Shown piece after piece: positions 1 to 64,000 of a DNA stretch of 64,000 bases. Both the position numbers and the translations under genes were made by a program. The stretch is from Tersicoccus solisilvae (lineage in GTDB: Bacteria; Actinomycetota; Actinomycetes; Actinomycetales; Micrococcaceae), in contig NZ_BMJI01000001.1 in the NCBI RefSeq assembly GCF_014643255.1, positions 62,001-126,000 on the forward strand, written 5' to 3'. The notes under the pieces are model-generated. The model saw nothing but the letters and a program-made list of their open reading frames with translations. It did not search any database and had not been told where the DNA came from. Within the stretch, counting starts at the first letter, position 1, and each line of letters starts with the position of its first letter.

Positions 1-1931
<1,931 letters not shown>

Positions 1932-1962
1932 CGGGGGCCGGGATCGCTCTCGGCAGAATTCA

Positions 1963-1974
1963 TCAGCATGCTTC
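1963..1974. promoter_or_regulatory. TCAGCATGCTT motif upstream of the stress protein gene
   Basis: TCAGCATGCTT occurs about 110 bases before the PRC-barrel gene. It is a partial copy of the palindrome TCAGCATGCTGA found before the alcohol dehydrogenase at 6513 and, with one change, before its paralogue at 54914. It could be an operator or part of a promoter; which one is not known. Confidence 0.3.
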
Positions 1975-2083
1975 ACATCGGGCGCCTTACGTTGTACGGT
2001 CGAGGGCACGAGCGTGGATCTGCTTGCAGATCGACCTCAGATCACCATCCGCCCGAGACGAACGACCTCAAGGAGCACAGCTG

Positions 2084-2920
2084 ATGCCCATCGACAAGAA
2101 CGCGATCGATACCCTGTTCGGCGCCGACGTCCGCACCGCGGACGACAGCCGCCTCGGCAGCGTCGAGCAGGTCTACCTGGACGACCGGTCGGGCGCCCCC
2201 GAGTGGGTCACCGTCCGCACCGGCCTGTTCGGCACCAAGGAGACCTTCGTGCCGATCCGCAACGCCGACCTCGACGACCGGGTCCTGCGTGTGCCGTGGG
2301 AGAAGGACGTCGTCACCGGCGCACCCCGCGTGGATGCCGAGCAGGGTCACCTCTCCCCGGAGGAGGAGACCGAGCTGTTCCGGTACTACGGGCTCGAGGA
2401 CGGCTCCGTGGACCGGGTCGACGCGGTCGGCCGGGATCACGACCGCGACGACGACCGCCACCTCGCCACCGGTGTCGTCGGGGACGGGGACGCTGCCGGT
2501 ACGGTCGGGCACGACACCTCCGGCCCGACCACGGACGAGGCGATGACTCGTTCCGAGGAGCGCCTGCGGGTGGGCAAGGAATCGGTCGAGACCGGCCGCG
2601 CCCGGCTGCGCAAGCACATCGTCACCGAGCAGCAGACCGTCCAGGTGCCCGTCTCCCACGAGGAGGTCACCATCGAGCGCGAGCCGATCACCGACGCCAA
2701 CCGGTCCGCGGCCGAGGCCGGGCCCGAGCTCTCCGAGGAGGAGCACGAGGTCGTCCTGCACGCCGAGCGGCCCGTGGTCGAGAAGGACGTGGAGGCCGTC
2801 GAGCGCGTCCGCCTGGGCAAGCAGGTCGTCCAGGACGACACCACGGTCACCGAGCAGGTCCGCAAGGAAGAGATCGAGACCGACACCGACGGTCTCGACG
2901 ACTCCCGTCGCGGGCGCTGA
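2084..2920 (+). CDS. PRC-barrel and DUF2382 (YsnF/AvaK-like) stress protein
   Basis: A 278-residue soluble protein. Residues 1-110 form a PRC-barrel-like module beginning MPIDKNAIDTLFGADVRT with the typical GSVEQVYLDD strand. An acidic linker follows, and residues from about 155 form a DUF2382 domain (EERLRVGKESVETG, then TVQVPVSHEEVTIEREP). Proteins of this layout are seen in general-stress regulons, but no biochemical role is established. ATG at 2084 was chosen because AAGGAG at 2070-2075 precedes it by eight bases; the longer reading frame upstream lies inside the exporter gene and is not real. A strong hairpin follows the stop. Confidence 0.85.
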   Translation: MPIDKNAIDTLFGADVRTADDSRLGSVEQVYLDDRSGAPEWVTVRTGLFGTKETFVPIRNADLDDRVLRVPWEKDVVTGAPRVDAEQGHLSPEEETELFRYYGLEDGSVDRVDAVGRDHDRDDDRHLATGVVGDGDAAGTVGHDTSGPTTDEAMTRSEERLRVGKESVETGRARLRKHIVTEQQTVQVPVSHEEVTIEREPITDANRSAAEAGPELSEEEHEVVLHAERPVVEKDVEAVERVRLGKQVVQDDTTVTEQVRKEEIETDTDGLDDSRRGR

Positions 2921-2964
2921 TCCGCGGAGCCTGATCCACCGACGCTGATTCCCGGATCCCCTCC

Positions 2965-3001
2965 GGTGGGTCCGGGTGCCCATGAGGCACCCGGACCCAC
3001 C
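2965..3001 (+). terminator. 15-bp perfect hairpin after the PRC-barrel gene
   Basis: GGTGGGTCCGGGTGC at 2965-2979 and its exact reverse complement at 2987-3001 form a 15-bp stem with a 7-base loop. It lacks a T-tract, as is usual in high-GC actinobacteria. It sits 45 bases after the DUF2382 stop and overlaps the only obvious start codon of the next membrane gene. Confidence 0.75.
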
Positions 3002-3517
3002 CCGGGCGGGCATTCGACCCCCCGGGAGGCGGCCACCGGCGCCCTCATCCTGTTGATCGGCATCAGCGCCGCGATCACGGCCCTGGTCGGGGCCGTCAGC
3101 GGCGGAGCCGAGGCCGCGGTGAACCGCGTCACTGCCATGAGCAGCGGTGATCTGCAGTCGGCCGGCATCGTCAGTGCCATCGTGCTGCTGATCATCTGGT
3201 TCGTCGCCTACTTCATCGGCGGCTACGTCGCGGGTCGGATGGCCCGCTTCAACGGCGCTCGGCAGGGGGTCGCCGTCTGGCTCTGGGCCATCATCGTCGC
3301 GGTCGTCCTGGCGATCGTCGGCGCGATCGTCGGCCAGAACGTCGGCGCGAACATCAGCGGCCTGCCCGCCCTGCCGGTGAATTCCGGCCAGCTGACCACT
3401 GCCGGCATCATCTCCGGCATCGTCGTCCTGGTCGTCGCGCTGATCGGTGCCGTGCTCGGCGGCCTGTCCGGCATGCGATACCACCGCCGGATCGACCGCG
3501 CCGCCCTGGAGGGATGA
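2966..3517 (+). CDS. Small four-helix membrane protein of unknown function
   Basis: A hydrophobic protein of up to 183 residues with about four membrane segments ([20 protein letters not shown]; a segment around [52 protein letters not shown]) and a short basic C-terminus. The second helix ends [14 protein letters not shown], a pattern common in actinobacterial YrzE/TIGR04086-like membrane proteins, but I do not assign a function. The GTG at 2966 lies inside a strong hairpin, so the real start is doubtful; the protein may start at a non-ATG codon closer to the first helix or be truncated at its N-terminus. Confidence 0.6.
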
Positions 3518-3534
3518 GGAGCGCACTCCACGCG

Positions 3535-3568
3535 GGTGGGGCCGGGGCGCATCAGCCCCGGCCCCACC
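3535..3568 (+). terminator. 14-bp perfect hairpin between membrane protein and rlmN
   Basis: Arms at 3535-3548 and 3555-3568 (GGTGGGGCCGGGGC and its reverse complement) with a 6-base loop GCATCA. It is placed 18 bases after the stop of the membrane protein and 57 bases before the rlmN start. Confidence 0.8.
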
Positions 3569-3624
3569 TGCGTGTGCGGCCCGTCCTCCACCGCGCCGCC
3601 GGCGGGCATGGGAGAATCGGGAGG

Positions 3625-5028
3625 GTGTCGTCCCAGGATTCCTCCCGCCACCACCGCACCGGGACCTCCCGCGCCCACGCCCGGCGCCCGGAGTCGCCCG
3701 CGGCCGGCCCGCTGCGCGGCGTCAGCGGCGCCGAAGGCACCCGGCCCGCTGCGGACGCGCCCCCGGCCGGCATCGCCGGCACCCGACCGGGTGTTCCGCT
3801 GACGGCCACCACCCCGGCGGAGCGCGAGCGGGTGCTCCGCGCGGACCGGGAGGAGGCCGAGCGTCGGCAGGTCCGGCCCGCCACCGAGGGCTGGGAGCAG
3901 CAGACCACGGCGGAGGGGCGGCCGCTGCTGCAGTTCCGCTCTCCACGCGTCTCGCAGCCGCCCGTCCACCTGGCCGATCTGAGCCTGGCCGAGCGGCAGG
4001 AGAAGCTCGTCGCGCTCGGCCAGCCCGCGTTCCGCGCCAAACAGCTCTCCACCCACTACTTCACGCACTACACCACCGACCCGGAGCAGATGAGCGACCT
4101 GCCGGCGGCGCTGCGGACCCAGCTCACGGAGACGCTGATGCCGCCCCTGCTGACCGAGGTCAAGCGGCTGACCACCGACGACGGCCGCACCATCAAGTTC
4201 CTCTGGCGTCTCTTCGACGGGTCCCTCGTCGAGTCGGTGCTGATGCGCTACCCCGGCCGGATCACCCTGTGCGTGAGCTCCCAGTGCGGCTGCGGCATGA
4301 ACTGCCCGTTCTGCGCCACCGGGCAGGCGGGGCTGACCCGCAACATGTCCGCCGCCGAGATCCTCGACCAGGTGGTCCAGGCCAACCGGGTGATCGCCGA
4401 GGGAGGCCTGGGCGGTCAGCGCCACCCCGACGAGCGGGTCCACAACATCGTGTTCATGGGGATGGGTGAGCCGCTGGCCAACTACAAGCGGCTGATGACG
4501 GCGGTGCGGCGGATGGTCGCCCCCGCGCCCGAGGGCCTGGGCATGAGCGCCCGCGGCATCACGATCTCCACCGTCGGCCTGGTGCCGGGCATCGACAAGC
4601 TGGCCGCGGAGGACCTGCCCGTCACCTTCGCCCTGTCCCTGCACGCCCCCGACGACGAGCTGCGCGACGACCTCATCCCGGTCAACTCCCGGTGGAAGGT
4701 CGACGAGGCCATCGACGCCGCGCACCGGTACTACGTCACGACCGGGCGGCGGGTGTCCATCGAGTACGCGCTGATCAAGGACATGAACGACCATGCGTGG
4801 CGCGCGGACCTGCTGGCCAAGAAGCTGAACGCCCGCGGCCGGGGCTGGGTGCACGTCAACCCGATCCCGCTCAACCCGACGCCGGGCTCGATCTGGACGT
4901 CGTCCGACCCGGACGTCACCGCCACCTTCGTCGACCGGCTCGAGGCCGCCGGGATCCCCACCACGCTGCGGGACACCCGCGGCAAGGAGATCGACGGCGC
5001 GTGCGGCCAACTCGCCGCGAGCGAATGA
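3625..5028 (+). CDS. rlmN: 23S rRNA (adenine2503-C2)/tRNA methyltransferase RlmN
   Basis: Radical-SAM enzyme that methylates C2 of A2503 in 23S rRNA, and A37 in some tRNAs. The CxxxCxxC iron-sulfur motif is CGMNCPFC with cysteines at about residues 223, 227 and 230. The second catalytic cysteine that carries the methyl group is in the C-terminal GACGQLA at about residue 460. The SAM-binding GEPL and the RlmN-specific [12 protein letters not shown] and NPIPLNP blocks are clear. GTG at 3625 was preferred because GGAG at 3611-3614 precedes it and the longer frame crosses a terminator hairpin. The 467-residue product has about 90 extra N-terminal residues, basic and disordered-looking, compared with the usual RlmN. 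Confidence 0.95.
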
Positions 5029-5083
5029 TCGACGCGCGCATGACCGACGGACGCCGAGCGGCCCGATCGGGCAGGTACCACCC

Positions 5084-6427
5084 GTGACCACCTCATCGGC
5101 CCGCCGGCGGCCCGCGCCGGACGCCGCCCGGCGGCTCGGCGCCCCCGGACGCTCTCCCCTGGTCCTCGGCCTGCACCTCGTGGCCGCCGTGGCGGTGCTC
5201 GTGTGGTGGTTCACGGCCGTCCGCCCGCCGGAGGGTCTGGACTACGGGGTCTACCGCAGCGGCGCGGCCACCCTCTACCACCTGCTCGGGATGGGGGGCG
5301 ACCTGTACTGGCCCGCGGAGGGTCTGCACGGTCCGCGCGGCATGCCGTTCACCTACCCGCCGTTCGCGGCGATGGTCCTGGGGCCCGCGGCCCTGCTCTC
5401 GTTCGACGCCGGACTGCACCTGATGATGGCGGTGACGATGGCCGCCGCCGTCGTCGTGGCGATCGTGATCGTGCGCTGGTGGGACGGGGAGACCGGCACG
5501 GGGGCGCCCCGGCCCGCCGCCCGGGCGGTGGTCCCGGTGGCCTGGCTGACGGTCGGCATCCTCGTCTCCGGCCCCTGGCGGGACACGGTGTTCTTCGGCC
5601 AGATCAACGCGGCCCTGGCACTGCTCTGCCTGCTCGACCTCGTGGGGGTCACCGGGCGGGCCCGCGGCGTGCTGATCGGCGTGGCCGCGGGCATCAAGCT
5701 CACCCCGCTCGCCTTCGGCCTCTACTTCGTCGCCCGCCGCGACCTGCGCGGGGCGGCCTGGCTCGTGGGCGGGTTCGTGGCCACGGTCGCGGTCGCGTTC
5801 CTCGCCTTCCCCGGCCCCAGCGTGCAGTTCTGGTCCGAGACCGTCCGGGAGACCGGCCGGATCGGCGGCTTCGAGTACGCGGACAACGTCGCGGTGCGCG
5901 GCGCTCTCGAGCAGCTCGGGCTGAGCACCGCGGTCGCCGGGATCGTCTGGATCCCCCTGGTCGTGGCCGTGGTGGTGGCCGGCTGGATCGTGATCCGGGC
6001 CGGCGAGCGCCTGGCCGCTCCCTGGCTCGGGATCGCCGCGGCCGCCCTGGTGATGCTCCTCGTCTCCCCCATCTCCTGGTCGCATCACTGGGTGTGGTGG
6101 CCGCTGATCGCGGCGGCGGGCCTCCTGCTGCACCGCCGGCTCCGGGGGGACGACGCCGTCCCCACCCCCGTGACCGCGCCGTCGGCCTCGTGGGTGCGCG
6201 TGCACGCGGCGGCCCTGACCGTGTTCACCGTGTTCTTCCTGATCTCCCCCAAGGTGCTGGCCCTGTGGACCGGTTCCGACGTCGACGTCAGCACCAGCCG
6301 CCTCTCCGCCGTCCTCGCCTCCCTGGGCGCCGTCAGCGGAGTGGTGCTCCTGGTGTGCTGGGCCATCGCCGCTCGGCCACGCACCGCCGCACCGGCCGCT
6401 GCCCTCACCACGGAGTCCTCTCGATAG
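5084..6427 (+). CDS. DUF2029 / GT87-like membrane mannosyltransferase
   Basis: A 447-residue integral membrane protein with about ten helices. It belongs to the DUF2029 (GT87) group of polyprenyl-phosphate-mannose-dependent alpha-1,2-mannosyltransferases, which includes PimE. Family landmarks are DYGVYRSGAATLYH near the N-terminus, FTYPPFAAMVLGP, FGQINAALALLCLLDL, GVAAGIKLTPL and SPISWSHHWVW. Such enzymes act on the outer face of the membrane in glycolipid or lipoglycan assembly. It begins at GTG 55 bases after rlmN and may be read through from it. The acceptor is not predictable. Confidence 0.85.
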   Translation: MTTSSARRRPAPDAARRLGAPGRSPLVLGLHLVAAVAVLVWWFTAVRPPEGLDYGVYRSGAATLYHLLGMGGDLYWPAEGLHGPRGMPFTYPPFAAMVLGPAALLSFDAGLHLMMAVTMAAAVVVAIVIVRWWDGETGTGAPRPAARAVVPVAWLTVGILVSGPWRDTVFFGQINAALALLCLLDLVGVTGRARGVLIGVAAGIKLTPLAFGLYFVARRDLRGAAWLVGGFVATVAVAFLAFPGPSVQFWSETVRETGRIGGFEYADNVAVRGALEQLGLSTAVAGIVWIPLVVAVVVAGWIVIRAGERLAAPWLGIAAAALVMLLVSPISWSHHWVWWPLIAAAGLLLHRRLRGDDAVPTPVTAPSASWVRVHAAALTVFTVFFLISPKVLALWTGSDVDVSTSRLSAVLASLGAVSGVVLLVCWAIAARPRTAAPAAALTTESSR

Positions 6428-6435
6428 CCTTACCA

Positions 6436-6447
6436 TCAGCATGCTGA
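6436..6447. promoter_or_regulatory. 12-bp perfect palindrome before alcohol dehydrogenase 1
   Basis: TCAGCATGCTGA is a perfect palindrome ending 65 bases before the ATG at 6513. A nearly identical site (TCAGTATGCTGA at 54846-54857) ends 56 bases before the paralogous dehydrogenase at 54914, and a partial copy lies at 1963. Similar placement before paralogues suggests one shared regulator or sigma factor. Confidence 0.45.
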
Positions 6448-6512
6448 CTGTGTAGCGTGGGAACGATACCGCGATCGGTCGATCCGCGGCGACGCTCCAG
6501 GAGGGACGGACC

Positions 6513-7724
6513 ATGAAGGCAGTCGTGTGGCACGGCGAGGGCGACATCCGACTGGACACGGTCGACGACCCGACGATCCAGCAACCGACCGACGCGATCG
6601 TGCAGATCACCCGCAGCGCCATCTGCGGCACCGACCTGCACTTCATCCGCGGCACGATGAGCGGCATGGCCGAGGGCACGATCCTCGGGCACGAGGCCGT
6701 CGGCGTCGTCACCGAGGTCGGCTCGGCCGTGCGCCGCTTCTCTCCCGGCGACCGGGTGCTGATCTGCTCGACGATGTCCTGCGGCGCGTGCCGGAACTGC
6801 CGTCGCGGGCTGACCGCCCAGTGCGACGTCGCCAACCCCAACGGCCCGCTCGCGGGCACGTGCTTCTTCGGCGGCCCGCAGCCCACCGGCCCCGTCGACG
6901 GGCTGCAGGCCGAGTACGTGCGCGTGCCGTGGGCGGTCAACACGCTGATCCCGCTGCCGGAGAACGTCTCGGACGACGCGGCGATCCTGCTCTCGGACAT
7001 CTTCCCGACGGCCTGGTTCGGCGCGGAGCTCGCCGGCGTGAACCGCGGCGACACGGTCGCCGTGCTCGGCGCCGGCGTCGTCGGCCAGTTCGCCATCGCC
7101 TCGGCGTTCCGGCAGGGCGCGGGCCGGGTCATCGCGGTCGACGGCCTCCGCTCACGCCTGGACATCGCCCTCGGGCAGCATGCCGAGGTGATCGACTTCA
7201 ACGCCGAGGACCCGGTGCCGGCCATCCTCGAGTCGACGCAGGGCATCGGGGTGGACGCCGTGATCGACGCCGTCGGGGTCGACGCGCAGCGGCCGTGGGC
7301 CGGACCGGCGAAGCGGGCGGGCGATGAGCAGGCCGAACAGTTCGACGCCGAGCGGTCCCAGGTGGCGCCACAGACGAACGTGCAGGGCGAGAACTGGGTC
7401 CCCGGGAACGCGCCGTCGCAAGCGCTGCAGTGGGCCGTCTCCGCGGTGGCCAAGGGCGGCCGGCTCGGCGTCATCGGCGTCTACCCGCCGGCCATGACGT
7501 CGTTCCCGATCGGCGAGGCGATGAACAAGAACCTCATCGTGAAGCTGGGCAACTGCAACCACCACACGGTGACCCCGCCGCTGCTGGACATCGTCGCGAC
7601 CGGCCTGGTCGACCCGACCGCGCTGATCACCCAGCAGGAGCCGCTGACCAGCGCCGTCGAGGCCTACGAGTCGTTCGACCGGCGCGAGGAGGGCTGGCTG
7701 AAGACCGAACTGACGGTAGGCTGA
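6513..7724 (+). CDS. Zinc-dependent alcohol dehydrogenase (formaldehyde-dehydrogenase-like MDR)
   Basis: Medium-chain dehydrogenase of 403 residues that would oxidise an alcohol or aldehyde with NAD(P). The catalytic-zinc region (AICGTDLH, GHEAVG) and the structural-zinc cysteine cluster (STMSCGACRNCRRGLTAQCD) are present, and the Rossmann fingerprint is VLGAGVVGQFA. An insert at about 255-300, ending before VAKGGRLGVIGVY, is typical of the glutathione-independent formaldehyde dehydrogenase subgroup. GGAGG at 6500-6504 supports the start. It is a clear paralogue of the gene at 54914, and both share an upstream palindrome. The true substrate is unknown. Confidence 0.88.
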   Translation: MKAVVWHGEGDIRLDTVDDPTIQQPTDAIVQITRSAICGTDLHFIRGTMSGMAEGTILGHEAVGVVTEVGSAVRRFSPGDRVLICSTMSCGACRNCRRGLTAQCDVANPNGPLAGTCFFGGPQPTGPVDGLQAEYVRVPWAVNTLIPLPENVSDDAAILLSDIFPTAWFGAELAGVNRGDTVAVLGAGVVGQFAIASAFRQGAGRVIAVDGLRSRLDIALGQHAEVIDFNAEDPVPAILESTQGIGVDAVIDAVGVDAQRPWAGPAKRAGDEQAEQFDAERSQVAPQTNVQGENWVPGNAPSQALQWAVSAVAKGGRLGVIGVYPPAMTSFPIGEAMNKNLIVKLGNCNHHTVTPPLLDIVATGLVDPTALITQQEPLTSAVEAYESFDRREEGWLKTELTVG

Positions 7725-7782
7725 CCAACCCGCACGACGACCGCACCCGGGCATGGAACGCATGCCACCACCGAGGAGGACC

Positions 7783-9240
7783 ATGCGCTTCGATCCCCAG
7801 GCACCGGCCACCGGCCCGATGCCCACCTACGAGGACCGCGGCGACGCCGGCTACCACCGGTCCCTCGGCAGCCTGCAGATCCAGATGATCGCCATCGGCG
7901 GGGCGATCGGGGTGGGACTGTTCCTCGGCGTCGGGGCGCGCCTGGCCGCCGCCGGCCCGGCGCTGATCCTCGCCTACCTCGTGGTCGGCGTCGTCGTCTA
8001 CCTGATGATGCGCGCGCTGGGCGAGATGGTGGTGTACCGGCCGACCACCGGCGCCTGGGTCTCCTACGCCCGCGAATTCGTCTCGGACCGGCTGGCGTTC
8101 ATGACCGGGTGGATCCACGTGACCCTCGCCGCCGTCGCCGGCGTGGCCGAGATCGCCGCCCTCGCGGTGTACGTGCAGTTCTGGTGGCCCGAGCTTCCCG
8201 GTTGGATCCCGTCCCTGGTGGCGGCGCTGGCCATCGTGGGCTGCAACCTGCTCTCGGTGCGCTGGTTCGGGGCCATCGAGACCACGGCGTCGTCCGTGAA
8301 GGTGATCGCCATCCTGCTGTTCCTGGCCGCCGGCATCGTCCTCGTGGTGGCCGGCGACGTGTTCCACGCACCGACCACGGCGTCCGTCTCCCACCTGTGG
8401 GCGAACGGCGGGTTCGCGCCGAACGGCCTGCTGCCGCTGCTCGTCGTCCTCGGCGGCGTCGTGTTCTCGTTCTCGGCGATCGAGACGGTCGGCGTCTCCG
8501 CCGGCGAGGCCGCCGACCCGGAGCGTTCGATGCCGCGGGCGATCAACTCGGTGGTGCTGCGCATCGGGCTGTTCTACATCGGCTCGCTGATCGCCCTCTC
8601 GGTGCTGCTGCCCACCGACCAGTACTCGGGCGACGAGTCGCCGTTCGTCACGGCGCTGGCCTCGCTGCACATCCCGGGTATCGCCGGGATCATGAACTTC
8701 GTGGTGCTCACGGCGGCCATCTCCGGCGTCAACGCCACGCTGTACTCGAGCGTGCGTGTGCTGCGGAACCTGGCCGCGCACGGGCAGGCGCCGCGGGTCA
8801 CCGTGCGCGTCTCCTCGCGCGGCGTGCCCGCCGGGGCGCTGTTGAGTGTGCTCGGCGTGTACCTGCTCGGCATCGTGCTGATCTATGCGCTGGGGGCGTC
8901 CGCCGCGTTCGAGGTCATCCTCAGCGCGTGCGCGGTGTTCATCCTCTTCGGGTGGATCTCGATCCTCGTCTCGCACCTGGGCTACCGTCGCGCGGTGGCC
9001 GCCGGGCGCGCACACGCCGTGCATTTCCGGCTCCCGGGCGCACCGGTCACGACCTGGGTGGCCCTGGCGTTCCTGGTCGGCGTCGCGCTCTACGTCATGT
9101 TCGACCAGGCGAACCCGCACTGGTACTACAGCCTGATCGCCGGCGTCGTCATCCTGGTGGCGACGAACGTCGGTTACGAACTCTCGCGCCGGCACGTGCA
9201 GCGCCACGGCCTGCCCGAGCTCACCGGCCACCGGCGCTGA
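7783..9240 (+). CDS. Amino-acid permease, AAT (APC superfamily) type
   Basis: A 485-residue, 12-helix amino-acid transporter of the AAT family that includes the GABA and aromatic amino-acid permeases. The N-terminal signature LQIQMIAIGGAIGVGLFLG, the MMRALGEMVVYRPTTGAWVSYAREF block and the helix-8 region FSAIETVGVSAGEAADPERSMP are all intact. ATG at 7783 is favoured over the upstream ATG at 7753 because GAGGAGGA at 7773-7780 lies directly before it. It follows alcohol dehydrogenase 1 by about 58 bases, so the two may be co-transcribed. The specificity is not resolved. Confidence 0.88.
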   Translation: MRFDPQAPATGPMPTYEDRGDAGYHRSLGSLQIQMIAIGGAIGVGLFLGVGARLAAAGPALILAYLVVGVVVYLMMRALGEMVVYRPTTGAWVSYAREFVSDRLAFMTGWIHVTLAAVAGVAEIAALAVYVQFWWPELPGWIPSLVAALAIVGCNLLSVRWFGAIETTASSVKVIAILLFLAAGIVLVVAGDVFHAPTTASVSHLWANGGFAPNGLLPLLVVLGGVVFSFSAIETVGVSAGEAADPERSMPRAINSVVLRIGLFYIGSLIALSVLLPTDQYSGDESPFVTALASLHIPGIAGIMNFVVLTAAISGVNATLYSSVRVLRNLAAHGQAPRVTVRVSSRGVPAGALLSVLGVYLLGIVLIYALGASAAFEVILSACAVFILFGWISILVSHLGYRRAVAAGRAHAVHFRLPGAPVTTWVALAFLVGVALYVMFDQANPHWYYSLIAGVVILVATNVGYELSRRHVQRHGLPELTGHRR

Positions 9241-9251
9241 GCCGGGCTCAG
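9237..9251. terminator. Short hairpin covering both convergent stop codons
   Basis: CTGAGCCGGGCTCAG spans the TGA of the permease (9238-9240) and the TCA, read as TGA on the minus strand, of the SDR gene (9248-9250). As RNA it gives only a 5-bp stem with a 5-base loop, so it is a weak terminator candidate. It matches a pattern seen at two other convergent gene pairs in this window. Confidence 0.35.
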
Positions 9252-10123
9252 ACGCGCGCCACCAGGGTCGCGCTGCGGTTCCACAGCTGCTGGGCGAGCA
9301 CGACGTCGTTGGCCTGCGGGTTGACCCGCGCCGGCTTGCGCCTGGCGTAGTAGCCGCCCGGCGCCCAGTCGCCCTCCGGCTCGGTCGCCAACCACACGCC
9401 GGTGTCCGCGCCCTGCGCGGGAGTGAGCAGCACCCGGTTGAACAGCGGGCCGTACACGAACCGGAACCAGCTGCCGGACTCGACGGAGAAGTTGGTGGCC
9501 ACCCCGCCCGGATGGAACGCCGTCGCGGCGATGCCGTCACCGTGGTGGCGGCGGTGCAGCTCGCGGGTGAAGAGGATGTTGGCCAGCTTGGCGGAGCCGT
9601 AGGTGCGCTGGGACCGGTACCTGCCCCGCTCCTTGTCCAGGTCCTCGATGTCGATGTGGCCCCACAGGTTCGCCCCCGACGACGTCGTGATCACCCGGGC
9701 CCGGCCGGCGGTCAGCACGGGGAGCAGCCGCGTGGTCAGCAGGAACGGCGCGAGGTGATCCACCTGGAAGGTCATCTCGTGCCCGTCACCGGTGGTCTGC
9801 CGGCGCCCGAAGACGGCGCCGGCGTTGTTGACCAGCACGTCGATCCGGGGGTACTCGTCGGCCAGCCGGGTGGCCAGCTGGTCCACCTGCGCGAGGTCGG
9901 CGAAGTCGGCGAGCAGGAAGGGCGCGTCGATCTCCGCGGCCACCGCCCGGGTCTTCTCGGGGGAGCGGCCGACGACGACCACCCGGTCCCCGGCGGCAGC
10001 CAGACTGCGAGCCATCGCGGCACCGATGCCGTCGCTGGCCCCGGTGATGACGACCGTCCGCCGGCCGTCCGGCCCGGGGCTCGCCCCGCTGCCCGGTGTG
10101 CTGGCCGTCGGTGACTCGCTCAT
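9248..10123 (-). CDS. Short-chain dehydrogenase (retinol-dehydrogenase-like SDR)
   Basis: A 291-residue Rossmann oxidoreductase. The cofactor motif is TGASDGIG, NNAG follows, and the active site is in the order Ser (TTSSGA) then YGSAK. An Arg in the segment after beta-2 (VVVGRSPEKTR) suggests NADP. The overall pattern, with NILFTRELHRR after the active site, is that of the RDH/WW-oxidoreductase-like SDRs, which reduce or oxidise varied carbonyls. The start at 10123 is supported by GAGGGA upstream; the longer frame adds an unlikely leader. It stands alone, convergent with the permease. Confidence 0.85.
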   Translation of the reverse strand: MSESPTASTPGSGASPGPDGRRTVVITGASDGIGAAMARSLAAAGDRVVVVGRSPEKTRAVAAEIDAPFLLADFADLAQVDQLATRLADEYPRIDVLVNNAGAVFGRRQTTGDGHEMTFQVDHLAPFLLTTRLLPVLTAGRARVITTSSGANLWGHIDIEDLDKERGRYRSQRTYGSAKLANILFTRELHRRHHGDGIAATAFHPGGVATNFSVESGSWFRFVYGPLFNRVLLTPAQGADTGVWLATEPEGDWAPGGYYARRKPARVNPQANDVVLAQQLWNRSATLVARV

Positions 10124-10316
10124 GACCGCTCCCTCGTCGTGCGTGCCGGGCGATGCGGCCCGGAGGTCGGTGCGCACCCGGTCAGGGCAGCGCTGCGGGT
10201 CAGCCTACGGGCCGGTACCGACCGTTTCCTGAATGCCCGTTCGCCGGCCCGGACCTGCCCGAGGGCGAGTCCGTCCACACGAGGTAGGCCCCGACCGCGA
10301 CGGCCCGGCGACGGGC

Positions 10317-11741
10317 TCAGCCGCTGATCACCTGCGGGTTGCCGAGCGCCTTGAGACCCTCGACGCCGAACTCCAGCCCGTAGCCGGACTGCTTGGCGCC
10401 GCCGAAGGGGACGAGCGGGTTGACCTCGCCGTGCTTGTTGATCCACACCGTCCCGGCCTCGATCCGGCCGGCCACCTCGCGCGCGGCGGCGGCGTCGGCG
10501 GACCACACCGAGGCGCCGAGCCCGACGTCGAGTCCGTTGGCCATGGCCACGGCGTCGTCCACGTCGGCGTACTTGACGATCGGCAGCGCCGGGCCGAACT
10601 GCTCGGTGGTCACCAGCGGGTTGTCGTTGTCCAGGTCGGCGACGAGCGTGGTCGGGTAGAAGTAGCCCGCCTGCTCCGCCGCCGGCTCACCGCCGACGAG
10701 CACCCGGCCGCCGGCGTCCTTCGCGGCCTGCACGAGGGAGGCGACGATGTCGTACTGCGCCTTGTTCTGCAGCGGCCCGAGCACGTTCTGCTCCTCCAGC
10801 CCGTTGCCCATCGGCATCTGCTGCGCCACCTCGGTGAGCGCGGTGCACACGTCGTCGTAGATGTCCTCGTGCACGTAGAGCCGCTTGAGTGCCGCGCAGG
10901 TCTGGCCGGTGTTGATGAAGGCGCCCCAGAACAGGCCCTCGGCGATCGCCTTCGGGTCCGCGTCCGGCAGGACGATGCCCGCGTCGTTGCCGCCGAGCTC
11001 GAGCGTCAGCCGCTTCACCGTGTCCGCGGAGGACCGGATGATGGCCTTGCCGGTGGCGGTCGAGCCGGTGAACATCACCTTGTCGATGCCGGGGTGGCCG
11101 GAGAGCGCCTCGCCGACCTCGCGGCCGCCCGAGACGACGGTGAGCACGTCGGCCGGCAGCACCTCGTTGATCACGGCGCCGAGGGCGAGCACGCTCAGCG
11201 GCGTGTACTCGCTGGGCTTGACGACGACCGTGTTGCCCATCCGCAGCGCCGGGGCGACCTGCCAGACGGTGATCATCATCGGCCAGTTCCACGGGCCGAT
11301 CGCGCCGACGACGCCGAGCGGGCGGTAGTGCAGCTCGGCCCGGGTCTCGCCGTCCTGCACGAGCACCTCCGGCGCCAGCTCGAGCGACGCGGTGGTGCGC
11401 AGCCAGGCCGCGCACGCGCCGACCTCGAAGCGGGCGTTCGGACCGTTGAGCGGCTTGCCCTGTTCGCGGGAGAGCAGCTCGGCGAGCGCCTCCGCGGACG
11501 CCTCGATGGCGTCGGCCGCCCGGTTCAGGTAGTCGCTGCGCTCGGTGTGGGACAGCGCGGCCCAGGCCGGCTGGGCGGCGCGGGCGGCGGTGACGGCGGC
11601 GTCGAGGTCGGCGGCGGTGCGCTCGGGCGCCTTGCCGACCTCCTGCCCGGTCGCGGGGTCGGTGATCGCCCGGCCGGCGTCGTCGCCGATCGCGGCGAGC
11701 AGGTCGGCGGCGGTGCCGAAGGCGGTGGTGGTGCTGGTCAT
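10317..11741 (-). CDS. NAD(P)-dependent aldehyde dehydrogenase
   Basis: ALDH-superfamily enzyme of 474 residues converting an aldehyde to the carboxylate. The oxyanion Asn is in GPWNWP, the general base Glu in LTLELGGNDAG, the catalytic Cys in NTGQTCAALK, and the cofactor loop is FTGSTATGK. It is on the same strand as, and 33 bases after, the GMC oxidoreductase, with AGGAG upstream. Together they could take an alcohol such as choline or another amino-alcohol through the aldehyde to the acid. It could equally process aldehydes from the amine oxidase at 17.6 kb. The substrate is therefore an inference. Confidence 0.88.
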   Translation of the reverse strand: MTSTTTAFGTAADLLAAIGDDAGRAITDPATGQEVGKAPERTAADLDAAVTAARAAQPAWAALSHTERSDYLNRAADAIEASAEALAELLSREQGKPLNGPNARFEVGACAAWLRTTASLELAPEVLVQDGETRAELHYRPLGVVGAIGPWNWPMMITVWQVAPALRMGNTVVVKPSEYTPLSVLALGAVINEVLPADVLTVVSGGREVGEALSGHPGIDKVMFTGSTATGKAIIRSSADTVKRLTLELGGNDAGIVLPDADPKAIAEGLFWGAFINTGQTCAALKRLYVHEDIYDDVCTALTEVAQQMPMGNGLEEQNVLGPLQNKAQYDIVASLVQAAKDAGGRVLVGGEPAAEQAGYFYPTTLVADLDNDNPLVTTEQFGPALPIVKYADVDDAVAMANGLDVGLGASVWSADAAAAREVAGRIEAGTVWINKHGEVNPLVPFGGAKQSGYGLEFGVEGLKALGNPQVISG

Positions 11742-11774
11742 GGGTTACTCCTGGGTGGATGGTCGTGAACGGGA

Positions 11775-13382
11775 TCAGGTGGAGAGGATGAAGGCGGCGC
11801 CGCGTTCGCCGATCATGGCCGACGGCGCGTTGGTGTTGCCGGTGGTGACCGTCGGCATGATCGACGCGTCGACCACGCGGACGCCGGCCAGGCCGTGCAC
11901 CGCCAGGGTGGCGGGGTCGACGACGGCGTCCTCCCCGGTGCCCATCCGGCAGGTGCCGACCTGGTGGTGGTAGGTGACGACCGCCCTGTTGACGTAGGCG
12001 ATCTCGGCCTCCTCGCCCTGCACGTCCTCGCCCGGGTACACCTCGCGGGCGCCCCAGTCCTCGGCAAGCGCCGGGGCCGCGACCATCTGCCGGGCCTGGC
12101 GGAACGAGGCGAGCAAGGCTTCCCGGTCCCGGGGGTCGGCGAAGATGTTCGGGTCCAGTTCGGCGGGGTCGGCCGACGACGGGCCGGTGAGCCGGATCCG
12201 ACCCCGGGACCAGGGCCGGACGAGCCCGGAATGCAGGGTGAACGCGCTGGCCGGCCCCTCCATCCCGTCGTCGTACATGGGCACGCTGAAGTGGATCGGC
12301 TGGGTGTCCGGCGCCGGCAGGTCCTCCCGCGACCGCCAGAACAGGTGGGTCTGGCTGACCGACCAGTCCGTGTCCGGGTGCTCGATCTCCCGGGTCGTGG
12401 TCTCGGCGATGACGGGCGCGAGCAGGTGGTCGTGCAGGTTGGCGCCCACGCCGGGCAGGTCGTGGACCGGCTCGACGCCGACGTCGCGCAGGTGCTCCGC
12501 GGGGCCGATGCCCGAGCGCATCAGCAGCTTGGGCGAGTCGATGGCGCCGGCGCACAGGATCACCTCGTCGGCGTCGATCCGTTCGCCGTCCGCGGCACCG
12601 ACCCGGTCGGCGTCGGCGGCACCCTCGGAGTCCTCCCCGTCCCGCGGGTGGTACGCGGCCAGCTCGACGCCGGTGACGCGCGGGCCGCCCTCGCCCGGCA
12701 CGACGGTCAGCCGCTCCACCTCGGCGCCGACCCGGACGGTCAGGTCGGGATGGTCGGCGATCGGCCGCACGTACGCCATCCAGGTGTTGAACCGCTCCCC
12801 GTCCTTGACGGTGATCTGTTCCTGGCTGACCCCGTCCTGGCGCTCCCCGTTGTAGTCGGGGTTGAACTCCACGCCGACCTGCCCGGCCGCCTCGATGATG
12901 CTGGTGAAGATGGGGTTCAACGGGTAGTCACCGACCACGGGCAGCGGGCCGTCGGTGCCTCGCACGGCATCGCGGGTGTGGGCCCGGCCGCCGTCGTACG
13001 CCTCGATGCGCGCGAAGACCGGCGCGACCTCGGCCCAGGACCAGCCGGGACAGCCGTCGGCGGCCCATCCGTCGTAGTCCGAGGGGTTGCCACGCACCCA
13101 GATGGTCGCGTTGAGGGCGTGCGATCCGCCGAGGACCTTGCCGCGGGGCCAGTGCATCACTCGCCCGTCGGCGTGTTGCTGGGGAACCGTGTAGTAGTCC
13201 CAGTCGTCCTTCGAGTGCCACAGCTCCCCGAGCCGGCTGATCAGCCGGATCGCCGGGTTCGTGTCGTGATCTCCGGCCTCGAGCAGGGTCACCCGGTGCC
13301 CGGCGTCGACGAGGCGCCGAGCGACGATGCAGCCGGCCGTGCCCGCGCCGACGACGACGTAGTGCTTCTTCGCTCCGGTCAT
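11775..13382 (-). CDS. GMC-family FAD alcohol/choline dehydrogenase
   Basis: A 535-residue GMC oxidoreductase, the family of choline dehydrogenase BetA and glucose oxidase. The N-terminal FAD motif is VVGAGTAGCIVARRL. The GMC signature 1 (RGKVLGGSHALNATIWVRG) and signature 2 (GAIDSPKLLMRSGIG) are present, and the active-site His is in the C-terminal YHHQVGTCRMG. The enzyme would oxidise a primary alcohol to an aldehyde. It lies directly upstream of an aldehyde dehydrogenase and downstream of an APC permease on the same strand. The start at 13382 lacks a convincing ribosome site. Choline is the commonest substrate in this family but is not proven. Confidence 0.87.
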   Translation of the reverse strand: MTGAKKHYVVVGAGTAGCIVARRLVDAGHRVTLLEAGDHDTNPAIRLISRLGELWHSKDDWDYYTVPQQHADGRVMHWPRGKVLGGSHALNATIWVRGNPSDYDGWAADGCPGWSWAEVAPVFARIEAYDGGRAHTRDAVRGTDGPLPVVGDYPLNPIFTSIIEAAGQVGVEFNPDYNGERQDGVSQEQITVKDGERFNTWMAYVRPIADHPDLTVRVGAEVERLTVVPGEGGPRVTGVELAAYHPRDGEDSEGAADADRVGAADGERIDADEVILCAGAIDSPKLLMRSGIGPAEHLRDVGVEPVHDLPGVGANLHDHLLAPVIAETTTREIEHPDTDWSVSQTHLFWRSREDLPAPDTQPIHFSVPMYDDGMEGPASAFTLHSGLVRPWSRGRIRLTGPSSADPAELDPNIFADPRDREALLASFRQARQMVAAPALAEDWGAREVYPGEDVQGEEAEIAYVNRAVVTYHHQVGTCRMGTGEDAVVDPATLAVHGLAGVRVVDASIMPTVTTGNTNAPSAMIGERGAAFILST

Positions 13383-13481
13383 GACATCACTGTCGCGGAC
13401 CGCGGCCGACGTCTCCGAGCACCTGGGTGCCGGTGACTTGACGCTCCGTGCACGATCGCCGTGACCGGTACCACAGCGCCA

Positions 13482-14999
13482 TCAGTGACGCTCGGCCGGG
13501 ACGACGCCGAGGGCGGACGTGTCGTCGTCCAGCGTGCCGCCGCGGCCGATCCCGGCGTAGACCGCCGGGTCGGCGGAACGCAGCCGCCACGCCCACAGCA
13601 CGCCGACGACGCCGGGCACCACGACGATGGCGGGCAGCAGCCAGCCGAGCACGGTGTCCCCCTGCGCGCCGATCAGCACGGTGAAGTTGGCGACGATCAG
13701 GGCGAACACGATGGTCAGGCACACGGCACCGATGACCGGGGCCACCGTGCGGGTCCACACCCCGTACCAGGTCCGGTGCCGGCGGAAGTAGCCGACGACC
13801 GCGACCGAGGTGACCGCCATCAGCAGCACCAGCCCGAACGCGCCCATGTTGGTCAGCCAGGTGAATAGCGTCAGCACCGGGTAGAGCGGGCCCAGCTCGC
13901 TGCCGGATCCGGCGACGGCGAACACGACCAGCACCACGAGGGCGAGCGCGGACTGGGCCACCGAGCCGGCGACGGGGGCCTGCGTGCGCGGGTTGGTCCG
14001 CGCGAGCCGGCCCGGCAGCACGCCCTCGCGCGCCATCGAGAAGAAGTAGCGGGCGACGACGTTGTGGAACGCGACCAGCGCGGCGAACAGGCTGGTGACG
14101 AAAAGGACGTTCGCGATGTCGACGGCCCACACCGGCAGGTAGGTGCCGAGGAAGGCGAACACGAGGCCCGGCCCCTGCTCGGCGGAGCGGGCGACCACCG
14201 CGCTCGGACCCTCCCCGACCGTCATCGCCCACGCCGAGACGGCGTAGAAGAGGGCGATGACGACGATGGCGATGGTCGTGGCGCGCCGGGCGGTGTGCCG
14301 CGGGTCCTTGACCTCCTCGTTGTAGATCGCCCCTGACTCGAAGCCCATGAAGGCGGCGATGCTGAAGGACAGCACGGCCCCGACCCCGGTGGTGAAGAGG
14401 GAACCCGGCTCGAACGACTGCAGGCTCACGCCCTCGGGGGCGGCACCGACGGCGATCAGGTCGTAGACGGTGACGACGACGAACTCGAGGGCCACCAGGA
14501 TGCCGAGCACCCGCGCGGAGAGGTCGACCTTGGTGATGCCGAGCAGCCCGACGACGACCCAGCCGGCCAGCGCGCAGCCCCACCAGGGCAGGTCGGCACC
14601 GGTGAGGGACTGCAGCAGGGACGCGAGCGCGTAACCGAACAGTCCGTAGATGCCGACCTGCATCGAGTTGTAGGAGACCAGCGCCACCCAGGCCGAGCCG
14701 ACGCCGGCCGGCTTGCCGAGTCCCCGGGCCACGTAGGCGTAGAAGGCCCCGGCGTTGTGGATGTGCTGGCTCATGGCCGAGTACCCGACCGAGAAGACGA
14801 TGAGGACCGCGCCGAGCACGAGGAAGGACAGGGGCACGCCGAGCACCGAGGTCACCGCGAAGTTGCTGGTGACGCCGCCGGCGACGACGGTGAGCGGCGC
14901 CGAGGCCGCGATGATCATGAAGACCAGGGCCGGCACCCCGAGGCGCCGGGTACCCAGGTGGGCTTCGTGGACCGGGGCCGCGATGCGGACGTCCGTCAT
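13482..14999 (-). CDS. APC-superfamily amino-acid/amine permease
   Basis: A 505-residue transporter with about 12 helices. The N-terminal region (LGVPALVFMIIAASAPLTVVAG) and SVGYSAMSQHIHNAGAFYAYVARGLG are typical of APC-family permeases of the YdgI/EutP-like actinobacterial group. The ATG at 14999 gives MTDVRIAAPVHEAHLGTRRLG; the extra 34 codons upstream are basic and unlikely. It heads a run with the GMC enzyme and aldehyde dehydrogenase. A pair of direct repeats with 21-bp spacing lies 81-113 bases before its start, next to an AraC-type regulator, so it is probably the first gene controlled by that regulator. Confidence 0.85.
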   Translation of the reverse strand: MTDVRIAAPVHEAHLGTRRLGVPALVFMIIAASAPLTVVAGGVTSNFAVTSVLGVPLSFLVLGAVLIVFSVGYSAMSQHIHNAGAFYAYVARGLGKPAGVGSAWVALVSYNSMQVGIYGLFGYALASLLQSLTGADLPWWGCALAGWVVVGLLGITKVDLSARVLGILVALEFVVVTVYDLIAVGAAPEGVSLQSFEPGSLFTTGVGAVLSFSIAAFMGFESGAIYNEEVKDPRHTARRATTIAIVVIALFYAVSAWAMTVGEGPSAVVARSAEQGPGLVFAFLGTYLPVWAVDIANVLFVTSLFAALVAFHNVVARYFFSMAREGVLPGRLARTNPRTQAPVAGSVAQSALALVVLVVFAVAGSGSELGPLYPVLTLFTWLTNMGAFGLVLLMAVTSVAVVGYFRRHRTWYGVWTRTVAPVIGAVCLTIVFALIVANFTVLIGAQGDTVLGWLLPAIVVVPGVVGVLWAWRLRSADPAVYAGIGRGGTLDDDTSALGVVPAERH

Positions 15000-15079
15000 G
15001 GTGACCCGCTTTCTGCGTCCGGGAACGGCCGGGCGCGGTGAGATCGTGATGCGTCTCACTCTCGTCCGTCGGGCGGGTG

Positions 15080-15112
15080 CGGGTCTTGACGTTTCGGGCA
15101 CGGGTGTTGACG
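15080..15112. promoter_or_regulatory. Direct repeat CGGGTSTTGACG x2, 21-bp period: likely AraC-type operator
   Basis: CGGGTCTTGACG at 15080-15091 and CGGGTGTTGACG at 15101-15112 differ at one base and are exactly 21 bases apart, two helical turns. That is the classic geometry for AraC/XylS-family activators. They lie between the AraC-family gene (stop at 15135) and the permease start at 14999. Binding by the neighbouring regulator is inferred. Confidence 0.6.
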
Positions 15113-15134
15113 ACCCGCGCCTGTCCGGAACGGC

Positions 15135-16142
15135 TCAGCCGGCGAGCGCGGTGACCGGAACGGAGATCCGCGCGGTGGCCCCCTCCGCGGCGACGCCGTC
15201 GTGCGCGGGGTCCTCGCCGTGGCGGCGGTACTGCGCCGGGGAGACGCCGTACGCGGCCCGGAACAGCCGGCTGAAGTGGGAGGCGTCGGGCAGCCCCCAG
15301 CGCGCGCCGATCGCGCCGACCGGGACGTCGGCGTGCAGGGGGTCGGCCAGGTCGCGACGGCAGTGCTCGAGCCGGCGTTCGCGGATCCATCCGGCGACGG
15401 TGTGGCCGGTGGTGGCGAAGAGCTTGTGCAGCGTGCGGATGGACATGAAGTGGGCGGCCGCGACGGCGCCGGGGTCGAGCGCGGGGTCGGGCAGGTGGAC
15501 GTCGATGTACTGCTGGACGCGGCGGACCGCGCGGGCGTTCTCGTCCATCCCCTGACCGGCTCGGGAGTAGAACTCGTCGGTGAGCACGGTGCCGACGAGG
15601 TCGACGACGTTGAGAGCCAGACGTTCTCCCACCGGCCCCTCGAGCTCGGGCAGCATCGCGGCGATCTGGTTGAGGAACGGGGCGACGGCCCGGCCGAGCC
15701 GCTGCCCGGCGTCCATGCGCACCGCCGTGACCTGCCGGACGTCCTCGGCGGCGAGACCGAGCAGCCGGTGCGGGAACATCAGCACCAGGGTCTCGAAGTC
15801 ACCGTCGAACGTGAGCGTGTAGGGCCGCCGGGTGTCGTAGATGGCCAGGTCGCCGGGCCGGAGCACGGTCTCCCGCCCGTCCTGCAGCAGCAGGCCGTGG
15901 CCGTTCAGCTGCAGGTTGAGCTTGTAGCTGCTCGACGGGGCGGCGGCCGCGAGCGCCGGCGTGCGCCGCACGGTGTGGGGTCCGGCCTCGACACGCGTGA
16001 GCCCGACGTCGCGCAGCACCCGTCCCCCGAGCCGCCCGGAGAAGGGACCGGGCTGCACGCGTTCGGTCTCCAGCGGGACGAACGAGGAGGAGATGAGGGA
16101 GCGCCAGGCGGCGAAGGAGTCGGCGTGCTGGATCTCGTACAT
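15135..16142 (-). CDS. AraC-family regulator (FeaR-like)
   Basis: A 335-residue regulator. Residues 1 to about 220 are an AraC-binding-like sensor domain (SSYKLNLQLNGHGLLLQDGRE, PGDLAIYDTRRPYTL). The C-terminal 100 residues carry the double helix-turn-helix (FMSIRTLHKLFATTGHTVAGWI, then GLPDASHFSRLFRAAYGVSPAQYR). The architecture is that of FeaR and NphR, which activate amine and aromatic catabolism genes. A divergent amine oxidase lies 1.5 kb away and a permease, GMC enzyme and aldehyde dehydrogenase follow directly, so control of amine or amino-alcohol use is likely. The start at 16142 has GGAAG upstream. Confidence 0.85.
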   Translation of the reverse strand: MYEIQHADSFAAWRSLISSSFVPLETERVQPGPFSGRLGGRVLRDVGLTRVEAGPHTVRRTPALAAAAPSSSYKLNLQLNGHGLLLQDGRETVLRPGDLAIYDTRRPYTLTFDGDFETLVLMFPHRLLGLAAEDVRQVTAVRMDAGQRLGRAVAPFLNQIAAMLPELEGPVGERLALNVVDLVGTVLTDEFYSRAGQGMDENARAVRRVQQYIDVHLPDPALDPGAVAAAHFMSIRTLHKLFATTGHTVAGWIRERRLEHCRRDLADPLHADVPVGAIGARWGLPDASHFSRLFRAAYGVSPAQYRRHGEDPAHDGVAAEGATARISVPVTALAG

Positions 16143-16249
16143 GGTCACTTCCGGAACGGTCGGTGCGCCGGTGGCGGCGCTGCGCCCACGGTACGCCGTC
16201 GCCGTGACGCCTGTCACGGATTTTCTCCGGTCGTCGAAGAATCCCGCTT

Positions 16250-16861
16250 TCAGGTGCCGAGCAGGGCGTCCAGCTCGGCCCAGGGATCGCTCAGCTCGGG
16301 GCCGTGCGCGAAGAGCAGCCGGCTCCCCCGGAGGCGTCGCAACTCGTGCAGCGTCTGCTCCGCGCGCTCCGGGTGGGTGGTGAAGGGACGCGGTGAACGC
16401 CCCAGCCGTCCCCCGACACCGGCAAGTGCGTCTCCCACCAGGAGGGCGTTCTCCTCCTCGTGCAGATAGCTGACGTGGCCGAACGTGTGGCCCGGGGTCG
16501 CCACCACGCGCAGGGGACCGACGGTCTGCTGGTCCGTCAACGGGATGACGCCCGCGAGACCCTCGGCCGGGTGGGCCCGGACGGTGGCATGGGAAGCGGC
16601 CGAGCGCACGTGGTCCAGGGCGCCGACGTGGTCCGGGTGCGCGTGGGTGATCGCGACATCCGAGACGTCGGACCAGTCGGCGTCGATCGCGCGGAGCGCG
16701 TCGTCGAGCGCCACGCCCGCGGCGTCGATGCCGGTGTCGACGAGCACGACGCCCGTCGCGTGCGGCACCAGGAAGGCGCGCACGTCCAGCGACATCGGCT
16801 CCGGCCCGAGGACACCCGAGGGGAGCAGGAGGTCCATGATGACGGCGTGGATGGCGGTCAC
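16250..16861 (-). CDS. Metallo-beta-lactamase-fold hydrolase
   Basis: A 203-residue MBL-fold enzyme with the metal motif THAHPDHVGALDH, a second ligand in TPGHTFGHVSY and an Asp in LLVGDAL. It matches the glyoxalase-II/quinolone-signal-hydrolase-like group in general; the substrate is unknown. It starts at GTG with AGGAGGAGG upstream, and is preceded on the same strand by a TetR-family gene 41 bases away, so the two probably form one operon. Confidence 0.8.
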   Translation of the reverse strand: MTAIHAVIMDLLLPSGVLGPEPMSLDVRAFLVPHATGVVLVDTGIDAAGVALDDALRAIDADWSDVSDVAITHAHPDHVGALDHVRSAASHATVRAHPAEGLAGVIPLTDQQTVGPLRVVATPGHTFGHVSYLHEEENALLVGDALAGVGGRLGRSPRPFTTHPERAEQTLHELRRLRGSRLLFAHGPELSDPWAELDALLGT

Positions 16862-16901
16862 CGGCTCATCCTCCTCCTCGCGATGCCGAGGTGCCAGAGG
16901 G

Positions 16902-17495
16902 TCAGCCGGCGTCGACCACCGCGTCCAGGAGAGCGTCCAGCTGGGCGCTCAGCTCGGTCGGCGCATTGTGGCCACTGCCCAGGACGGCGCTGATCTGGGC
17001 GCCGAGGAGGAAGTTGAGCAGGGCTTCCGCTTGCGTGGCCCCGTCGCGCACGGCGTCGTGGCTGCCGGCACGGGCCGTGGTCAGCCAGGCGGCGATCCAG
17101 TCCCGCCACTGTTCCATGGCCTCGGCGTTGAGCCGGGCCTGCGCCGGATCGTGCACGGCGCTCTGCCAGAACGGGATGACGACGCGCGCCTCGTCGAGCC
17201 GCTCGTCGTCCAGCGGCAGGACCTCGAGGGCGAACGCGCGCAGGGCCGCGAGCCCGTCCAGTCCCGCGGTGGCGGCAGCCACCCGCTCATTCGTGCGGGC
17301 GAACACGTACCGATAGGTGGCCTCGATGAGGTGGGACTTGGTCGGGAAGTACGGCTTGAGAGCGCCGTTCGCGAAGCCGGCCGCGGTGGCGACCTCGCGC
17401 AGCGTGGCGCCCTCGAGGCCGCGCCGGGCGATGATCCGCCAGGTCGCCTCGACCAGGTGCGTGCGCCGGGCGTCGTGGTCGACGACCTTGGGCAT
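16902..17495 (-). CDS. TetR-family transcriptional repressor
   Basis: A 197-residue regulator with an N-terminal TetR helix-turn-helix at about residues 10-55 ([40 protein letters not shown] split across helices 1-4) and a variable ligand domain. It is transcribed divergently from the copper amine oxidase; the 146-bp gap between the two starts holds an imperfect palindrome at 17571-17588 that could be its operator. It would then respond to an amine, an aldehyde or hydrogen peroxide stress, which is an inference. Confidence 0.85.
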
Positions 17496-17570
17496 CGGCC
17501 CCTCCTCCGTGCTGTTCGCCGGTCCCGTCGAATCTACGCGACCCCTTGCGCACCCCGGGACACCCGCTTA

Positions 17571-17588
17571 TTCTCTACAACCATAGAA
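17571..17588. promoter_or_regulatory. Imperfect palindrome in the TetR / amine oxidase divergent promoter region
   Basis: TTCTCT-N6-ATAGAA, with five of six positions complementary, lies 53 bases before the amine oxidase start in an AT-rich patch, unusual in this GC-rich region. It is a candidate operator for the divergently encoded TetR protein and may overlap the promoter. Confidence 0.4.
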
Positions 17589-17641
17589 AAAAGATGCGGC
17601 GTGGATCACACCCACCGCTCCCTCCCGACGAAGGCCCTCCC

Positions 17642-19588
17642 ATGACCGAGACCCGCCAGCACGCCACCGCCCCGCGCCGACCGGACACCGCACCTGCCAC
17701 CGGCGGGCAGTACCGGCTGATCAGCGCCGAGGAGATCGCGCGCGCCCGCGAGATCCTCGCCGACGCCGGCCACCTGCCCGACACCGCACGCGTCGCCTAC
17801 CTCGGCCTCATCGACCCCGCACGCGGCACCGCGGCAACGACTCCCGACCGCCGGTTCCGCGTGTTCCTGCTCGATACCGCCGGGGCCCGACCGAAGGACG
17901 TGCGCCTCTCGACCACCCGCGGGACCATCGACGACGTCGTCGAGCTGGACACCGCCGTCACCGGCGAGCTGCCCGTGCTCGAGGAGGAGTTCGAGGTGGT
18001 CGAACAGATCCTCGCCACCCACCCGGACTGGCTGGCCGCCCTGGCGAAGCGGGACCTCGACGTCGCGCAGGTCCGGGTCGCGCCCCTCTCGGCCGGCGTC
18101 TTCGAGTACCCGGAGGAGAAGGGCCGGCGCATCCTGCGCGGCCTCGCGTTCGTCCAGGAGCACGAGCAGGACTCCGCCTGGGCGCACCCGGTCGACGGCC
18201 TCGTCGCCTACGTCGACGTCGCCGCGAAGACCGTCGACGCGGTGCTCGACTTCGGCGCCGTGCCGATCCCCGCCGAGCACGGCAACTACACCGACCCGGA
18301 GCTGACCGGTCCCGTGCGCACCACGCAGAAGCCCATCGAGATCACCCAGCCCGAGGGGCCGAGCTTCACGGTCACCGACGGCAACCACGTCGAGTGGGAG
18401 AAGTGGAGCCTGGACATCGGGTTCGACGTGCGCGAGGGCATCGTCCTGCACAACATCGGCTTCCAGGACGGGGACCGGGTCCGGTCGATCCTGCGGCGGG
18501 CGTCCATCGCCGAGATGGTGGTCCCCTACGGCGACCCGGCGCCCACCCGCTCGTGGCAGAACTACTTCGACACCGGCGAGTACCTCGTCGGACAGTTCGC
18601 CAACTCGCTCGAGCTCGGCTGCGACTGCCTCGGCGAGATCCACTACCTCTCCCCGGTGGTCGCCGGCGCCGACGGGCAGCCCCGCGAGATCCGCAACGGC
18701 ATCTGCCTGCACGAGGAGGACGCCTCGATCCTCGCCAAGCACACCGACCTGTGGAGCGGCATCGCCTACACGCGGCGCAACCGGCGGCTCGTCATCTCCT
18801 TCTTCACCACGGTCGGCAACTACGACTACGGCTTCTACTGGTACCTCTACCTGGACGGCACCATCGAGTTCGAGGCGAAGGCCACCGGTGTCGTCTTCAC
18901 CAGCGCCTACCCGGGTGAGGGCTACCCCTACGCGTCCGAGCTGGCGCCGGGCCTGGGCGCGCCGTTCCACCAGCACCTGTTCGGGGCGCGGCTGGACTTC
19001 GCGCTCGACGACGGGCCGAGCCAGGTGCTCGAGGAGGATGCCGTCCGCGTGCCCACCGGGCCGGACAACCTGCGCGGCAACGCCTTCACCCGGAAGCGCA
19101 CCGTGCTGGCTCGCGAGTCCGAGGCCGGCCGGGACGCGGCGCCCGGCGTCGGCCGGTCCTGGGTGATCACCAACCCGCAGTCCCGCAACCGGCTCGGCGA
19201 GCCGGTCGGCTACAAGCTGCACGCCGAGGGCAACCCGACGCTGCTGGCCGACGACGGGTCCTCCATCAGCAAGCGTGCCGCCTTCACGACGAAAGCGCTG
19301 TGGGTGACCCGGTACGACGAGGACGAGCACTACCCCACGGGCGACTTCGTCAACCAGCACGCCGGCGGGGGCGGCATCCCGACGTGGATCGAGGCCGACC
19401 GGGACATCGACACCCAGGACGTCGTCGTCTGGCACACGTTCGGGCTGACCCACTTCCCGCGGGTCGAGGACTGGCCGATCATGCCGGTGGACACCGTCGG
19501 GTTCACGCTCCGGCCCGAGGGGTTCTTCGACCGGTCGCCGGTGCTGGACGTGCCGGCGCCGTCGTCCGACGGCCACTGCCACCGGTGA
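17642..19588 (+). CDS. Copper-containing primary amine oxidase
   Basis: A 648-residue quinoprotein oxidase: RCH2NH2 + O2 + H2O gives aldehyde + NH3 + H2O2. The TPQ cofactor tyrosine is in GNYDYGFY (about residue 394), the copper ligands are in [10 protein letters not shown] and the later [15 protein letters not shown], the catalytic Asp is in NYFDTGEY, and the conserved disulfide cysteines are in [10 protein letters not shown] and NGICLHEED. No signal peptide is seen, as in the Arthrobacter cytosolic enzymes. ATG at 17642 has GAAGG upstream. The aldehyde product could feed the ALDH at 10.3 kb, and phenylethylamine or tyramine are plausible substrates. Confidence 0.95.
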
Positions 19589-20070
19589 CGCTCTCGCTCT
19601 TCCCGGCCCGGCGGCGGGTCCTGGCGGTGAGCTCGGCGGCGTCCGTCACGCCCGCGCGGCGTGTGGAGGTCCTCCGGGCCGTCGTCGTCCGGCGTGGTGC
19701 CGCTGCGCTGGTGGCGCTCGGCGTCCCCGCCCACGTCGCGCTGCTGGCGACGCACGGGCACGACGTCGGCGTCGGCGTGGTCCTCGCCGTGATGACCGCC
19801 GCGTGTGCCGAGTGCGCCGTGAAGGTGTGGCGCAGGCCGGACCGCCGAGCGCTCGGCGCCGTGATCGGAATGAGCCTGGCGATGGCGGTCCTCCACGTCG
19901 CCCTGGCGCTGGGCCCCCTCGCCGGCCACCATGCCGGTGCGGGGGCCGGCGTCGCCGAGCTCCACGGTCACGGCGTCGGCACCCACCGCCCCGCCGCGAT
20001 GCTCGCGGTCGCCGCCCTGGACATCGGCGCTGCCTGGGTCGCCGCCCTCGCCCAGCGCGTCTCCCGCTGA
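19585..20070 (+). CDS. Small membrane protein coupled to amine oxidase
   Basis: A 161-residue hydrophobic protein starting at GTG, overlapping the amine oxidase stop by four bases (GTGA). It has about four membrane segments and several His-rich stretches ([34 protein letters not shown]). The coupling argues for a function linked to the oxidase, and the histidines could bind metal such as copper, but this is speculation. I do not recognise the family. Confidence 0.6.
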
Positions 20071-20133
20071 GTCAGCGGGTCTCGCCCGAAGGACGGGCTC
20101 TTCGAGCAGCGTGTTCGGGCACAACCCGCTGAC
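20071..20133. terminator. Inverted repeats between convergent operons
   Basis: GTCAGCGGGT at 20071-20080 and ACCCGCTGAC at 20124-20133 enclose a smaller hairpin (GCCCG at 20084-20088, CGGGC at 20094-20098). The structure fills the gap between the convergent membrane-protein and amidohydrolase genes and probably ends transcription from both sides. Confidence 0.6.
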
Positions 20134-20152
20134 TCACGCGTGCGCTGAGGCC

Positions 20153-21400
20153 TCAGCGGGTGCCGGCGGCGATCCGGTCGATGGCCAACCGTGCGTAGAG
20201 CGCCGCCCCGTCGGCGAGCACGGCGTCGTCGAAGGTGGCCCGTGGCGAGTGGTTGAACGCGGCCGTCTCGTGATCGACGCCCTCGGGCACCGCCGAGAGG
20301 AACAGGAACGCCCCGGGGACCGCGGCGAGGACACGAGAGAAGTCCTCGGAGCCGGCGAGCGGGTGCGGCATGGCGGCATAGCGGCGGTCGCCGAGCAGTT
20401 CCGTGACGACGCCGCGCGCGAAGTCGGCCTCGGCGGGGTCGTTGACCGTCACCGGGTACTCGTCGTGGTACTCGACGGTCGCGGACAGTCCGTGCGCCTC
20501 GGCGATGCCGCGCACGAGGCGCGGCACGATCTCGGCGAGCCGGGCTCGGGCGTCGTCGGAGAAGGACCGCAGCGTCGCCTCGATCCGCGCGTCGTCCGGG
20601 ATGATGTTCCGCTTCGTGCCGGCGTGCAGCGAGCCGACGGTGATCACCACGGGGTCGAACACGTCGAACCGGCGCGTCACCAGGGTCTGCAGTGCGGTGA
20701 CGATCTCCGCGGCCGCCGTCACGGGATCCTTCGCCTTGAACGGCATCGAGCCGTGGCCACCGACGCCGTGCACGGTGACGTCCAGCCCGGCGGACCCGCT
20801 CATCATGGTGCCGGGCCGGGAGAACACGACGCCGGTCGGGGCGAGTGCGCTGGCCACGTGCATCCCGAACGCGGCATCGGGCCGGCGGCCGGCGGCGTCG
20901 AGCACGCCCTCGCGCAGCATCACGCCGGCCCCGTCGAACCCCTCCTCCCCCGGCTGGAACATGAGCACGACGTCGCCGGCGAGGCGGTCGCGGCGGGCGG
21001 CGAGCAGGGTCGCGGCGCCGGCGAGCATCGCGGTGTGCAGGTCGTGGCCGCAGGCGTGCATCACGCCTGCGGCCGCGGAGGTGAAGGGCTGGCCGGTCTC
21101 CTCCTGCACGGGCAGGGCGTCCATGTCGCCGCGCAACAGCACCACCGGCCGGTTCGACGAGCCGGCGTCGGCGGAGCCCTGACCGCGCAGCACCGCCGTG
21201 ACCGAGGTGGTGTCGGTGCCGGTGCTGACCTCGTAGCCCAGACCGTCCAGCCAGCCGAGCACCTTCTCCTGCGTGCGTGGCAGCTCCAGCCCGACCTCCG
21301 GTTCCCGGTGCAGGCGGTGGCGCAGGTCGGTGATGTCGGGATGCAGCGCCCGTGCGTCGTCGAGCAGGGACGCGGTCAGATCGGCGGAGGAGGGGTTCAT
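20153..21400 (-). CDS. M20-family amidohydrolase (N-acyl-amino-acid / hippurate hydrolase)
   Basis: A 415-residue metallo-amidohydrolase of the M20D/AbgB-like family. The metal-ligand pattern is visible in GDMDALP, HACGHDLHTAML and MFQPGEEGFDGA, and the dimerisation domain follows (VHGVGGHGSMP). It would cleave an N-acyl or N-aryl amide of an amino acid. It ends at the terminator structure and is on the same strand as the nucleoside operon that begins upstream, but the 56-bp gap and different role suggest its own unit or a loosely shared transcript. Confidence 0.87.
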   Translation of the reverse strand: MNPSSADLTASLLDDARALHPDITDLRHRLHREPEVGLELPRTQEKVLGWLDGLGYEVSTGTDTTSVTAVLRGQGSADAGSSNRPVVLLRGDMDALPVQEETGQPFTSAAAGVMHACGHDLHTAMLAGAATLLAARRDRLAGDVVLMFQPGEEGFDGAGVMLREGVLDAAGRRPDAAFGMHVASALAPTGVVFSRPGTMMSGSAGLDVTVHGVGGHGSMPFKAKDPVTAAAEIVTALQTLVTRRFDVFDPVVITVGSLHAGTKRNIIPDDARIEATLRSFSDDARARLAEIVPRLVRGIAEAHGLSATVEYHDEYPVTVNDPAEADFARGVVTELLGDRRYAAMPHPLAGSEDFSRVLAAVPGAFLFLSAVPEGVDHETAAFNHSPRATFDDAVLADGAALYARLAIDRIAAGTR

Positions 21401-21456
21401 GGTGCCCTTTCGGATCCGGGAACGGTCGGTGTCCCGACCCTACTGCGATCCGCGGG

Positions 21457-22440
21457 TCAGACGTCCGGGAGCGTGTCCGCGGCCCACGGGTAGGAGGGCT
21501 GGGCTCCGGCCGCCCGGCAGGCGAACGCCCCGACGCGGGCCGCCACCCGGGCGGCGTCGAGCAGGTCGTCCCCGCGAGCCAGCCCCATGGCCAGGGCGCC
21601 GACGAACGCGTCGCCCGCCCCGGTGGTGTCGACCGCGTCGATCGTCGGTGCCAGCACGGGGACGATGGTGTCCGCCTGGGTCACCAGGGCGCCGGCGCCG
21701 CCGAGCGTCATCACCACGGACCGCACCCCGGTGTCCCGGAGCCGCTGCACGACCTGCGCCGCCTCGAGGTCCCGGTGGCCGCGGTCGCCGGGCGCACCGC
21801 TGGGCGGGTCGAGCTGGTCCAGCAGCTGCACACCCTCGTGCTCGTTGACGACGAGCGGATCGGCCGCGCGCACGATGTCGAGGTCGACGTCCTCAGGCAC
21901 CGGCGCGGTGTTGAAGATCAGCCGGCCGGTGCACAGCCGGGCGGCGCGTTCGATGCCGTCCAGGGGGATCTCGCCCTGAATCACGACGATCGCGGCGGAC
22001 CGGACGACGTCGGCGGCGGCGTCGACCATCGCGGCGTCGACCGCCGCGTTGGCGCCGGGAACGACGACGATGCTGTTCTCCCCGGCGCGGTCGACCTCGA
22101 CGACGGCCAGGCCGGTGGGCCCCTCCACCGCGGCGACCGTGCTCAGGTCGACGCCGGCGTCGTCGAGCAGGGCGAGCGCCTGCTCCGCGAGGCTGTCACG
22201 CCCGACGGCGCCGACGAGGCGGACGGCGGCGCCGAGCCGGGCCGCGGCCACGGCCTGGTTCGCGCCCTTGCCGCCGGAGGAGACGGATCCGCCGGTCCCG
22301 AGGACGGTCTCCCCGGGGTTCGGGTGGCGGTCGACGCGGACGAACAGGTCGGCGTTGATGGAGCCGACCACGGCGATCACGGCGCGATCGTCGGCGGCGG
22401 CATCGGCGGGCGTTCCGGCAGGACTCGGGGTGGCATTCAT
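21457..22440 (-). CDS. rbsK: Ribokinase
   Basis: PfkB-family sugar kinase of 327 residues that phosphorylates D-ribose to ribose 5-phosphate. The N-terminal substrate signature GSINADLFVRVDRHPNPGET with GGKGANQAVAAARLG, and the C-terminal catalytic DTTGAGDAFVG with the anion-hole Gly and base Asp, are all present. The start overlaps the nucleoside hydrolase stop by four bases (ATGA), so ribose released by the hydrolase is passed to a coupled kinase. The N-terminus has a short Ala/Asp-rich leader of about 20 residues. Confidence 0.93.
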   Translation of the reverse strand: MNATPSPAGTPADAAADDRAVIAVVGSINADLFVRVDRHPNPGETVLGTGGSVSSGGKGANQAVAAARLGAAVRLVGAVGRDSLAEQALALLDDAGVDLSTVAAVEGPTGLAVVEVDRAGENSIVVVPGANAAVDAAMVDAAADVVRSAAIVVIQGEIPLDGIERAARLCTGRLIFNTAPVPEDVDLDIVRAADPLVVNEHEGVQLLDQLDPPSGAPGDRGHRDLEAAQVVQRLRDTGVRSVVMTLGGAGALVTQADTIVPVLAPTIDAVDTTGAGDAFVGALAMGLARGDDLLDAARVAARVGAFACRAAGAQPSYPWAADTLPDV

Positions 22441-23411
22441 CGGGTTGCTCCCAGGGTGGAGGGGGTGGGGGTCGGCCGGGAGACGGCCGCGATGGCGTCG
22501 ACGACCAGGGTCCAGAACCGCTCCCGGTCCAGGTCCACGGCCACCTGCGTGGTGCAGTCGGCCGGCGCGGGGGCACGGAAGTCGGCCACGGTCATGCCCA
22601 CGGTGAGTTCACCGCGCAGCTCGACGTCCAGCGGCACCTTCCGGGTCGTCATCACGTCGGGGTCGATGAGGTAGGCGACGGTGCACGGGTCGTGCACGGG
22701 CGGGTCGTCGAAGCCCTGGTTGTCGCGGTAGGCCTGCCGGAAGAACGCCATCAGGCCGAGCACCACGTCGGCGCAGTCCGAACCGATCGCGCGGATCCGC
22801 TCCTCGACGTCGGCGGTGACGAGCGCCTGGTGGGTCAGGTCGAGGCCGACCATCGTGAGCGGCCACGGCTCGTTGACCACGATGTGGGCGGCCTCGGGGT
22901 CGACGATGATGTTGAACTCGGCGACGGCGCTCCAGTTCCCGGTGTGGTACCCGCCGCCCATCAGCACGACCTCCTGGACCCGCTCGGCGATGCGGGGCTC
23001 CTTCCGCACCGCCATCGCGATGTTGGTCAGGGGCCCCGTGGGGACGAGCGTGACCGTGCCGGGATCGCGGGACATCACGGTCTCGATGATGAAGTCGACC
23101 GCGTGCTGCTCCTGCACGGCGACGGTCGGCACGGGCAGCTCGACGCCGTCGAGCCCGGACTCCCCGTGGATGCCCGGGGCGACCTCGAGCGCCCGGACCA
23201 GGGGGCGCACGCAACCGGCGTACACCGGCACGTCCTCGCGTCCGCAGACGGCCAACATGCTCTGGGCGTTGCGGGTGACCTTCGCGAGGGTCTGGTTGCC
23301 GCCGATGGTGGTGATGCCGAGCAGGTCGATGCGCGGGTCACCGAGCGCGAGGATCATGGCCACGGCGTCGTCGTGCCCGGGGTCGCAGTCCAGGATGATC
23401 GTGCGGGCCAT
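22437..23411 (-). CDS. Ribonucleoside hydrolase (inosine-uridine preferring type)
   Basis: A 324-residue enzyme that splits a ribonucleoside into base and ribose. The calcium-binding motif ILDCDPGHDDAVA at the N-terminus and the PTGPLTNIA and MGGGYHTGN blocks are diagnostic of the IUNH family. The gene set transporter-hydrolase-ribokinase matches the function of the uriT-uriH-rbsK1 genes of Corynebacterium glutamicum, though in a different order and without a LacI-type UriR gene here. Uridine is therefore the likeliest substrate. Confidence 0.92.
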   Translation of the reverse strand: MARTIILDCDPGHDDAVAMILALGDPRIDLLGITTIGGNQTLAKVTRNAQSMLAVCGREDVPVYAGCVRPLVRALEVAPGIHGESGLDGVELPVPTVAVQEQHAVDFIIETVMSRDPGTVTLVPTGPLTNIAMAVRKEPRIAERVQEVVLMGGGYHTGNWSAVAEFNIIVDPEAAHIVVNEPWPLTMVGLDLTHQALVTADVEERIRAIGSDCADVVLGLMAFFRQAYRDNQGFDDPPVHDPCTVAYLIDPDVMTTRKVPLDVELRGELTVGMTVADFRAPAPADCTTQVAVDLDRERFWTLVVDAIAAVSRPTPTPSTLGATR

Positions 23412-23442
23412 ACGGCGTGTCCTCTCGTCGCGGGTGAACGGC

Positions 23443-24888
23443 TCAGTGGGCAGTGGGACCGGCGCCCTCGATCCGCGCAGCGACGGCGGACGGGTCCGGG
23501 CGGGGGATGAGGACGGAGACGGCCAGGGCGAGCAGGACCAGGATCCCGCCGGTCACGATACCGGCGGTGTAGCCGGCCCCGGCCCCCGAACCGGTGGCCA
23601 CGAGGGTGTCGACGGCGAACAGGACGGCGAAGCTGATGCCCGCGCCGAGGTTGAAGGCACCGGCGTTCAGACCGGGCAGGTACCCGGGGTTGTCCTCCGG
23701 GCTGAGGACGATGCCCAGGCCGTTGAGCATGATGTTCGACACACCGGCATAGGTGATGCCGATGAAGATCGAGACGAACAGCAGCAGGCCGGGCGACGGG
23801 GCCGCGGCCGTGACGACGGCGACGCCCACCCCGACGACGGTGCCGATCAGCCCGATCTGCAGCACCCGCTTGTAGCCGAAGGAGCCGGCCAGGCGGCCGG
23901 CGACCGGCCCGATGACGAGCCCGGCGAGGGCATACGGCGTCAGGGTCACCCAGGAGACCACGTCGGCGGGGATGCCGGGGCCGGCCGAGGGATCCTGTGC
24001 GAGGTTGGGGATCAGCCCGTTCATGATGGCGAAGACCCCGGTCATCGTGAGCAGGGTGGTCGAGAGCAGGGCCCACGTGCGGCGCTGCTTCAGGTACCGG
24101 GTGCTGACCAGGGGGTGCTCCGCCCGATCCTCGATGCGCCAGAACACGGCGAACGCGGCGGCCGCGACGAGGAGCAGCACGATCACGAGGAGCCAGTTCG
24201 CCGTCGCGAGGTCCCCCGCCTGGTTGAACGCGACCAGGGCGCACCCGATCGCGACGACGAGCGGCGCCACGCCCTTCCAGTCCATCGGCGGGGTCTCGAC
24301 GGCGGTGGACTCGACGGTCGCGCCGCGGACGGCGACGACCGCGATCGCGCAGATCACCGCCATCACCCAGAAGATCGACCGGAACCCGAAGGTGCCCGCG
24401 AGCCAGCCGCCGGCGAGGGCGTCCACCCCGGCGATGCCGCCGTTGACGGCCGTCAGGACGCCGAGCAGGGTGGCGTAGCGCTTCTGATCCGGTACCTGCA
24501 CGCGCAGCATGATGAGGCAGATCGGCACCACCGGCCCCGCCACGCCCTGGATGATGCGGCCGACGAAGAGGACGCCGACGCTGGGCGCCAGGGCGGAGAC
24601 CACGCAGCCGATGCCTGTGACCAGCAGCATGAGGGACAGCACCCGGCGGCGGCCGATCAGGTCGCCCCAGCGGGGCAGGAAGAGGGAGAAGAGGGCCGCG
24701 GCGGTGAAGAACGCCGTCTGGCTCAGCCCGATCTGCGCCGTGGTGGCGTCGAGCTCCCGTTCCATGGTCGCGAGGGCGGGTGAGAGCATCGACGCGTTGA
24801 GCTGGAAGGCGAAGACGGCGACGAGGAGGGCGACGACGAGCCCGGTGACGTTGGTGCGCTCGACGGCGGTGGTCGACGGGTCGGACAT
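23443..24888 (-). CDS. MFS transporter, probable ribonucleoside importer
   Basis: A 481-residue major facilitator protein with about 14 membrane segments. The loop-2 motif (FLPRWGDLIGRRRVLS) is clear. It is the first gene of the nucleoside operon, with GGGAGG upstream of ATG 24888 and a 31-bp gap to the nucleoside hydrolase. Its position suggests uptake of uridine or another ribonucleoside, like UriT, although the fold resembles drug exporters of the DHA2 group and export of a nucleoside analogue cannot be excluded. Confidence 0.82.
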   Translation of the reverse strand: MSDPSTTAVERTNVTGLVVALLVAVFAFQLNASMLSPALATMERELDATTAQIGLSQTAFFTAAALFSLFLPRWGDLIGRRRVLSLMLLVTGIGCVVSALAPSVGVLFVGRIIQGVAGPVVPICLIMLRVQVPDQKRYATLLGVLTAVNGGIAGVDALAGGWLAGTFGFRSIFWVMAVICAIAVVAVRGATVESTAVETPPMDWKGVAPLVVAIGCALVAFNQAGDLATANWLLVIVLLLVAAAAFAVFWRIEDRAEHPLVSTRYLKQRRTWALLSTTLLTMTGVFAIMNGLIPNLAQDPSAGPGIPADVVSWVTLTPYALAGLVIGPVAGRLAGSFGYKRVLQIGLIGTVVGVGVAVVTAAAPSPGLLLFVSIFIGITYAGVSNIMLNGLGIVLSPEDNPGYLPGLNAGAFNLGAGISFAVLFAVDTLVATGSGAGAGYTAGIVTGGILVLLALAVSVLIPRPDPSAVAARIEGAGPTAH

Positions 24889-25007
24889 ACTGCACCTCCC
24901 GGGGTCGTCCCGCGGAACCAGCCTACGTCCGGGCACCGACAACGGCGACGGATGGGTCGGGCGGCGCCCTCGAGTCGCCGGCCGGCGAGCACGTCGCGGG
25001 CCCGGAT

Positions 25008-25190
25008 CACGCCGAGTGGACGGACGACGTCACCATCCGACCCGCACCACCACATCACCCGCCCACTCGACGACCCCACCACGCCGAGTGGACGGACGAC
25101 GTCACCACCCGACCCGCACCACCACATCACCCACCCGCACCACCACATCACCCGCCCACTCGACGACCCCACCACGCCGAGTGACCGGCA
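25008..25190. repeat. Two tandem units (72 and 93 bp) in a 307-bp intergenic region
   Basis: The stretch 24889-25195 carries no gene. From 25008 a 72-bp unit starting CACGCCGAGTGGACGG repeats at 25080, and a third, partial unit begins at 25173. The second copy holds an internal duplication of the block CCCGCACCACCACATCACC, making it 93 bp. Each unit also contains CGAGTGG and CCACTCG, so single units can fold. The copies differ at few bases, which points to recent duplication. It may be a transcription-stop array after the nuclease gene or a variable tandem repeat. Confidence 0.8.
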
Positions 25191-25195
25191 GCGCC

Positions 25196-26332
25196 TCACT
25201 CGCAGGCGATGCCGTCGTCGTCGCCGTCCATGGCGGACCGGTAGCCCGGCTCGCCCCGGTGCAGCGGCGCGACCCCGGCGGCGCGGGCGGCCGAGCAGTT
25301 GGGGTAGTACACCGAGCCCGGGTCCGCCGGTGCGGGTGGAGGTGCAGTTGCCGGTGCCGGGGCCGGGGCGGACGGCGCCGCCGTCGCCCGCGCCGCCGTC
25401 GGCTGGTCGGGGCACGCCGCGAGCACGCGGGCCACGGCGTCTCGTTCGGCGGCCGTGATCCAGAGCCGATAGACGGACTTGACCGTGATCTGCCGGGCCA
25501 CGTAGGCGCACCGGTAGCCCCTGGCGGCCGGCAGCCAGGTCGCCGCGTCGCCGTCGCCCTTCTGCGTGTTGGCGGCGCGGGTGGTGGCCTGCAGGTTGAG
25601 CGGGTCGTTGGCGAACTCGAGCCGCCGTGCGTCGGTGAGCTGCTGCCCACCCTTCTGCCAGGCGTCTGAGAGCGCCACGACGTGGTCGATCTGGACGAGC
25701 TCGCTCGTGCCCTGCCCGCGGACGAAGCCGACGGTGGCACCGGTGTAGGGGTCGGCGAGCGTGCCGGAGGACACGCGGCATCGGCCCGCATTCGCGTAGG
25801 CCACGCCGGTCAGCTGCGCGGCGAGGATGTCGTTGCGGGTGTCACAGCCGTTGCGGTCGGTATCGGACCAGGCCGGACCGAACCGGTCCCGGCGGTATCC
25901 CGTCTTCGGAGCGCGGCCCTTGACCGGCAGGGTGGCGAGCAGCGCGCGGGCGGAACCGGCCGCGGGCTTCGCCGTCGTCGGGGCGGCGGATGGGGCGGGC
26001 GTCGCGGGTGGGGGGACCACGGGCGCCGTGGACGGGCGGGGCGTCACCGGCGTCGCGGTGCCGCCGAGCGTCGCCGTGCCGTGACCGGCCGGGGCACTGG
26101 ACGACCGGGCGGCGGACGACGCCGACGTGGACGTGGTGTCGAGCGGGGCGAGTCCCGGCGACGCGCCATCGGCGCACCCGGCGACGGCACCCGCCAGCAG
26201 GAGCGTGACGACGACGCCGAAGGGACGGATCCTGACCGGGCGGGGTCGCGGCGGCCCCGACGACGGCGACAGCGCCACGGTCGCTGAGCCGACGCCACGG
26301 CGGGCGCGGCCGAGCCCGGACGGGACGTGCAT
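25196..26332 (-). CDS. Exported lipoprotein with HNH (DUF1524-type) nuclease and excalibur domains
   Basis: A 378-residue predicted surface lipoprotein. A basic N-terminus leads to the hydrophobic stretch FGVVVTLLLAGAVAGC, with a lipobox ending at Cys. A Thr/Ala/Pro-rich spacer follows, then the nuclease core (QIDHVVALSDAWQKGG, then FANDPLNLQATTRAANTQKG) of the DUF1524/HNH family, and a C-terminal excalibur calcium-binding motif (DGDDDGIAC) after a Cys-Ser-Ala-Ala-Arg-Ala segment. Proteins of this type are secreted DNases that may feed on extracellular DNA. The start at 26332 was chosen to give a normal signal peptide region. Confidence 0.82.
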   Translation of the reverse strand: MHVPSGLGRARRGVGSATVALSPSSGPPRPRPVRIRPFGVVVTLLLAGAVAGCADGASPGLAPLDTTSTSASSAARSSSAPAGHGTATLGGTATPVTPRPSTAPVVPPPATPAPSAAPTTAKPAAGSARALLATLPVKGRAPKTGYRRDRFGPAWSDTDRNGCDTRNDILAAQLTGVAYANAGRCRVSSGTLADPYTGATVGFVRGQGTSELVQIDHVVALSDAWQKGGQQLTDARRLEFANDPLNLQATTRAANTQKGDGDAATWLPAARGYRCAYVARQITVKSVYRLWITAAERDAVARVLAACPDQPTAARATAAPSAPAPAPATAPPPAPADPGSVYYPNCSAARAAGVAPLHRGEPGYRSAMDGDDDGIACE

Positions 26333-26450
26333 GACGAGGACCCCCAGCGGTGGAAAGAGACGTGCCGATCCTACGGCTGACGTGGGCGGTGGCCGGACGG
26401 GCCGCGCCGGTTCGGCCGCGGGCCGATGATCCCGGCGGTACGCTGCCGCC

Positions 26451-27197
26451 ATGGTCTGGCTGCATTGTTTCCTCGACGTCCCCGCGGACCGGCTCGACGC
26501 CGCAGGCGCCTTCTGGGCGGCCGCGCTCGGCTGGCCCCTGGGTGAGCCGTGGCCGGGGCATCCCGAGTTCCGCAGCCTCGTCCCGGCGGCCGGCGACGCC
26601 TACGTGCACGTGCAGCGGATCGACGAGGGCGGCCCGCGCGTGCACCTGGACATCGAGTCGCCCGAGGTGTCCGCGGACGTGGCTCGGCTCGTCGACCTCG
26701 GGGCCACCCGCGGCCGCACGGATCCCGCCGGCGACTGGCAGGTGATGGCCTCCCCCGGCGGCCTGCCCTTCTGCGTGGTGCCGGGGACGGACGCCCGTCG
26801 CCGGCCCGACGGCGTCGATGTCGGCGACGGCGTGCGGGACCGCCTCGTGCAGCTGTGCATCGACGCGCCCCGTGACGCGGCGGACGCGGAGGTCGCGTTC
26901 TGGCGGGCCGCGATCCCCGGCCGCTGGGCCGCGTCGACCGGCGAGGGCCTGATCGGCAAGCTGCACCCCGGTGTCGGCTCGACACTCAAGCTGCTGTTCC
27001 AGCGGCTGGGCGAGGAGACCGGCCCGGTGCGCGCGCACCTGGACGTCGGCACCACCGACGTCGAACGCGACGCGTCCCGGCTGGAGCGGCTCGGGGCGGT
27101 GCGCGTGCGGGACGACGACGGGTGGGTGACCCTGCGCGACCCGGCGGGGCTGGCGTTCTGCACGACCGGTAACGACCCCGACGAGGAGCCGGTCTGA
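26451..27197 (+). CDS. VOC-superfamily protein, two glyoxalase-like domains
   Basis: A 248-residue soluble protein with two similar VOC modules. The first is residues 1 to about 115, starting WLHCFLDVPADRLDAAGAFWAAALGWPLGE. The second begins near residue 130 (LVQLCIDAPRDAADAEVAFWRAAIPGRW). This is the actinobacterial DUF4062-free glyoxalase-like group with no assigned substrate. Its stop TGA overlaps the ATG of the MgtC gene by one base (TGATG), so the pair is co-translated. Confidence 0.8.
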   Translation: MVWLHCFLDVPADRLDAAGAFWAAALGWPLGEPWPGHPEFRSLVPAAGDAYVHVQRIDEGGPRVHLDIESPEVSADVARLVDLGATRGRTDPAGDWQVMASPGGLPFCVVPGTDARRRPDGVDVGDGVRDRLVQLCIDAPRDAADAEVAFWRAAIPGRWAASTGEGLIGKLHPGVGSTLKLLFQRLGEETGPVRAHLDVGTTDVERDASRLERLGAVRVRDDDGWVTLRDPAGLAFCTTGNDPDEEPV

Positions 27198-27937
27198 TGC
27201 AGGGCCCCATCGGTCTGATCACCGGCACCAGCCTGCTGGAGGTGGAGCTGATGCTCGCCACCTTCGTGCTGACCTCGCTCATCGGGATCGAGCGCCAGGT
27301 GCACCAGAAGGCCGCCGGCTACCGCACGCACGTGCTCGTCGGGCTCGGGTCCTGCGCCTTCACGCTCGTCTCCGGCTGGGGGTTCACCGCCGTCCTGGGC
27401 AGCGACGTCAACCTGGACCCCTCGCGCATCGCCGCCCAGATCGTCAGCGGCATCGGCTTCCTCGGGGCGGGCGTCATCTTCAAGGGCCGCAACGTGGTGC
27501 GCGGTCTGACGACGGCGGCGTCGATCTGGGTCGCGGCGGCCGTCGGCATGGCCTGCGGCGCCGGGATGCTCTCGCTCGCGGCCCTGCTCACCCTGCTGCA
27601 CCTGGCCACGCTGTTCGTCGTCGCGCCGCTGGTCCGGCTCCTGCCGACCGAGGACCGGCGGCGGGTCCTGAGCATCACCTACGTGGACGGTCAGGGCGTG
27701 CTGCGCGGCATCCTCGGACTGGCCACCGACCTGGGCTTCGCCTCCTCGATCCAGCGCAGCGCCCGCAGCAACGCCGGCGACCGGTCGCTGATCTCCATGG
27801 ACATCCGCTTCATCGGGCGGGCCCCGGTACCCGTCCTCGTCCCCCCGCTGCTGGAGCTGGCCGGCGTCGAACGCGTCCGCGTGAAGGGCACCACGAGCGA
27901 GGAGACGGACGAGGACGAGGACGACGGCGACGCCTGA
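27197..27937 (+). CDS. mgtC: MgtC/SapB-family membrane protein
   Basis: A 246-residue membrane protein with four to five helices in the N-terminal half, including the family block LTSLIGIERQVHQKAAGYRTHVLVGLGSC and GIGFLGAGVIFKGR...VRGLTTAASIWVAAAVG. A soluble C-terminal domain of about 90 residues follows and ends in an acidic tail (EETDEDEDDGD). MgtC proteins help cells grow at low magnesium or within macrophages and modulate the F-ATPase in enteric bacteria; the role here is open. It is coupled to the upstream VOC gene. Confidence 0.88.
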   Translation: MQGPIGLITGTSLLEVELMLATFVLTSLIGIERQVHQKAAGYRTHVLVGLGSCAFTLVSGWGFTAVLGSDVNLDPSRIAAQIVSGIGFLGAGVIFKGRNVVRGLTTAASIWVAAAVGMACGAGMLSLAALLTLLHLATLFVVAPLVRLLPTEDRRRVLSITYVDGQGVLRGILGLATDLGFASSIQRSARSNAGDRSLISMDIRFIGRAPVPVLVPPLLELAGVERVRVKGTTSEETDEDEDDGDA

Positions 27938-27959
27938 ACCCGCCCCGCCGGGACGTCGG

Positions 27960-29461
<1,502 letters not shown>

Positions 29462-29465
<4 letters not shown>

Positions 29466-30205
29466 CGCAGCACTCCGGTCTTCAGCAGCGCCCGGGAGCG
29501 CTCCAGGTCGGCCTCGGCCATCCGGCGGGCGGCGTCGGTGATGAGCTCGGGCATGATCTCCTCGGCGAGCCGGTCCGTGTACCGGGCCGGGTCGAGGGAG
29601 AACCACCCGGACGCCAGCGCGATGCCGGCGTGGTCGAAGCGCCACAGCCGATCCGCGTCCCGCACCAGGGCGTCCTCCAGCGAGTAGGCGACGGGCCGCG
29701 TGTCGTGCCCGTCGATGATGGCGGTCACCCGTTCGACGAAGGCGGCGTCGTGGCCGAGGCCCGGCAGCACCTCGCGGGCCACCTCGCAGCCCTGCCGCTC
29801 GTGCTCGTAGCGGATCCCCGCGCGCCGCCAGTCCCCGGTGAACCCCTCGCTGAGGATGCGGGACTCGTCGACGCGGGCCCACCCGACGTCGTGCAGGAGG
29901 ATCGTGACGCGCACGAGCTCGCGGTCCGCGGCCGGGTAGGCGTCGCACAGCCGCTCGGCGAAGGCCAGCGAGATCGGCAGGTGGACGTCGTTGCTGCGGG
30001 ACCGGGTGAGGGGTTCGACGGCGGCCCACAGGGGGTCGAGGTCCTCGCCGGCGGCGGGGGTGAGTGTGATCGGCGACGTGTCAACGGGCCCCGCGGCCGG
30101 GATGGGCCGGACCGGGTGATCCCGGTCGAAGGCCGCGGCGCGGGCGTCGGGGGCCGTGGAGGCGTCCGCCGTGGTGGTGGCGGTGGCCGTGGTCGGGTCG
30201 GTCAT
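29462..30205 (-). CDS. creD: HD-domain phosphohydrolase, CreD-like (aryl phosphate removal)
   Basis: A 247-residue HD-superfamily metal hydrolase. After a disordered leader of about 50 residues come the motifs RSNDVHLP (His about 75), ILLHDVGW (His105-Asp106), IDGHD and SLEDALVRDADRLWRF. In the known 4-cresol system CreD removes the phosphate from 4-hydroxybenzyl-phosphate-type products after P450 oxidation. Both ends overlap neighbours by four bases (ATGA), so creE-creD-creC are tightly coupled. A second paralogue of the same family is encoded at 38108-38788 next to the regulator. Confidence 0.8.
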
Positions 30206-31539
30206 GATGCTCCTTCGGTCACGGCGTCCACCGCGAGCGTCTTCAGCGGCACCGCGGGGTCGGCGGCGGGTCCGGCCGGGATGTTCTGGCCCCTGCCGAG
30301 CGCGTTCTTGACCGCCATGAAGTCCAGGGGCGCGTTGACACAGTCCGCGGCGATGATCTGTTCGCCCCGGTAGTAGAGGACGGTGAAGCGGCCCTTGTCG
30401 TCGTCCCGGCGGATCACGGTGGCGTCGTGTCCGACGGACAGGCCGGCGATCTGCAGCTTGAGGTCGGCCTGGTTGGACCAGAACCACGGCACGCCGGCGT
30501 AGTCCTCCCGGCGGCCGACCACCGCGTACGCGGCGACCTTGGCGTGCTCGATCGCGTTGTTCACGCTCTCCAGCCGGATCCGGGACCCGGGTTCGGCGCC
30601 CGGCACCGGGTTGGGCAGGTTCGCGCAGTCCCCCACGGCCAGGGTCGTCCCGTCCGAGGCGCGCGCGAAGCGGTCGACGACGATGCCGTTGTCCACGGCC
30701 AGGCCCATCCGCTCGGCGAGCTCGGTGTTGGGGACGACGCCGACGCCCAGGAGCACGATGTCGGCCGGCAGGACGGTTCCGTCCTCCAGTTCGACGCCGC
30801 CGACGGGAGCGCCGGCGTCGTCAACCGCGCCGCCCTCCGCCGGGAGGAATCGGGTGATGCGGGCGTTCAGGCGGATGTCGAGGCCCCGCGCCCGGTGCGC
30901 GTCGAGGAAGTACTGGGCGGTCTCCTCGCCGACGGCCCGTCCCACCAGCCGCGGCCCGTGCTCGAGCACGACGACGTTCTTGCCCATGGTCTGCAGGCTG
31001 GACGCGGCCTCCAGGCCGATGAACCCGCCGCCGATCACGACGACGTCGCGCGCGTCACCGGCGGCGGCCTTCAGCGCGAGGGCGTCGTCGGCATTGCGCA
31101 GGTACAGCACCCCGGACAGGTCGTGGCCGGGCAGGTCCAGGCGGCGGGCCCTCGCCCCGACGGTCAGGGCGACCCGGCGGAACGGGAATCGTGCGCCGGA
31201 GGCGGCGACCGCGACGCCGGCGCCGTCGCCGCCGGTTCCGGATCCCGCCTCCCGCTCCACGTGGTCGATGCGCTCCCCCTTGACGAGGGTGATGTCGTGC
31301 TCGGCCCAGTAGTCGTTGGACCGGAAGATCAGCGACTCGTTCTCGATCTTGCCCTGCAACCACTCCTTGGACAGGGCGGGCCGCTGGTAGGGGCGGTGGT
31401 CCTCCTCGCCGAGCAGGGTGATCGGCTCGGCGAAGCCGACACCGCGCAGGGAGACGGCCAGCTGGACGCCGGCCTGACTGGCGCCGATGATCAGCATCCC
31501 GGTCTCGGGACGGGGCCCGGAGGTGGGGTCGGCAGCCAT
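30202..31539 (-). CDS. creE: Ferredoxin reductase for the P450, CreE-like
   Basis: A 445-residue FAD/NAD(P) two-dinucleotide-domain reductase of the putidaredoxin-reductase type. The FAD motif is IIGASQAGVQLAVSLRG, the NADH motif VVIGGGFIGLEAASSL, and the second FAD contact is LAVGDCANLPNP. It passes electrons from NAD(P)H to the ferredoxin encoded just upstream and on to the P450. It starts one base after the ferredoxin stop and overlaps the HD gene start. The C-terminus shows a typical reductase clamp domain (YAGVPWFWSNQADLKLQIAG). Confidence 0.9.
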   Translation of the reverse strand: MAADPTSGPRPETGMLIIGASQAGVQLAVSLRGVGFAEPITLLGEEDHRPYQRPALSKEWLQGKIENESLIFRSNDYWAEHDITLVKGERIDHVEREAGSGTGGDGAGVAVAASGARFPFRRVALTVGARARRLDLPGHDLSGVLYLRNADDALALKAAAGDARDVVVIGGGFIGLEAASSLQTMGKNVVVLEHGPRLVGRAVGEETAQYFLDAHRARGLDIRLNARITRFLPAEGGAVDDAGAPVGGVELEDGTVLPADIVLLGVGVVPNTELAERMGLAVDNGIVVDRFARASDGTTLAVGDCANLPNPVPGAEPGSRIRLESVNNAIEHAKVAAYAVVGRREDYAGVPWFWSNQADLKLQIAGLSVGHDATVIRRDDDKGRFTVLYYRGEQIIAADCVNAPLDFMAVKNALGRGQNIPAGPAADPAVPLKTLAVDAVTEGAS

Positions 31540-31540
31540 G

Positions 31541-31861
31541 TCAGATCTGCGTCTCGGGTGTGGTCACGGACAGGTCCATGTCGTCGGTGAGCTTGAGCTG
31601 GCAGGAGAGCCGCGAGTTGTCCTCGCGGTCCACGGCGGTGCCGTAGAGCATCTCGTCCTCCATGTCGCTCATCTCGGGCAGCTCGTCGAGCTGGTCCTCC
31701 CGGACGAACACGTGGCAGGTGGCGCAGGAGAGGGAGCCGCCGCACTCGGCGACGATCCCGGGGACGCCGTTGCGGACCGCGGTCTCCATCACGGAGTCCC
31801 CGACGTTGCCTTCCACGTCGCGCACGGCGCCGTCGGCATCGGTGTAGTGAACGGTGGGCAT
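31541..31861 (-). CDS. creF: [2Fe-2S] ferredoxin, CreF-like
   Basis: A 106-residue plant/vertebrate-type ferredoxin. The cluster ligands are CGGSLSCATC (Cys-x5-Cys-x2-Cys) and the later LSCQ, the arrangement of putidaredoxin and terpredoxin. It is the direct electron donor expected for the P450. ATG at 31861 has AAGGAGCAG upstream and gives the canonical MPTVHYTDADG start. Confidence 0.93.
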   Translation of the reverse strand: MPTVHYTDADGAVRDVEGNVGDSVMETAVRNGVPGIVAECGGSLSCATCHVFVREDQLDELPEMSDMEDEMLYGTAVDREDNSRLSCQLKLTDDMDLSVTTPETQI

Positions 31862-31902
31862 GAGATCTGCTCCTTGCGTGAGGATCGGGTGCGGAGGATC
31901 GG

Positions 31903-32724
31903 TCAGATGAACTGGCGGCCGCCGTCGACGACGAGCGTCTGCCCGCTGATGAACGCGCTGTCGGGGCCGGCGAGGAAGAGGGCGGCACCGACGATGTCCT
32001 CCGGCTGGCTGGCGCGGCGCAGGGCCCCGCGGTCCACCCCGTAGGTCTGCGCGTCCGCCATCAGGCCCTGGCTGGCCTCGGTGAGGGTGAAGCCGGGGGC
32101 GATGGTGTTGACGGTGATCTCCCGCCGGCCCAGCTCCTTGGCGAGGACCCGAGTGAGGGAGATGACGCCGCCCTTGGAGGCCACGTAGTGGGCCCACTGC
32201 TCGGACCCGCTGTAGACGGTGGCGCTGGCGAGGTTGACCACACGGCCCCCGGCGGGCAGGTGCGGGCTGGCGGCGCGGGTGACCAGCCACGGGCCCTTGA
32301 GGTTGACCGCCATGACTCGGTCCCACTCGGCCGGGTCGACGTCCTCGAAGGGGCTGCGGGTCACCGCCGCGTAGATCGCCGCGTTGTTGACGAGGACGTC
32401 GATCGTCCCGCCGCCGAATTCCGCGGCCGCGGCGGCCATCGCCTCGGTCGAGGCGACGTCGGTGACGTCCACGGTCAGCGCGGCGGCGTCGGCCCCACCC
32501 TCCCGCAGCGCCTGCGCGGTGCGTTCGGCGCCGACGCCGTCGACGTCGGCCACCGCCACCCGGTACCCGCGAGCGGCGAATCCGGCGGCGAAGGCGCGGC
32601 CGAGGCCCCCGGCGGCGCCGGTGATCAGGACCGTGCGGCCCCGCCCCTCGGTGCCGCCGGTGACGGTCGCCGCCGGGGTGGCGGCGTTCTCGGCGTCGCC
32701 GGCCGGCGTCGTCGGCTCAGGCAT
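31903..32724 (-). CDS. creG: Short-chain dehydrogenase, CreG-like (4-hydroxybenzyl alcohol dehydrogenase)
   Basis: A 273-residue SDR with the cofactor motif TGAAGGLG, NNAA, Ser in NLASATVYSG, and the active-site YVASK. An Asp after beta-2 (VAVADVDG) suggests NAD. Its start overlaps the creH stop by eight bases. By position it corresponds to CreG, which oxidises the benzylic alcohol released by the phosphohydrolase to the aldehyde. Confidence 0.83.
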   Translation of the reverse strand: MPEPTTPAGDAENAATPAATVTGGTEGRGRTVLITGAAGGLGRAFAAGFAARGYRVAVADVDGVGAERTAQALREGGADAAALTVDVTDVASTEAMAAAAAEFGGGTIDVLVNNAAIYAAVTRSPFEDVDPAEWDRVMAVNLKGPWLVTRAASPHLPAGGRVVNLASATVYSGSEQWAHYVASKGGVISLTRVLAKELGRREITVNTIAPGFTLTEASQGLMADAQTYGVDRGALRRASQPEDIVGAALFLAGPDSAFISGQTLVVDGGRQFI

Positions 32725-34612
32725 GGGCCGGCGCTCCGGCGTCGGGAGCGGCGTCGTGATGGTGGGAGTGCGCGCCGGGGCCGGTGACCTCCGGGGCGTC
32801 GAGCACGGTGACGACGCCCTTGGTGCCGTCCACCCGCAGCCGCTGGCCGGTGCGGATGGTGGTCGAGGCGCTGCCGGTGCCGGTGACGGCGGGCAGGCCG
32901 TACTCGCGGCAGACGATCGCGGCGTGGCTCATCATGCCGCCGATGTCGGTGACGGTGGCCTTGATCTTCCCGAAGATCGGCCCCCACGAGGGGGCGGTGA
33001 CCGTGGCGACGAGGATCTCGTCCTGCTGCACGTCGGCGAGCTGGTCCGCGTCCGTGATGACGCGGGCCACGCCCTCGACGACGCCCGGCGAGGCGGCCAT
33101 GCCGCGCAGCCCGCCCTCGGTGTCGTCGCCGTCGCCGAGCCACTGCTGCACCTGCTCCGTGGTGATGCCCCACAGCATGCGGGTGAACGGCTCGGTGATG
33201 GAGGCGGGCGGCGTGTTCAGTGCCGGTGCCGGGCGGGCGGTCTTGAGGGCGTCGACGATGCAGCGACGCTCCTCGATGACCGGCCGCCAGTGCAGGCCAC
33301 CGACCGGGCCGCCCGGGGCGCCGACGCCCCACCCGGTGGCCAGGTCGAACAGCGCGTCGCGGACCTCGTTGCGGTTCAGGTAGAGCAGGTCGTCCGGCTG
33401 GTCCCAGAACCCCTGCGCCTGCAGCATCCGGGACAGCTCCCGCACCTTGCGCCAGAACACGCCCATCGTCCAGTGCTCGATGTAGAAGTTGTGGTTCTCG
33501 ACGTACGGGTAGGCGGTGGCGGCGAGGCCGCGCTTGGCGTCGAACATGTCCCGGACGTCGTCGTCGAGCAGCTCCCGGTACTCCTCGACGATCCGCTCCT
33601 TCTCGGCGATCAGCTCCTCCGTGGGCCGCACGATCGTCTGTCCCTCGTCGAGACGGCGGATGTAGTCGGCGATGTAGCCGAGCGGGATCTCCTGGTGGTC
33701 CTTCCAGTACTTGTCGTGCCCGTAGAAGCCGTTGCCGACGGTGAAGTTGAACCACGGGTCCTGCGCCTGCCGGTAGCGCTCGATCCACTCCGCGCCACGC
33801 GGCGCCGCCTCGATGCCCGCGAGCGTGCCGTCGACGTCGTCGGTCGCGCCGAACCGGTCCTGCAGGCCGAGCTCGACGGCCAGGGTGGCCAGGTGCTTGA
33901 GCTCGTCGTCGGGCTTGAACAGCTCCATGTCGACGCCCTGCACCATGGTGGCGATCGACTGGTCGGGGATGTCGGGGAACACCTCCTTGCAGAAGTTGAA
34001 GAAGTCCAGGTAGGCGATGTACCCGAGGTTGAGGAACTCGAAGTGGTACTGCCAGTTCTGGTAGGCCAGCTGGATCAGCCGGTCGTAGTTCTCCAGCAGC
34101 ACCTCGGAGCCGTCCATCGCCTTGCCGGAGACGATGTCGTCCATCGGCACGACGTCGGGCAGCGGCTCGAACGTCAGCGCCTCCATCTCGTCGATGGTGC
34201 CGCGGACCTTCGTCTTCCACTGGGTCAGCAGGGAGTCCCAGTTGGCGAAGTAGTGGCCGATCCGCTCGGTGAACAGCGGCACCCGGCCGGCGATCTGCTC
34301 CTCGGGCACCGGGATCGGCGACATGTAGAGGTAGCCGAGGTGGATGCGGAACTCGATGCCGTTGGCGTTGGGGATCATCAGGTGCCGGGCGTTGTACTGA
34401 CCGAGGCACTTCACGGCGAACTCGCCGCCGATCGTCTCGAACGGCTTGAACACGGTGGGCCAGTGCTGGCTGTCGCAGAACCAGAACTTGGCGTCCTCCA
34501 CCTCCTGCAGCTGAGGCTGGAACGTCAAATAGTAGGGGTAGATGCGCTCCCAGCCCTCGGCCCCGGCGGGCACCGGGAGCTCGGACGGCTTGGGGAAGGA
34601 CTTCATGGCCAT
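32717..34612 (-). CDS. creH: Phosphohistidine subunit of alkylphenol kinase, CreH-like (PEP-synthase family)
   Basis: A 631-residue protein with a C-terminal PEP-utilising swivelling domain. The phosphocarrier His is in GGMMSHAAIVCREYGLPAV (about residue 563). Size and layout match CreH of C. glutamicum and PpsA of Thauera phenylphosphate synthase. With CreI it transfers a phosphoryl group from ATP to the phenol hydroxyl of 4-cresol-type substrates. ATG at 34612 has GAGGA upstream; a second in-frame ATG is at 34606. The C-terminus is an unusual His-rich tail (AHSHHHDAAP). The longer upstream frame is spurious. Confidence 0.88.
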   Translation of the reverse strand: MAMKSFPKPSELPVPAGAEGWERIYPYYLTFQPQLQEVEDAKFWFCDSQHWPTVFKPFETIGGEFAVKCLGQYNARHLMIPNANGIEFRIHLGYLYMSPIPVPEEQIAGRVPLFTERIGHYFANWDSLLTQWKTKVRGTIDEMEALTFEPLPDVVPMDDIVSGKAMDGSEVLLENYDRLIQLAYQNWQYHFEFLNLGYIAYLDFFNFCKEVFPDIPDQSIATMVQGVDMELFKPDDELKHLATLAVELGLQDRFGATDDVDGTLAGIEAAPRGAEWIERYRQAQDPWFNFTVGNGFYGHDKYWKDHQEIPLGYIADYIRRLDEGQTIVRPTEELIAEKERIVEEYRELLDDDVRDMFDAKRGLAATAYPYVENHNFYIEHWTMGVFWRKVRELSRMLQAQGFWDQPDDLLYLNRNEVRDALFDLATGWGVGAPGGPVGGLHWRPVIEERRCIVDALKTARPAPALNTPPASITEPFTRMLWGITTEQVQQWLGDGDDTEGGLRGMAASPGVVEGVARVITDADQLADVQQDEILVATVTAPSWGPIFGKIKATVTDIGGMMSHAAIVCREYGLPAVTGTGSASTTIRTGQRLRVDGTKGVVTVLDAPEVTGPGAHSHHHDAAPDAGAPAHA

Positions 34613-34704
34613 CGGGGGTCCTCTCTGCCGGCGTTCCGGAACGGCCGGAGCGCGCGGGTTCTGACGGGTGAACGGGACGAGCGGGAACGGGTAGTGCGGT
34701 GGGC

Positions 34705-35799
34705 TCAGGCCGGGGGCCGCGGCACCGTGGTCAGCGAGGCGGTGATGGACCCGAGGTCGAAGCCCCCGGTGGCCGGCTTCGCGGTCGCGGGCGCCGCCTC
34801 CCTGGGGCGCGACGAGTGCACCGTCTCCGGGCGGGCCTGCAGCAGCAGCAGATCCTCCCCCGCGGGCAGGTCGGCGTCCAGCGCCCACTCGACGTCCTGC
34901 GGGCAGCGGTAGTGCTTCTCGGCCCGCTTGGCGAGGGTCGCGACGGCGGCGAGTTCGGCGTCGGTCAGGCAGCGGCGCTCGCGCCGCTCCGGCTCCACGT
35001 CGCGTTCCACCAGGGCGCCGGCGTCGGCGTCGGGCACCAGCTCGGCGTGCTTGTCGCCGAGGTGCTCGCGCACCAGGGCGAGGGTGACCTTGTCGACGAC
35101 GACGTTGTCGGGGGTGACCTGCCCGGACACCACCATCTCGCCGACCCCCCAGGAGGCGTCGATGGTGATCTTGGACCGGTCGCCGTTGGCGGGGTCCATG
35201 GTGATGGCGACGCCGGAGACGCGGGAGTTGACCATCTTCTGGACGACGACGGCCATCGACAGTCCCTCGTCCGGGATGCCGTTCTTGAGCCGGTAGAGGA
35301 TGGCCCGGCTCGTGTACAGCGACGACCAGCAGGCGCGGATGTGCTCCGCGACGGCGTCGAAGCCCGACAGCCACAGGTAGGTGTCCTGCTGGCCGGCGAA
35401 GGAGGCGTCGGGCAGGTCCTCGGCGGTGGCGGAGGACCGGACGGCGACGGGGACCGGCGCGTCGAACCGGGCCATCAGATCCGTGTAGGCGTCCCGGGTC
35501 TGGTCGCGGATGTGCTCGGGGACGGGGCGAGACGTGATGTGGTCCCGGATCCGGGCGGACACGGCGTCCACCTGGGCGATGTCGTCGGCGTCGAGCCCGG
35601 CCAGGAGCGACTCGATCTCCGCCGCGATGCCGGCCGCGGTGAGGAACGCGTCGTACTGGGCGGTGGTGACGACGAAGCCGGGCGGGACGGGCATGCCGGC
35701 GGCGGTCATGGTGACGAGCGAGGCGCCCTTGCCGCCGAGCAGGGACAACTGGGGCTCGATGCCGCCGTCGAAGAACTGGACGTAGTCGGTGCTGCGCAT
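34705..35799 (-). CDS. creI: ATP-grasp subunit of alkylphenol kinase, CreI-like (PPDK N-terminal domain)
   Basis: A 364-residue protein equal to the ATP-binding half of PEP synthase/pyruvate phosphate dikinase. Landmarks are LLGGKGASLVTMTAAGMPVPPGF at the N-terminus, VAVRSSATAEDLPDASFAG at about 118-136, VVVQKMVNSRVSGVAITMDP and the C-terminal YRCPQDVEWALD. It would phosphorylate the histidine of CreH using ATP, like Thauera PpsB. It starts five bases after the P450 stop, so the two are co-translated. Confidence 0.88.
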   Translation of the reverse strand: MRSTDYVQFFDGGIEPQLSLLGGKGASLVTMTAAGMPVPPGFVVTTAQYDAFLTAAGIAAEIESLLAGLDADDIAQVDAVSARIRDHITSRPVPEHIRDQTRDAYTDLMARFDAPVPVAVRSSATAEDLPDASFAGQQDTYLWLSGFDAVAEHIRACWSSLYTSRAILYRLKNGIPDEGLSMAVVVQKMVNSRVSGVAITMDPANGDRSKITIDASWGVGEMVVSGQVTPDNVVVDKVTLALVREHLGDKHAELVPDADAGALVERDVEPERRERRCLTDAELAAVATLAKRAEKHYRCPQDVEWALDADLPAGEDLLLLQARPETVHSSRPREAAPATAKPATGGFDLGSITASLTTVPRPPA

Positions 35800-35804
35800 G
35801 GTGG

Positions 35805-37088
35805 TCACTTCTCCCAGGTGACGGGCACGGCCGTCGGGGCTCGGAAGGACAGGTTGTCCCCGAAACGGATGGCGTCGGCGTCGACGGTGGTCAGGGTCGG
35901 CGCGTGGGCCGCGACCTCCTCGACGACGATCCTCGCCTGCAGTTTGGCGAGCATGTTCCCCAGGCAGTAGTGGATCCCGAAGCCGAAGGACAGGTGTTCG
36001 CGCGCGTTGGGCCGGGCGATGTCGAATCGCTCGGGCTCCTCGAAGCGGGACTCGTCGCGGTTGGCGGACCCCATCAGCAGCAGCAGCTCGGCGCCCTCCG
36101 GGATCGCGACGCCGCCCACGGTGGCGTCCGCGAGGGCCTTGCGGCGCCAGGCGACGATCGAGCCGGAGAACCGGAGCACCTCGTCGATCGCCGCGGGGAT
36201 CCGCTTGGGCTCCTCCACCAGGCGCTGCCACTGCTCCCGGTCGGCCAGCAGCAGCCGGAGGGTGTTGGAGATCAGCGTGGTGGTGGTCTCGTGGCCCGCG
36301 AACAGCAGGCTGTAGCAGACCGAGGCGATCTCGTGGTCGGTGATCTCGGCCCCGGCGTCCTGGTCCCGCACGAGGTCGGCGACGAGGTTGTCGCCGCCCT
36401 CCCGATGCGCCTTCTCCACCAGGGCGAGGCAGGCCTGCCAGTACTCGACGAGGTTGCGGGCGTGCGGCACCTGCTCCTCGTCGGTGAGGTCGCCCCAGGT
36501 CATCGCGCCACGGGAGTCGGACCAGCGCTTGTAGTCGTCGATCCGGTCGGTGTCCTCGCCGATCAACGTGAGGATCGTGATGGTCGGCACCTCGTAGGCG
36601 ATGTCCCGGAACACGTCGCCACGGCGGTCCGGATCGGCGAGCATCCGGTCGATCAGCCGGTCGACGTTGGCACGGATGGCCGGTTCGAGGGCCTTGTAGC
36701 GCCGCGGGGTGAAGGCCTTCTGGACGATGGCGCGGATGCGGGTGTGATCCGGTGGCACGCGGGCGGAGAGTCCGGAGTAGGCGGTGAAGCCGCCCTCCTT
36801 CATGATCCGGCTCGCCTCGGGGCCGCGTTCGCGGACGGGCGCCTGGGCGTTCTCGCTGGAGAACGTCTGCCAGTCGTCGAAGACGGCCTTGATGTCGTCG
36901 TAGCGGGAGACCACCCAGTAGCCGACGCGCTCGTCGAACATCACCGGCTCCTCCTCGCGCAGCCGGGCATAGGAGGGGAACGGGTCGGTCATGGCGAAGG
37001 GCTGGTAGCCGTGGTGGTCGCCGGGCGCGGGGCCGACGGCGCCGTGGGCCACCGGGCACCCGGTGGCGTTCGGGGTGGGCACTGACAT
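35805..37088 (-). CDS. creJ: Cytochrome P450, CreJ-like
   Basis: A 427-residue class I P450. The I-helix is AGHETTTTLISN, the K-helix ExxR is in EVLRFSGSIVAWRRK, and the haem loop is FGFGIHYCLGN with Cys at about 375. In the characterised system CreJ with CreE and CreF hydroxylates the benzylic carbon of phosphorylated alkylphenols. ATG at 37088 has AAGGAG upstream. It is the first gene of the catabolic operon, and a 19-bp palindrome lies 104 bases before it. Context assigns the role; the family alone (near CYP107/105) would not. Confidence 0.9.
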   Translation of the reverse strand: MSVPTPNATGCPVAHGAVGPAPGDHHGYQPFAMTDPFPSYARLREEEPVMFDERVGYWVVSRYDDIKAVFDDWQTFSSENAQAPVRERGPEASRIMKEGGFTAYSGLSARVPPDHTRIRAIVQKAFTPRRYKALEPAIRANVDRLIDRMLADPDRRGDVFRDIAYEVPTITILTLIGEDTDRIDDYKRWSDSRGAMTWGDLTDEEQVPHARNLVEYWQACLALVEKAHREGGDNLVADLVRDQDAGAEITDHEIASVCYSLLFAGHETTTTLISNTLRLLLADREQWQRLVEEPKRIPAAIDEVLRFSGSIVAWRRKALADATVGGVAIPEGAELLLLMGSANRDESRFEEPERFDIARPNAREHLSFGFGIHYCLGNMLAKLQARIVVEEVAAHAPTLTTVDADAIRFGDNLSFRAPTAVPVTWEK

Positions 37089-37191
37089 GGTGCTGCTCCT
37101 TCGCGGCGGTGTTGCGAACGGGTGCGGCGTCGTCGCCGACCGGGGATCTGCCACCAGTGTGCTCCGGATCACCCCGCCCGCCGTCATGCGT

Positions 37192-37210
37192 CCTTCTGCT
37201 CAGCGGAAGG
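37192..37210. promoter_or_regulatory. 19-bp palindrome before creJ, candidate IclR operator 1
   Basis: CCTTCTGCTCAGCGGAAGG is palindromic apart from one mismatched pair. It lies between the IclR gene stop and the creJ start, 104 bases from the latter. A closely related 19-mer precedes the HD gene at 38830. Palindromes of this shape are typical IclR-family targets. Confidence 0.6.
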
Positions 37211-37224
37211 TCACCTGTGCCTCG

Positions 37225-38037
37225 TCACCGGCTCCGGCGGGGCCGATCGGCACCCGGCGTCACGGCCGTGAGGAGGGTCTCGAGGGGGATGTGCGCGGTG
37301 GCCCGCTCGAGCCGGCCGGAGACACCACGCAGTGTCGGCAGGTAGCGGTGCATGGTGTCCGCCTGGTTGGAGGGCATCACCACGCCGATCGCGGCGCCGA
37401 GCCGGCCGGTGTGGAAGACCGGCACGGCGATGGAGCACGATCCCTCCCGGACCTCGCCGGCGGTGGTCGCGTAGCCCTGGGCGCGAATCCGCACCAGTTC
37501 GTCGGCGAGCCGGCCGGGGTGCACGTGCGTGTGGGCCGTCCGCTGCTCGAGGTCGCCGGCGAGGTAGGCCTCGCGCACCCAGTCCTCCTCGAAGGCGAGC
37601 AGCACCTTGCCGACGGCGGTGGCGTGCAGGGGCAGTCGGCCGCCCACGCGAGCGGCGCGGGGGACCCGTTTGGTGCCGTAGACGCGGTCGATGTAGAGCG
37701 CCTCACCACCCTGGCGCACCGCCAGGTGGGCGGTCTCCCCCGTCAGGGAGTAGAGGTCCTGCAGGAAGGGACGCGCCGTCTCCCGCAGGGCACGGCCTGC
37801 GTTCTGCGCGAGTTCCCACAGGCGGATCCCCACCTGGTACCGGCCGGCGGCGTTCCGGCTGAGCATGCCCCAGTCCGTCAGCTCGCCGACCAGCCGGTGC
37901 GCCGTGCTCAGCGGCAGCTGGGCGTGGTCGGCGATCTCGGTCAGGGTGAGGGAACGCCGCTCGGTCTCGAAGGCCTCGAGCACCGCCAGGACGCGGGAGG
38001 TGACGGTGCGCCCGGGTTCTCGGCTGCCTCCGGACAT
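37225..38037 (-). CDS. IclR-family regulator of the cre-like cluster
   Basis: A 270-residue regulator. The N-terminal winged helix-turn-helix (SRVLAVLEAFETERRSLTLTEIADHAQLPLSTAHRLV) is followed by an IclR ligand-binding domain (GEALYIDRVYGTKR, RLPLHATAVGKVLLAF, GSCSIAVPVFHTGRLGAAIGV). It sits between the P450 and the second HD gene, all on the same strand, with palindromes in both flanking promoter regions. It likely senses a phenol or its phosphate. ATG at 38037 was chosen by domain fit. Confidence 0.87.
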   Translation of the reverse strand: MSGGSREPGRTVTSRVLAVLEAFETERRSLTLTEIADHAQLPLSTAHRLVGELTDWGMLSRNAAGRYQVGIRLWELAQNAGRALRETARPFLQDLYSLTGETAHLAVRQGGEALYIDRVYGTKRVPRAARVGGRLPLHATAVGKVLLAFEEDWVREAYLAGDLEQRTAHTHVHPGRLADELVRIRAQGYATTAGEVREGSCSIAVPVFHTGRLGAAIGVVMPSNQADTMHRYLPTLRGVSGRLERATAHIPLETLLTAVTPGADRPRRSR

Positions 38038-38107
38038 CGCGTCCCTCCCTCGGGTGCGCGCCGGCTCGTCGTGGTGCGCTCGAGCGGAGTCTAGCCAGCG
38101 CGGCAGG

Positions 38108-38788
38108 TCAGGCCTGCAGCCGGGACCGCTCGGGCCACATCGTGACGGATTCGAGGGCACTGAAGGCGCGGGCGACATGCCGGGCGGCATCGGTGAACAG
38201 GTGGTCGTGCACCCGGGACGCGCAGAGGCGCAGGGCCGCGGCGCGATCGAGGCCGAACCAGTCCATCACGGTGTCCAGACCGTGGGGGCTCAGCCGCCAC
38301 GTCTTGTCGGCGTCCTTGACGATCGCGTCCTCGAGGGACAAGGCCTCGCGGCGGCTGTCGTGGCCATCGATGATGGCGAGGATCCGATCGCTGCGGTCCT
38401 CGTCCCAGCCGACGTCGGCCAGGATCCCGGCCGCGAGGCGTGCCCCCTCCCGCTCGTGCAGCAGCACCAGGTCGGGGCGGCCGCCACCGGGGGCGATCGC
38501 CGCCAGCACCTCGTCCGGCGGCACGGCGGACCAGCCGACGTCGTGCAGCATGATGGCCGGCAGCACGACGTCGGCGTCGGCCTCGGGGTAGGCGGCGAGG
38601 AACGCCTGCGCCAGGCCCACCGCGTAGAGGGTGTGGGCGTCGTTGCTGCGCACGGCGAGGTGCACGGCCGCCCGCTCCCAGATCCGCTGCAGCGGCTCAG
38701 CGAGGTCCAGCACCCCGTCGACGGCGTCCGGCACGGCGGCGGACACGTCGTGCCCGAAGTGGTTCGTCTCGGCGCGCAGCTTCGTCAT
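38108..38788 (-). CDS. Second HD-domain phosphohydrolase, paralogue of CreD
   Basis: A 226-residue HD protein sharing the motifs of the CreD-like gene: RSNDAHTL, IMLHDVGW, IDGHDSRR, SLEDAIVKDADKTWRL. It differs in the N-terminus, which starts straight in the domain, and in a longer loop before the HEREG motif. It is the first gene of a unit with the IclR regulator. It could hydrolyse a different aryl phosphate, act early to prevent accumulation of phosphorylated substrate, or be a redundant copy. ATG at 38788 has a weak ribosome site; GTG at 38809 is an alternative. Confidence 0.78.
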   Translation of the reverse strand: MTKLRAETNHFGHDVSAAVPDAVDGVLDLAEPLQRIWERAAVHLAVRSNDAHTLYAVGLAQAFLAAYPEADADVVLPAIMLHDVGWSAVPPDEVLAAIAPGGGRPDLVLLHEREGARLAAGILADVGWDEDRSDRILAIIDGHDSRREALSLEDAIVKDADKTWRLSPHGLDTVMDWFGLDRAAALRLCASRVHDHLFTDAARHVARAFSALESVTMWPERSRLQA

Positions 38789-38829
38789 GACCCCAGTCAA
38801 CCGCGCCACCGGGAGGGTCGAGATGGCCG

Positions 38830-38848
38830 GCTTCTGCTGACCGGAAGC
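38830..38848. promoter_or_regulatory. 19-bp palindrome before the HD/IclR unit, candidate IclR operator 2
   Basis: GCTTCTGCTGACCGGAAGC shares the core CTTCTGCTSASCGGAAG with the site at 37192-37210. It lies 42 bases before the second HD gene and 85 bases before the divergent OsmC gene, so the regulator may control both its own unit and the OsmC gene. Confidence 0.55.
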
Positions 38849-38932
38849 CCCTGACGGATCGGCGCCCGCTGTCTACGATGACGGTGGACGTCCCGGCTCC
38901 GGGACCATCGCCATCGATCGAGAGGATCCGTC

Positions 38933-39364
38933 ATGCCCAAGCCAATCGTGAACAAGGCGACCACCACCTGGAACGGCGACCTGTTCACCGGTTCCGGCAC
39001 CGTCAACCTGGACACCTCCGGGGCGGCGAACCTCGCCGTCAACTGGAAGGCCCGCGCGGAGGAGTCCGGCTCGGCGACGACGCCGGAGGAGCTGATCGGT
39101 GCCGCGCACGCCACCTGCTTCACCATGCAGTTCTCCAACGAGCTGAAGGAGAACGGCACCCCGCCGACGACGCTGCGGACCAGCGCCGAGGTGACCTTCG
39201 AAGTGGGCAAGGGCATCACGGGCATCGTGCTGACGGTCGACGGCGAGGTGCCGGGCATCTCCGCCGAGGACTTCTCCCGGGTGGCGGACTCGGCGAAACA
39301 GCACTGCCCGGTGTCCCAGGCGCTGAAGGCGGTCGACATCAGCATCACGGCGACGCTGGGCTGA
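38933..39364 (+). CDS. OsmC/Ohr-family peroxidase
   Basis: A 143-residue protein of the OsmC subfamily that reduces organic hydroperoxides with two cysteines. The first reactive Cys is in HATCFTMQFSNEL and the second in AKQHCPVSQALK, as in OsmC from E. coli (which lacks the Ohr-type VCP motif). ATG at 38933 has GAGAGGA upstream. It is divergent from the second HD gene. Confidence 0.9.
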   Translation: MPKPIVNKATTTWNGDLFTGSGTVNLDTSGAANLAVNWKARAEESGSATTPEELIGAAHATCFTMQFSNELKENGTPPTTLRTSAEVTFEVGKGITGIVLTVDGEVPGISAEDFSRVADSAKQHCPVSQALKAVDISITATLG

Positions 39365-39469
39365 TCGGGCGGTTTGTCACCCTACTGATATCTCGATCTG
39401 CGAGGTAGATTGGTGACACCGGACCACGCGCCTGCGTGATTCCGTCCGGATGTCGAGACGGAGGCCAGC

Positions 39470-39688
39470 ATGATCGAGAAACTGCACGAGGCCGGGGTTC
39501 GCAGCGAGTGGGCCTACGCGGGAGGCTTCGCCTCCATCGCCCTGTCGTTCGTCGCGTGGGGCATCAGCCGTGCGAAGCCGGGTGACTCGAAGGACCAGTC
39601 GGACCGCTGGGGCATCTTCGTCGGCCACTGGGCGCCGAGCTTCTTCGCCCTCGGCGTCGCGCTCAAGCTCGAGGAGATCGACGACTGA
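39470..39688 (+). CDS. Small membrane protein (72 aa), function unknown
   Basis: Begins at ATG with GGAGG upstream (GACGGAGGCC). One or two short hydrophobic stretches are seen (WAYAGGFASIALSFVAWGI and FVGHWAPSFFALGVAL), separated by a charged loop (RAKPGDSKDQSDRW). It resembles actinobacterial small hypothetical membrane proteins found near stress genes. No function can be assigned. Confidence 0.65.
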   Translation: MIEKLHEAGVRSEWAYAGGFASIALSFVAWGISRAKPGDSKDQSDRWGIFVGHWAPSFFALGVALKLEEIDD

Positions 39689-39723
39689 GCACGGCGGCGA
39701 GCCCGGGAACGGAGAAGAGCGAC

Positions 39724-39939
39724 ATGGCTGAGGACGACCTGCGGGAAGGCATCCGCCGCGCCCGCGACCACGCCCTGACGCAGGAACAGGAAGAACTCGA
39801 CCGGATCGCCGGTGGCGGGACGGCCGAGGAGCAGAGCGCCGCGAGCGTTCGCCTGGCCACCCGTCAGGCGGTTCGCGAGGCGCTCGACGACGTGCTCGGT
39901 GAGCAGTCCGAGCAGCCGCGGGCGTCGTCGAAGGACTGA
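39724..39939 (+). CDS. Small acidic helical protein (71 aa), function unknown
   Basis: Starts at ATG with GGAG upstream, 35 bases after the previous small gene. The sequence is soluble and predicted helical (REGIRRARDHALTQEQEELDRI) with high Glu/Arg/Ala content. A strong terminator follows the stop, so it ends a two-gene unit with the 72-residue membrane protein. Function unknown. Confidence 0.6.
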   Translation: MAEDDLREGIRRARDHALTQEQEELDRIAGGGTAEEQSAASVRLATRQAVREALDDVLGEQSEQPRASSKD

Positions 39940-39979
39940 GGTCGCTCGACGGAGTGACCGTCGAGGCGACCTCCATACC

Positions 39980-40019
39980 AGCAGAACGGGCGGTGCCGGT
40001 CGGCACCGCCCCTTCTGCT
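39980..40019 (+). terminator. 18-bp hairpin with one mismatch
   Basis: Arms at 39980-39997 and 40002-40019 (AGCAGAACGGGCGGTGCC and its near reverse complement) enclose the loop GGTC. It follows the small acidic protein and lies before the convergent HicB gene, so it can serve both sides. Confidence 0.85.
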
Positions 40020-40055
40020 GTGATCGGTTCACCGTCACGGCCACCAGCCGGCGGC

Positions 40056-40397
40056 TCAGTGGGCGATCAGGTCATTGACATAGCGATTGAGCGAGACCCC
40101 GGCTTCCTGCGCCTCGATGACAAGCTGCCGGTGTCGCTCCGGTGGCACTCGAACCTTGAGGTTGCCGCTGTACTGACGCTCAGCGAAGGGCAACGGCACT
40201 ACTTCGTTCCGAGCGCACATGTCGGCGACAACATCACGCAGGAGTCGGTCCAGCCCTTCGAGGGCGGCAAACCTGTCGGCGTCCAGCCAGGACAACGATG
40301 GGAATTCCGCAACGGTAGCGACGAACCCCTCGTCCTCCGGGGACCACGTCACCGCATAGCGGTAGTGGGCCACGATGGACGGCTCACACGGGTTCAC
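40056..40397 (-). CDS. hicB: HicB-family antitoxin
   Basis: A 113-residue protein with the HicB fold (YRYAVTWSPEDEGFVATVAEFPSLS...AALEGLDRLLRDVV) and a C-terminal ribbon-helix-helix (LKVRVPPERHRQLVIEAQEAGVSLNRYV), the DNA-binding part. It neutralises HicA and represses the operon. The GTG start at 40397 overlaps the HicA stop by 14 bases, which matches the normal hicA-hicB order. GC content here is lower than in the neighbours, as is common for mobile toxin-antitoxin pairs. Confidence 0.8.
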   Translation of the reverse strand: MNPCEPSIVAHYRYAVTWSPEDEGFVATVAEFPSLSWLDADRFAALEGLDRLLRDVVADMCARNEVVPLPFAERQYSGNLKVRVPPERHRQLVIEAQEAGVSLNRYVNDLIAH

Positions 40398-40644
40398 TGT
40401 TCTGCTCCTTGAGACGATCGATGGCGAGGACGACCTGTTTGACCTGATAGACCTTGGCCATGCCACCCTTGTTCTGGATATTGACCCTCGGGTCGCCAGC
40501 CCAAGGGGTGGCGAATACGAGGTGACTTCCCCCGCGCTGTCGTGGCGCACCGAAGTAGTGACGGCACAGCGCCTCCAGGTCGCTGAAGCGAACGGACGAC
40601 GGTGATTCTCGAACCGCCGCTTCGATTCGATCCAGCACTCCCAT
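40384..40644 (-). CDS. hicA: HicA-family mRNA interferase toxin
   Basis: An 86-residue HicA toxin, a ribosome-independent mRNA-cleaving enzyme with a double-stranded RNA-binding-like fold. The catalytic His is in RGGSHLVFATPW, and the C-terminal KVYQVKQVVLAI helix is conserved. ATG at 40644 is placed at a direct repeat (TGGAACCA twice) that lies upstream and may bind HicB. It is divergent from the kinase gene. Confidence 0.8.
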   Translation of the reverse strand: MGVLDRIEAAVRESPSSVRFSDLEALCRHYFGAPRQRGGSHLVFATPWAGDPRVNIQNKGGMAKVYQVKQVVLAIDRLKEQNSEPV

Positions 40645-40663
40645 GGAACCACTATTGGAACCA
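40644..40663. promoter_or_regulatory. TGGAACCA direct repeat before hicA
   Basis: TGGAACCA occurs at 40644-40651 and 40656-40663, one helical turn (12 bp) apart, directly before the hicA start in the hicA/kinase divergent gap. It is a candidate binding site for the ribbon-helix-helix of HicB. Confidence 0.4.
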
Positions 40664-40728
40664 TAGGACAACACGGATCATTCCCGGTTGCAAGAGACAG
40701 GAGGACGTCGAGCACGTACATTCGCGTC

Positions 40729-41571
40729 ATGTCCGACGCCCTGACCGCCGAGCAGCGCCGCCTGCTCTCGTCCTGGCTCGGCGACTGGGAGCAGGTGGCC
40801 GACCTGTCCTGGCCGCTGCAGGACATCACCGTGCTGCACGGTTGCACGGCCACCGACGACGTCGTCATCAAGGCCAGTCCGACGACCCATCACATCGCCC
40901 GCGAGATCCGCGCCCACCGGCGCATGGTGGGTTCGCTCGCCGGCCGGACCCCGCGCCTGCTGCACGCCGACAGGGAGCACCGCATCCTCGTCACCCGATA
41001 TCTGCCGGGCGAGCTCGTACAGGGCACGGACGCCGAGCGCGATCCGGAGACCTACCGGCAGGCCGGCCAGTTGCTGGCTCGGCTGCACGGCGCAGGCTCG
41101 GACCACGTCAACGCCGGGTATGACGGCGCTGCCCTGGACAAGATCGGCGACCTGATCCGGCGGGCGGAGGGCCTCGTCGACGCCGACCAGCTCGCCGCAA
41201 TCCGGTCCCGCGCCGCACGACACCGCCTCGAGCCGCGCCCGGTCACGGCGACACACGGCGACTACCAGCCGCGGAACTGGCTGATTCATGACGGCGTCGT
41301 CTCCGTCATCGACTGGGGACGCGCCGGCTACCGGCCGTGGGTCTCCGACCTCATCCGGCTGGCCCATCAGCTCACCGGCAGCACGGTGCTGTGGGAGGCG
41401 CTGCTCGCGGGCTACGGGCGGGACCCGGCGGACGAGCCGGGCGCCTGGTTGCTGGACAACCTGCTGCAGTCGGTCGGCACCGTGGTGTGGGCGCACGACG
41501 TCGGCGATCCCGTGTTCGAGGCCGAGGGCCGGGCGATGGTGGCCCGTGTCCTCGACCGGTGGGGCTCCTGA
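40729..41571 (+). CDS. Aminoglycoside-phosphotransferase-fold kinase
   Basis: A 280-residue member of the APH/choline-kinase superfamily. The Brenner motif is THGDYQPRNWL (catalytic Asp), and the metal-binding VIDWGRAGY follows. The lack of closeness to a known aminoglycoside class means the substrate could be an antibiotic, a sugar or a small alcohol. It starts at ATG 40729 with an upstream purine run and ends in a hairpin shared with the formamidase. Confidence 0.8.
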   Translation: MSDALTAEQRRLLSSWLGDWEQVADLSWPLQDITVLHGCTATDDVVIKASPTTHHIAREIRAHRRMVGSLAGRTPRLLHADREHRILVTRYLPGELVQGTDAERDPETYRQAGQLLARLHGAGSDHVNAGYDGAALDKIGDLIRRAEGLVDADQLAAIRSRAARHRLEPRPVTATHGDYQPRNWLIHDGVVSVIDWGRAGYRPWVSDLIRLAHQLTGSTVLWEALLAGYGRDPADEPGAWLLDNLLQSVGTVVWAHDVGDPVFEAEGRAMVARVLDRWGS

Positions 41572-41580
41572 GCTCCACCG
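41557..41580. terminator. Hairpin between convergent kinase and formamidase genes
   Basis: CGGTGGGGCT at 41557-41566 and AGCTCCACCG at 41571-41580 form a 10-bp stem with one G-T pair and a 4-base loop. It covers the kinase stop codon and lies 13 bases before the formamidase stop. Confidence 0.6.
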
Positions 41581-41592
41581 GCCGAGCGACTC

Positions 41593-42843
41593 TCAGAACG
41601 CCGAGTGCGGCGCCCCCACACCCGCGTCGATGCGAGCCGGCCCACTCGCGCTGGGCCGGACGTCGACGTCGAAGATCGCCGTCGGGACGTAGATCGTCGC
41701 GCACGAGTTCGGGATGTCGACGACGCCGGAGAAGCGGCCCTCGACCGGTGCGGCGCCGAGCAGCAGGTACGCCTGTTCGGGCGAGTACCCGAACCTGGTC
41801 AGGTAGTCGATCGCGTGCAGGCAGGCACGCTGATAGGCGAGCTGCGAGTCGAGGTAGCGCTGCTCCCCGTCCAGGGTGACCGAGGTGCCGGAGAACGAGA
41901 TCCACTCGGAATACTGCGGGTCGCTGTTGCCCGGCAGGAAGATGGCGTTCTCGGCCACCCCGTACGTGTCCATGCCGCCGGAGATGATGTCGAAGCGCAG
42001 GTCGAGGTAGCCCCCCATCTCGATGCCCCCGCAGAAGGTGATCTCGCCGTCGCCCTGCGAGAAGTGCAGGTCCCCCACGGAGAAGTTGGCGCCGTCGACG
42101 AACACCGGGTAGAAGACGCGGGTGCCTTTCGAGAGGTTCTTGATGTCCTGATTGCCGCCGTTCTCGCGCGGCGGCGCGGTGCGGGCCCCCTCGGACGCCA
42201 CCCGCTCGAAGTCAGCCCCGGTGAGCGAGCCGAGGATGGCGCCGTCGGGCTCCGGCGGAAGCGCGAGCGGCGGGACGCGGTCGGGATCGGTGGCGATGAG
42301 CGTCGCCTCACGGGTGTTCCAGGTGCTCAGGAGCTCCCGCGAGGGCGCCGTCCCCATCAGGCCGGGATGGATCAGCCCGGTGAACTCGACACCCGGCACG
42401 TGGCGACTCGTGGCCTTCCCGCCGGCGAAGTCCCAGATCGCCTTGTACGCGTCGGGGAACTGGTCGACCAGGAAACTGCCGCCGTTGCGCCTGGCGAAGA
42501 TGCCCGTGTAGCCCCAGCCCTGCCCGGCGAGGGGACCCTCCTCCTGCGGGATCGGGCCGACGTCGAGGATGTCGACGACGAGCAGATCCCCGGGCTTCGC
42601 CCCCTCGACCCGCACGGGACCCGAGAGACGGTGCACCGTGTTCAGCGGAGCATCGCGGATGTCGTCGGCCGAGTCGTCGTTCTTGATGGCGCCGTCGAAC
42701 CACTCGCGGCACTCGATGCGGGCGCTCTGGCCGGGCTTGACCGACACGGCGGCCGGGATGTCGGGATGCCACCGGTTGTGGCCGAGGATCTCCTGCTCGG
42801 TGAACGGCTTCGTGGAGTCGAGGGGGAAGATGACGTCGGGCAT
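41593..42843 (-). CDS. fmdA: Formamidase / acetamidase
   Basis: A 416-residue enzyme of the FmdA_AmdA family that hydrolyses formamide to formate and ammonia. Landmarks are FTEQEILGHNRWHPDIPAA, AKPGDLLVVDILDVGP, WDFAGGKATSRHVPGVEF, HPGLMGTAPS, and a C-terminal CINIPN-like CATIYVP segment. ATG at 42843 has AAGGAG upstream. An FmdB-like regulatory zinc ribbon gene lies 44 bases upstream on the same strand, as in Methylophilus, so the pair serves nitrogen supply from short amides. Confidence 0.9.
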   Translation of the reverse strand: MPDVIFPLDSTKPFTEQEILGHNRWHPDIPAAVSVKPGQSARIECREWFDGAIKNDDSADDIRDAPLNTVHRLSGPVRVEGAKPGDLLVVDILDVGPIPQEEGPLAGQGWGYTGIFARRNGGSFLVDQFPDAYKAIWDFAGGKATSRHVPGVEFTGLIHPGLMGTAPSRELLSTWNTREATLIATDPDRVPPLALPPEPDGAILGSLTGADFERVASEGARTAPPRENGGNQDIKNLSKGTRVFYPVFVDGANFSVGDLHFSQGDGEITFCGGIEMGGYLDLRFDIISGGMDTYGVAENAIFLPGNSDPQYSEWISFSGTSVTLDGEQRYLDSQLAYQRACLHAIDYLTRFGYSPEQAYLLLGAAPVEGRFSGVVDIPNSCATIYVPTAIFDVDVRPSASGPARIDAGVGAPHSAF

Positions 42844-42887
42844 GGTGCACTCCTTCTGATCCGGACGGACTGGGTACTCCTGACGAA

Positions 42888-43172
42888 CTACGGGCGGGGC
42901 AACCGGGAATGACGGGGATCGCGGGACACCGGGCGCGGAGGCTTCCGGTCCCGCGGGACGGCGGAGACGACGCTCGGCGAGTCGGCCGTCTGCTTCGTCG
43001 CGTCGATGGCGCGCATGGCGGCGCTGCCGCCATGGCCGAGCGCGGGAGCGGTGAAGACGCGCCGCGTGGGGAGGGCGCACACGGGGCACACCGACGTCGT
43101 CGGCACCGTGCTCATCGAGTGGCGCTCGGTACTGACACCGTGCTCGTCACATCGGAAGTCGTAGCTCGGCAC
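42888..43172 (-). CDS. fmdB: FmdB-family zinc-ribbon protein
   Basis: A 94-residue protein with the zinc-ribbon start YDFRCDEHGV and the second pair CPVCALPTRRVFTAP. FmdB proteins accompany formamidase genes and have been proposed as regulators or assembly factors. The second Cys of the first pair is replaced by His (CDEH), unusual for the family but seen in actinobacteria. GTG at 43172 was chosen by the family start (PSYDFRC). Confidence 0.75.
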   Translation of the reverse strand: MPSYDFRCDEHGVSTERHSMSTVPTTSVCPVCALPTRRVFTAPALGHGGSAAMRAIDATKQTADSPSVVSAVPRDRKPPRPVSRDPRHSRLPRP

Positions 43173-43491
43173 ACTCACCCCGTTCGATGGAGGACGCCCC
43201 GGTCGACCGAGCGAGCTCGATCGACGCCTGCCGTCATTCAATCGACCGGGCCGGCACGCGTCAACCATTCCGGGCGGCAGCGGATCTCGTCGCGCCGGGG
43301 CCGCCGCCATGGGCATCCCACCGGGGCGCCGACATGCGCATCACCGGGCAACGATGCACCCGGCTGGTGACGCATATCACGGCTGCACCACTACTCCATT
43401 CCCGTCGACCACTCTGTTCTGCACAGCTACCCGTCAGTAGTATTCAGATGCATCTACATGCTTCGGGGGAAGCATCCATGGGGGGTCAACG
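43173..43491. other. Gene-free stretch with a hairpin before the decayed island
   Basis: No convincing gene is seen in these 319 bases. The last 100 bases are clearly richer in A and T than the surroundings and end in a perfect 7-bp inverted repeat (ATGCTTC at 43458-43464, GAAGCAT at 43469-43475) followed by a G-run ribosome-site candidate (43481-43486) before the next ATG. It probably marks the edge of the acquired island. Confidence 0.5.
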
Positions 43492-44129
43492 ATGAAGACG
43501 GCGGAGGAGATCGGCCGCGACCTGGACGGGTGGCTAGGGCGCCACACCCCGCCCAGTGACGCGACCGTGCGGGCCGAGGCGTTCACGTACAGTCCGGCCC
43601 AGTGGCGACGCTGGTGGCCGGCCACGCTCGACCAGCCGGAGGCGGTGTCCGCGACGGATGCCCGGCGGTCGATCCGGCGCGCCGACCTGTACCAGGGATC
43701 GGTGGGGCTGACGACGCCGGCCGAGGCGATCGAGTTGTACATGCGCATGTCCGGCTGGGGCTGCGAGACCAGGCAGTACGCGACGTGGCGCGCGGTACGG
43801 GCGCTCCAGCCCACCGGCGTGGGGAACGGCTGCTCGAGGCCCACCGACTGGTGCGGACGGGCCGGACCGCGGAGGCCTTCACCCAGATGCAGCGCGGCGG
43901 CGACCACCACGTCCAGGGGTTCGGCGCGTCGTTCTTCAGCCGTTGGCTGTACTTCAGCGCCTACGACGCGTGGGACGCCTCCTGGGGACCGGCCCCGCTG
44001 ATCCTCGACCAGCGGGTGGCCGCGGCGATCGGGTACCGCCGGTGGATGTGGTCCGTCGACGAATACCTCTACTACCTGGACTTCTGCGAGAAACTGCAGG
44101 CCCTGTGGCGCCCGGAGGAGCCGACCCAC
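43492..44129 (+). pseudogene. OGG-like DNA glycosylase-family protein, frameshifted
   Basis: The protein starts at ATG 43492 and reads to about 43820 (MKTAEEIGRDLDGWLG...RQYATWRAVRALQPTGV), then continues in another frame as GERLLEAHRLVRTGRTAEAF...HHVQGFGASFFSRWLYFSAYD...RVAAAIGYRRWMW. One missing G in the GGGG run at 43819-43822 explains the break. The second half looks like the OGG-like 8-oxoguanine glycosylase family found near phage-defence genes. The end around 44129 is uncertain because the frame runs on into the next protein without a stop, so a fusion by deletion is possible. The shift could be a real mutation or a base-call error in a G run. Confidence 0.5.
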
Positions 44130-44743
44130 GTGATCGAGTTCACTGAGTTCGACGGCGGCTGGGGCGACCGCATCGGTACCGCCTTAGTGGACGCGGTGTA
44201 TTCGAAGCAGATGGTCTACGAGACGAAGAACGGTAAGGGTCTCCTGCCCCGGCTGAGGGACTTCAACGAGAAGTACCCGGACGCCTCCGTGTCTCTCGCC
44301 GTGCTGACTTCTCTCACAGAAGGCCAGCTCACTGCGGTGTTGGGACACGGGAAGACGAATGGGCGGACCAAGGCGTCGGCCGTTCTCGAAGCGGCGCTTA
44401 ACCGCAAGGCGGTCGGCGTGATAAAGGCGCGCGACTACGACGCCACAAATGCTAAGCACCGCGACGCCTACACAGCGGTGCACGGACTCGGACCGGTTAC
44501 CGCGACTACTTCGGCGTGCTTCTGGGCACTCCCGACTTCAAGGTCGACACGTGGATCCGCCGCTTCATCGACCGCGTCGCGGACGAAGCCGGCATTGCCC
44601 GGACGGATGACCCAAAGGCCGTGCTGCGCGAGGCTCGCACTCGCGGAGACTTCGGTGCCACCGACACCCACCTCGATCACGCCGTCTGGCTGTACGAGCG
44701 TGCACGGGACACCGACCCGGAAACCGAAGAGAAATGCGCTTGA
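44130..44743 (+). pseudogene. Helix-hairpin-helix (base-excision-like) protein, frameshifted
   Basis: From GTG 44130 the frame reads IEFTEFDGGWGDRIGTALVDAVYS...GLLPRLRDFNEKYPDASVS...HGLG, then jumps at about 44487-44495 to TGYRDYFGVLLGTPDFKVDTWIRRFIDRVADEAG. The segment around the jump is the helix-hairpin-helix of an endonuclease-III-like fold. One missing G near 44491 restores it. The region uses A- and T-ending codons more than the neighbours, a sign of transfer. It would be about 205 residues if intact. Function unknown, presumably DNA binding or base excision. Confidence 0.5.
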
Positions 44744-44774
44744 CGCGCTACCAGGCAACCGAACTGGCACTCTC

Positions 44775-45345
44775 GTGACCGGCAGCGCCGAGAACCGTCT
44801 CGCCGCCGAAGCGCGAGCTCGTGTCCTCATCGACGCGCAGCTGGAGGCCGCCGGCTGGTCGGTACAGGACAAGAAGAACCTCAACCTCTTCGCCGGCCCG
44901 GGTGTCGCCCGCCGCGAGTCCGTGATGAAACCGGGCCACGGCCGTGCGGACTACCTGCTGTATGTCGACCAGCGAGTTGTGGGCGTCATCGAGGCCAAAC
45001 CGCAGGGCCACCCGCTCTCCGGCGTGGAGTGGCAGTCGGCGATGTACGCCAGCGGCCTGCCCGCCGACGTACGTTTGGCGGCTCGGACGGTCGACGGACG
45101 TCTGCCGTTCGTCTTCGAGGCCAGCGGCTCGGAGACGCACTTCACCAACGGTTACGATCCCGATCCGCGCGCGCGCCGCGTCTTTGCCTTCCCGCAACCC
45201 GGTAGCCTCGCTCGCATTCTTCGGGAGGCCGACGACGACGCCGACGCACCGACCTGGCGTGCCAAGGTCCGGCACCTGCCACCGCTGGACACCGGCCCTC
45301 TCCGACCGGCTCAGATCACCGCTATCCAGGGCATCGAGCGGAGCC
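44775..45345 (+). pseudogene. hsdR: Type I restriction endonuclease subunit R (HsdR), N-terminal fragment
   Basis: From GTG 44775 about 190 residues match the N-terminal nuclease domain of HsdR: ENRLAAEARARVLIDAQLEAAGW, GRADYLLYVDQRVVGVIEAKPQG (the PD-(D/E)xK core), then LRPAQITAIQGIERSL, the beginning of the helicase part. The normal continuation of the helicase (about 800 residues more) is missing; sequence after 45345 is unrelated. No HsdM or HsdS gene is in view. This is a dead remnant of a restriction system. Confidence 0.7.
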
Positions 45346-45450
45346 TCGTCGCGGTCGACGGCGGTCACATGCAGCCGGTCCAGACCGAGGAGGAGATCAC
45401 AGTTGGCGCAGTAAGCAGTGTCGTGATGGCAGCGCGCAGCAGGAGGCGCC
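45346..45450 (-). mobile_element. Possible ISL3-type transposase N-terminal fragment
   Basis: On the minus strand this stretch reads CHHDTAYCANCDLLLGLDRLHVTAV, which looks like the zinc-ribbon start of ISL3-family transposases (a Cys-x2-Cys pair then DLLLGLDGLHV). Only about 30 residues are covered, directly where the HsdR reading frame is lost. An insertion followed by deletion would explain both. The match is short and from memory of the family. Confidence 0.3.
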
Positions 45451-45585
45451 GTAAGCTCGGACAACGTCGAGGCCTTCCGGGGCGGTGTGCTTGGTCGCCA
45501 CCGATACTGGAGGCCTCGACCCACTTCTCCCCGCAACCGGCCTACCCCGGCGCGCCGCCCACCCCCACCTCAACTCTGAAGAGCC

Positions 45586-45801
45586 GTGAACGGCCTCTAC
45601 AAGACCGAGCTGATCCGTCAGCGCGGCCCTTGGCGGACCGTCGAGCAGGTGGAACGCGCGACCCTCGAGTACGTGTGGTGGTGGAACAACCAGCGCCTCC
45701 ACGGCGAGCTCGACATGCGCACCCCGATCGAGGTCGAGCAGGCGTATTACGCTGACCTGGAATCAGCCCAGCCGGCACTTGCCGGACAAAGCTCCCGATA
45801 G
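45586..45801 (+). mobile_element. IS3-family transposase, C-terminal remnant
   Basis: The last 71 residues of an IS3 OrfB-type DDE transposase (NGLYKTELIRQRGPWRTVEQVE...YVWWWNNQRLHGELDMRTPIEVEQAYY). The break falls immediately after the position of the catalytic Glu, which is lost (upstream frame holds TGA). The stop is at 45799-45801. It is a fragment without terminal repeats at its left side. Confidence 0.75.
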
Positions 45802-45964
45802 GAACGAAAGTCAGGCCGATTCAGCCAACCCCCAGATTTGGTCACTGGCCCACCGCGGGCCGAGTTGATCCTATCGGCTCATACCGGGGAATCTCACGAA
45901 CGAACTCATCACCGGGGCCTGCTGGGTGTGCGCCAGCTCCAGCCGCAGGCCTAGGCTGGCGACC

Positions 45965-46285
45965 ATGATCTTCATCTGCGTCAAGTTCCCCGTGAAGCCC
46001 GAGTACGCCGACCAGTGGCCGGAGCTGAGCCGCGCGTTCACCGAGGCCACCCGCGCCGAGCCGGGCAACAAGTGGTTCGACTGGTCCCGCAGCGTCGACG
46101 ACCCGAACGAGTACGTGCTCGTCGAGGCGTTCGACGACGACGCCGCCGAGGCGCACGTGTCCTCCCCGCACTTCGCGGCCATGAAGGACGAGTTCCCGCA
46201 GTACCTCACCGCGACGCCGAAGATCGTCTCCCGGCGGGTCGACGGCGACGGCTGGGACGAGATGGGCGAGCTGCAGGTCCGCTGA
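45965..46285 (+). CDS. Antibiotic-biosynthesis-monooxygenase-like (ABM) protein
   Basis: A 106-residue dimeric alpha+beta barrel protein of the ABM/YgiN group (FICVKFPVKPEYADQWPELSRAFTEATRAEPGN, ending VLVEAFDDDAAEAHVSSPHFAAM). Such proteins act as cofactor-free monooxygenases or quinone-modifying enzymes. It is the only gene between the decayed island and a bidirectional hairpin. The ribosome site is weak. Confidence 0.8.
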   Translation: MIFICVKFPVKPEYADQWPELSRAFTEATRAEPGNKWFDWSRSVDDPNEYVLVEAFDDDAAEAHVSSPHFAAMKDEFPQYLTATPKIVSRRVDGDGWDEMGELQVR

Positions 46286-46310
46286 CGACGCGCGCCCGGC
46301 GCGTCGTCAG
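46282..46310. terminator. Bidirectional hairpin overlapping both stop codons
   Basis: CTGACGACGCG at 46282-46292 and CGCGTCGTCAG at 46300-46310 form a perfect 11-bp stem with a 7-base loop. The left arm contains the TGA of the ABM gene (46283-46285) and the right arm the stop of the DUF2231 gene (46307-46309). Confidence 0.7.
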
Positions 46311-46792
46311 TCCTTCCGCCAGTCCGACCAGGTGGCCGCGGCGCCCGAGTGCCCGGTGACGACGGTCTGGTAGACGAGGAACACGCCGGCGAGCACGGTG
46401 AGCACCTGCAGGACCACGCGCAGCCACAGCAGGGTCCTGACCCGGTCCAACCGGGGCAGCCGGCGCGTCAGCCACGGACCCGTGGCGAGGACCAGCAGGA
46501 CCAGCAGGCCTGCGAAGACGACAGCCACGGCCTTGAGCAGGTCGCCCTGCTCGGCGTGCGCCCGGATCAGTGGCTCGGCCGGCAGCGCCTCCTCGAGCCG
46601 CTCACCGGCGCTGGCGGTCAGGACGGCGAAGCCCGCGGACACGATACCGAGGACCGCCACCGTGAGCTCCGTCGCCCGTCGCCACCGCGGCACGACGGCG
46701 TAGAGGATGCCGCCGACCGCCGCCAGCGGGGAGAGCACCACGACGGCGTGCAGCAACAGGATGTGGGTGGGCAGGCCGACGAACTCGAGCAC
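46307..46792 (-). CDS. DUF2231 membrane protein
   Basis: A 161-residue membrane protein with four helices; the N-terminal block GLPTHILLLHAVVVLSPLAAVG contains the conserved His of the DUF2231 family. Between helices 2 and 3 is the segment ERLEEALP...LIRAHAEQGD. Family members are putative haem or redox-linked membrane proteins, without proven function. GTG at 46792 has GAGGAG upstream. Confidence 0.82.
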   Translation of the reverse strand: MLEFVGLPTHILLLHAVVVLSPLAAVGGILYAVVPRWRRATELTVAVLGIVSAGFAVLTASAGERLEEALPAEPLIRAHAEQGDLLKAVAVVFAGLLVLLVLATGPWLTRRLPRLDRVRTLLWLRVVLQVLTVLAGVFLVYQTVVTGHSGAAATWSDWRKD

Positions 46793-46864
46793 AGGACCGC
46801 TCCTCGTGACGTGGGCCCCTCTGGTGGGGCCGACGCATGCGTACTCTACGGCGGCAGCCCGACG

Positions 46865-48145
46865 TCAGGCGTCCGAACCGCCGCCGGTCGCCGAGCGCCG
46901 CCACAGCACCAGTGCCCGACCGGCCAGGCCGACCGCGAACATGGCGATGCCGGTCAGCACGGAGATCCCGGGCAGCGTCACCACGAGCGTCACGCAGCCG
47001 AGCAGCCCGAGCGCGTTGAGGGCACGTGGCCACCGCCGGTCCGAGGCCGGCTGCGTGAAGGCGGCGGCGTTCGCGATCGCGTAGTACAGCAGCACGCCGA
47101 AGGACGAGAATCCGATCACGCCCCGCAGGTCGGTGGTCAGCACGAGCAGACTGACGACGACGGCGAGCGCCAGCTCCGCATGATGCGGCACCCGCCGGGT
47201 CGGATGCACGGCGGCGAGCCAACCGGGCAGGTCCCGGTTCCGGGCCATCGCCAGACCGGTCCGCCCGATTCCGGCGATCAGCGCGAGCAGAGCGCCGAGG
47301 CTCGCGACGGCCGCCCCGATCCGCACCACGGGGGCCAGCGCCCCGGCCCCGCTCTGCTCGACCGCGTCCACCAGCGGCGCCGTCGACGCGGCCAGGGTCG
47401 CCGGCCCCACGGCGGCGAGCGCCGAGACGCCCACCACCGCGTAGACGACGACCGCCACACCCAACGCCAGGGGGATGGCCCGCGGGATCGTCGTGCGGGG
47501 GCGGACCACCTCCTCCCCCATCGTCGCGATCCGGGCGTACCCGGCGAAGGCGAAGAACAGCAGGCCGGCCGCCTGCAGGACGCCGAGAGCGCCCCCGGGA
47601 TCGGGAGCTCCGGCCAGGCGAGCCATCCCGCCGTCGCGCGCCGTCCAGAGGCCGATCACCAGGACCGCGAGACACAGCAGCGTGATCGCCACCAGGATCC
47701 GCGTCAACGCGGCCGTCCGGGTGACCCCGCGCAGATTCAGTGCGGCGAGCGCCAGGACGGCGACGACGGCGACGCCCCGCTGGGCGATCTCGGGTCCCGG
47801 CACCACGTAGGCGGCGAAGGTCAGCGCCATGGCGGCGCACGACGCCGTCTTGCCGACGACGAAGCCCCAGCCGGCCGTGAAGCCCCACCAGGGTCCGAGC
47901 CGTTCTCGGCCGTAGACGTACGTTCCGCCGGAGGTCGGGTAGGCGGCGGCGAGCTGCGCGGAGGCCACCGCGTTGGCGTAGGCGATGACCGCGGCGACGG
48001 CCAGGCCGAGCAACAGCCAGCTGCCGGCAGCGCGTGCCGCGGGGCCGAAGGCCGCGAAGACGCCCGCTCCGATCATCGACCCGACGCCGATCACGACGGC
48101 GTCGCGCAGGCCGAGCCGGCGGGCGAGCCGATCGTCTCCGCTCAT
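46865..48145 (-). CDS. APC-family permease (amino acid or amine)
   Basis: A 426-residue transporter with about 12 helices. The N-terminus RRLGLRDAVVIGVGSMIGAGVFAAFGPAA and the segment AAAYPTSGGTYVYGRERLGPWWGFTAGW are typical of the APC group with cationic or neutral amino-acid substrates (CAT-like). ATG at 48145 is preceded by AAGGAG. It is not visibly linked to a metabolic gene, so specificity is unknown. Confidence 0.82.
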   Translation of the reverse strand: MSGDDRLARRLGLRDAVVIGVGSMIGAGVFAAFGPAARAAGSWLLLGLAVAAVIAYANAVASAQLAAAYPTSGGTYVYGRERLGPWWGFTAGWGFVVGKTASCAAMALTFAAYVVPGPEIAQRGVAVVAVLALAALNLRGVTRTAALTRILVAITLLCLAVLVIGLWTARDGGMARLAGAPDPGGALGVLQAAGLLFFAFAGYARIATMGEEVVRPRTTIPRAIPLALGVAVVVYAVVGVSALAAVGPATLAASTAPLVDAVEQSGAGALAPVVRIGAAVASLGALLALIAGIGRTGLAMARNRDLPGWLAAVHPTRRVPHHAELALAVVVSLLVLTTDLRGVIGFSSFGVLLYYAIANAAAFTQPASDRRWPRALNALGLLGCVTLVVTLPGISVLTGIAMFAVGLAGRALVLWRRSATGGGSDA

Positions 48146-48221
48146 CGCTGCTCCTTCATGCAGCCGCGTCTGCGCGGCGTCGACGCTGCCGACCGGCGTG
48201 GCCGCCGACCGTCGCGGAAGG

Positions 48222-48518
48222 TCAGCGGCGGCCGGCGGTGAGGGAGGCGAGGGCGGTCGCTCCCGCCACTGTGGCCACGGAGGGCCAGGCGCCGAGCTTC
48301 TTCGCCAGGGGGTGCGAGCCGCCGAAGGCGCCGAGGTAGACGGCCGTGAGCGCCGCCGCACGCCCGGTGCCGACGTTCTGCTTCCAGCCGGCGAACGCGG
48401 CGGCACCGGCAGCGGCGAGGACGACGCCCCCGAGCGGGCGAATGCCGCTCAACCGGGCGACGGCGTACCCCCCGAACAGTCCGGTGGCGGTCATGGCGGT
48501 GGGCACGAGCACGTTCAC
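48222..48518 (-). CDS. Small membrane protein (98 aa), function unknown
   Basis: Starts at GTG 48518 with AAGGAG upstream (48528-48533 on the plus strand) and has two to three hydrophobic segments (VNVLVPTAMTATGLFGGYAV, GVVLAAAGAAAFAG, VATVAGATALASL). Small actinobacterial membrane proteins of this type are conserved, but without known role. It may be co-transcribed with the permease that follows, 76 bp away. Confidence 0.65.
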   Translation of the reverse strand: MNVLVPTAMTATGLFGGYAVARLSGIRPLGGVVLAAAGAAAFAGWKQNVGTGRAAALTAVYLGAFGGSHPLAKKLGAWPSVATVAGATALASLTAGRR

Positions 48519-48723
48519 GTGGTCGCTCTCCTTCGGGGTGGGATACGGGTCGCACAAGGGATTCTTCGGGCAGCCTACGCGGCGCGGCTGAACGCCGGCA
48601 GGTCACGATGACGACACTTCTGTTACCGGAACGTTATGCAGGGGTAGACTTTCCCAACGGTCTCAGCGGTCGAAAGTTCCTGGCGTCGGTGCGACATCGG
48701 CGTCCTGTATCAGAGGTGACCCC

Positions 48724-51240
48724 ATGACATCCGCCCTTCCCGTCCTCCCGTCCCCCCGCCCGCGCCCGCCGGCGCGGCGTCTGGTGCGCGGTGCGTCCGT
48801 CCTGGCCGTGCTCGCCGGCCTGCTCACCGCGCCCACGGCCGCGGCGCCGGCGCAGGCCGCCGTCGCCAGTACGGGCGCCGTGTGTCGCGCGATGACGACG
48901 CCGATCTTCCAGACCGACAAGCCGGCACCGGGCGGTTCCCTGCTGACCCGGTGGGAGAACGAGTCGCTCCAGTCGACCACGCGGTACGGATACACCCAGA
49001 ACCGCGGCCGCGTCTTCCAGGCGGGCAGCGCGGCTCTCTCGGGCACGACGGCGGTCCACCGCCTCTACAAGTCCGGCGTCAACGACTTCCGCTGGTCCCT
49101 GGACGCAGCGGTGCGGTCGACGCTGAAGGCACAGGGCTACGTCGACCAGGGCGTCAACTTTTACGCGACGGCCGGTCAGGTCGACACCTGCCAGGTGGCC
49201 GTCGACGAGTACGCGGACGCCACCGGCCGCAACCATCGCGTCGCCGTCCGCGGCAGCGCGCTGGCCGCCTCGCTGGTCACCCAGCGGTGGTCCCGCGTGG
49301 GAACCCCGTTCTGGACCGCGCGGGCCACGACGCCCGCGACGTCGGCGCCGGCTCCCGCGCCCGCACCGGCTCCCGGGCCCGCGCCGGCACCGGCCCCCGC
49401 GCCGGGGGCGGCCGGCCCGGTCACCACGACCACCACGACCGCCGGACTCGACCCGGAGGGGACGCGCATCCCGGACACCGCGTATCCGATTCCCGCGGGC
49501 GCGGTGTTCATGTCACCGCAGGGTAACGACGGCAACCGGGGCACCACGGTGGCGGCACCCGTCCGGACGCTGAACCGGGCGATCGACCTCGTGCCGGCCG
49601 GGGGCACGATCGTGCTGCGGGGCGGCACGTACCGCGATGCCGCCACCGACGGGGGCGCCGCTCGCATCACCGCGAAGGCGCTGACCCTCCAGGCCTACCC
49701 CCACGAGCAGCCCTGGCTGGACGGCTCCGACGTGGTCTCGGCCGATCGCTTCGTCAAGCGTGGCGCCGGCTGGGCCACTCCGTGGTCGACGCCGACGTTC
49801 TGCGCAGGTCGCTACTACGAGCGCGAGCCACTGGCGCAGAAGTCCGACAACTCCGGGCCGTGTGCCCACCGCGACTTCGCCGTCGTCGGCGCGGGGGACA
49901 CGCTCCCGTCGGACCCGCAGCAGGCCTTCATCGACGGCGTGCCCCAGACCCAGGTCGCCCACGCGAGCAGCCTGCGCCCGGGCACGTTCTACTACGACTG
50001 GTCCGCCCGGACGCTTCAGCTGGGCACGGATCCGGCGGGTCGACGCGTGGAGCTGACCGCCCGGCCGAAGGCGCTGATCCTCGGCACGACGTCGGGCTCC
50101 GGCGTCTCCTGGGCGCTCAAGGGAATCGGCGTCCGCCGCTACGGGAGCAACCCCAACGACGGCATTAGCGCCGGAGCCGTCTACGTGGGCAACGGCCGCA
50201 CCACCGTCGAGAACTCCGTGTTCACCGCCAACGCCGCGGCCGGCCTGGTCTTCAGCACGCCGCAGCCGACCACCCGCGTCAGCCGGTCGGTGTTCGCGTG
50301 GAACGGGGACACCCCCCTGGGGGCGAACGGCGACTCCCGCGCCGGGCGAGACTCGGACTTCACCGTCGCGAACAACGTGTTCAACCGGAACGTGTGGGAG
50401 GACCTCGGCGTCGACTGCACGATCTCGTGCGGGCAGGCGGCGGTCAAGCTGGCCCACCTGCAGAAGTTCACACTCACCGGCAACCTCGTGCAGAACAGCG
50501 GCGGCAACGCGATCGGGCTGTGGTGCGACTCGCTGTGCCGCAACGGCACCTACACCTACAACACGATCCGCGACATCGGTGGCATCGGCATCTTCCACGA
50601 GGTGTCGGACACCGGGCTGATCGCCGGCAACGTGATCGACGGCGCCTCCGCAGGCATCCAGGTGACGTCGGCGAACACGAAGGTCTACCACAACACCCTC
50701 CTGCACATCCGCGAGGACGTGCCGATCCGGGTCTACGACGACGCCCGCACGCAGGGCCTGTTCGGCATGACCGACGTCGGCCCGGACGTGCGCAACGTCG
50801 AGCTGAAGTACAACGTGATCGCCGAGTCGGACCACATGGCCTACGCCGTGAACCCGGACGGCACCTACCGGGCCGCGGCCAACACCCTGCCGGCTGCGTA
50901 CTTCTCCGCGTTCGACGACAACCTCGTGGTCTCCCGCGCCGACGCCAACCCGCTGTTCATGGCGTGGCGCAGCGACCTGGCCGCACCGGTCGCGTACTTC
51001 CGGGCCGCCGACCGGGCGCGGTTCTCCGCGTCGTTCCGCGGCTACGAGTCACGGTCGACGTGGCGGATCGGCGCGCTCGACAGTGTGATGCCTCGGGCGG
51101 CCCGTGGCGACTACACCCTCGCGACCGGAGCCCCCGGCGTGAGGCTGGCCGGCGCCCTACCGGCCGACGTCGCGCGGGCCCTGGGCGTCACGACCACGTC
51201 CACCCGTTACCTCGGAGCGCTGCCCGCCCCGCGCGGCTGA
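48724..51240 (+). CDS. Secreted right-handed beta-helix protein with DUF5648-like N-domain
   Basis: An 838-residue exported protein. A signal peptide (RRLVRGASVLAVLAGLLTAPTAAAPAQA, cleavage near residue 45) leads to a DUF5648-like repeat (AVHRLYKSGVNDFRWSLD...GYVDQGVNFYAT), a Pro/Ala linker, and from about 260 a pectate-lyase-like right-handed parallel beta-helix (GAVFMSPQGNDGN...GTIVLRGGTYRD) with typical NxVFxxN ladders. It is likely a cell-wall or extracellular polysaccharide-acting or -binding protein. No catalytic residues are clear, and no anchor is seen at the C-terminus. The gene stands alone after an AT-rich leader. Confidence 0.82.
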   Translation: MTSALPVLPSPRPRPPARRLVRGASVLAVLAGLLTAPTAAAPAQAAVASTGAVCRAMTTPIFQTDKPAPGGSLLTRWENESLQSTTRYGYTQNRGRVFQAGSAALSGTTAVHRLYKSGVNDFRWSLDAAVRSTLKAQGYVDQGVNFYATAGQVDTCQVAVDEYADATGRNHRVAVRGSALAASLVTQRWSRVGTPFWTARATTPATSAPAPAPAPAPGPAPAPAPAPGAAGPVTTTTTTAGLDPEGTRIPDTAYPIPAGAVFMSPQGNDGNRGTTVAAPVRTLNRAIDLVPAGGTIVLRGGTYRDAATDGGAARITAKALTLQAYPHEQPWLDGSDVVSADRFVKRGAGWATPWSTPTFCAGRYYEREPLAQKSDNSGPCAHRDFAVVGAGDTLPSDPQQAFIDGVPQTQVAHASSLRPGTFYYDWSARTLQLGTDPAGRRVELTARPKALILGTTSGSGVSWALKGIGVRRYGSNPNDGISAGAVYVGNGRTTVENSVFTANAAAGLVFSTPQPTTRVSRSVFAWNGDTPLGANGDSRAGRDSDFTVANNVFNRNVWEDLGVDCTISCGQAAVKLAHLQKFTLTGNLVQNSGGNAIGLWCDSLCRNGTYTYNTIRDIGGIGIFHEVSDTGLIAGNVIDGASAGIQVTSANTKVYHNTLLHIREDVPIRVYDDARTQGLFGMTDVGPDVRNVELKYNVIAESDHMAYAVNPDGTYRAAANTLPAAYFSAFDDNLVVSRADANPLFMAWRSDLAAPVAYFRAADRARFSASFRGYESRSTWRIGALDSVMPRAARGDYTLATGAPGVRLAGALPADVARALGVTTTSTRYLGALPAPRG

Positions 51241-51272
51241 GCCCGGCCGCCGGAATCACCCGTGCCCGCCGC

Positions 51273-51908
51273 TCACACCCACGCGACCGCGCGCACCGGG
51301 GCGGCGTCACCGTCGGCCAGGGGCAGCGGGAAGACGCCGACGCGGACGCGTCGGGGCAGCGCCGTGAGCCCGGTGAGGTTCTCCACGATCAGTCCGTCGG
51401 CGCCGAGCACCCTCGCGTGCACCGGCAGAGCGGGCGGTCCGTGTTGCAGCGTCGCGTCCGGACTGAGCGTGTCCACGCCCAGCACCCGCATGCCCCAGTC
51501 CAGCAGCTCCACCGCGACATCGGGGGCCAGGACGGGGTGACGGAGGGCGGTGGGCCCGGCGGCGAGATGACGGTCCCACCCGGTGGCCATGAGCACGCGG
51601 GCGGGCACGGCGGCCGGCAGGTCCCCGAGACGGGCGAGCGTGATCACCTCCCCGGGCGCGAGCCCGTCCACCCGCAGCACGAGGGCCTCGCCGGTCAGCT
51701 CCCCGAGGTCGACGCGATCGACGGTGCGGCCGCCCGGGACGACGTGCGCCGGCGCGTCGACGTGGGTGCCCGTGTGCGAGCCGAGCCGAAGGCCGGTGAC
51801 CGCGACGCCGTCGTCCGCCAGGGTGAGCGCCGGGCGACAGTCCACGAGCGGGTCGCCGGGCACGACGGTCATGCCCGGGCGGATCGGCTGGGTCAGGTCC
51901 ACGAGCAT
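51273..51908 (-). CDS. Cyclase-family (kynurenine-formamidase-like) hydrolase
   Basis: A 211-residue metal-dependent hydrolase of the cyclase/KynB group. The metal motif is HTGTHVDAPAHV (HxGTHxDxPxH), preceded by the usual DLTQPIRPGMTVVPGDP. It would open a ring or an N-formyl amide. ATG at 51908 was chosen; the longer frame adds 14 unlikely residues. It is divergent from the heat-shock Clp gene, with two HAIR-like boxes in the gap. Confidence 0.82.
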   Translation of the reverse strand: MLVDLTQPIRPGMTVVPGDPLVDCRPALTLADDGVAVTGLRLGSHTGTHVDAPAHVVPGGRTVDRVDLGELTGEALVLRVDGLAPGEVITLARLGDLPAAVPARVLMATGWDRHLAAGPTALRHPVLAPDVAVELLDWGMRVLGVDTLSPDATLQHGPPALPVHARVLGADGLIVENLTGLTALPRRVRVGVFPLPLADGDAAPVRAVAWV

Positions 51909-51930
51909 GCCCCCATCCTGCCCGCTGTGA

Positions 51931-51951
51931 GGTGAGTCGCGTCGACTCAAG
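51931..51951. promoter_or_regulatory. HAIR-like box 1 (HspR target) before the Clp gene
   Basis: GGTGAGT-N7-ACTCAAG: the right half matches the HAIR consensus CTTGAGT-N7-ACTCAAG at all seven positions and the left half at five of seven, with the correct 7-base spacer. HspR, the actinobacterial heat-shock repressor, binds such sites. Confidence 0.6.
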
Positions 51952-51992
51952 GTGCGGTCCGGGCAGGAATAACCTCTGCGGCACGGCGTTGA

Positions 51993-52013
51993 GATGAGTG
52001 AACTTCACTCAGG
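51993..52013. promoter_or_regulatory. HAIR-like box 2 (HspR target), containing a perfect palindrome
   Basis: GATGAGT-N7-ACTCAGG lies 19 bases before the Clp start and keeps the 7-base spacer; its centre is the perfect palindrome TGAGTGAACTTCACTCA (51995-52011). A second HAIR-like copy next to the start suggests tight heat-shock repression. Confidence 0.55.
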
Positions 52014-52031
52014 TTCTCAGGAGGAAACCCC

Positions 52032-54593
52032 ATGCCCATGTTCTTCGGACCCGCCGCCGCCGGTAGTGGATCGTTCGAGGACTTCCTGGCCCAGTATCTG
52101 CAGGGCCAGCGGACGTCCCGTTCCGGACGCCCGGTCGACCTCACCCGTCTGCTCTCCCGCCGCACCCACGACGTCGTCGCCGGCGCCGTCCGGTTCGCCG
52201 CCGAGCACGGTCACCACGACGTCGACGCGCTGCACCTGCTGCGCGTCATGGTCCAGCGGGACGACATCAGCGAGGGGCTTCGCCACCTCGGAACGGATCC
52301 CGACGACGTCGTGCGCGCGATCGATGCCCGGCTGCCGGAGAAGGCCGACCAGCCCGCGGGGGCCGCCCCGTCGCTGACCCACTCTGCCCAGCGCGTCCTG
52401 TTGGACGCGTACCAGGTGGCCCGCTCGTTCGGTTCCACGTACATCGACCCGGAGCACCTGTTCTTCGCGCTCGTCCTCAACCAGGACGCACCGGCGGGCC
52501 AGATCCTCACGGGTGCCGGCATCACCCCGCAGACCCTGCAGCAGGCCGGCGCCGAGGAGGCCGCCCGTCAGCAGGGCGCCCAGCAGGGCTCCGGTCCCGC
52601 AGGGCAGAACGGTGAATCCATGCTCGCGAAGTACGGCACCGACCTGACCGAGCGCGCCCGCGACCACGAGCTGGACCCGGTGATCGGCCGTGCCGACGAG
52701 ATCGAACAGGCCATCGAGATCCTCGCCCGCCGCACCAAGAACAACCCGGTGCTCATCGGCGAGGCCGGCGTCGGCAAGACCGCCGTCGTCGAGGGTCTGG
52801 CCCAGGCGATCGTCGCGGACGAGGTGCCCGCCCAGCTGAGCGGCAAGCGCGTCATCTCGCTCGACCTGCCCGGCATGGTCGCCGGCACCCGCTACCGGGG
52901 TGACTTCGAGGAGCGTCTGACGAAGACGCTCGACGAGATCGCGGAGCAGAAGGACGACGTCATCGTGTTCCTCGACGAGCTGCACACCGTCGTCGGCGCC
53001 GGAGGCGGCTCCGAGGGCGGCATGGACGCGGGCAACATCCTCAAGCCGAAGCTGGCCCGTGGCGAGCTGCACCTGATCGGCGCCACCACCCTGGGCGAGT
53101 ACCGCAAGATCGAGAAGGACCCGGCCCTGGAGCGCCGCTTCCAGCCCGTCACGGTCGGGGAGCCGAGCGTCGAGGACGCCGTGCTCATCCTGACCGGGCT
53201 GAAGGACCGCTACGAGGAGCACCACGGGGTCACCTACACGGACGACGCCCTGCGCGCCGCCGTCGAGATGTCCCACCGCTACGTCACCGACCGGTACCTG
53301 CCGGACAAGGCGATCGATCTGATCGACCAGGCCGGCGCTCGGCTGAGCCTGCGCCACGGCCCCGCCGTCGACGTCGACGCCCTCCGTGCCGAGGTCGCCC
53401 GGCTGGAGGCCGCGAAGGAGGACGCCGTCGCGGACGAGCGCTACGAGGAGGCCTCGACGCTGCGCGACGCGGTCGAGATCGCCAAGGGCAAGGTGGCCGA
53501 CGCCGAGCTGTCCGCGACGCACGCGGCCGGCACCGGTGATGCGGATCGCACCGTGGACGAGGACCTGATCGCGCAGATCATCTCCCGCGCCACCGGCATC
53601 CCCGCCGCCCGGCTGACCGAGGACGACAAGTCCCGGCTCTCCCACCTCGAGACCGACCTGCACCAGCGGGTCATCGGCCAGGAGGACGCGGTGACCGCGA
53701 TCGCCCGCGCCGTGCGCCGCAACCGCACCGGGATGGGCGACGCCGACCGGCCGGTGGGCAGCTTCCTGTTCCTCGGCCCGACCGGCGTGGGCAAGACCGA
53801 GCTGACCAAGGCGCTGGCCGCCTCCCTGTTCGGCGACGAGTCCGCGATGATCCGCCTCGACATGAGCGAGTTCGGCGAGCGGCACACCGTCAGCCGGCTG
53901 GTCGGCGCCCCTCCGGGGTACGTCGGGTACGACGAGGCGGGGCAACTGACGGAGAAGGTCCGCCGGAACCCGTACTCGGTGATCCTGCTCGACGAGGTCG
54001 AGAAGGCGCACCCGGACGTGTTCAACCTGCTGCTGCAGGTGCTCGACGACGGCCGCCTGACCGACGGTCAGGGCCGCACCGTGGACTTCCGCAACACGGT
54101 CGTGGTGATGACGTCCAACGTCGGTTCCGAGTTCCTCGCGAGCAAGGGCGGCGCGCTCGGCTTCCACACCGGCAACGCCGACGGGTTCGGCTCCGAGGAG
54201 GAGCTGCGCGCCCGGGTGATGGGCCGGCTGCGGGAGACCATGCGGCCCGAGTTCATCAACCGGATCGACGACATCGTGCTGTTCCGCAAGCTCGAGAAGG
54301 ACCAGCTGCGCTCCATCGTGGGCCTGCAGCTGGGCCGGACCCGGGCCCGGCTGAGCGCCCAGGGCATCACCCTGACGGTCGAGCCGGACGCGGTCGACTG
54401 GCTGGCCGACGCCGGATACGAGCCCGAGTACGGCGCTCGCCCGCTGCGCCGGACGATCCAGCGCCACGTCGACGACGCCGTCGCCGACCTGCTGGTCGCC
54501 GGGTCGCTGCACAAGGGCGGCACCGCCGTGGTGGGCGTCGCGGACGGCGCGTTGACCGTGACCCCCGCGCGGGTGGAGACGCTGGCGGCCTGA
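52032..54593 (+). CDS. Heat-shock Clp ATPase (ClpC-like, two AAA domains)
   Basis: An 853-residue HSP100 unfoldase. Two Clp N repeats come first, then AAA domain 1 (Walker A GEAGVGKT at about 243, DExx FLDELHT) and AAA domain 2 (Walker A GPTGVGKT at about 582, [23 protein letters not shown]). The middle domain is short and carries a UVR-like motif ([17 protein letters not shown]), so it is closer to ClpC than to ClpB. It may feed ClpP or act as a disaggregase. ATG has AGGAGG upstream, and two HAIR-like boxes point to HspR control. The N-domain is unusual ([20 protein letters not shown]), as in a stress-induced Clp paralogue of Micrococcaceae. Confidence 0.9.
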
Positions 54594-54610
54594 GGCAGCC
54601 ATCCCGGCAC

Positions 54611-54649
54611 GAGGGGCCGGCCGGACCATCACGTTCCGGCCGGCCTCTC
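54611..54649 (+). terminator. 15-bp hairpin after the Clp gene
   Basis: Arms at 54611-54625 and 54635-54649 (GAGGGGCCGGCCGGA and its reverse complement with one mismatch) with a 9-base loop. The remaining gap up to 54913 holds no gene; its right end has the shared palindrome motif. Confidence 0.8.
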
Positions 54650-54844
54650 GCGTGTCCGAGGCCGGGTTGCGCGCGTCCGCGGTGCAACTGCGACAGCGAG
54701 TGTGACCCGTGGGGCTGCTGTGACGGTGTCGAGGCGACATGCGTCACTCCCGTCCCACTCGGTGTAGCCGTTGGTTCGCGACGCCGCCGCCGGAGTCGCC
54801 GTCAGCAGGAACCCGCTCGTCCGGCTCGCGCACCCCGGCCCTTA

Positions 54845-54858
54845 CTCAGTATGCTGAG
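54845..54858. promoter_or_regulatory. Copy of the TCAGYATGCTGA palindrome before alcohol dehydrogenase 2
   Basis: CTCAGTATGCTGAG, palindromic except for one centre pair, lies 56 bases before GTG 54914. It corresponds to the site at 6436-6447 before the paralogous dehydrogenase. Confidence 0.45.
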
Positions 54859-54913
54859 GATCGACCCGCACGCGGTCCCCACAAGGACCGATCCGACGAA
54901 CGAGGAGGACGAC

Positions 54914-56098
54914 GTGAAGGCAGTCACCTGGCAGGGCAAGCGCAAGGTCTCCACCGAGACGGTGCCGGACCCCACCATCCAGCAGCCCACCGACGCGATC
55001 ATCGAGGTGACGTCGACGGCGATCTGCGGCTCCGACCTGCACCTGTACGAGGTGCTCGGTCCCTACATGAACCCGGGCGACATCCTCGGCCACGAGCCGA
55101 TGGGCATCGTGCGCGAGGTCGGCTCGGGCATCACCAATCTCGCCCCCGGCGACCGCGTCGTCATTCCGTTCAACATCTCCTGCGGCCACTGCTGGATGTG
55201 CACCAACGGCCTCCAGTCGCAGTGCGAGACCACCCAGGTGCGCGAGAAGGGCACGGGCGCCTCGCTGCTCGGCTTCTCCGAGCTGTACGGCGCCGTCCCG
55301 GGCGGACAGGCGGAGTACCTGCGCGTGCCGCACGCCGACTACGGGGCCATGAAGGTTCCCGCTGACGGACCGGACGAGCAGTATCTGTTCCTCTCCGACA
55401 TCCTCCCGACCGCCTGGCAGGGCGTCGAGTACGCCAACGTGCCGGAGGGCGGCACCCTGGTGGTCTACGGTCTGGGCCCCGTGGGCCAGTTCGCGGCCCG
55501 GATCGGCGTGCATCGCGGCTACCAGGTGCTCGCCGTCGAGCCCGAGGCCGACCGACGGGCGATGGCGGAGCGCCACGGCGTGAAGACCATCCCCTGGGGC
55601 GATGACGTCGTCGACCAGATCCGCGAGGAGACCTACGGCCGCGGCGCGGACGGCGTCGTGGACGCCGTCGGCATGGAGGCGCACAGCGCGCCGCTCGGCC
55701 GCACGATGCAGAACGTGGCCGGCCTGTTGCCGGACAAGCTCGCGCAGAAGGCCACCGAGACGATCGGCGTCGATGCGCTGACCGCGTTGAATTCCGCGTT
55801 CGACGCCGTCCGCCGCGGCGGCACCGTCTCCATCTCGGGCGTCTACGGCGGCGCGAAGGATCCGATCAACATGATGAAGCTGTTCGACAAGCAGGTGAAC
55901 CTGCGCATGGGCCAGGCCAACGTGCGCCGCTGGACGGACACGCTGATGCCGCTGGTCTCCGACCCGTCGGACCCGCTGGCCGTGCAGGACATGACCACGC
56001 ACACCGGCAGCCTGGACGACGCGGCGGACCTGTACCGCACGTTCCAGAAGAAGGACGACCACTGCATCAAGGTCGTGCTCAAGCCCCGCGGCGTCTGA
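54914..56098 (+). CDS. Zinc-dependent alcohol dehydrogenase 2 (formaldehyde-dehydrogenase-like MDR)
   Basis: A 394-residue medium-chain dehydrogenase and paralogue of the gene at 6513. It has AICGSDLHLYE, GHEPMG, the Cys cluster SCGHCWMCTNGLQSQCE, the Rossmann VYGLGPVGQFA and a shorter insert than its relative. The catalytic-zinc pattern is intact. GTG at 54914 has GAGGAGG upstream and begins VKAVTWQGK, matching MKAVVWHGE of the paralogue; the longer frame from 54851 starts inside the operator-like palindrome. Substrate unknown. Confidence 0.87.
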   Translation: MKAVTWQGKRKVSTETVPDPTIQQPTDAIIEVTSTAICGSDLHLYEVLGPYMNPGDILGHEPMGIVREVGSGITNLAPGDRVVIPFNISCGHCWMCTNGLQSQCETTQVREKGTGASLLGFSELYGAVPGGQAEYLRVPHADYGAMKVPADGPDEQYLFLSDILPTAWQGVEYANVPEGGTLVVYGLGPVGQFAARIGVHRGYQVLAVEPEADRRAMAERHGVKTIPWGDDVVDQIREETYGRGADGVVDAVGMEAHSAPLGRTMQNVAGLLPDKLAQKATETIGVDALTALNSAFDAVRRGGTVSISGVYGGAKDPINMMKLFDKQVNLRMGQANVRRWTDTLMPLVSDPSDPLAVQDMTTHTGSLDDAADLYRTFQKKDDHCIKVVLKPRGV

Positions 56099-56131
56099 GC
56101 GCACCAACACAGCCGCGCGGCGTCTGAGCGC
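56087..56131. repeat. 16-bp direct repeat across the dehydrogenase stop codon
   Basis: CGCGGCGTCTGAGCGC occurs at 56087-56102 (containing the stop) and again at 56116-56131, 29 bases apart. It looks like a small local duplication. Confidence 0.7.
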
Positions 56132-56179
56132 GGAACAGAATCCCCGCCGGGGAACTCCCTGGCCTCGGTGGAGGGAACG

Positions 56180-56216
56180 AGAAGGGGCCGGATCCTTGAC
56201 GGATCCGGCCCCTTCT
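56180..56216. terminator. 16-bp perfect hairpin between dehydrogenase and catalase
   Basis: Arms at 56180-56195 and 56201-56216 (AGAAGGGGCCGGATCC and its exact reverse complement) with a 5-base loop TTGAC. Convergent genes on both sides stop here; the strongest hairpin in the window. Confidence 0.9.
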
Positions 56217-56235
56217 TCATGCGGTCATCCGCTCG

Positions 56236-58425
<2,190 letters not shown>

Positions 58426-58551
58426 GGTGCTCCTTCGGCTTGGTGGCGACCATTTCTCCGGGTGCCGGGCCGGAGGGCACACCCCCGGGTGATCAGCACC
58501 CTGATGAATCGCCAGCCTACGGCGCTGCCGCCTCCCCCCGCCAGTGAGTCG

Positions 58552-59007
58552 CTACAGTCCGACCCATTCACTGGTGCCGTCCGGGAACCACTGCTGCTTC
58601 CAGATGGGCACCCGTGCCTTGACCGTCTCGATCAGGGCCTCGCACGCGGCGAAGGCCTCGGCACGGTGGGGGGCGGCGACGGCGGCGACGAGCGCGACGT
58701 CGCCGACCTCCAGCTCACCGACGCGGTGGGCGGCGGCGATCCGCACCCCCGGGTGCGCGGCGGCCACCTCGGCGGCGACCTCCGCGATGACGGCTCCGGC
58801 GGCCGGATGAGCGGAGTAGCTCAGCCGGCGCACCGCCCGGCCGCCGTCATGGTTGCGGATGACCCCGCTGAAGCTGACGACGGCACCGCTGCGGTCCGAC
58901 CCGGCGGCAGCGACGAGGGAGGACAGGTCCAGCGGACGATCGGTGACCTCGGCGTGGACCACCGTGCTCTCCACGGTGTCGCCCGCGCGAGGGGACTCAG
59001 TGCTCAT
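58552..59007 (-). CDS. moaE: Molybdopterin synthase large subunit MoaE
   Basis: A 151-residue protein that with MoaD inserts sulfur into precursor Z. Family blocks are GAVVSFSGVIRNHDGGRAVRRLSYSAH, RIAAAHRVGELEVGDVALVAAVAAPHR, and the C-terminal KARVPIWKQQWFPDG with the catalytic Lys. Its start overlaps the moaB-like gene stop by 11 bases. MoaD is not in the window. Confidence 0.93.
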   Translation of the reverse strand: MSTESPRAGDTVESTVVHAEVTDRPLDLSSLVAAAGSDRSGAVVSFSGVIRNHDGGRAVRRLSYSAHPAAGAVIAEVAAEVAAAHPGVRIAAAHRVGELEVGDVALVAAVAAPHRAEAFAACEALIETVKARVPIWKQQWFPDGTSEWVGL

Positions 59008-59530
59008 GCCGGCCCTCCAGCTGACCGCAGAGGTGCTCGAGGATCGGGTCGAGGACCGCGATCCCGTCCCGCACGCCGCCGACCGAGCCGGGCAGGTTGA
59101 CGACGAACGTGCGCCCGACGGTGCCGGCGACCCCCCGGCTGAGCACCGCCGTCGGCGTCGACGAGGCCCCGCGGGCCGCGAGCGCGTGCACCACCCCGGG
59201 CAGCCGGCGCTCGAGCAACGGCTCGGTGAGCTCCGGCGTGTGGTCGGTGGGGCTGAGCCCGGTACCGCCGGTGGTGACGACGACGCGCGGATGGCCTATG
59301 AGGGCGGCGAGCAGCGCGTCGCGGACGGGCTCGCCGTCGGCGACGACCACGGGCTGGGGCACGGCGAAACCGCGGTCGCGCAGCCAGCCGACCAGGGCGG
59401 GCCCGGTGGTGTCCTCGGCCTGCCCGGCGGCGGCCCGGGTGGAGGCGACGATGACGACGGCGCGCCGGTGCGCGGTGCCGGCGTCGGTGGCGTGGGGCCG
59501 CGCCGTTCCGGGCGTGCCGTGCTCGCTCAT
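58997..59530 (-). CDS. moaB: Molybdopterin adenylyltransferase-type protein (MoaB/Mog family)
   Basis: A 177-residue MoCF_biosynth-domain protein that binds molybdopterin, probably adenylating it. The motif [17 protein letters not shown] is diagnostic, and [14 protein letters not shown] follows in the C-terminal part. Start and stop are each overlapped by the neighbours (ATGA with moaC). MoaB and Mog cannot be told apart from sequence alone. Confidence 0.9.
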
Positions 59531-60027
59531 CGGGTCCAGTCCCCGCTCTTGCCGCCGGACTTGGCGAGCACCCGGGTGGTCTCGATGGTGGCGCCCTTGT
59601 CCGCGGCCTTGATCATGTCGTAAAGGGTCAGGGCGGCGATCGAGGCGGCGGTGAGCGCCTCCATCTCGACGCCGGTGACCCCGCGGGTGGTCACGCGGGC
59701 CTCGATGGCGACGGCGTCGTCGTCCAGGGGGGCGAAGTCAACGGTGACCTTGGCCAGCGGCAGCGGGTGGCAGAGCGGGATCAGGGCCGGGGTCTGCTTG
59801 GCGGCCATGATCCCCGCGACGCGGGCGACGGCCAGCGCGTCGCCCTTCGGCAGGTCCCCGGTCATGATCGCGTCGCGCACGGCGGTGGTGGTGCGCAACA
59901 CGCTCTCGGCGACCGCGGTGCGGGTGGTCTCGGCCTTGCCGGAGACGTCCACCATGTGCGCCGAACCGTCCGCACGCAGGTGCGTCAGGGTGGGCGCGGC
60001 GGTCCGGGGGCTCTCGGCGGGGGGCAT
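59527..60027 (-). CDS. moaC: Cyclic pyranopterin monophosphate synthase MoaC
   Basis: A 166-residue enzyme of early molybdenum-cofactor synthesis. The core [49 protein letters not shown] and [26 protein letters not shown] is fully intact. The product is expected to act with MoaA, encoded elsewhere. It starts the moaC-moaB-moaE operon. Confidence 0.95.
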
Positions 60028-60068
60028 GGCGTCATCGTCTCACGCGTCGCCGGGGCCCGTCCTCTCGC

Positions 60069-60138
60069 GCCAGCTCGCCAAGAGACGTTCCATCCGGGCC
60101 GATGTCCGGTGTCTTCGAGCATCTATTGGCGAGCCGGC
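60069..60138. repeat. Palindromic intergenic element, copy 1
   Basis: Left arm 60069-60090 (GCCAGCTCGCCAAGAGACGTTC) is too long to print fully against its partner; its right arm 60117-60138 is its imperfect reverse complement, with a 26-base loop. Two similar elements lie at 60746-60818 and 62182-62252. Confidence 0.75.
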
Positions 60139-60147
60139 GGAAGGGGT

Positions 60148-60705
60148 TCAATGGACGAGCCGGTAGCGCAGATGGACGACGTCGTCGACCCGCTCGGTGC
60201 CGACGAGGGTGAAGTCGCGGCGCAGCCCCGGCGGGGAGAACGGGGTGCCGCCGCCGACGACGACCGGCACGAGCAGCAGCTGCACCTCGTCGACGAGACC
60301 GGCCGTCAGGGCCGCCGCGGCGAGGTGGGGACCGCCGATGGAGACGTCGGCGGCGGCGGCGGTGACGATGGCGCGGACGGCGTCGGGATCGAAGGTCCGC
60401 TCGATCCGCGTGCGCTCGGTCTCGACGGTGGCGAGCGTGGTCGAGTAGACGACCTTCTCGGCGGCCTGCCAGATGCGCGCATAGTCGGCCGTGATCGGGG
60501 AGCCGGCGGCGAAGTCCGCGTCGGTCTCCCAGACCCGCATCGTCTCGTACATGCGTCGCCCGTAGAGGTAGGTGCCGATCGGGCGTTCGAGCTCGTTGAC
60601 GTAGGCGTGCACGGCCTCGCTCGGCGCCGCCCAGTCGAACCGGCCGTCACGGTCGGCGGTGTACCCGTCGAGGGAGGCGATCGACGAGTAGATCAACTGG
60701 CCCAT
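60148..60705 (-). CDS. RibD C-terminal/dihydrofolate-reductase-like reductase
   Basis: A 185-residue protein of the DHFR-like RibD_C family (MGQLIYSSIASLDGYTADRDGRFDW, LYGRRMYETMRVWE, ADVSIGGPHLAAAAL, LRRDFTLVG). These proteins are NADPH-dependent reductases with unknown substrates. It sits between the moaC unit and moeA, flanked on both sides by the palindromic elements, so it is probably an independent unit. Confidence 0.82.
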   Translation of the reverse strand: MGQLIYSSIASLDGYTADRDGRFDWAAPSEAVHAYVNELERPIGTYLYGRRMYETMRVWETDADFAAGSPITADYARIWQAAEKVVYSTTLATVETERTRIERTFDPDAVRAIVTAAAADVSIGGPHLAAAALTAGLVDEVQLLLVPVVVGGGTPFSPPGLRRDFTLVGTERVDDVVHLRYRLVH

Positions 60706-60745
60706 GACGGCTCCCTCGATCGGCGTGCGTGCCCGCTCATTCTGC

Positions 60746-60818
60746 GCCGGCTCGTCGAGAGATGCGCGGAACGCCCCGGCGGTTCGTGCCCCGATGGAAC
60801 TCCTGTCGACGAGCCGGC
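60746..60818. repeat. Palindromic intergenic element, copy 2
   Basis: Arms at 60746-60767 and 60797-60818; the outer 13 bases (GCCGGCTCGTCGA) pair perfectly and the inner part less well. Same family as copies 1 and 3, more diverged. Confidence 0.65.
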
Positions 60819-60826
60819 GGGTCGGC

Positions 60827-62140
60827 TCAGTCGAGCGGGGTGACCGTCACCGGGGTTCCGACGCCCAACGGTTCCGCCGTCACCGGCAGGTGGACGAGCA
60901 CGTCGGCCGTCGCGGCGGCGTGCAGCAGGTGCGAGCTCGGACCGCCGACCAGGCGGACCACCGGGCCCCCGGCCGTCGCGGTCAGCGTTCCACGGCGGAT
61001 CTGCTGCTTGCCCGCAAGCGGCGTCACCGGTTCGGCGAGGGCAGCTCGGAAGCGCGGCCGCGCGGGTGCACCGAAGCGGGCGGCGAGCGCCGGCCGGAGG
61101 AACATCTCGACCGAGACCAGCGTGCTCACGGGGTTGCCCGGGAAGCCGAGGAACGGCACGCGGGAGCCGCCGACGTCGAGCAGACCGGCGCCCTGCGGAC
61201 CGCCCGGCTGCATCGCGACCGACCAGAAGGCCACGCCGCGGCCACCGAGCGACTGCTTGACCACCTCGAAGGCGCCCCGGCTGATGCCTCCGCTGCTGAG
61301 CACCAGGTCAGGCGCCGCGTCCCGGACGTCCGCGTCCAGGGCGCTCAGCAGCGCGGCGGGCGCGTCGGCGACCAGCCGGGCGGTGACCACCTCGGTCCCG
61401 CAGGCGTTCAGTGCCGCGCGCAGGATGGCGCTGTTGGCGTCGTGGATCTGGCCCGGCCGCAGCGGCAGACCGGGTTCCACCACCTCGCTGCCGGTGCTGT
61501 AGAGCAGCACGCGCAGGGGACGGCGGACGGCGACGTCGGCTCGGCCGAGGGCGGCGAGGACACCGGCGGCTGCCGGGGTCACGCGCGTGCCGGCGGTGAG
61601 CGCGACGGCGCCGCGCGCCAGGTCCGACCCGGCAGGCCGGACGAACCGGCCGGGCTCGGTGGCTGCGGCACCGGCGGTGAACCGGACACGGGCGCCGGCC
61701 GGCGGCTGTGGGTCCGCGTCGGTGAGCCAGTCGGGGAACCGCGCCGGGTCGGTCTCCTCGACGGGGACGACGGCGTCGGCACCGGCGGGGATCATCGCGC
61801 CGGTCATGATGGGCGCGGCGGTGCCCGCCGGCAGCGGTGGCGGGGCCGCCCCGGCCGGGACGGCCCCGGTCAGCGGCAGCGTCGGTTCGCCGTCGTCGTG
61901 TGCGTCCCGGAGCTCGTCCGCCCGCACGGCGTATCCGTCCATCTGGGCGTTGGCGAAGGGGGGCAGCTGGACGCCGGCGACGACGTCCTCAGCCAGTACC
62001 CGACCGCCGGCCTGCTCGAGCGGGACGAACCGGGCGTCGAGGGTGATCCCGTCGAGCAGCCCGAGCACCGCGGCGGCGTGCTGCTCGACGGTTCGGGCGG
62101 CGTGGGGCCAGGGATCCTGGCCGGTGGGTGCGGGAGTCAT
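60827..62140 (-). CDS. moeA: Molybdopterin molybdotransferase MoeA
   Basis: A 437-residue enzyme that inserts molybdate into adenylated molybdopterin. Landmarks are PPFANAQMDGYAV, GAMIPAGADAVVPVEET, LSSGGISRGAFEVV and PFLGFPGNPVSTLVS. The ATG at 62140 fits the family length; the longer frame upstream is spurious. It lies in the same molybdenum neighbourhood as moaCBE and modBA. Confidence 0.95.
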   Translation of the reverse strand: MTPAPTGQDPWPHAARTVEQHAAAVLGLLDGITLDARFVPLEQAGGRVLAEDVVAGVQLPPFANAQMDGYAVRADELRDAHDDGEPTLPLTGAVPAGAAPPPLPAGTAAPIMTGAMIPAGADAVVPVEETDPARFPDWLTDADPQPPAGARVRFTAGAAATEPGRFVRPAGSDLARGAVALTAGTRVTPAAAGVLAALGRADVAVRRPLRVLLYSTGSEVVEPGLPLRPGQIHDANSAILRAALNACGTEVVTARLVADAPAALLSALDADVRDAAPDLVLSSGGISRGAFEVVKQSLGGRGVAFWSVAMQPGGPQGAGLLDVGGSRVPFLGFPGNPVSTLVSVEMFLRPALAARFGAPARPRFRAALAEPVTPLAGKQQIRRGTLTATAGGPVVRLVGGPSSHLLHAAATADVLVHLPVTAEPLGVGTPVTVTPLD

Positions 62141-62181
62141 CGCCTCCGAGCGTACCGACGTCGCTCGCCGCCCGCCGTCCC

Positions 62182-62252
62182 GCCAGCTCGCCAATAGACG
62201 TTCGATCTGACCCCGATTCAGGCCTCGATGCGACATCTCTTGACGAGCTGGG
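62182..62252. repeat. Palindromic intergenic element, copy 3
   Basis: Left arm 62182-62206 and right arm 62227-62252 pair over about 22 of 25 positions. The left arm is nearly identical to that of copy 1 (GCCAGCTCGCCAA shared). Confidence 0.75.
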
Positions 62253-62265
62253 GTGACGGAACGGG

Positions 62266-62580
62266 TCAGGTGGTCAGCTTGAGCCCGATCACGCAGCCGA
62301 CGATGCCGGCGACGAGCAGCAGCCGGACGATCGAGGCGGGTTCGGCGCCGGTCGCCATGCCCCAGACCACCGTCAGCGACGCGCCGATCCCCACCCAGAC
62401 GGCATACGCGGTACCGGTCGGCAGCTCGCGCATCGCCCACGCCAGGCCGGCCATGCTGCCGATCAGGCCGACACCGAAGACGACGGTCGGACCCAGCTTG
62501 CTGAAACCTTCCGACCGGCCGAGGGCGGTGGCCCACACGGCCTCCAGCACTCCCGAGATCACCAGGACGATCCACGACAT
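62266..62580 (-). CDS. gdx: Small multidrug resistance protein, probable guanidinium exporter
   Basis: A 104-residue four-helix SMR protein. The active-site Glu lies in SGVLEAVWATALGRSEGF, and WVGIGASLTVVWGMATGAEP is typical of the SugE/Gdx subgroup. Gdx proteins export guanidinium in exchange for protons. The guanidine-III riboswitch-like leader directly before the start (62595-62636) supports this role strongly. ATG at 62580 has AGGAGG upstream. Confidence 0.88.
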   Translation of the reverse strand: MSWIVLVISGVLEAVWATALGRSEGFSKLGPTVVFGVGLIGSMAGLAWAMRELPTGTAYAVWVGIGASLTVVWGMATGAEPASIVRLLLVAGIVGCVIGLKLTT

Positions 62581-62594
62581 CACGCACCTCCTGC

Positions 62595-62636
62595 GGGCCG
62601 TCTTGTCGCTCGCCGGGTACGGCACCCCTCGTCCGG
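62595..62636 (-). promoter_or_regulatory. Guanidine-III (ykkC-III) riboswitch
   Basis: Read on the minus strand, the leader begins CCGGACGAGG, continues GCCGTACCCGG and, after a short spacer, has GACAAGACGGC. These are the conserved blocks of the guanidine-III aptamer solved from Thermobifida fusca, in the right order and spacing. Its 3' end lies directly before the AGGAGG of the gdx gene, so ligand binding can control access to the ribosome site. No computed covariance model was run. Confidence 0.85.
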
Positions 62637-62723
62637 TGGCCCGGTCTCGGGCTTCTCCTCAGGCTCGCACGCCCCGATCACCGCGGCAACGCGTGGTGGC
62701 CAGTCTCACCACCGGATGACCCG

Positions 62724-63545
62724 TCACCGCCACCGCACGGCGAGCCGGCCGGCGAACCGTGCGGCCACGAGCACGACGAGGTAGATCGCCACGAGCATGA
62801 GGCACACGCCGAGCGCCTGGTCCGGTCGCGCCGAGTTCAGCGCGAGGGAGATCTGCAGTGGGAGGGTCCGGGTCTGCCCGTCGATGCTGCCGGCGAAGGT
62901 GATGGTCGCGCCGTACTCCCCCAGCGAGCGCGCGAACGCCAGCAGGGTGCCGACCAGGATGCCGGGAGCTGCCAGGGGGACGGTGATGTGCCGGAGGATC
63001 TGCCCGGCGGACGCGCCGCAGGTCGCGGCGGAGAGCTCGAGCTCCTCGTCGATCCCCGCGAGCGCCGTCATCACGGAGACGACGAAGAACGGCAGCGAGA
63101 CGAACACCTGCACGATGACGACGGCGGCCGGACTGAACCCGACGCGGATGCCGACGGCGTCGAGCAGGGAGCCGAACAGGCCGAACCGGCCCCAGAAGAA
63201 CAGCAGCACGAGGCCGGAGACGACCGGGGAGAGCACGAGCGGGACGAGCAGGGCGCCGCGGGCCAGGTCGACGGCGGTACCGCGCAACCGGGTCATCAGC
63301 ACCGCGACGGGCACGCCGAGCAGCACGCAGACCCCGGTGGACAGGGCGGCGGTCGCGAGCGACAGGGCGAGGGAGCGCTGCACCTCGGGCTCGGCGAGCA
63401 GGCCGGGCAGCTGCGCCCACGGCACGTTGAGCAGCAGCCCGGCGATCGGCCCGAGCGTCAGGGCAAGCGCGACCGCGAACGGCACCCACAGCCACGTCGG
63501 CGTCGTCGCACGCTGCAGACGGCGACCGTGGAGGCGACCGCTCAC
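62724..63545 (-). CDS. modB: Molybdate ABC transporter permease ModB
   Basis: A 273-residue permease with six helices and the ABC coupling motif EYGATITFAGSIDGQTRTLPLQIS near the C-terminal third, preceded by SAATCGASAGQILRHITVPLAAPGILVG (EAA loop). It moves molybdate or tungstate with the binding protein ModA encoded just upstream. GTG at 63545 is the start; its ribosome site is weak. Confidence 0.9.
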   Translation of the reverse strand: MSGRLHGRRLQRATTPTWLWVPFAVALALTLGPIAGLLLNVPWAQLPGLLAEPEVQRSLALSLATAALSTGVCVLLGVPVAVLMTRLRGTAVDLARGALLVPLVLSPVVSGLVLLFFWGRFGLFGSLLDAVGIRVGFSPAAVVIVQVFVSLPFFVVSVMTALAGIDEELELSAATCGASAGQILRHITVPLAAPGILVGTLLAFARSLGEYGATITFAGSIDGQTRTLPLQISLALNSARPDQALGVCLMLVAIYLVVLVAARFAGRLAVRWR

Positions 63546-63591
63546 GCGTCCCCGCGGGCGAGGTCGCGTGCGGAGCGGGAGTCTGCCGGCC

Positions 63592-64000
63592 TCACGACGA
63601 GGCGTCGAACCCGGCGCGGGCGAACACCGCGCGCGCCTCGGGCCCGGTCAGCCACGCCTCGAACTCGGCGGCGGCCGGCCGCGCGGCGCCGTCCTTCGTC
63701 AGCGCGACCGGATACGGGTTGCCGCCGGCGTCGGGCAGATCGATGACGCGGACCTTGTCCCCGGCGCTGGTGGCATCGGTGCGATAGACCAGCGCCGCCT
63801 GCACCTGGCCCGAGGTGAGCTTGGTGAGCGCGCCGCGCACGTTCTCCTCCTCGGTCGTCGCCGACGGCGTCACCTTCTCCTTCGACAGGACCTCCCGGCT
63901 GACCCGGCCGCAGGGGACGTCGGCCGCGCAGATCGCGGTCCGCACACCGTCGCGCTCGAGGTCGGCCAGGGACGTGATGCCGGCCGACGGGTCGACGGCG
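63592..64000 (-). CDS. modA: Molybdate-binding protein ModA, C-terminal part (cut by window edge)
   Basis: The last 135 residues of a periplasmic-type binding protein, running off the window. Visible blocks are TSLADLERDGVRTAICAADVPCGR (oxyanion-binding region), LTSGQVQAALVYRTDA and the C-terminal GPEARAVFARAGFD. The first Tyr of the ligand pocket is in LVYRTD. It is 46 bases before modB, so they form one operon. Confidence 0.88.
   Translation of the reverse strand, partial: AVDPSAGITSLADLERDGVRTAICAADVPCGRVSREVLSKEKVTPSATTEEENVRGALTKLTSGQVQAALVYRTDATSAGDKVRVIDLPDAGGNPYPVALTKDGAARPAAAEFEAWLTGPEARAVFARAGFDASS

Follow-up and report, generated by a model that had tools for sequence, protein, structure and literature searches.

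Which signal switches on the sole SMR gene of Tersicoccus solisilvae, and does its position among molybdenum cofactor genes have any bearing on its control? For the window analyzed here (the whole stretch of 64,000 nt), a first-pass annotation had proposed a guanidine-III riboswitch on the minus strand in front of this gene, gdx, and had named a search with the guanidine-III covariance model as a means of refuting it. This search was strongly positive. Rfam cmscan matched RF01763 (Guanidine-III) at 62657–62592 (minus strand) with 66.3 bits, compared to a gathering score of 36 bits, and the alignment covered model positions 1–67 of 67. Since the E-value was 2.7e-12, a chance match is ruled out. 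The runner-up Rfam family within the same 10 kb reached 21.6 bits, which is under its own threshold, and the 3.34 Mb genome contains no RF01763 match besides this aptamer. With its 5′ end at 62657, the aptamer is 66 nt long and carries the invariant guanidine-III core (CGGACGA, GUACCCG, and (AC)AAGAC). The blocks CCGGACGA, GUACCCGG, and GCGACAAGAC were found in that order, as had been claimed from the letters alone. The leader had also been described as 42 nt ending at AGGAGG; it does abut AGGAGG, but CCGGACGA to the base before AGGAGG measures 44 nt. Likewise, aptamer and gdx are real in the stretch that had been marked out (62266–62636), but this stretch begins at the pseudoknot strand CCGG, so that hairpin P1 (62652–62639) was left out. 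The parts of the aptamer are as follows.

62592..62657, minus strand: guanidine-III riboswitch aptamer RF01763, full length (cmscan; single genome match)
62639..62652, minus strand: hairpin P1, GCCCG/CGGGC (Rfam alignment)
62633..62636, minus strand: pseudoknot 5′ strand CCGG, partner 62616–62613 (98-sequence alignment)
62597..62623, minus strand: P2 stem-loop, GCCGU 62623–62619 with ACGGC 62601–62597 (compensatory changes in the alignment)
62600..62609, minus strand: conserved strand GCGACAAGAC, belongs to the ligand core and is proposed to pair with the start region without ligand (alignment; complementarity)

The fold was examined in an alignment of 98 distinct guanidine-III cores. The second pseudoknot strand, CCGG at 62616–62613, sits within the P2 stem-loop. 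When P2 and the pseudoknot were written out, standard pairs occurred in 91.6% of the cells, and the covariation score was 0.255, compared to a shuffled mean of 0.068 and to values of 0.015 to 0.066 when the partners were slid out of register. Pseudoknot cells were paired in 99.7% of cases, with the outer pair being CG in 88, GC in 5, and UA in 3 sequences, and five P2 pairs showed changes on both sides. The H-type pseudoknot with P2 is hence backed by compensatory changes, whereas the GCGACAAGAC strand is largely invariant. In the Rfam alignment, the P2 of the window RNA itself has one mismatch (U-C). The aptamer is a full-length covariance match to the class represented by the Thermobifida fusca structure 5NWQ (RF01763; PMC5696562), with which it shares the invariant core, the H-type pseudoknot, the position before an SMR gene, and a nearby Shine-Dalgarno sequence. 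The latter begins at the last aptamer base in the window, whereas in T. fusca it is 16 nt away from the aptamer (PMC5696562). The window RNA is an ordinary and very well supported guanidine-III riboswitch of a known class, and we have high confidence in its identification as a switch controlling gdx. Such an arrangement is, judging from the gene order in relatives, commonplace in Actinomycetota: among the 80 closest Gdx homologues (loci from named genomes, position read in the sequences printed), 73 have the aptamer core just upstream of gdx.

Between the putative promoter and the coding region the following elements were found.

62684..62689, minus strand: −35-like TTGCCG, 17 nt from the −10-like hexamer (a reading of the sequence; congeners similar)
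62661..62669, minus strand: extended −10-like element TGC-GAGCCT, directly before P1 (present in three congeners)
62587..62592, minus strand: Shine-Dalgarno sequence AGGAGG (sequence)
62266..62580, minus strand: gdx, SMR-family guanidinium exporter (predicted), 104 aa, ATG start (PF00893; Gdx-Clo 6wk5; sole SMR gene of the genome)

The first base of AGGAGG is the last base of the aptamer, and the ATG at 62580 follows 12 nt past the final aptamer base. In the mechanical list of open reading frames the frame starts from GTG 62625 and thereby crosses the aptamer; the true gdx start is the ATG. A scan under the strict TATAAT consensus rule found no promoter, which is not unusual in high-GC actinobacteria. 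Of 82 relatives, 44 have the pattern TGN[TG]ANNNT no more than about 60 nt ahead of the core, compared to 3.2 expected, and most of these sites end 20–30 nt from the core at a near-fixed spacing. This sequence pattern suggests an own extended −10 promoter with a transcription start at P1 or directly beside it, and a predicted 5′ UTR of about 74 nt beginning at about 62654.

In order to deduce how the switch might act, we compared the leader with what is known of the class, of which a 2025 review counts 237 unique representatives, mainly from Actinobacteria (PMC12186494). Crystal structures show an H-type pseudoknot in which a third strand makes a triplex in P2. For the unliganded state the authors, who in 2017 called the functional mechanism “less well established”, proposed that the third strand comes loose and that the ribosome binding site is covered by competing structures (PMC5696562). 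Translational control is the view of the literature and fits the anatomy of the leader; the likely mode of action here is a translational ON switch that may also stabilise the mRNA. The general mechanism of the class is already known, and we infer binding, induction, and the OFF state for this organism. In such a scheme, rising guanidinium would turn on gdx translation through the riboswitch. Without guanidine, the GCGACAAGAC strand would leave the P2 groove and pair with the start-codon region; in the window, GCGACA (62609–62604) would pair with UGUCGU (62579–62574) in a hairpin that holds the AUG and the Shine-Dalgarno sequence. Guanidinium binding would fix the GCGACAAGAC strand in the triplex and pseudoknot, so that the start is freed. 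The folded aptamer at the mRNA 5′ end may in addition shield the transcript from RNase.

The evidence for a masked start came from the window leader as well as from its relatives. In the window, the GCGACA/UGUCGU hairpin, which encloses the Shine-Dalgarno sequence and part of the AUG, has a predicted energy of −15.1 kcal/mol (z −2.39), a value reached by 4 of 200 shuffles. Of 91 switch-bearing gdx genes, 48 (53%) have GTC immediately ahead of the start, compared to 5 of 343 background starts (1.5%), whereby these counts are inflated by shared ancestry. The invariant strand GACAAGAC of the aptamer is complementary to this GUC, and the excess of GUC-AUG points to an OFF state with a hidden start codon. 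Among the gdx genes with a switch, C at position −1 is conserved in 93%, above every Shine-Dalgarno position, and serine at codon 2 is encoded by TCN in 46 of 46 cases. When nine 10-mers were compared, marked complementarity to the start region was seen only for the GCGACAAGAC strand and its neighbour shifted by 4 nt (mean z −1.09). The predicted probability of start-region pairing was 0.38 on average over 85 leaders and 0.77 in the window leader, which has GUG, not GUC, ahead of its ATG. A synonymous-codon test gave no sign of selection for start pairing in codons 2–5 (mean z −0.03). Folding tests of exposure gave an outcome opposite to the expected direction for the Shine-Dalgarno sequence only, whereas for the region −13 to +6 the expected direction was seen in 44 of 85 leaders and the opposite in 6, although blocking bases tends to raise exposure anyway. 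In the window leader, exposure of this region did not rise on folding (0.45 to 0.33). Overall, the start-masking OFF state modelled for the window leader is a tentative proposal that we would place slightly short of an even chance. The same guarded weight goes to its extension over the Actinomycetota, in which the invariant ligand-core strand GACAAGAC would also act as an anti-start strand by pairing with the conserved GUC-AUG-UC initiation region. If this were true, ligand core and start-codon mask would be one strand. For the guanidine-III class, the conserved GUC-AUG context provides an OFF state that can be tested. Such a state is not defined in PMC5696562 or PMC12186494; it may already be contained in Sherlock and Breaker 2017 or in Richards and Belasco 2021.

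Two other pairings were considered and discarded. Pairing of CCGGACGAG with codons 2–12 appears in the best fold of the window leader but shows a weak excess across relatives (mean z −0.32 over synonymous recoding; p below 0.05 in 6 of 86). Masking of the Shine-Dalgarno sequence by a CUCC near P1 was seen by eye in relatives; the window leader lacks the CUCC, and folding gave no general support.

It could also be that the aptamer mainly controls mRNA stability, with the 5′ pseudoknot blocking RNase E scanning and ribosome access hardly being controlled directly. The 2025 review mentions, citing Richards and Belasco 2021, that the aptamer protects from RNase E (PMC12186494), and the aptamer would lie at the very 5′ end, since the predicted transcript start coincides with P1. 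The missing rise of start-region exposure in the window leader points in the same direction. However, the aptamer ends on the first Shine-Dalgarno base, and there is a conserved GUC-AUG complement; we consider an effect mainly on stability rather unlikely, compared to translational control of gdx.

The second part of the question concerns the neighbouring genes, for which profile matches gave the following picture.

63592..64000, minus strand: modA, molybdate-binding, extends past the window (TIGR01256 on the part in the window; full protein SBP_bac_11)
62724..63545, minus strand: modB, molybdate ABC permease (TIGR01581, 200.6 bits)
62186..62248, no strand assigned: long imperfect palindrome, 17 nt past the gdx stop (dispersed genus-specific repeat, about 60 copies)
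60827..62140, minus strand: moeA (NF050098, 395 bits)
58552..60705, minus strand: RibD_C-domain protein, moaC, mogA/moaB-like gene, and moaE (profile matches)

The molybdenum cofactor surroundings had been called an unusual neighbourhood in the first-pass annotation. They are real; however, they represent a genus-specific cassette position, and evidence for a functional link was not found. The order modA-modB-aptamer-gdx-moeA-RibD_C-moaC-mogA-moaE-catalase is present in 3 of 3 species of the genus examined, whereby the matches to some genes in one of them (G001) fell on overlapping open frames. In the stretches retrieved around 29 aptamer loci of other genera within the family and order, a set in which a few loci are cut by contig ends and one weak match is included, modA, modB, moeA, and moaC gave no match, and the same holds for the 80 gdx loci from named genomes. 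Among the closest modAB relatives in other genera, many have modB directly followed by moeA, with neither gdx nor an ABC ATPase gene in between. Judging from this synteny, the switch-gdx cassette of this one genus is placed in a conserved modAB-moeA junction, where it has probably been located since the ancestor of the genus, so that the molybdenum neighbourhood is a matter of cassette position at the genus level. The cassette looks self-contained: a −10 site resembling a promoter element lies at P1, and a long hairpin follows the gdx stop. The synteny comparison led us to drop the idea of a functional molybdenum-guanidine link, and none of the papers listed in a literature search, judged by titles and abstracts, connected guanidine riboswitches with molybdenum cofactor genes.

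Since all three species retain the same strand and gene order, the switch might still control moeA and the downstream molybdenum cofactor genes by read-through and tie guanidine to molybdenum metabolism. Yet a translational switch affects no gene but gdx, moeA begins 125 nt after gdx, a long hairpin lies 17 nt past the gdx stop with a similar one in one congener, and relatives keep modB-moeA without the cassette as well as gdx apart from molybdenum genes. We regard such read-through as very improbable; the molybdenum neighbours would be separate from the control that the switch exerts on gdx.

Some further observations were made in this region. Neither in the genus nor in the closest modAB relatives is an ATPase gene modC adjacent to modAB (62724–64000 in the window; 6725–8396 in locus L031), and none of 77 ABC ATPase-type matches in the genome passed the ModC cut-off. 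That gdx serves as a modC substitute was rejected, as close modAB relatives lack an adjacent ATPase gene with gdx present or absent. The RibD_C-domain reductase (60148–60705) lies between moeA and moaC; in Tsukamurella ocularis and Mycolicibacterium llatzerense, related proteins are encoded directly adjacent to gdx (L109 6706–7641; L135 8343–8915). The palindrome downstream of gdx measures 62–63 bp (GCTCGTCAATAGATG-N32/33-CATCTATTGACGAGC), and a second copy is located in the window at 60073–60134. Its arms gave 122 matches in the own genome (57 forward, 65 reverse), compared to 1 for the reversed control, which amounts to about 60 copies. There were 69 arm matches in one congener and 3 in the other, and one stray match in 36 genomes outside the genus. 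Some arms of congener G001 read TCATTAGATG/CATCTAATGA, a paired change. In 25 palindromes sampled from the genus, most lie 12–60 nt from a gene 3′ end; convergent genes flank 8 of them and divergent genes 1, and no more than 3 overlap called frames. Possibly, the palindromes constitute a genus-specific terminator or REP-like family.

With regard to the exporter itself, whose predicted substrate guanidine is a toxic small molecule, the gdx product matches PF00893 (SMR) with 71.8 bits (cut-off 23.7) and, as judged by the criteria of PMC7695847, contains all five of the residues E13, W16, S42, Y59, and W62. Of these, E13, S42, Y59, and W62 are conserved throughout the SMR family, whereas W16 marks Gdx, with Qac proteins having G or A instead (PMC7695847). 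The top PDB match is Gdx-Clo (6wk5; E 2.5e-19), compared to 1e-7 for EmrE; Gdx-Clo has the same five residues and aligns over residues 1–103, with a length of 105 compared to 104 in the window protein. The best NCBIfam model is SugE with 96.6 bits, under an equivalog cut-off of 126 that is a naming rule and not a functional definition. The window protein belongs to an actinobacterial branch of the Gdx subtype. That the gene encodes a multidrug or quaternary ammonium exporter next to an incidental aptamer match, to which this SugE score and the transport of some hydrophobic guanidinyl compounds by Gdx proteins (PMC7695847) might be taken to point, is hardly credible, since the Qac and Smr models reach even lower scores (47.9 bits at most, cut-offs 160–226), W16 is present, and the aptamer E-value leaves no room for chance. 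The gene thereby gets a firm functional name, a predicted guanidinium exporter under guanidine control, where annotation would otherwise call it a multidrug or quaternary-ammonium pump. The earlier call of a Gdx-type SMR exporter holds by the signature residues, the nearest solved structure, and the switch itself; its wording “guanidinium rather than antiseptics” stands for the Gdx assignment and calls for caution with respect to substrates, as hydrophobic substituted guanidinyl compounds are also moved by Gdx proteins (PMC7695847). Since gdx is the only SMR gene present, the exporter is read as a homodimer.

In a tree of 108 Gdx proteins the three congeners group together, and the nearest relatives are left without resolution. 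Xylanimonas oleitrophica (L063; 81% protein identity) and Isoptericola sp. (L064; 77%) share the aptamer core, the Shine-Dalgarno sequence, and the start with the window, but no molybdenum genes were found there within about 8 kb. Nine relatives (L043, L047, L050, L051, L054, L056, L059, L060, and L062) carry two adjacent SMR genes behind one aptamer, which makes these pairs candidates for heterodimeric exporters, whereas the window has a single gene. At three further loci (L022, L185, and L206), guanidine-III cores precede genes unlike SMR exporters.
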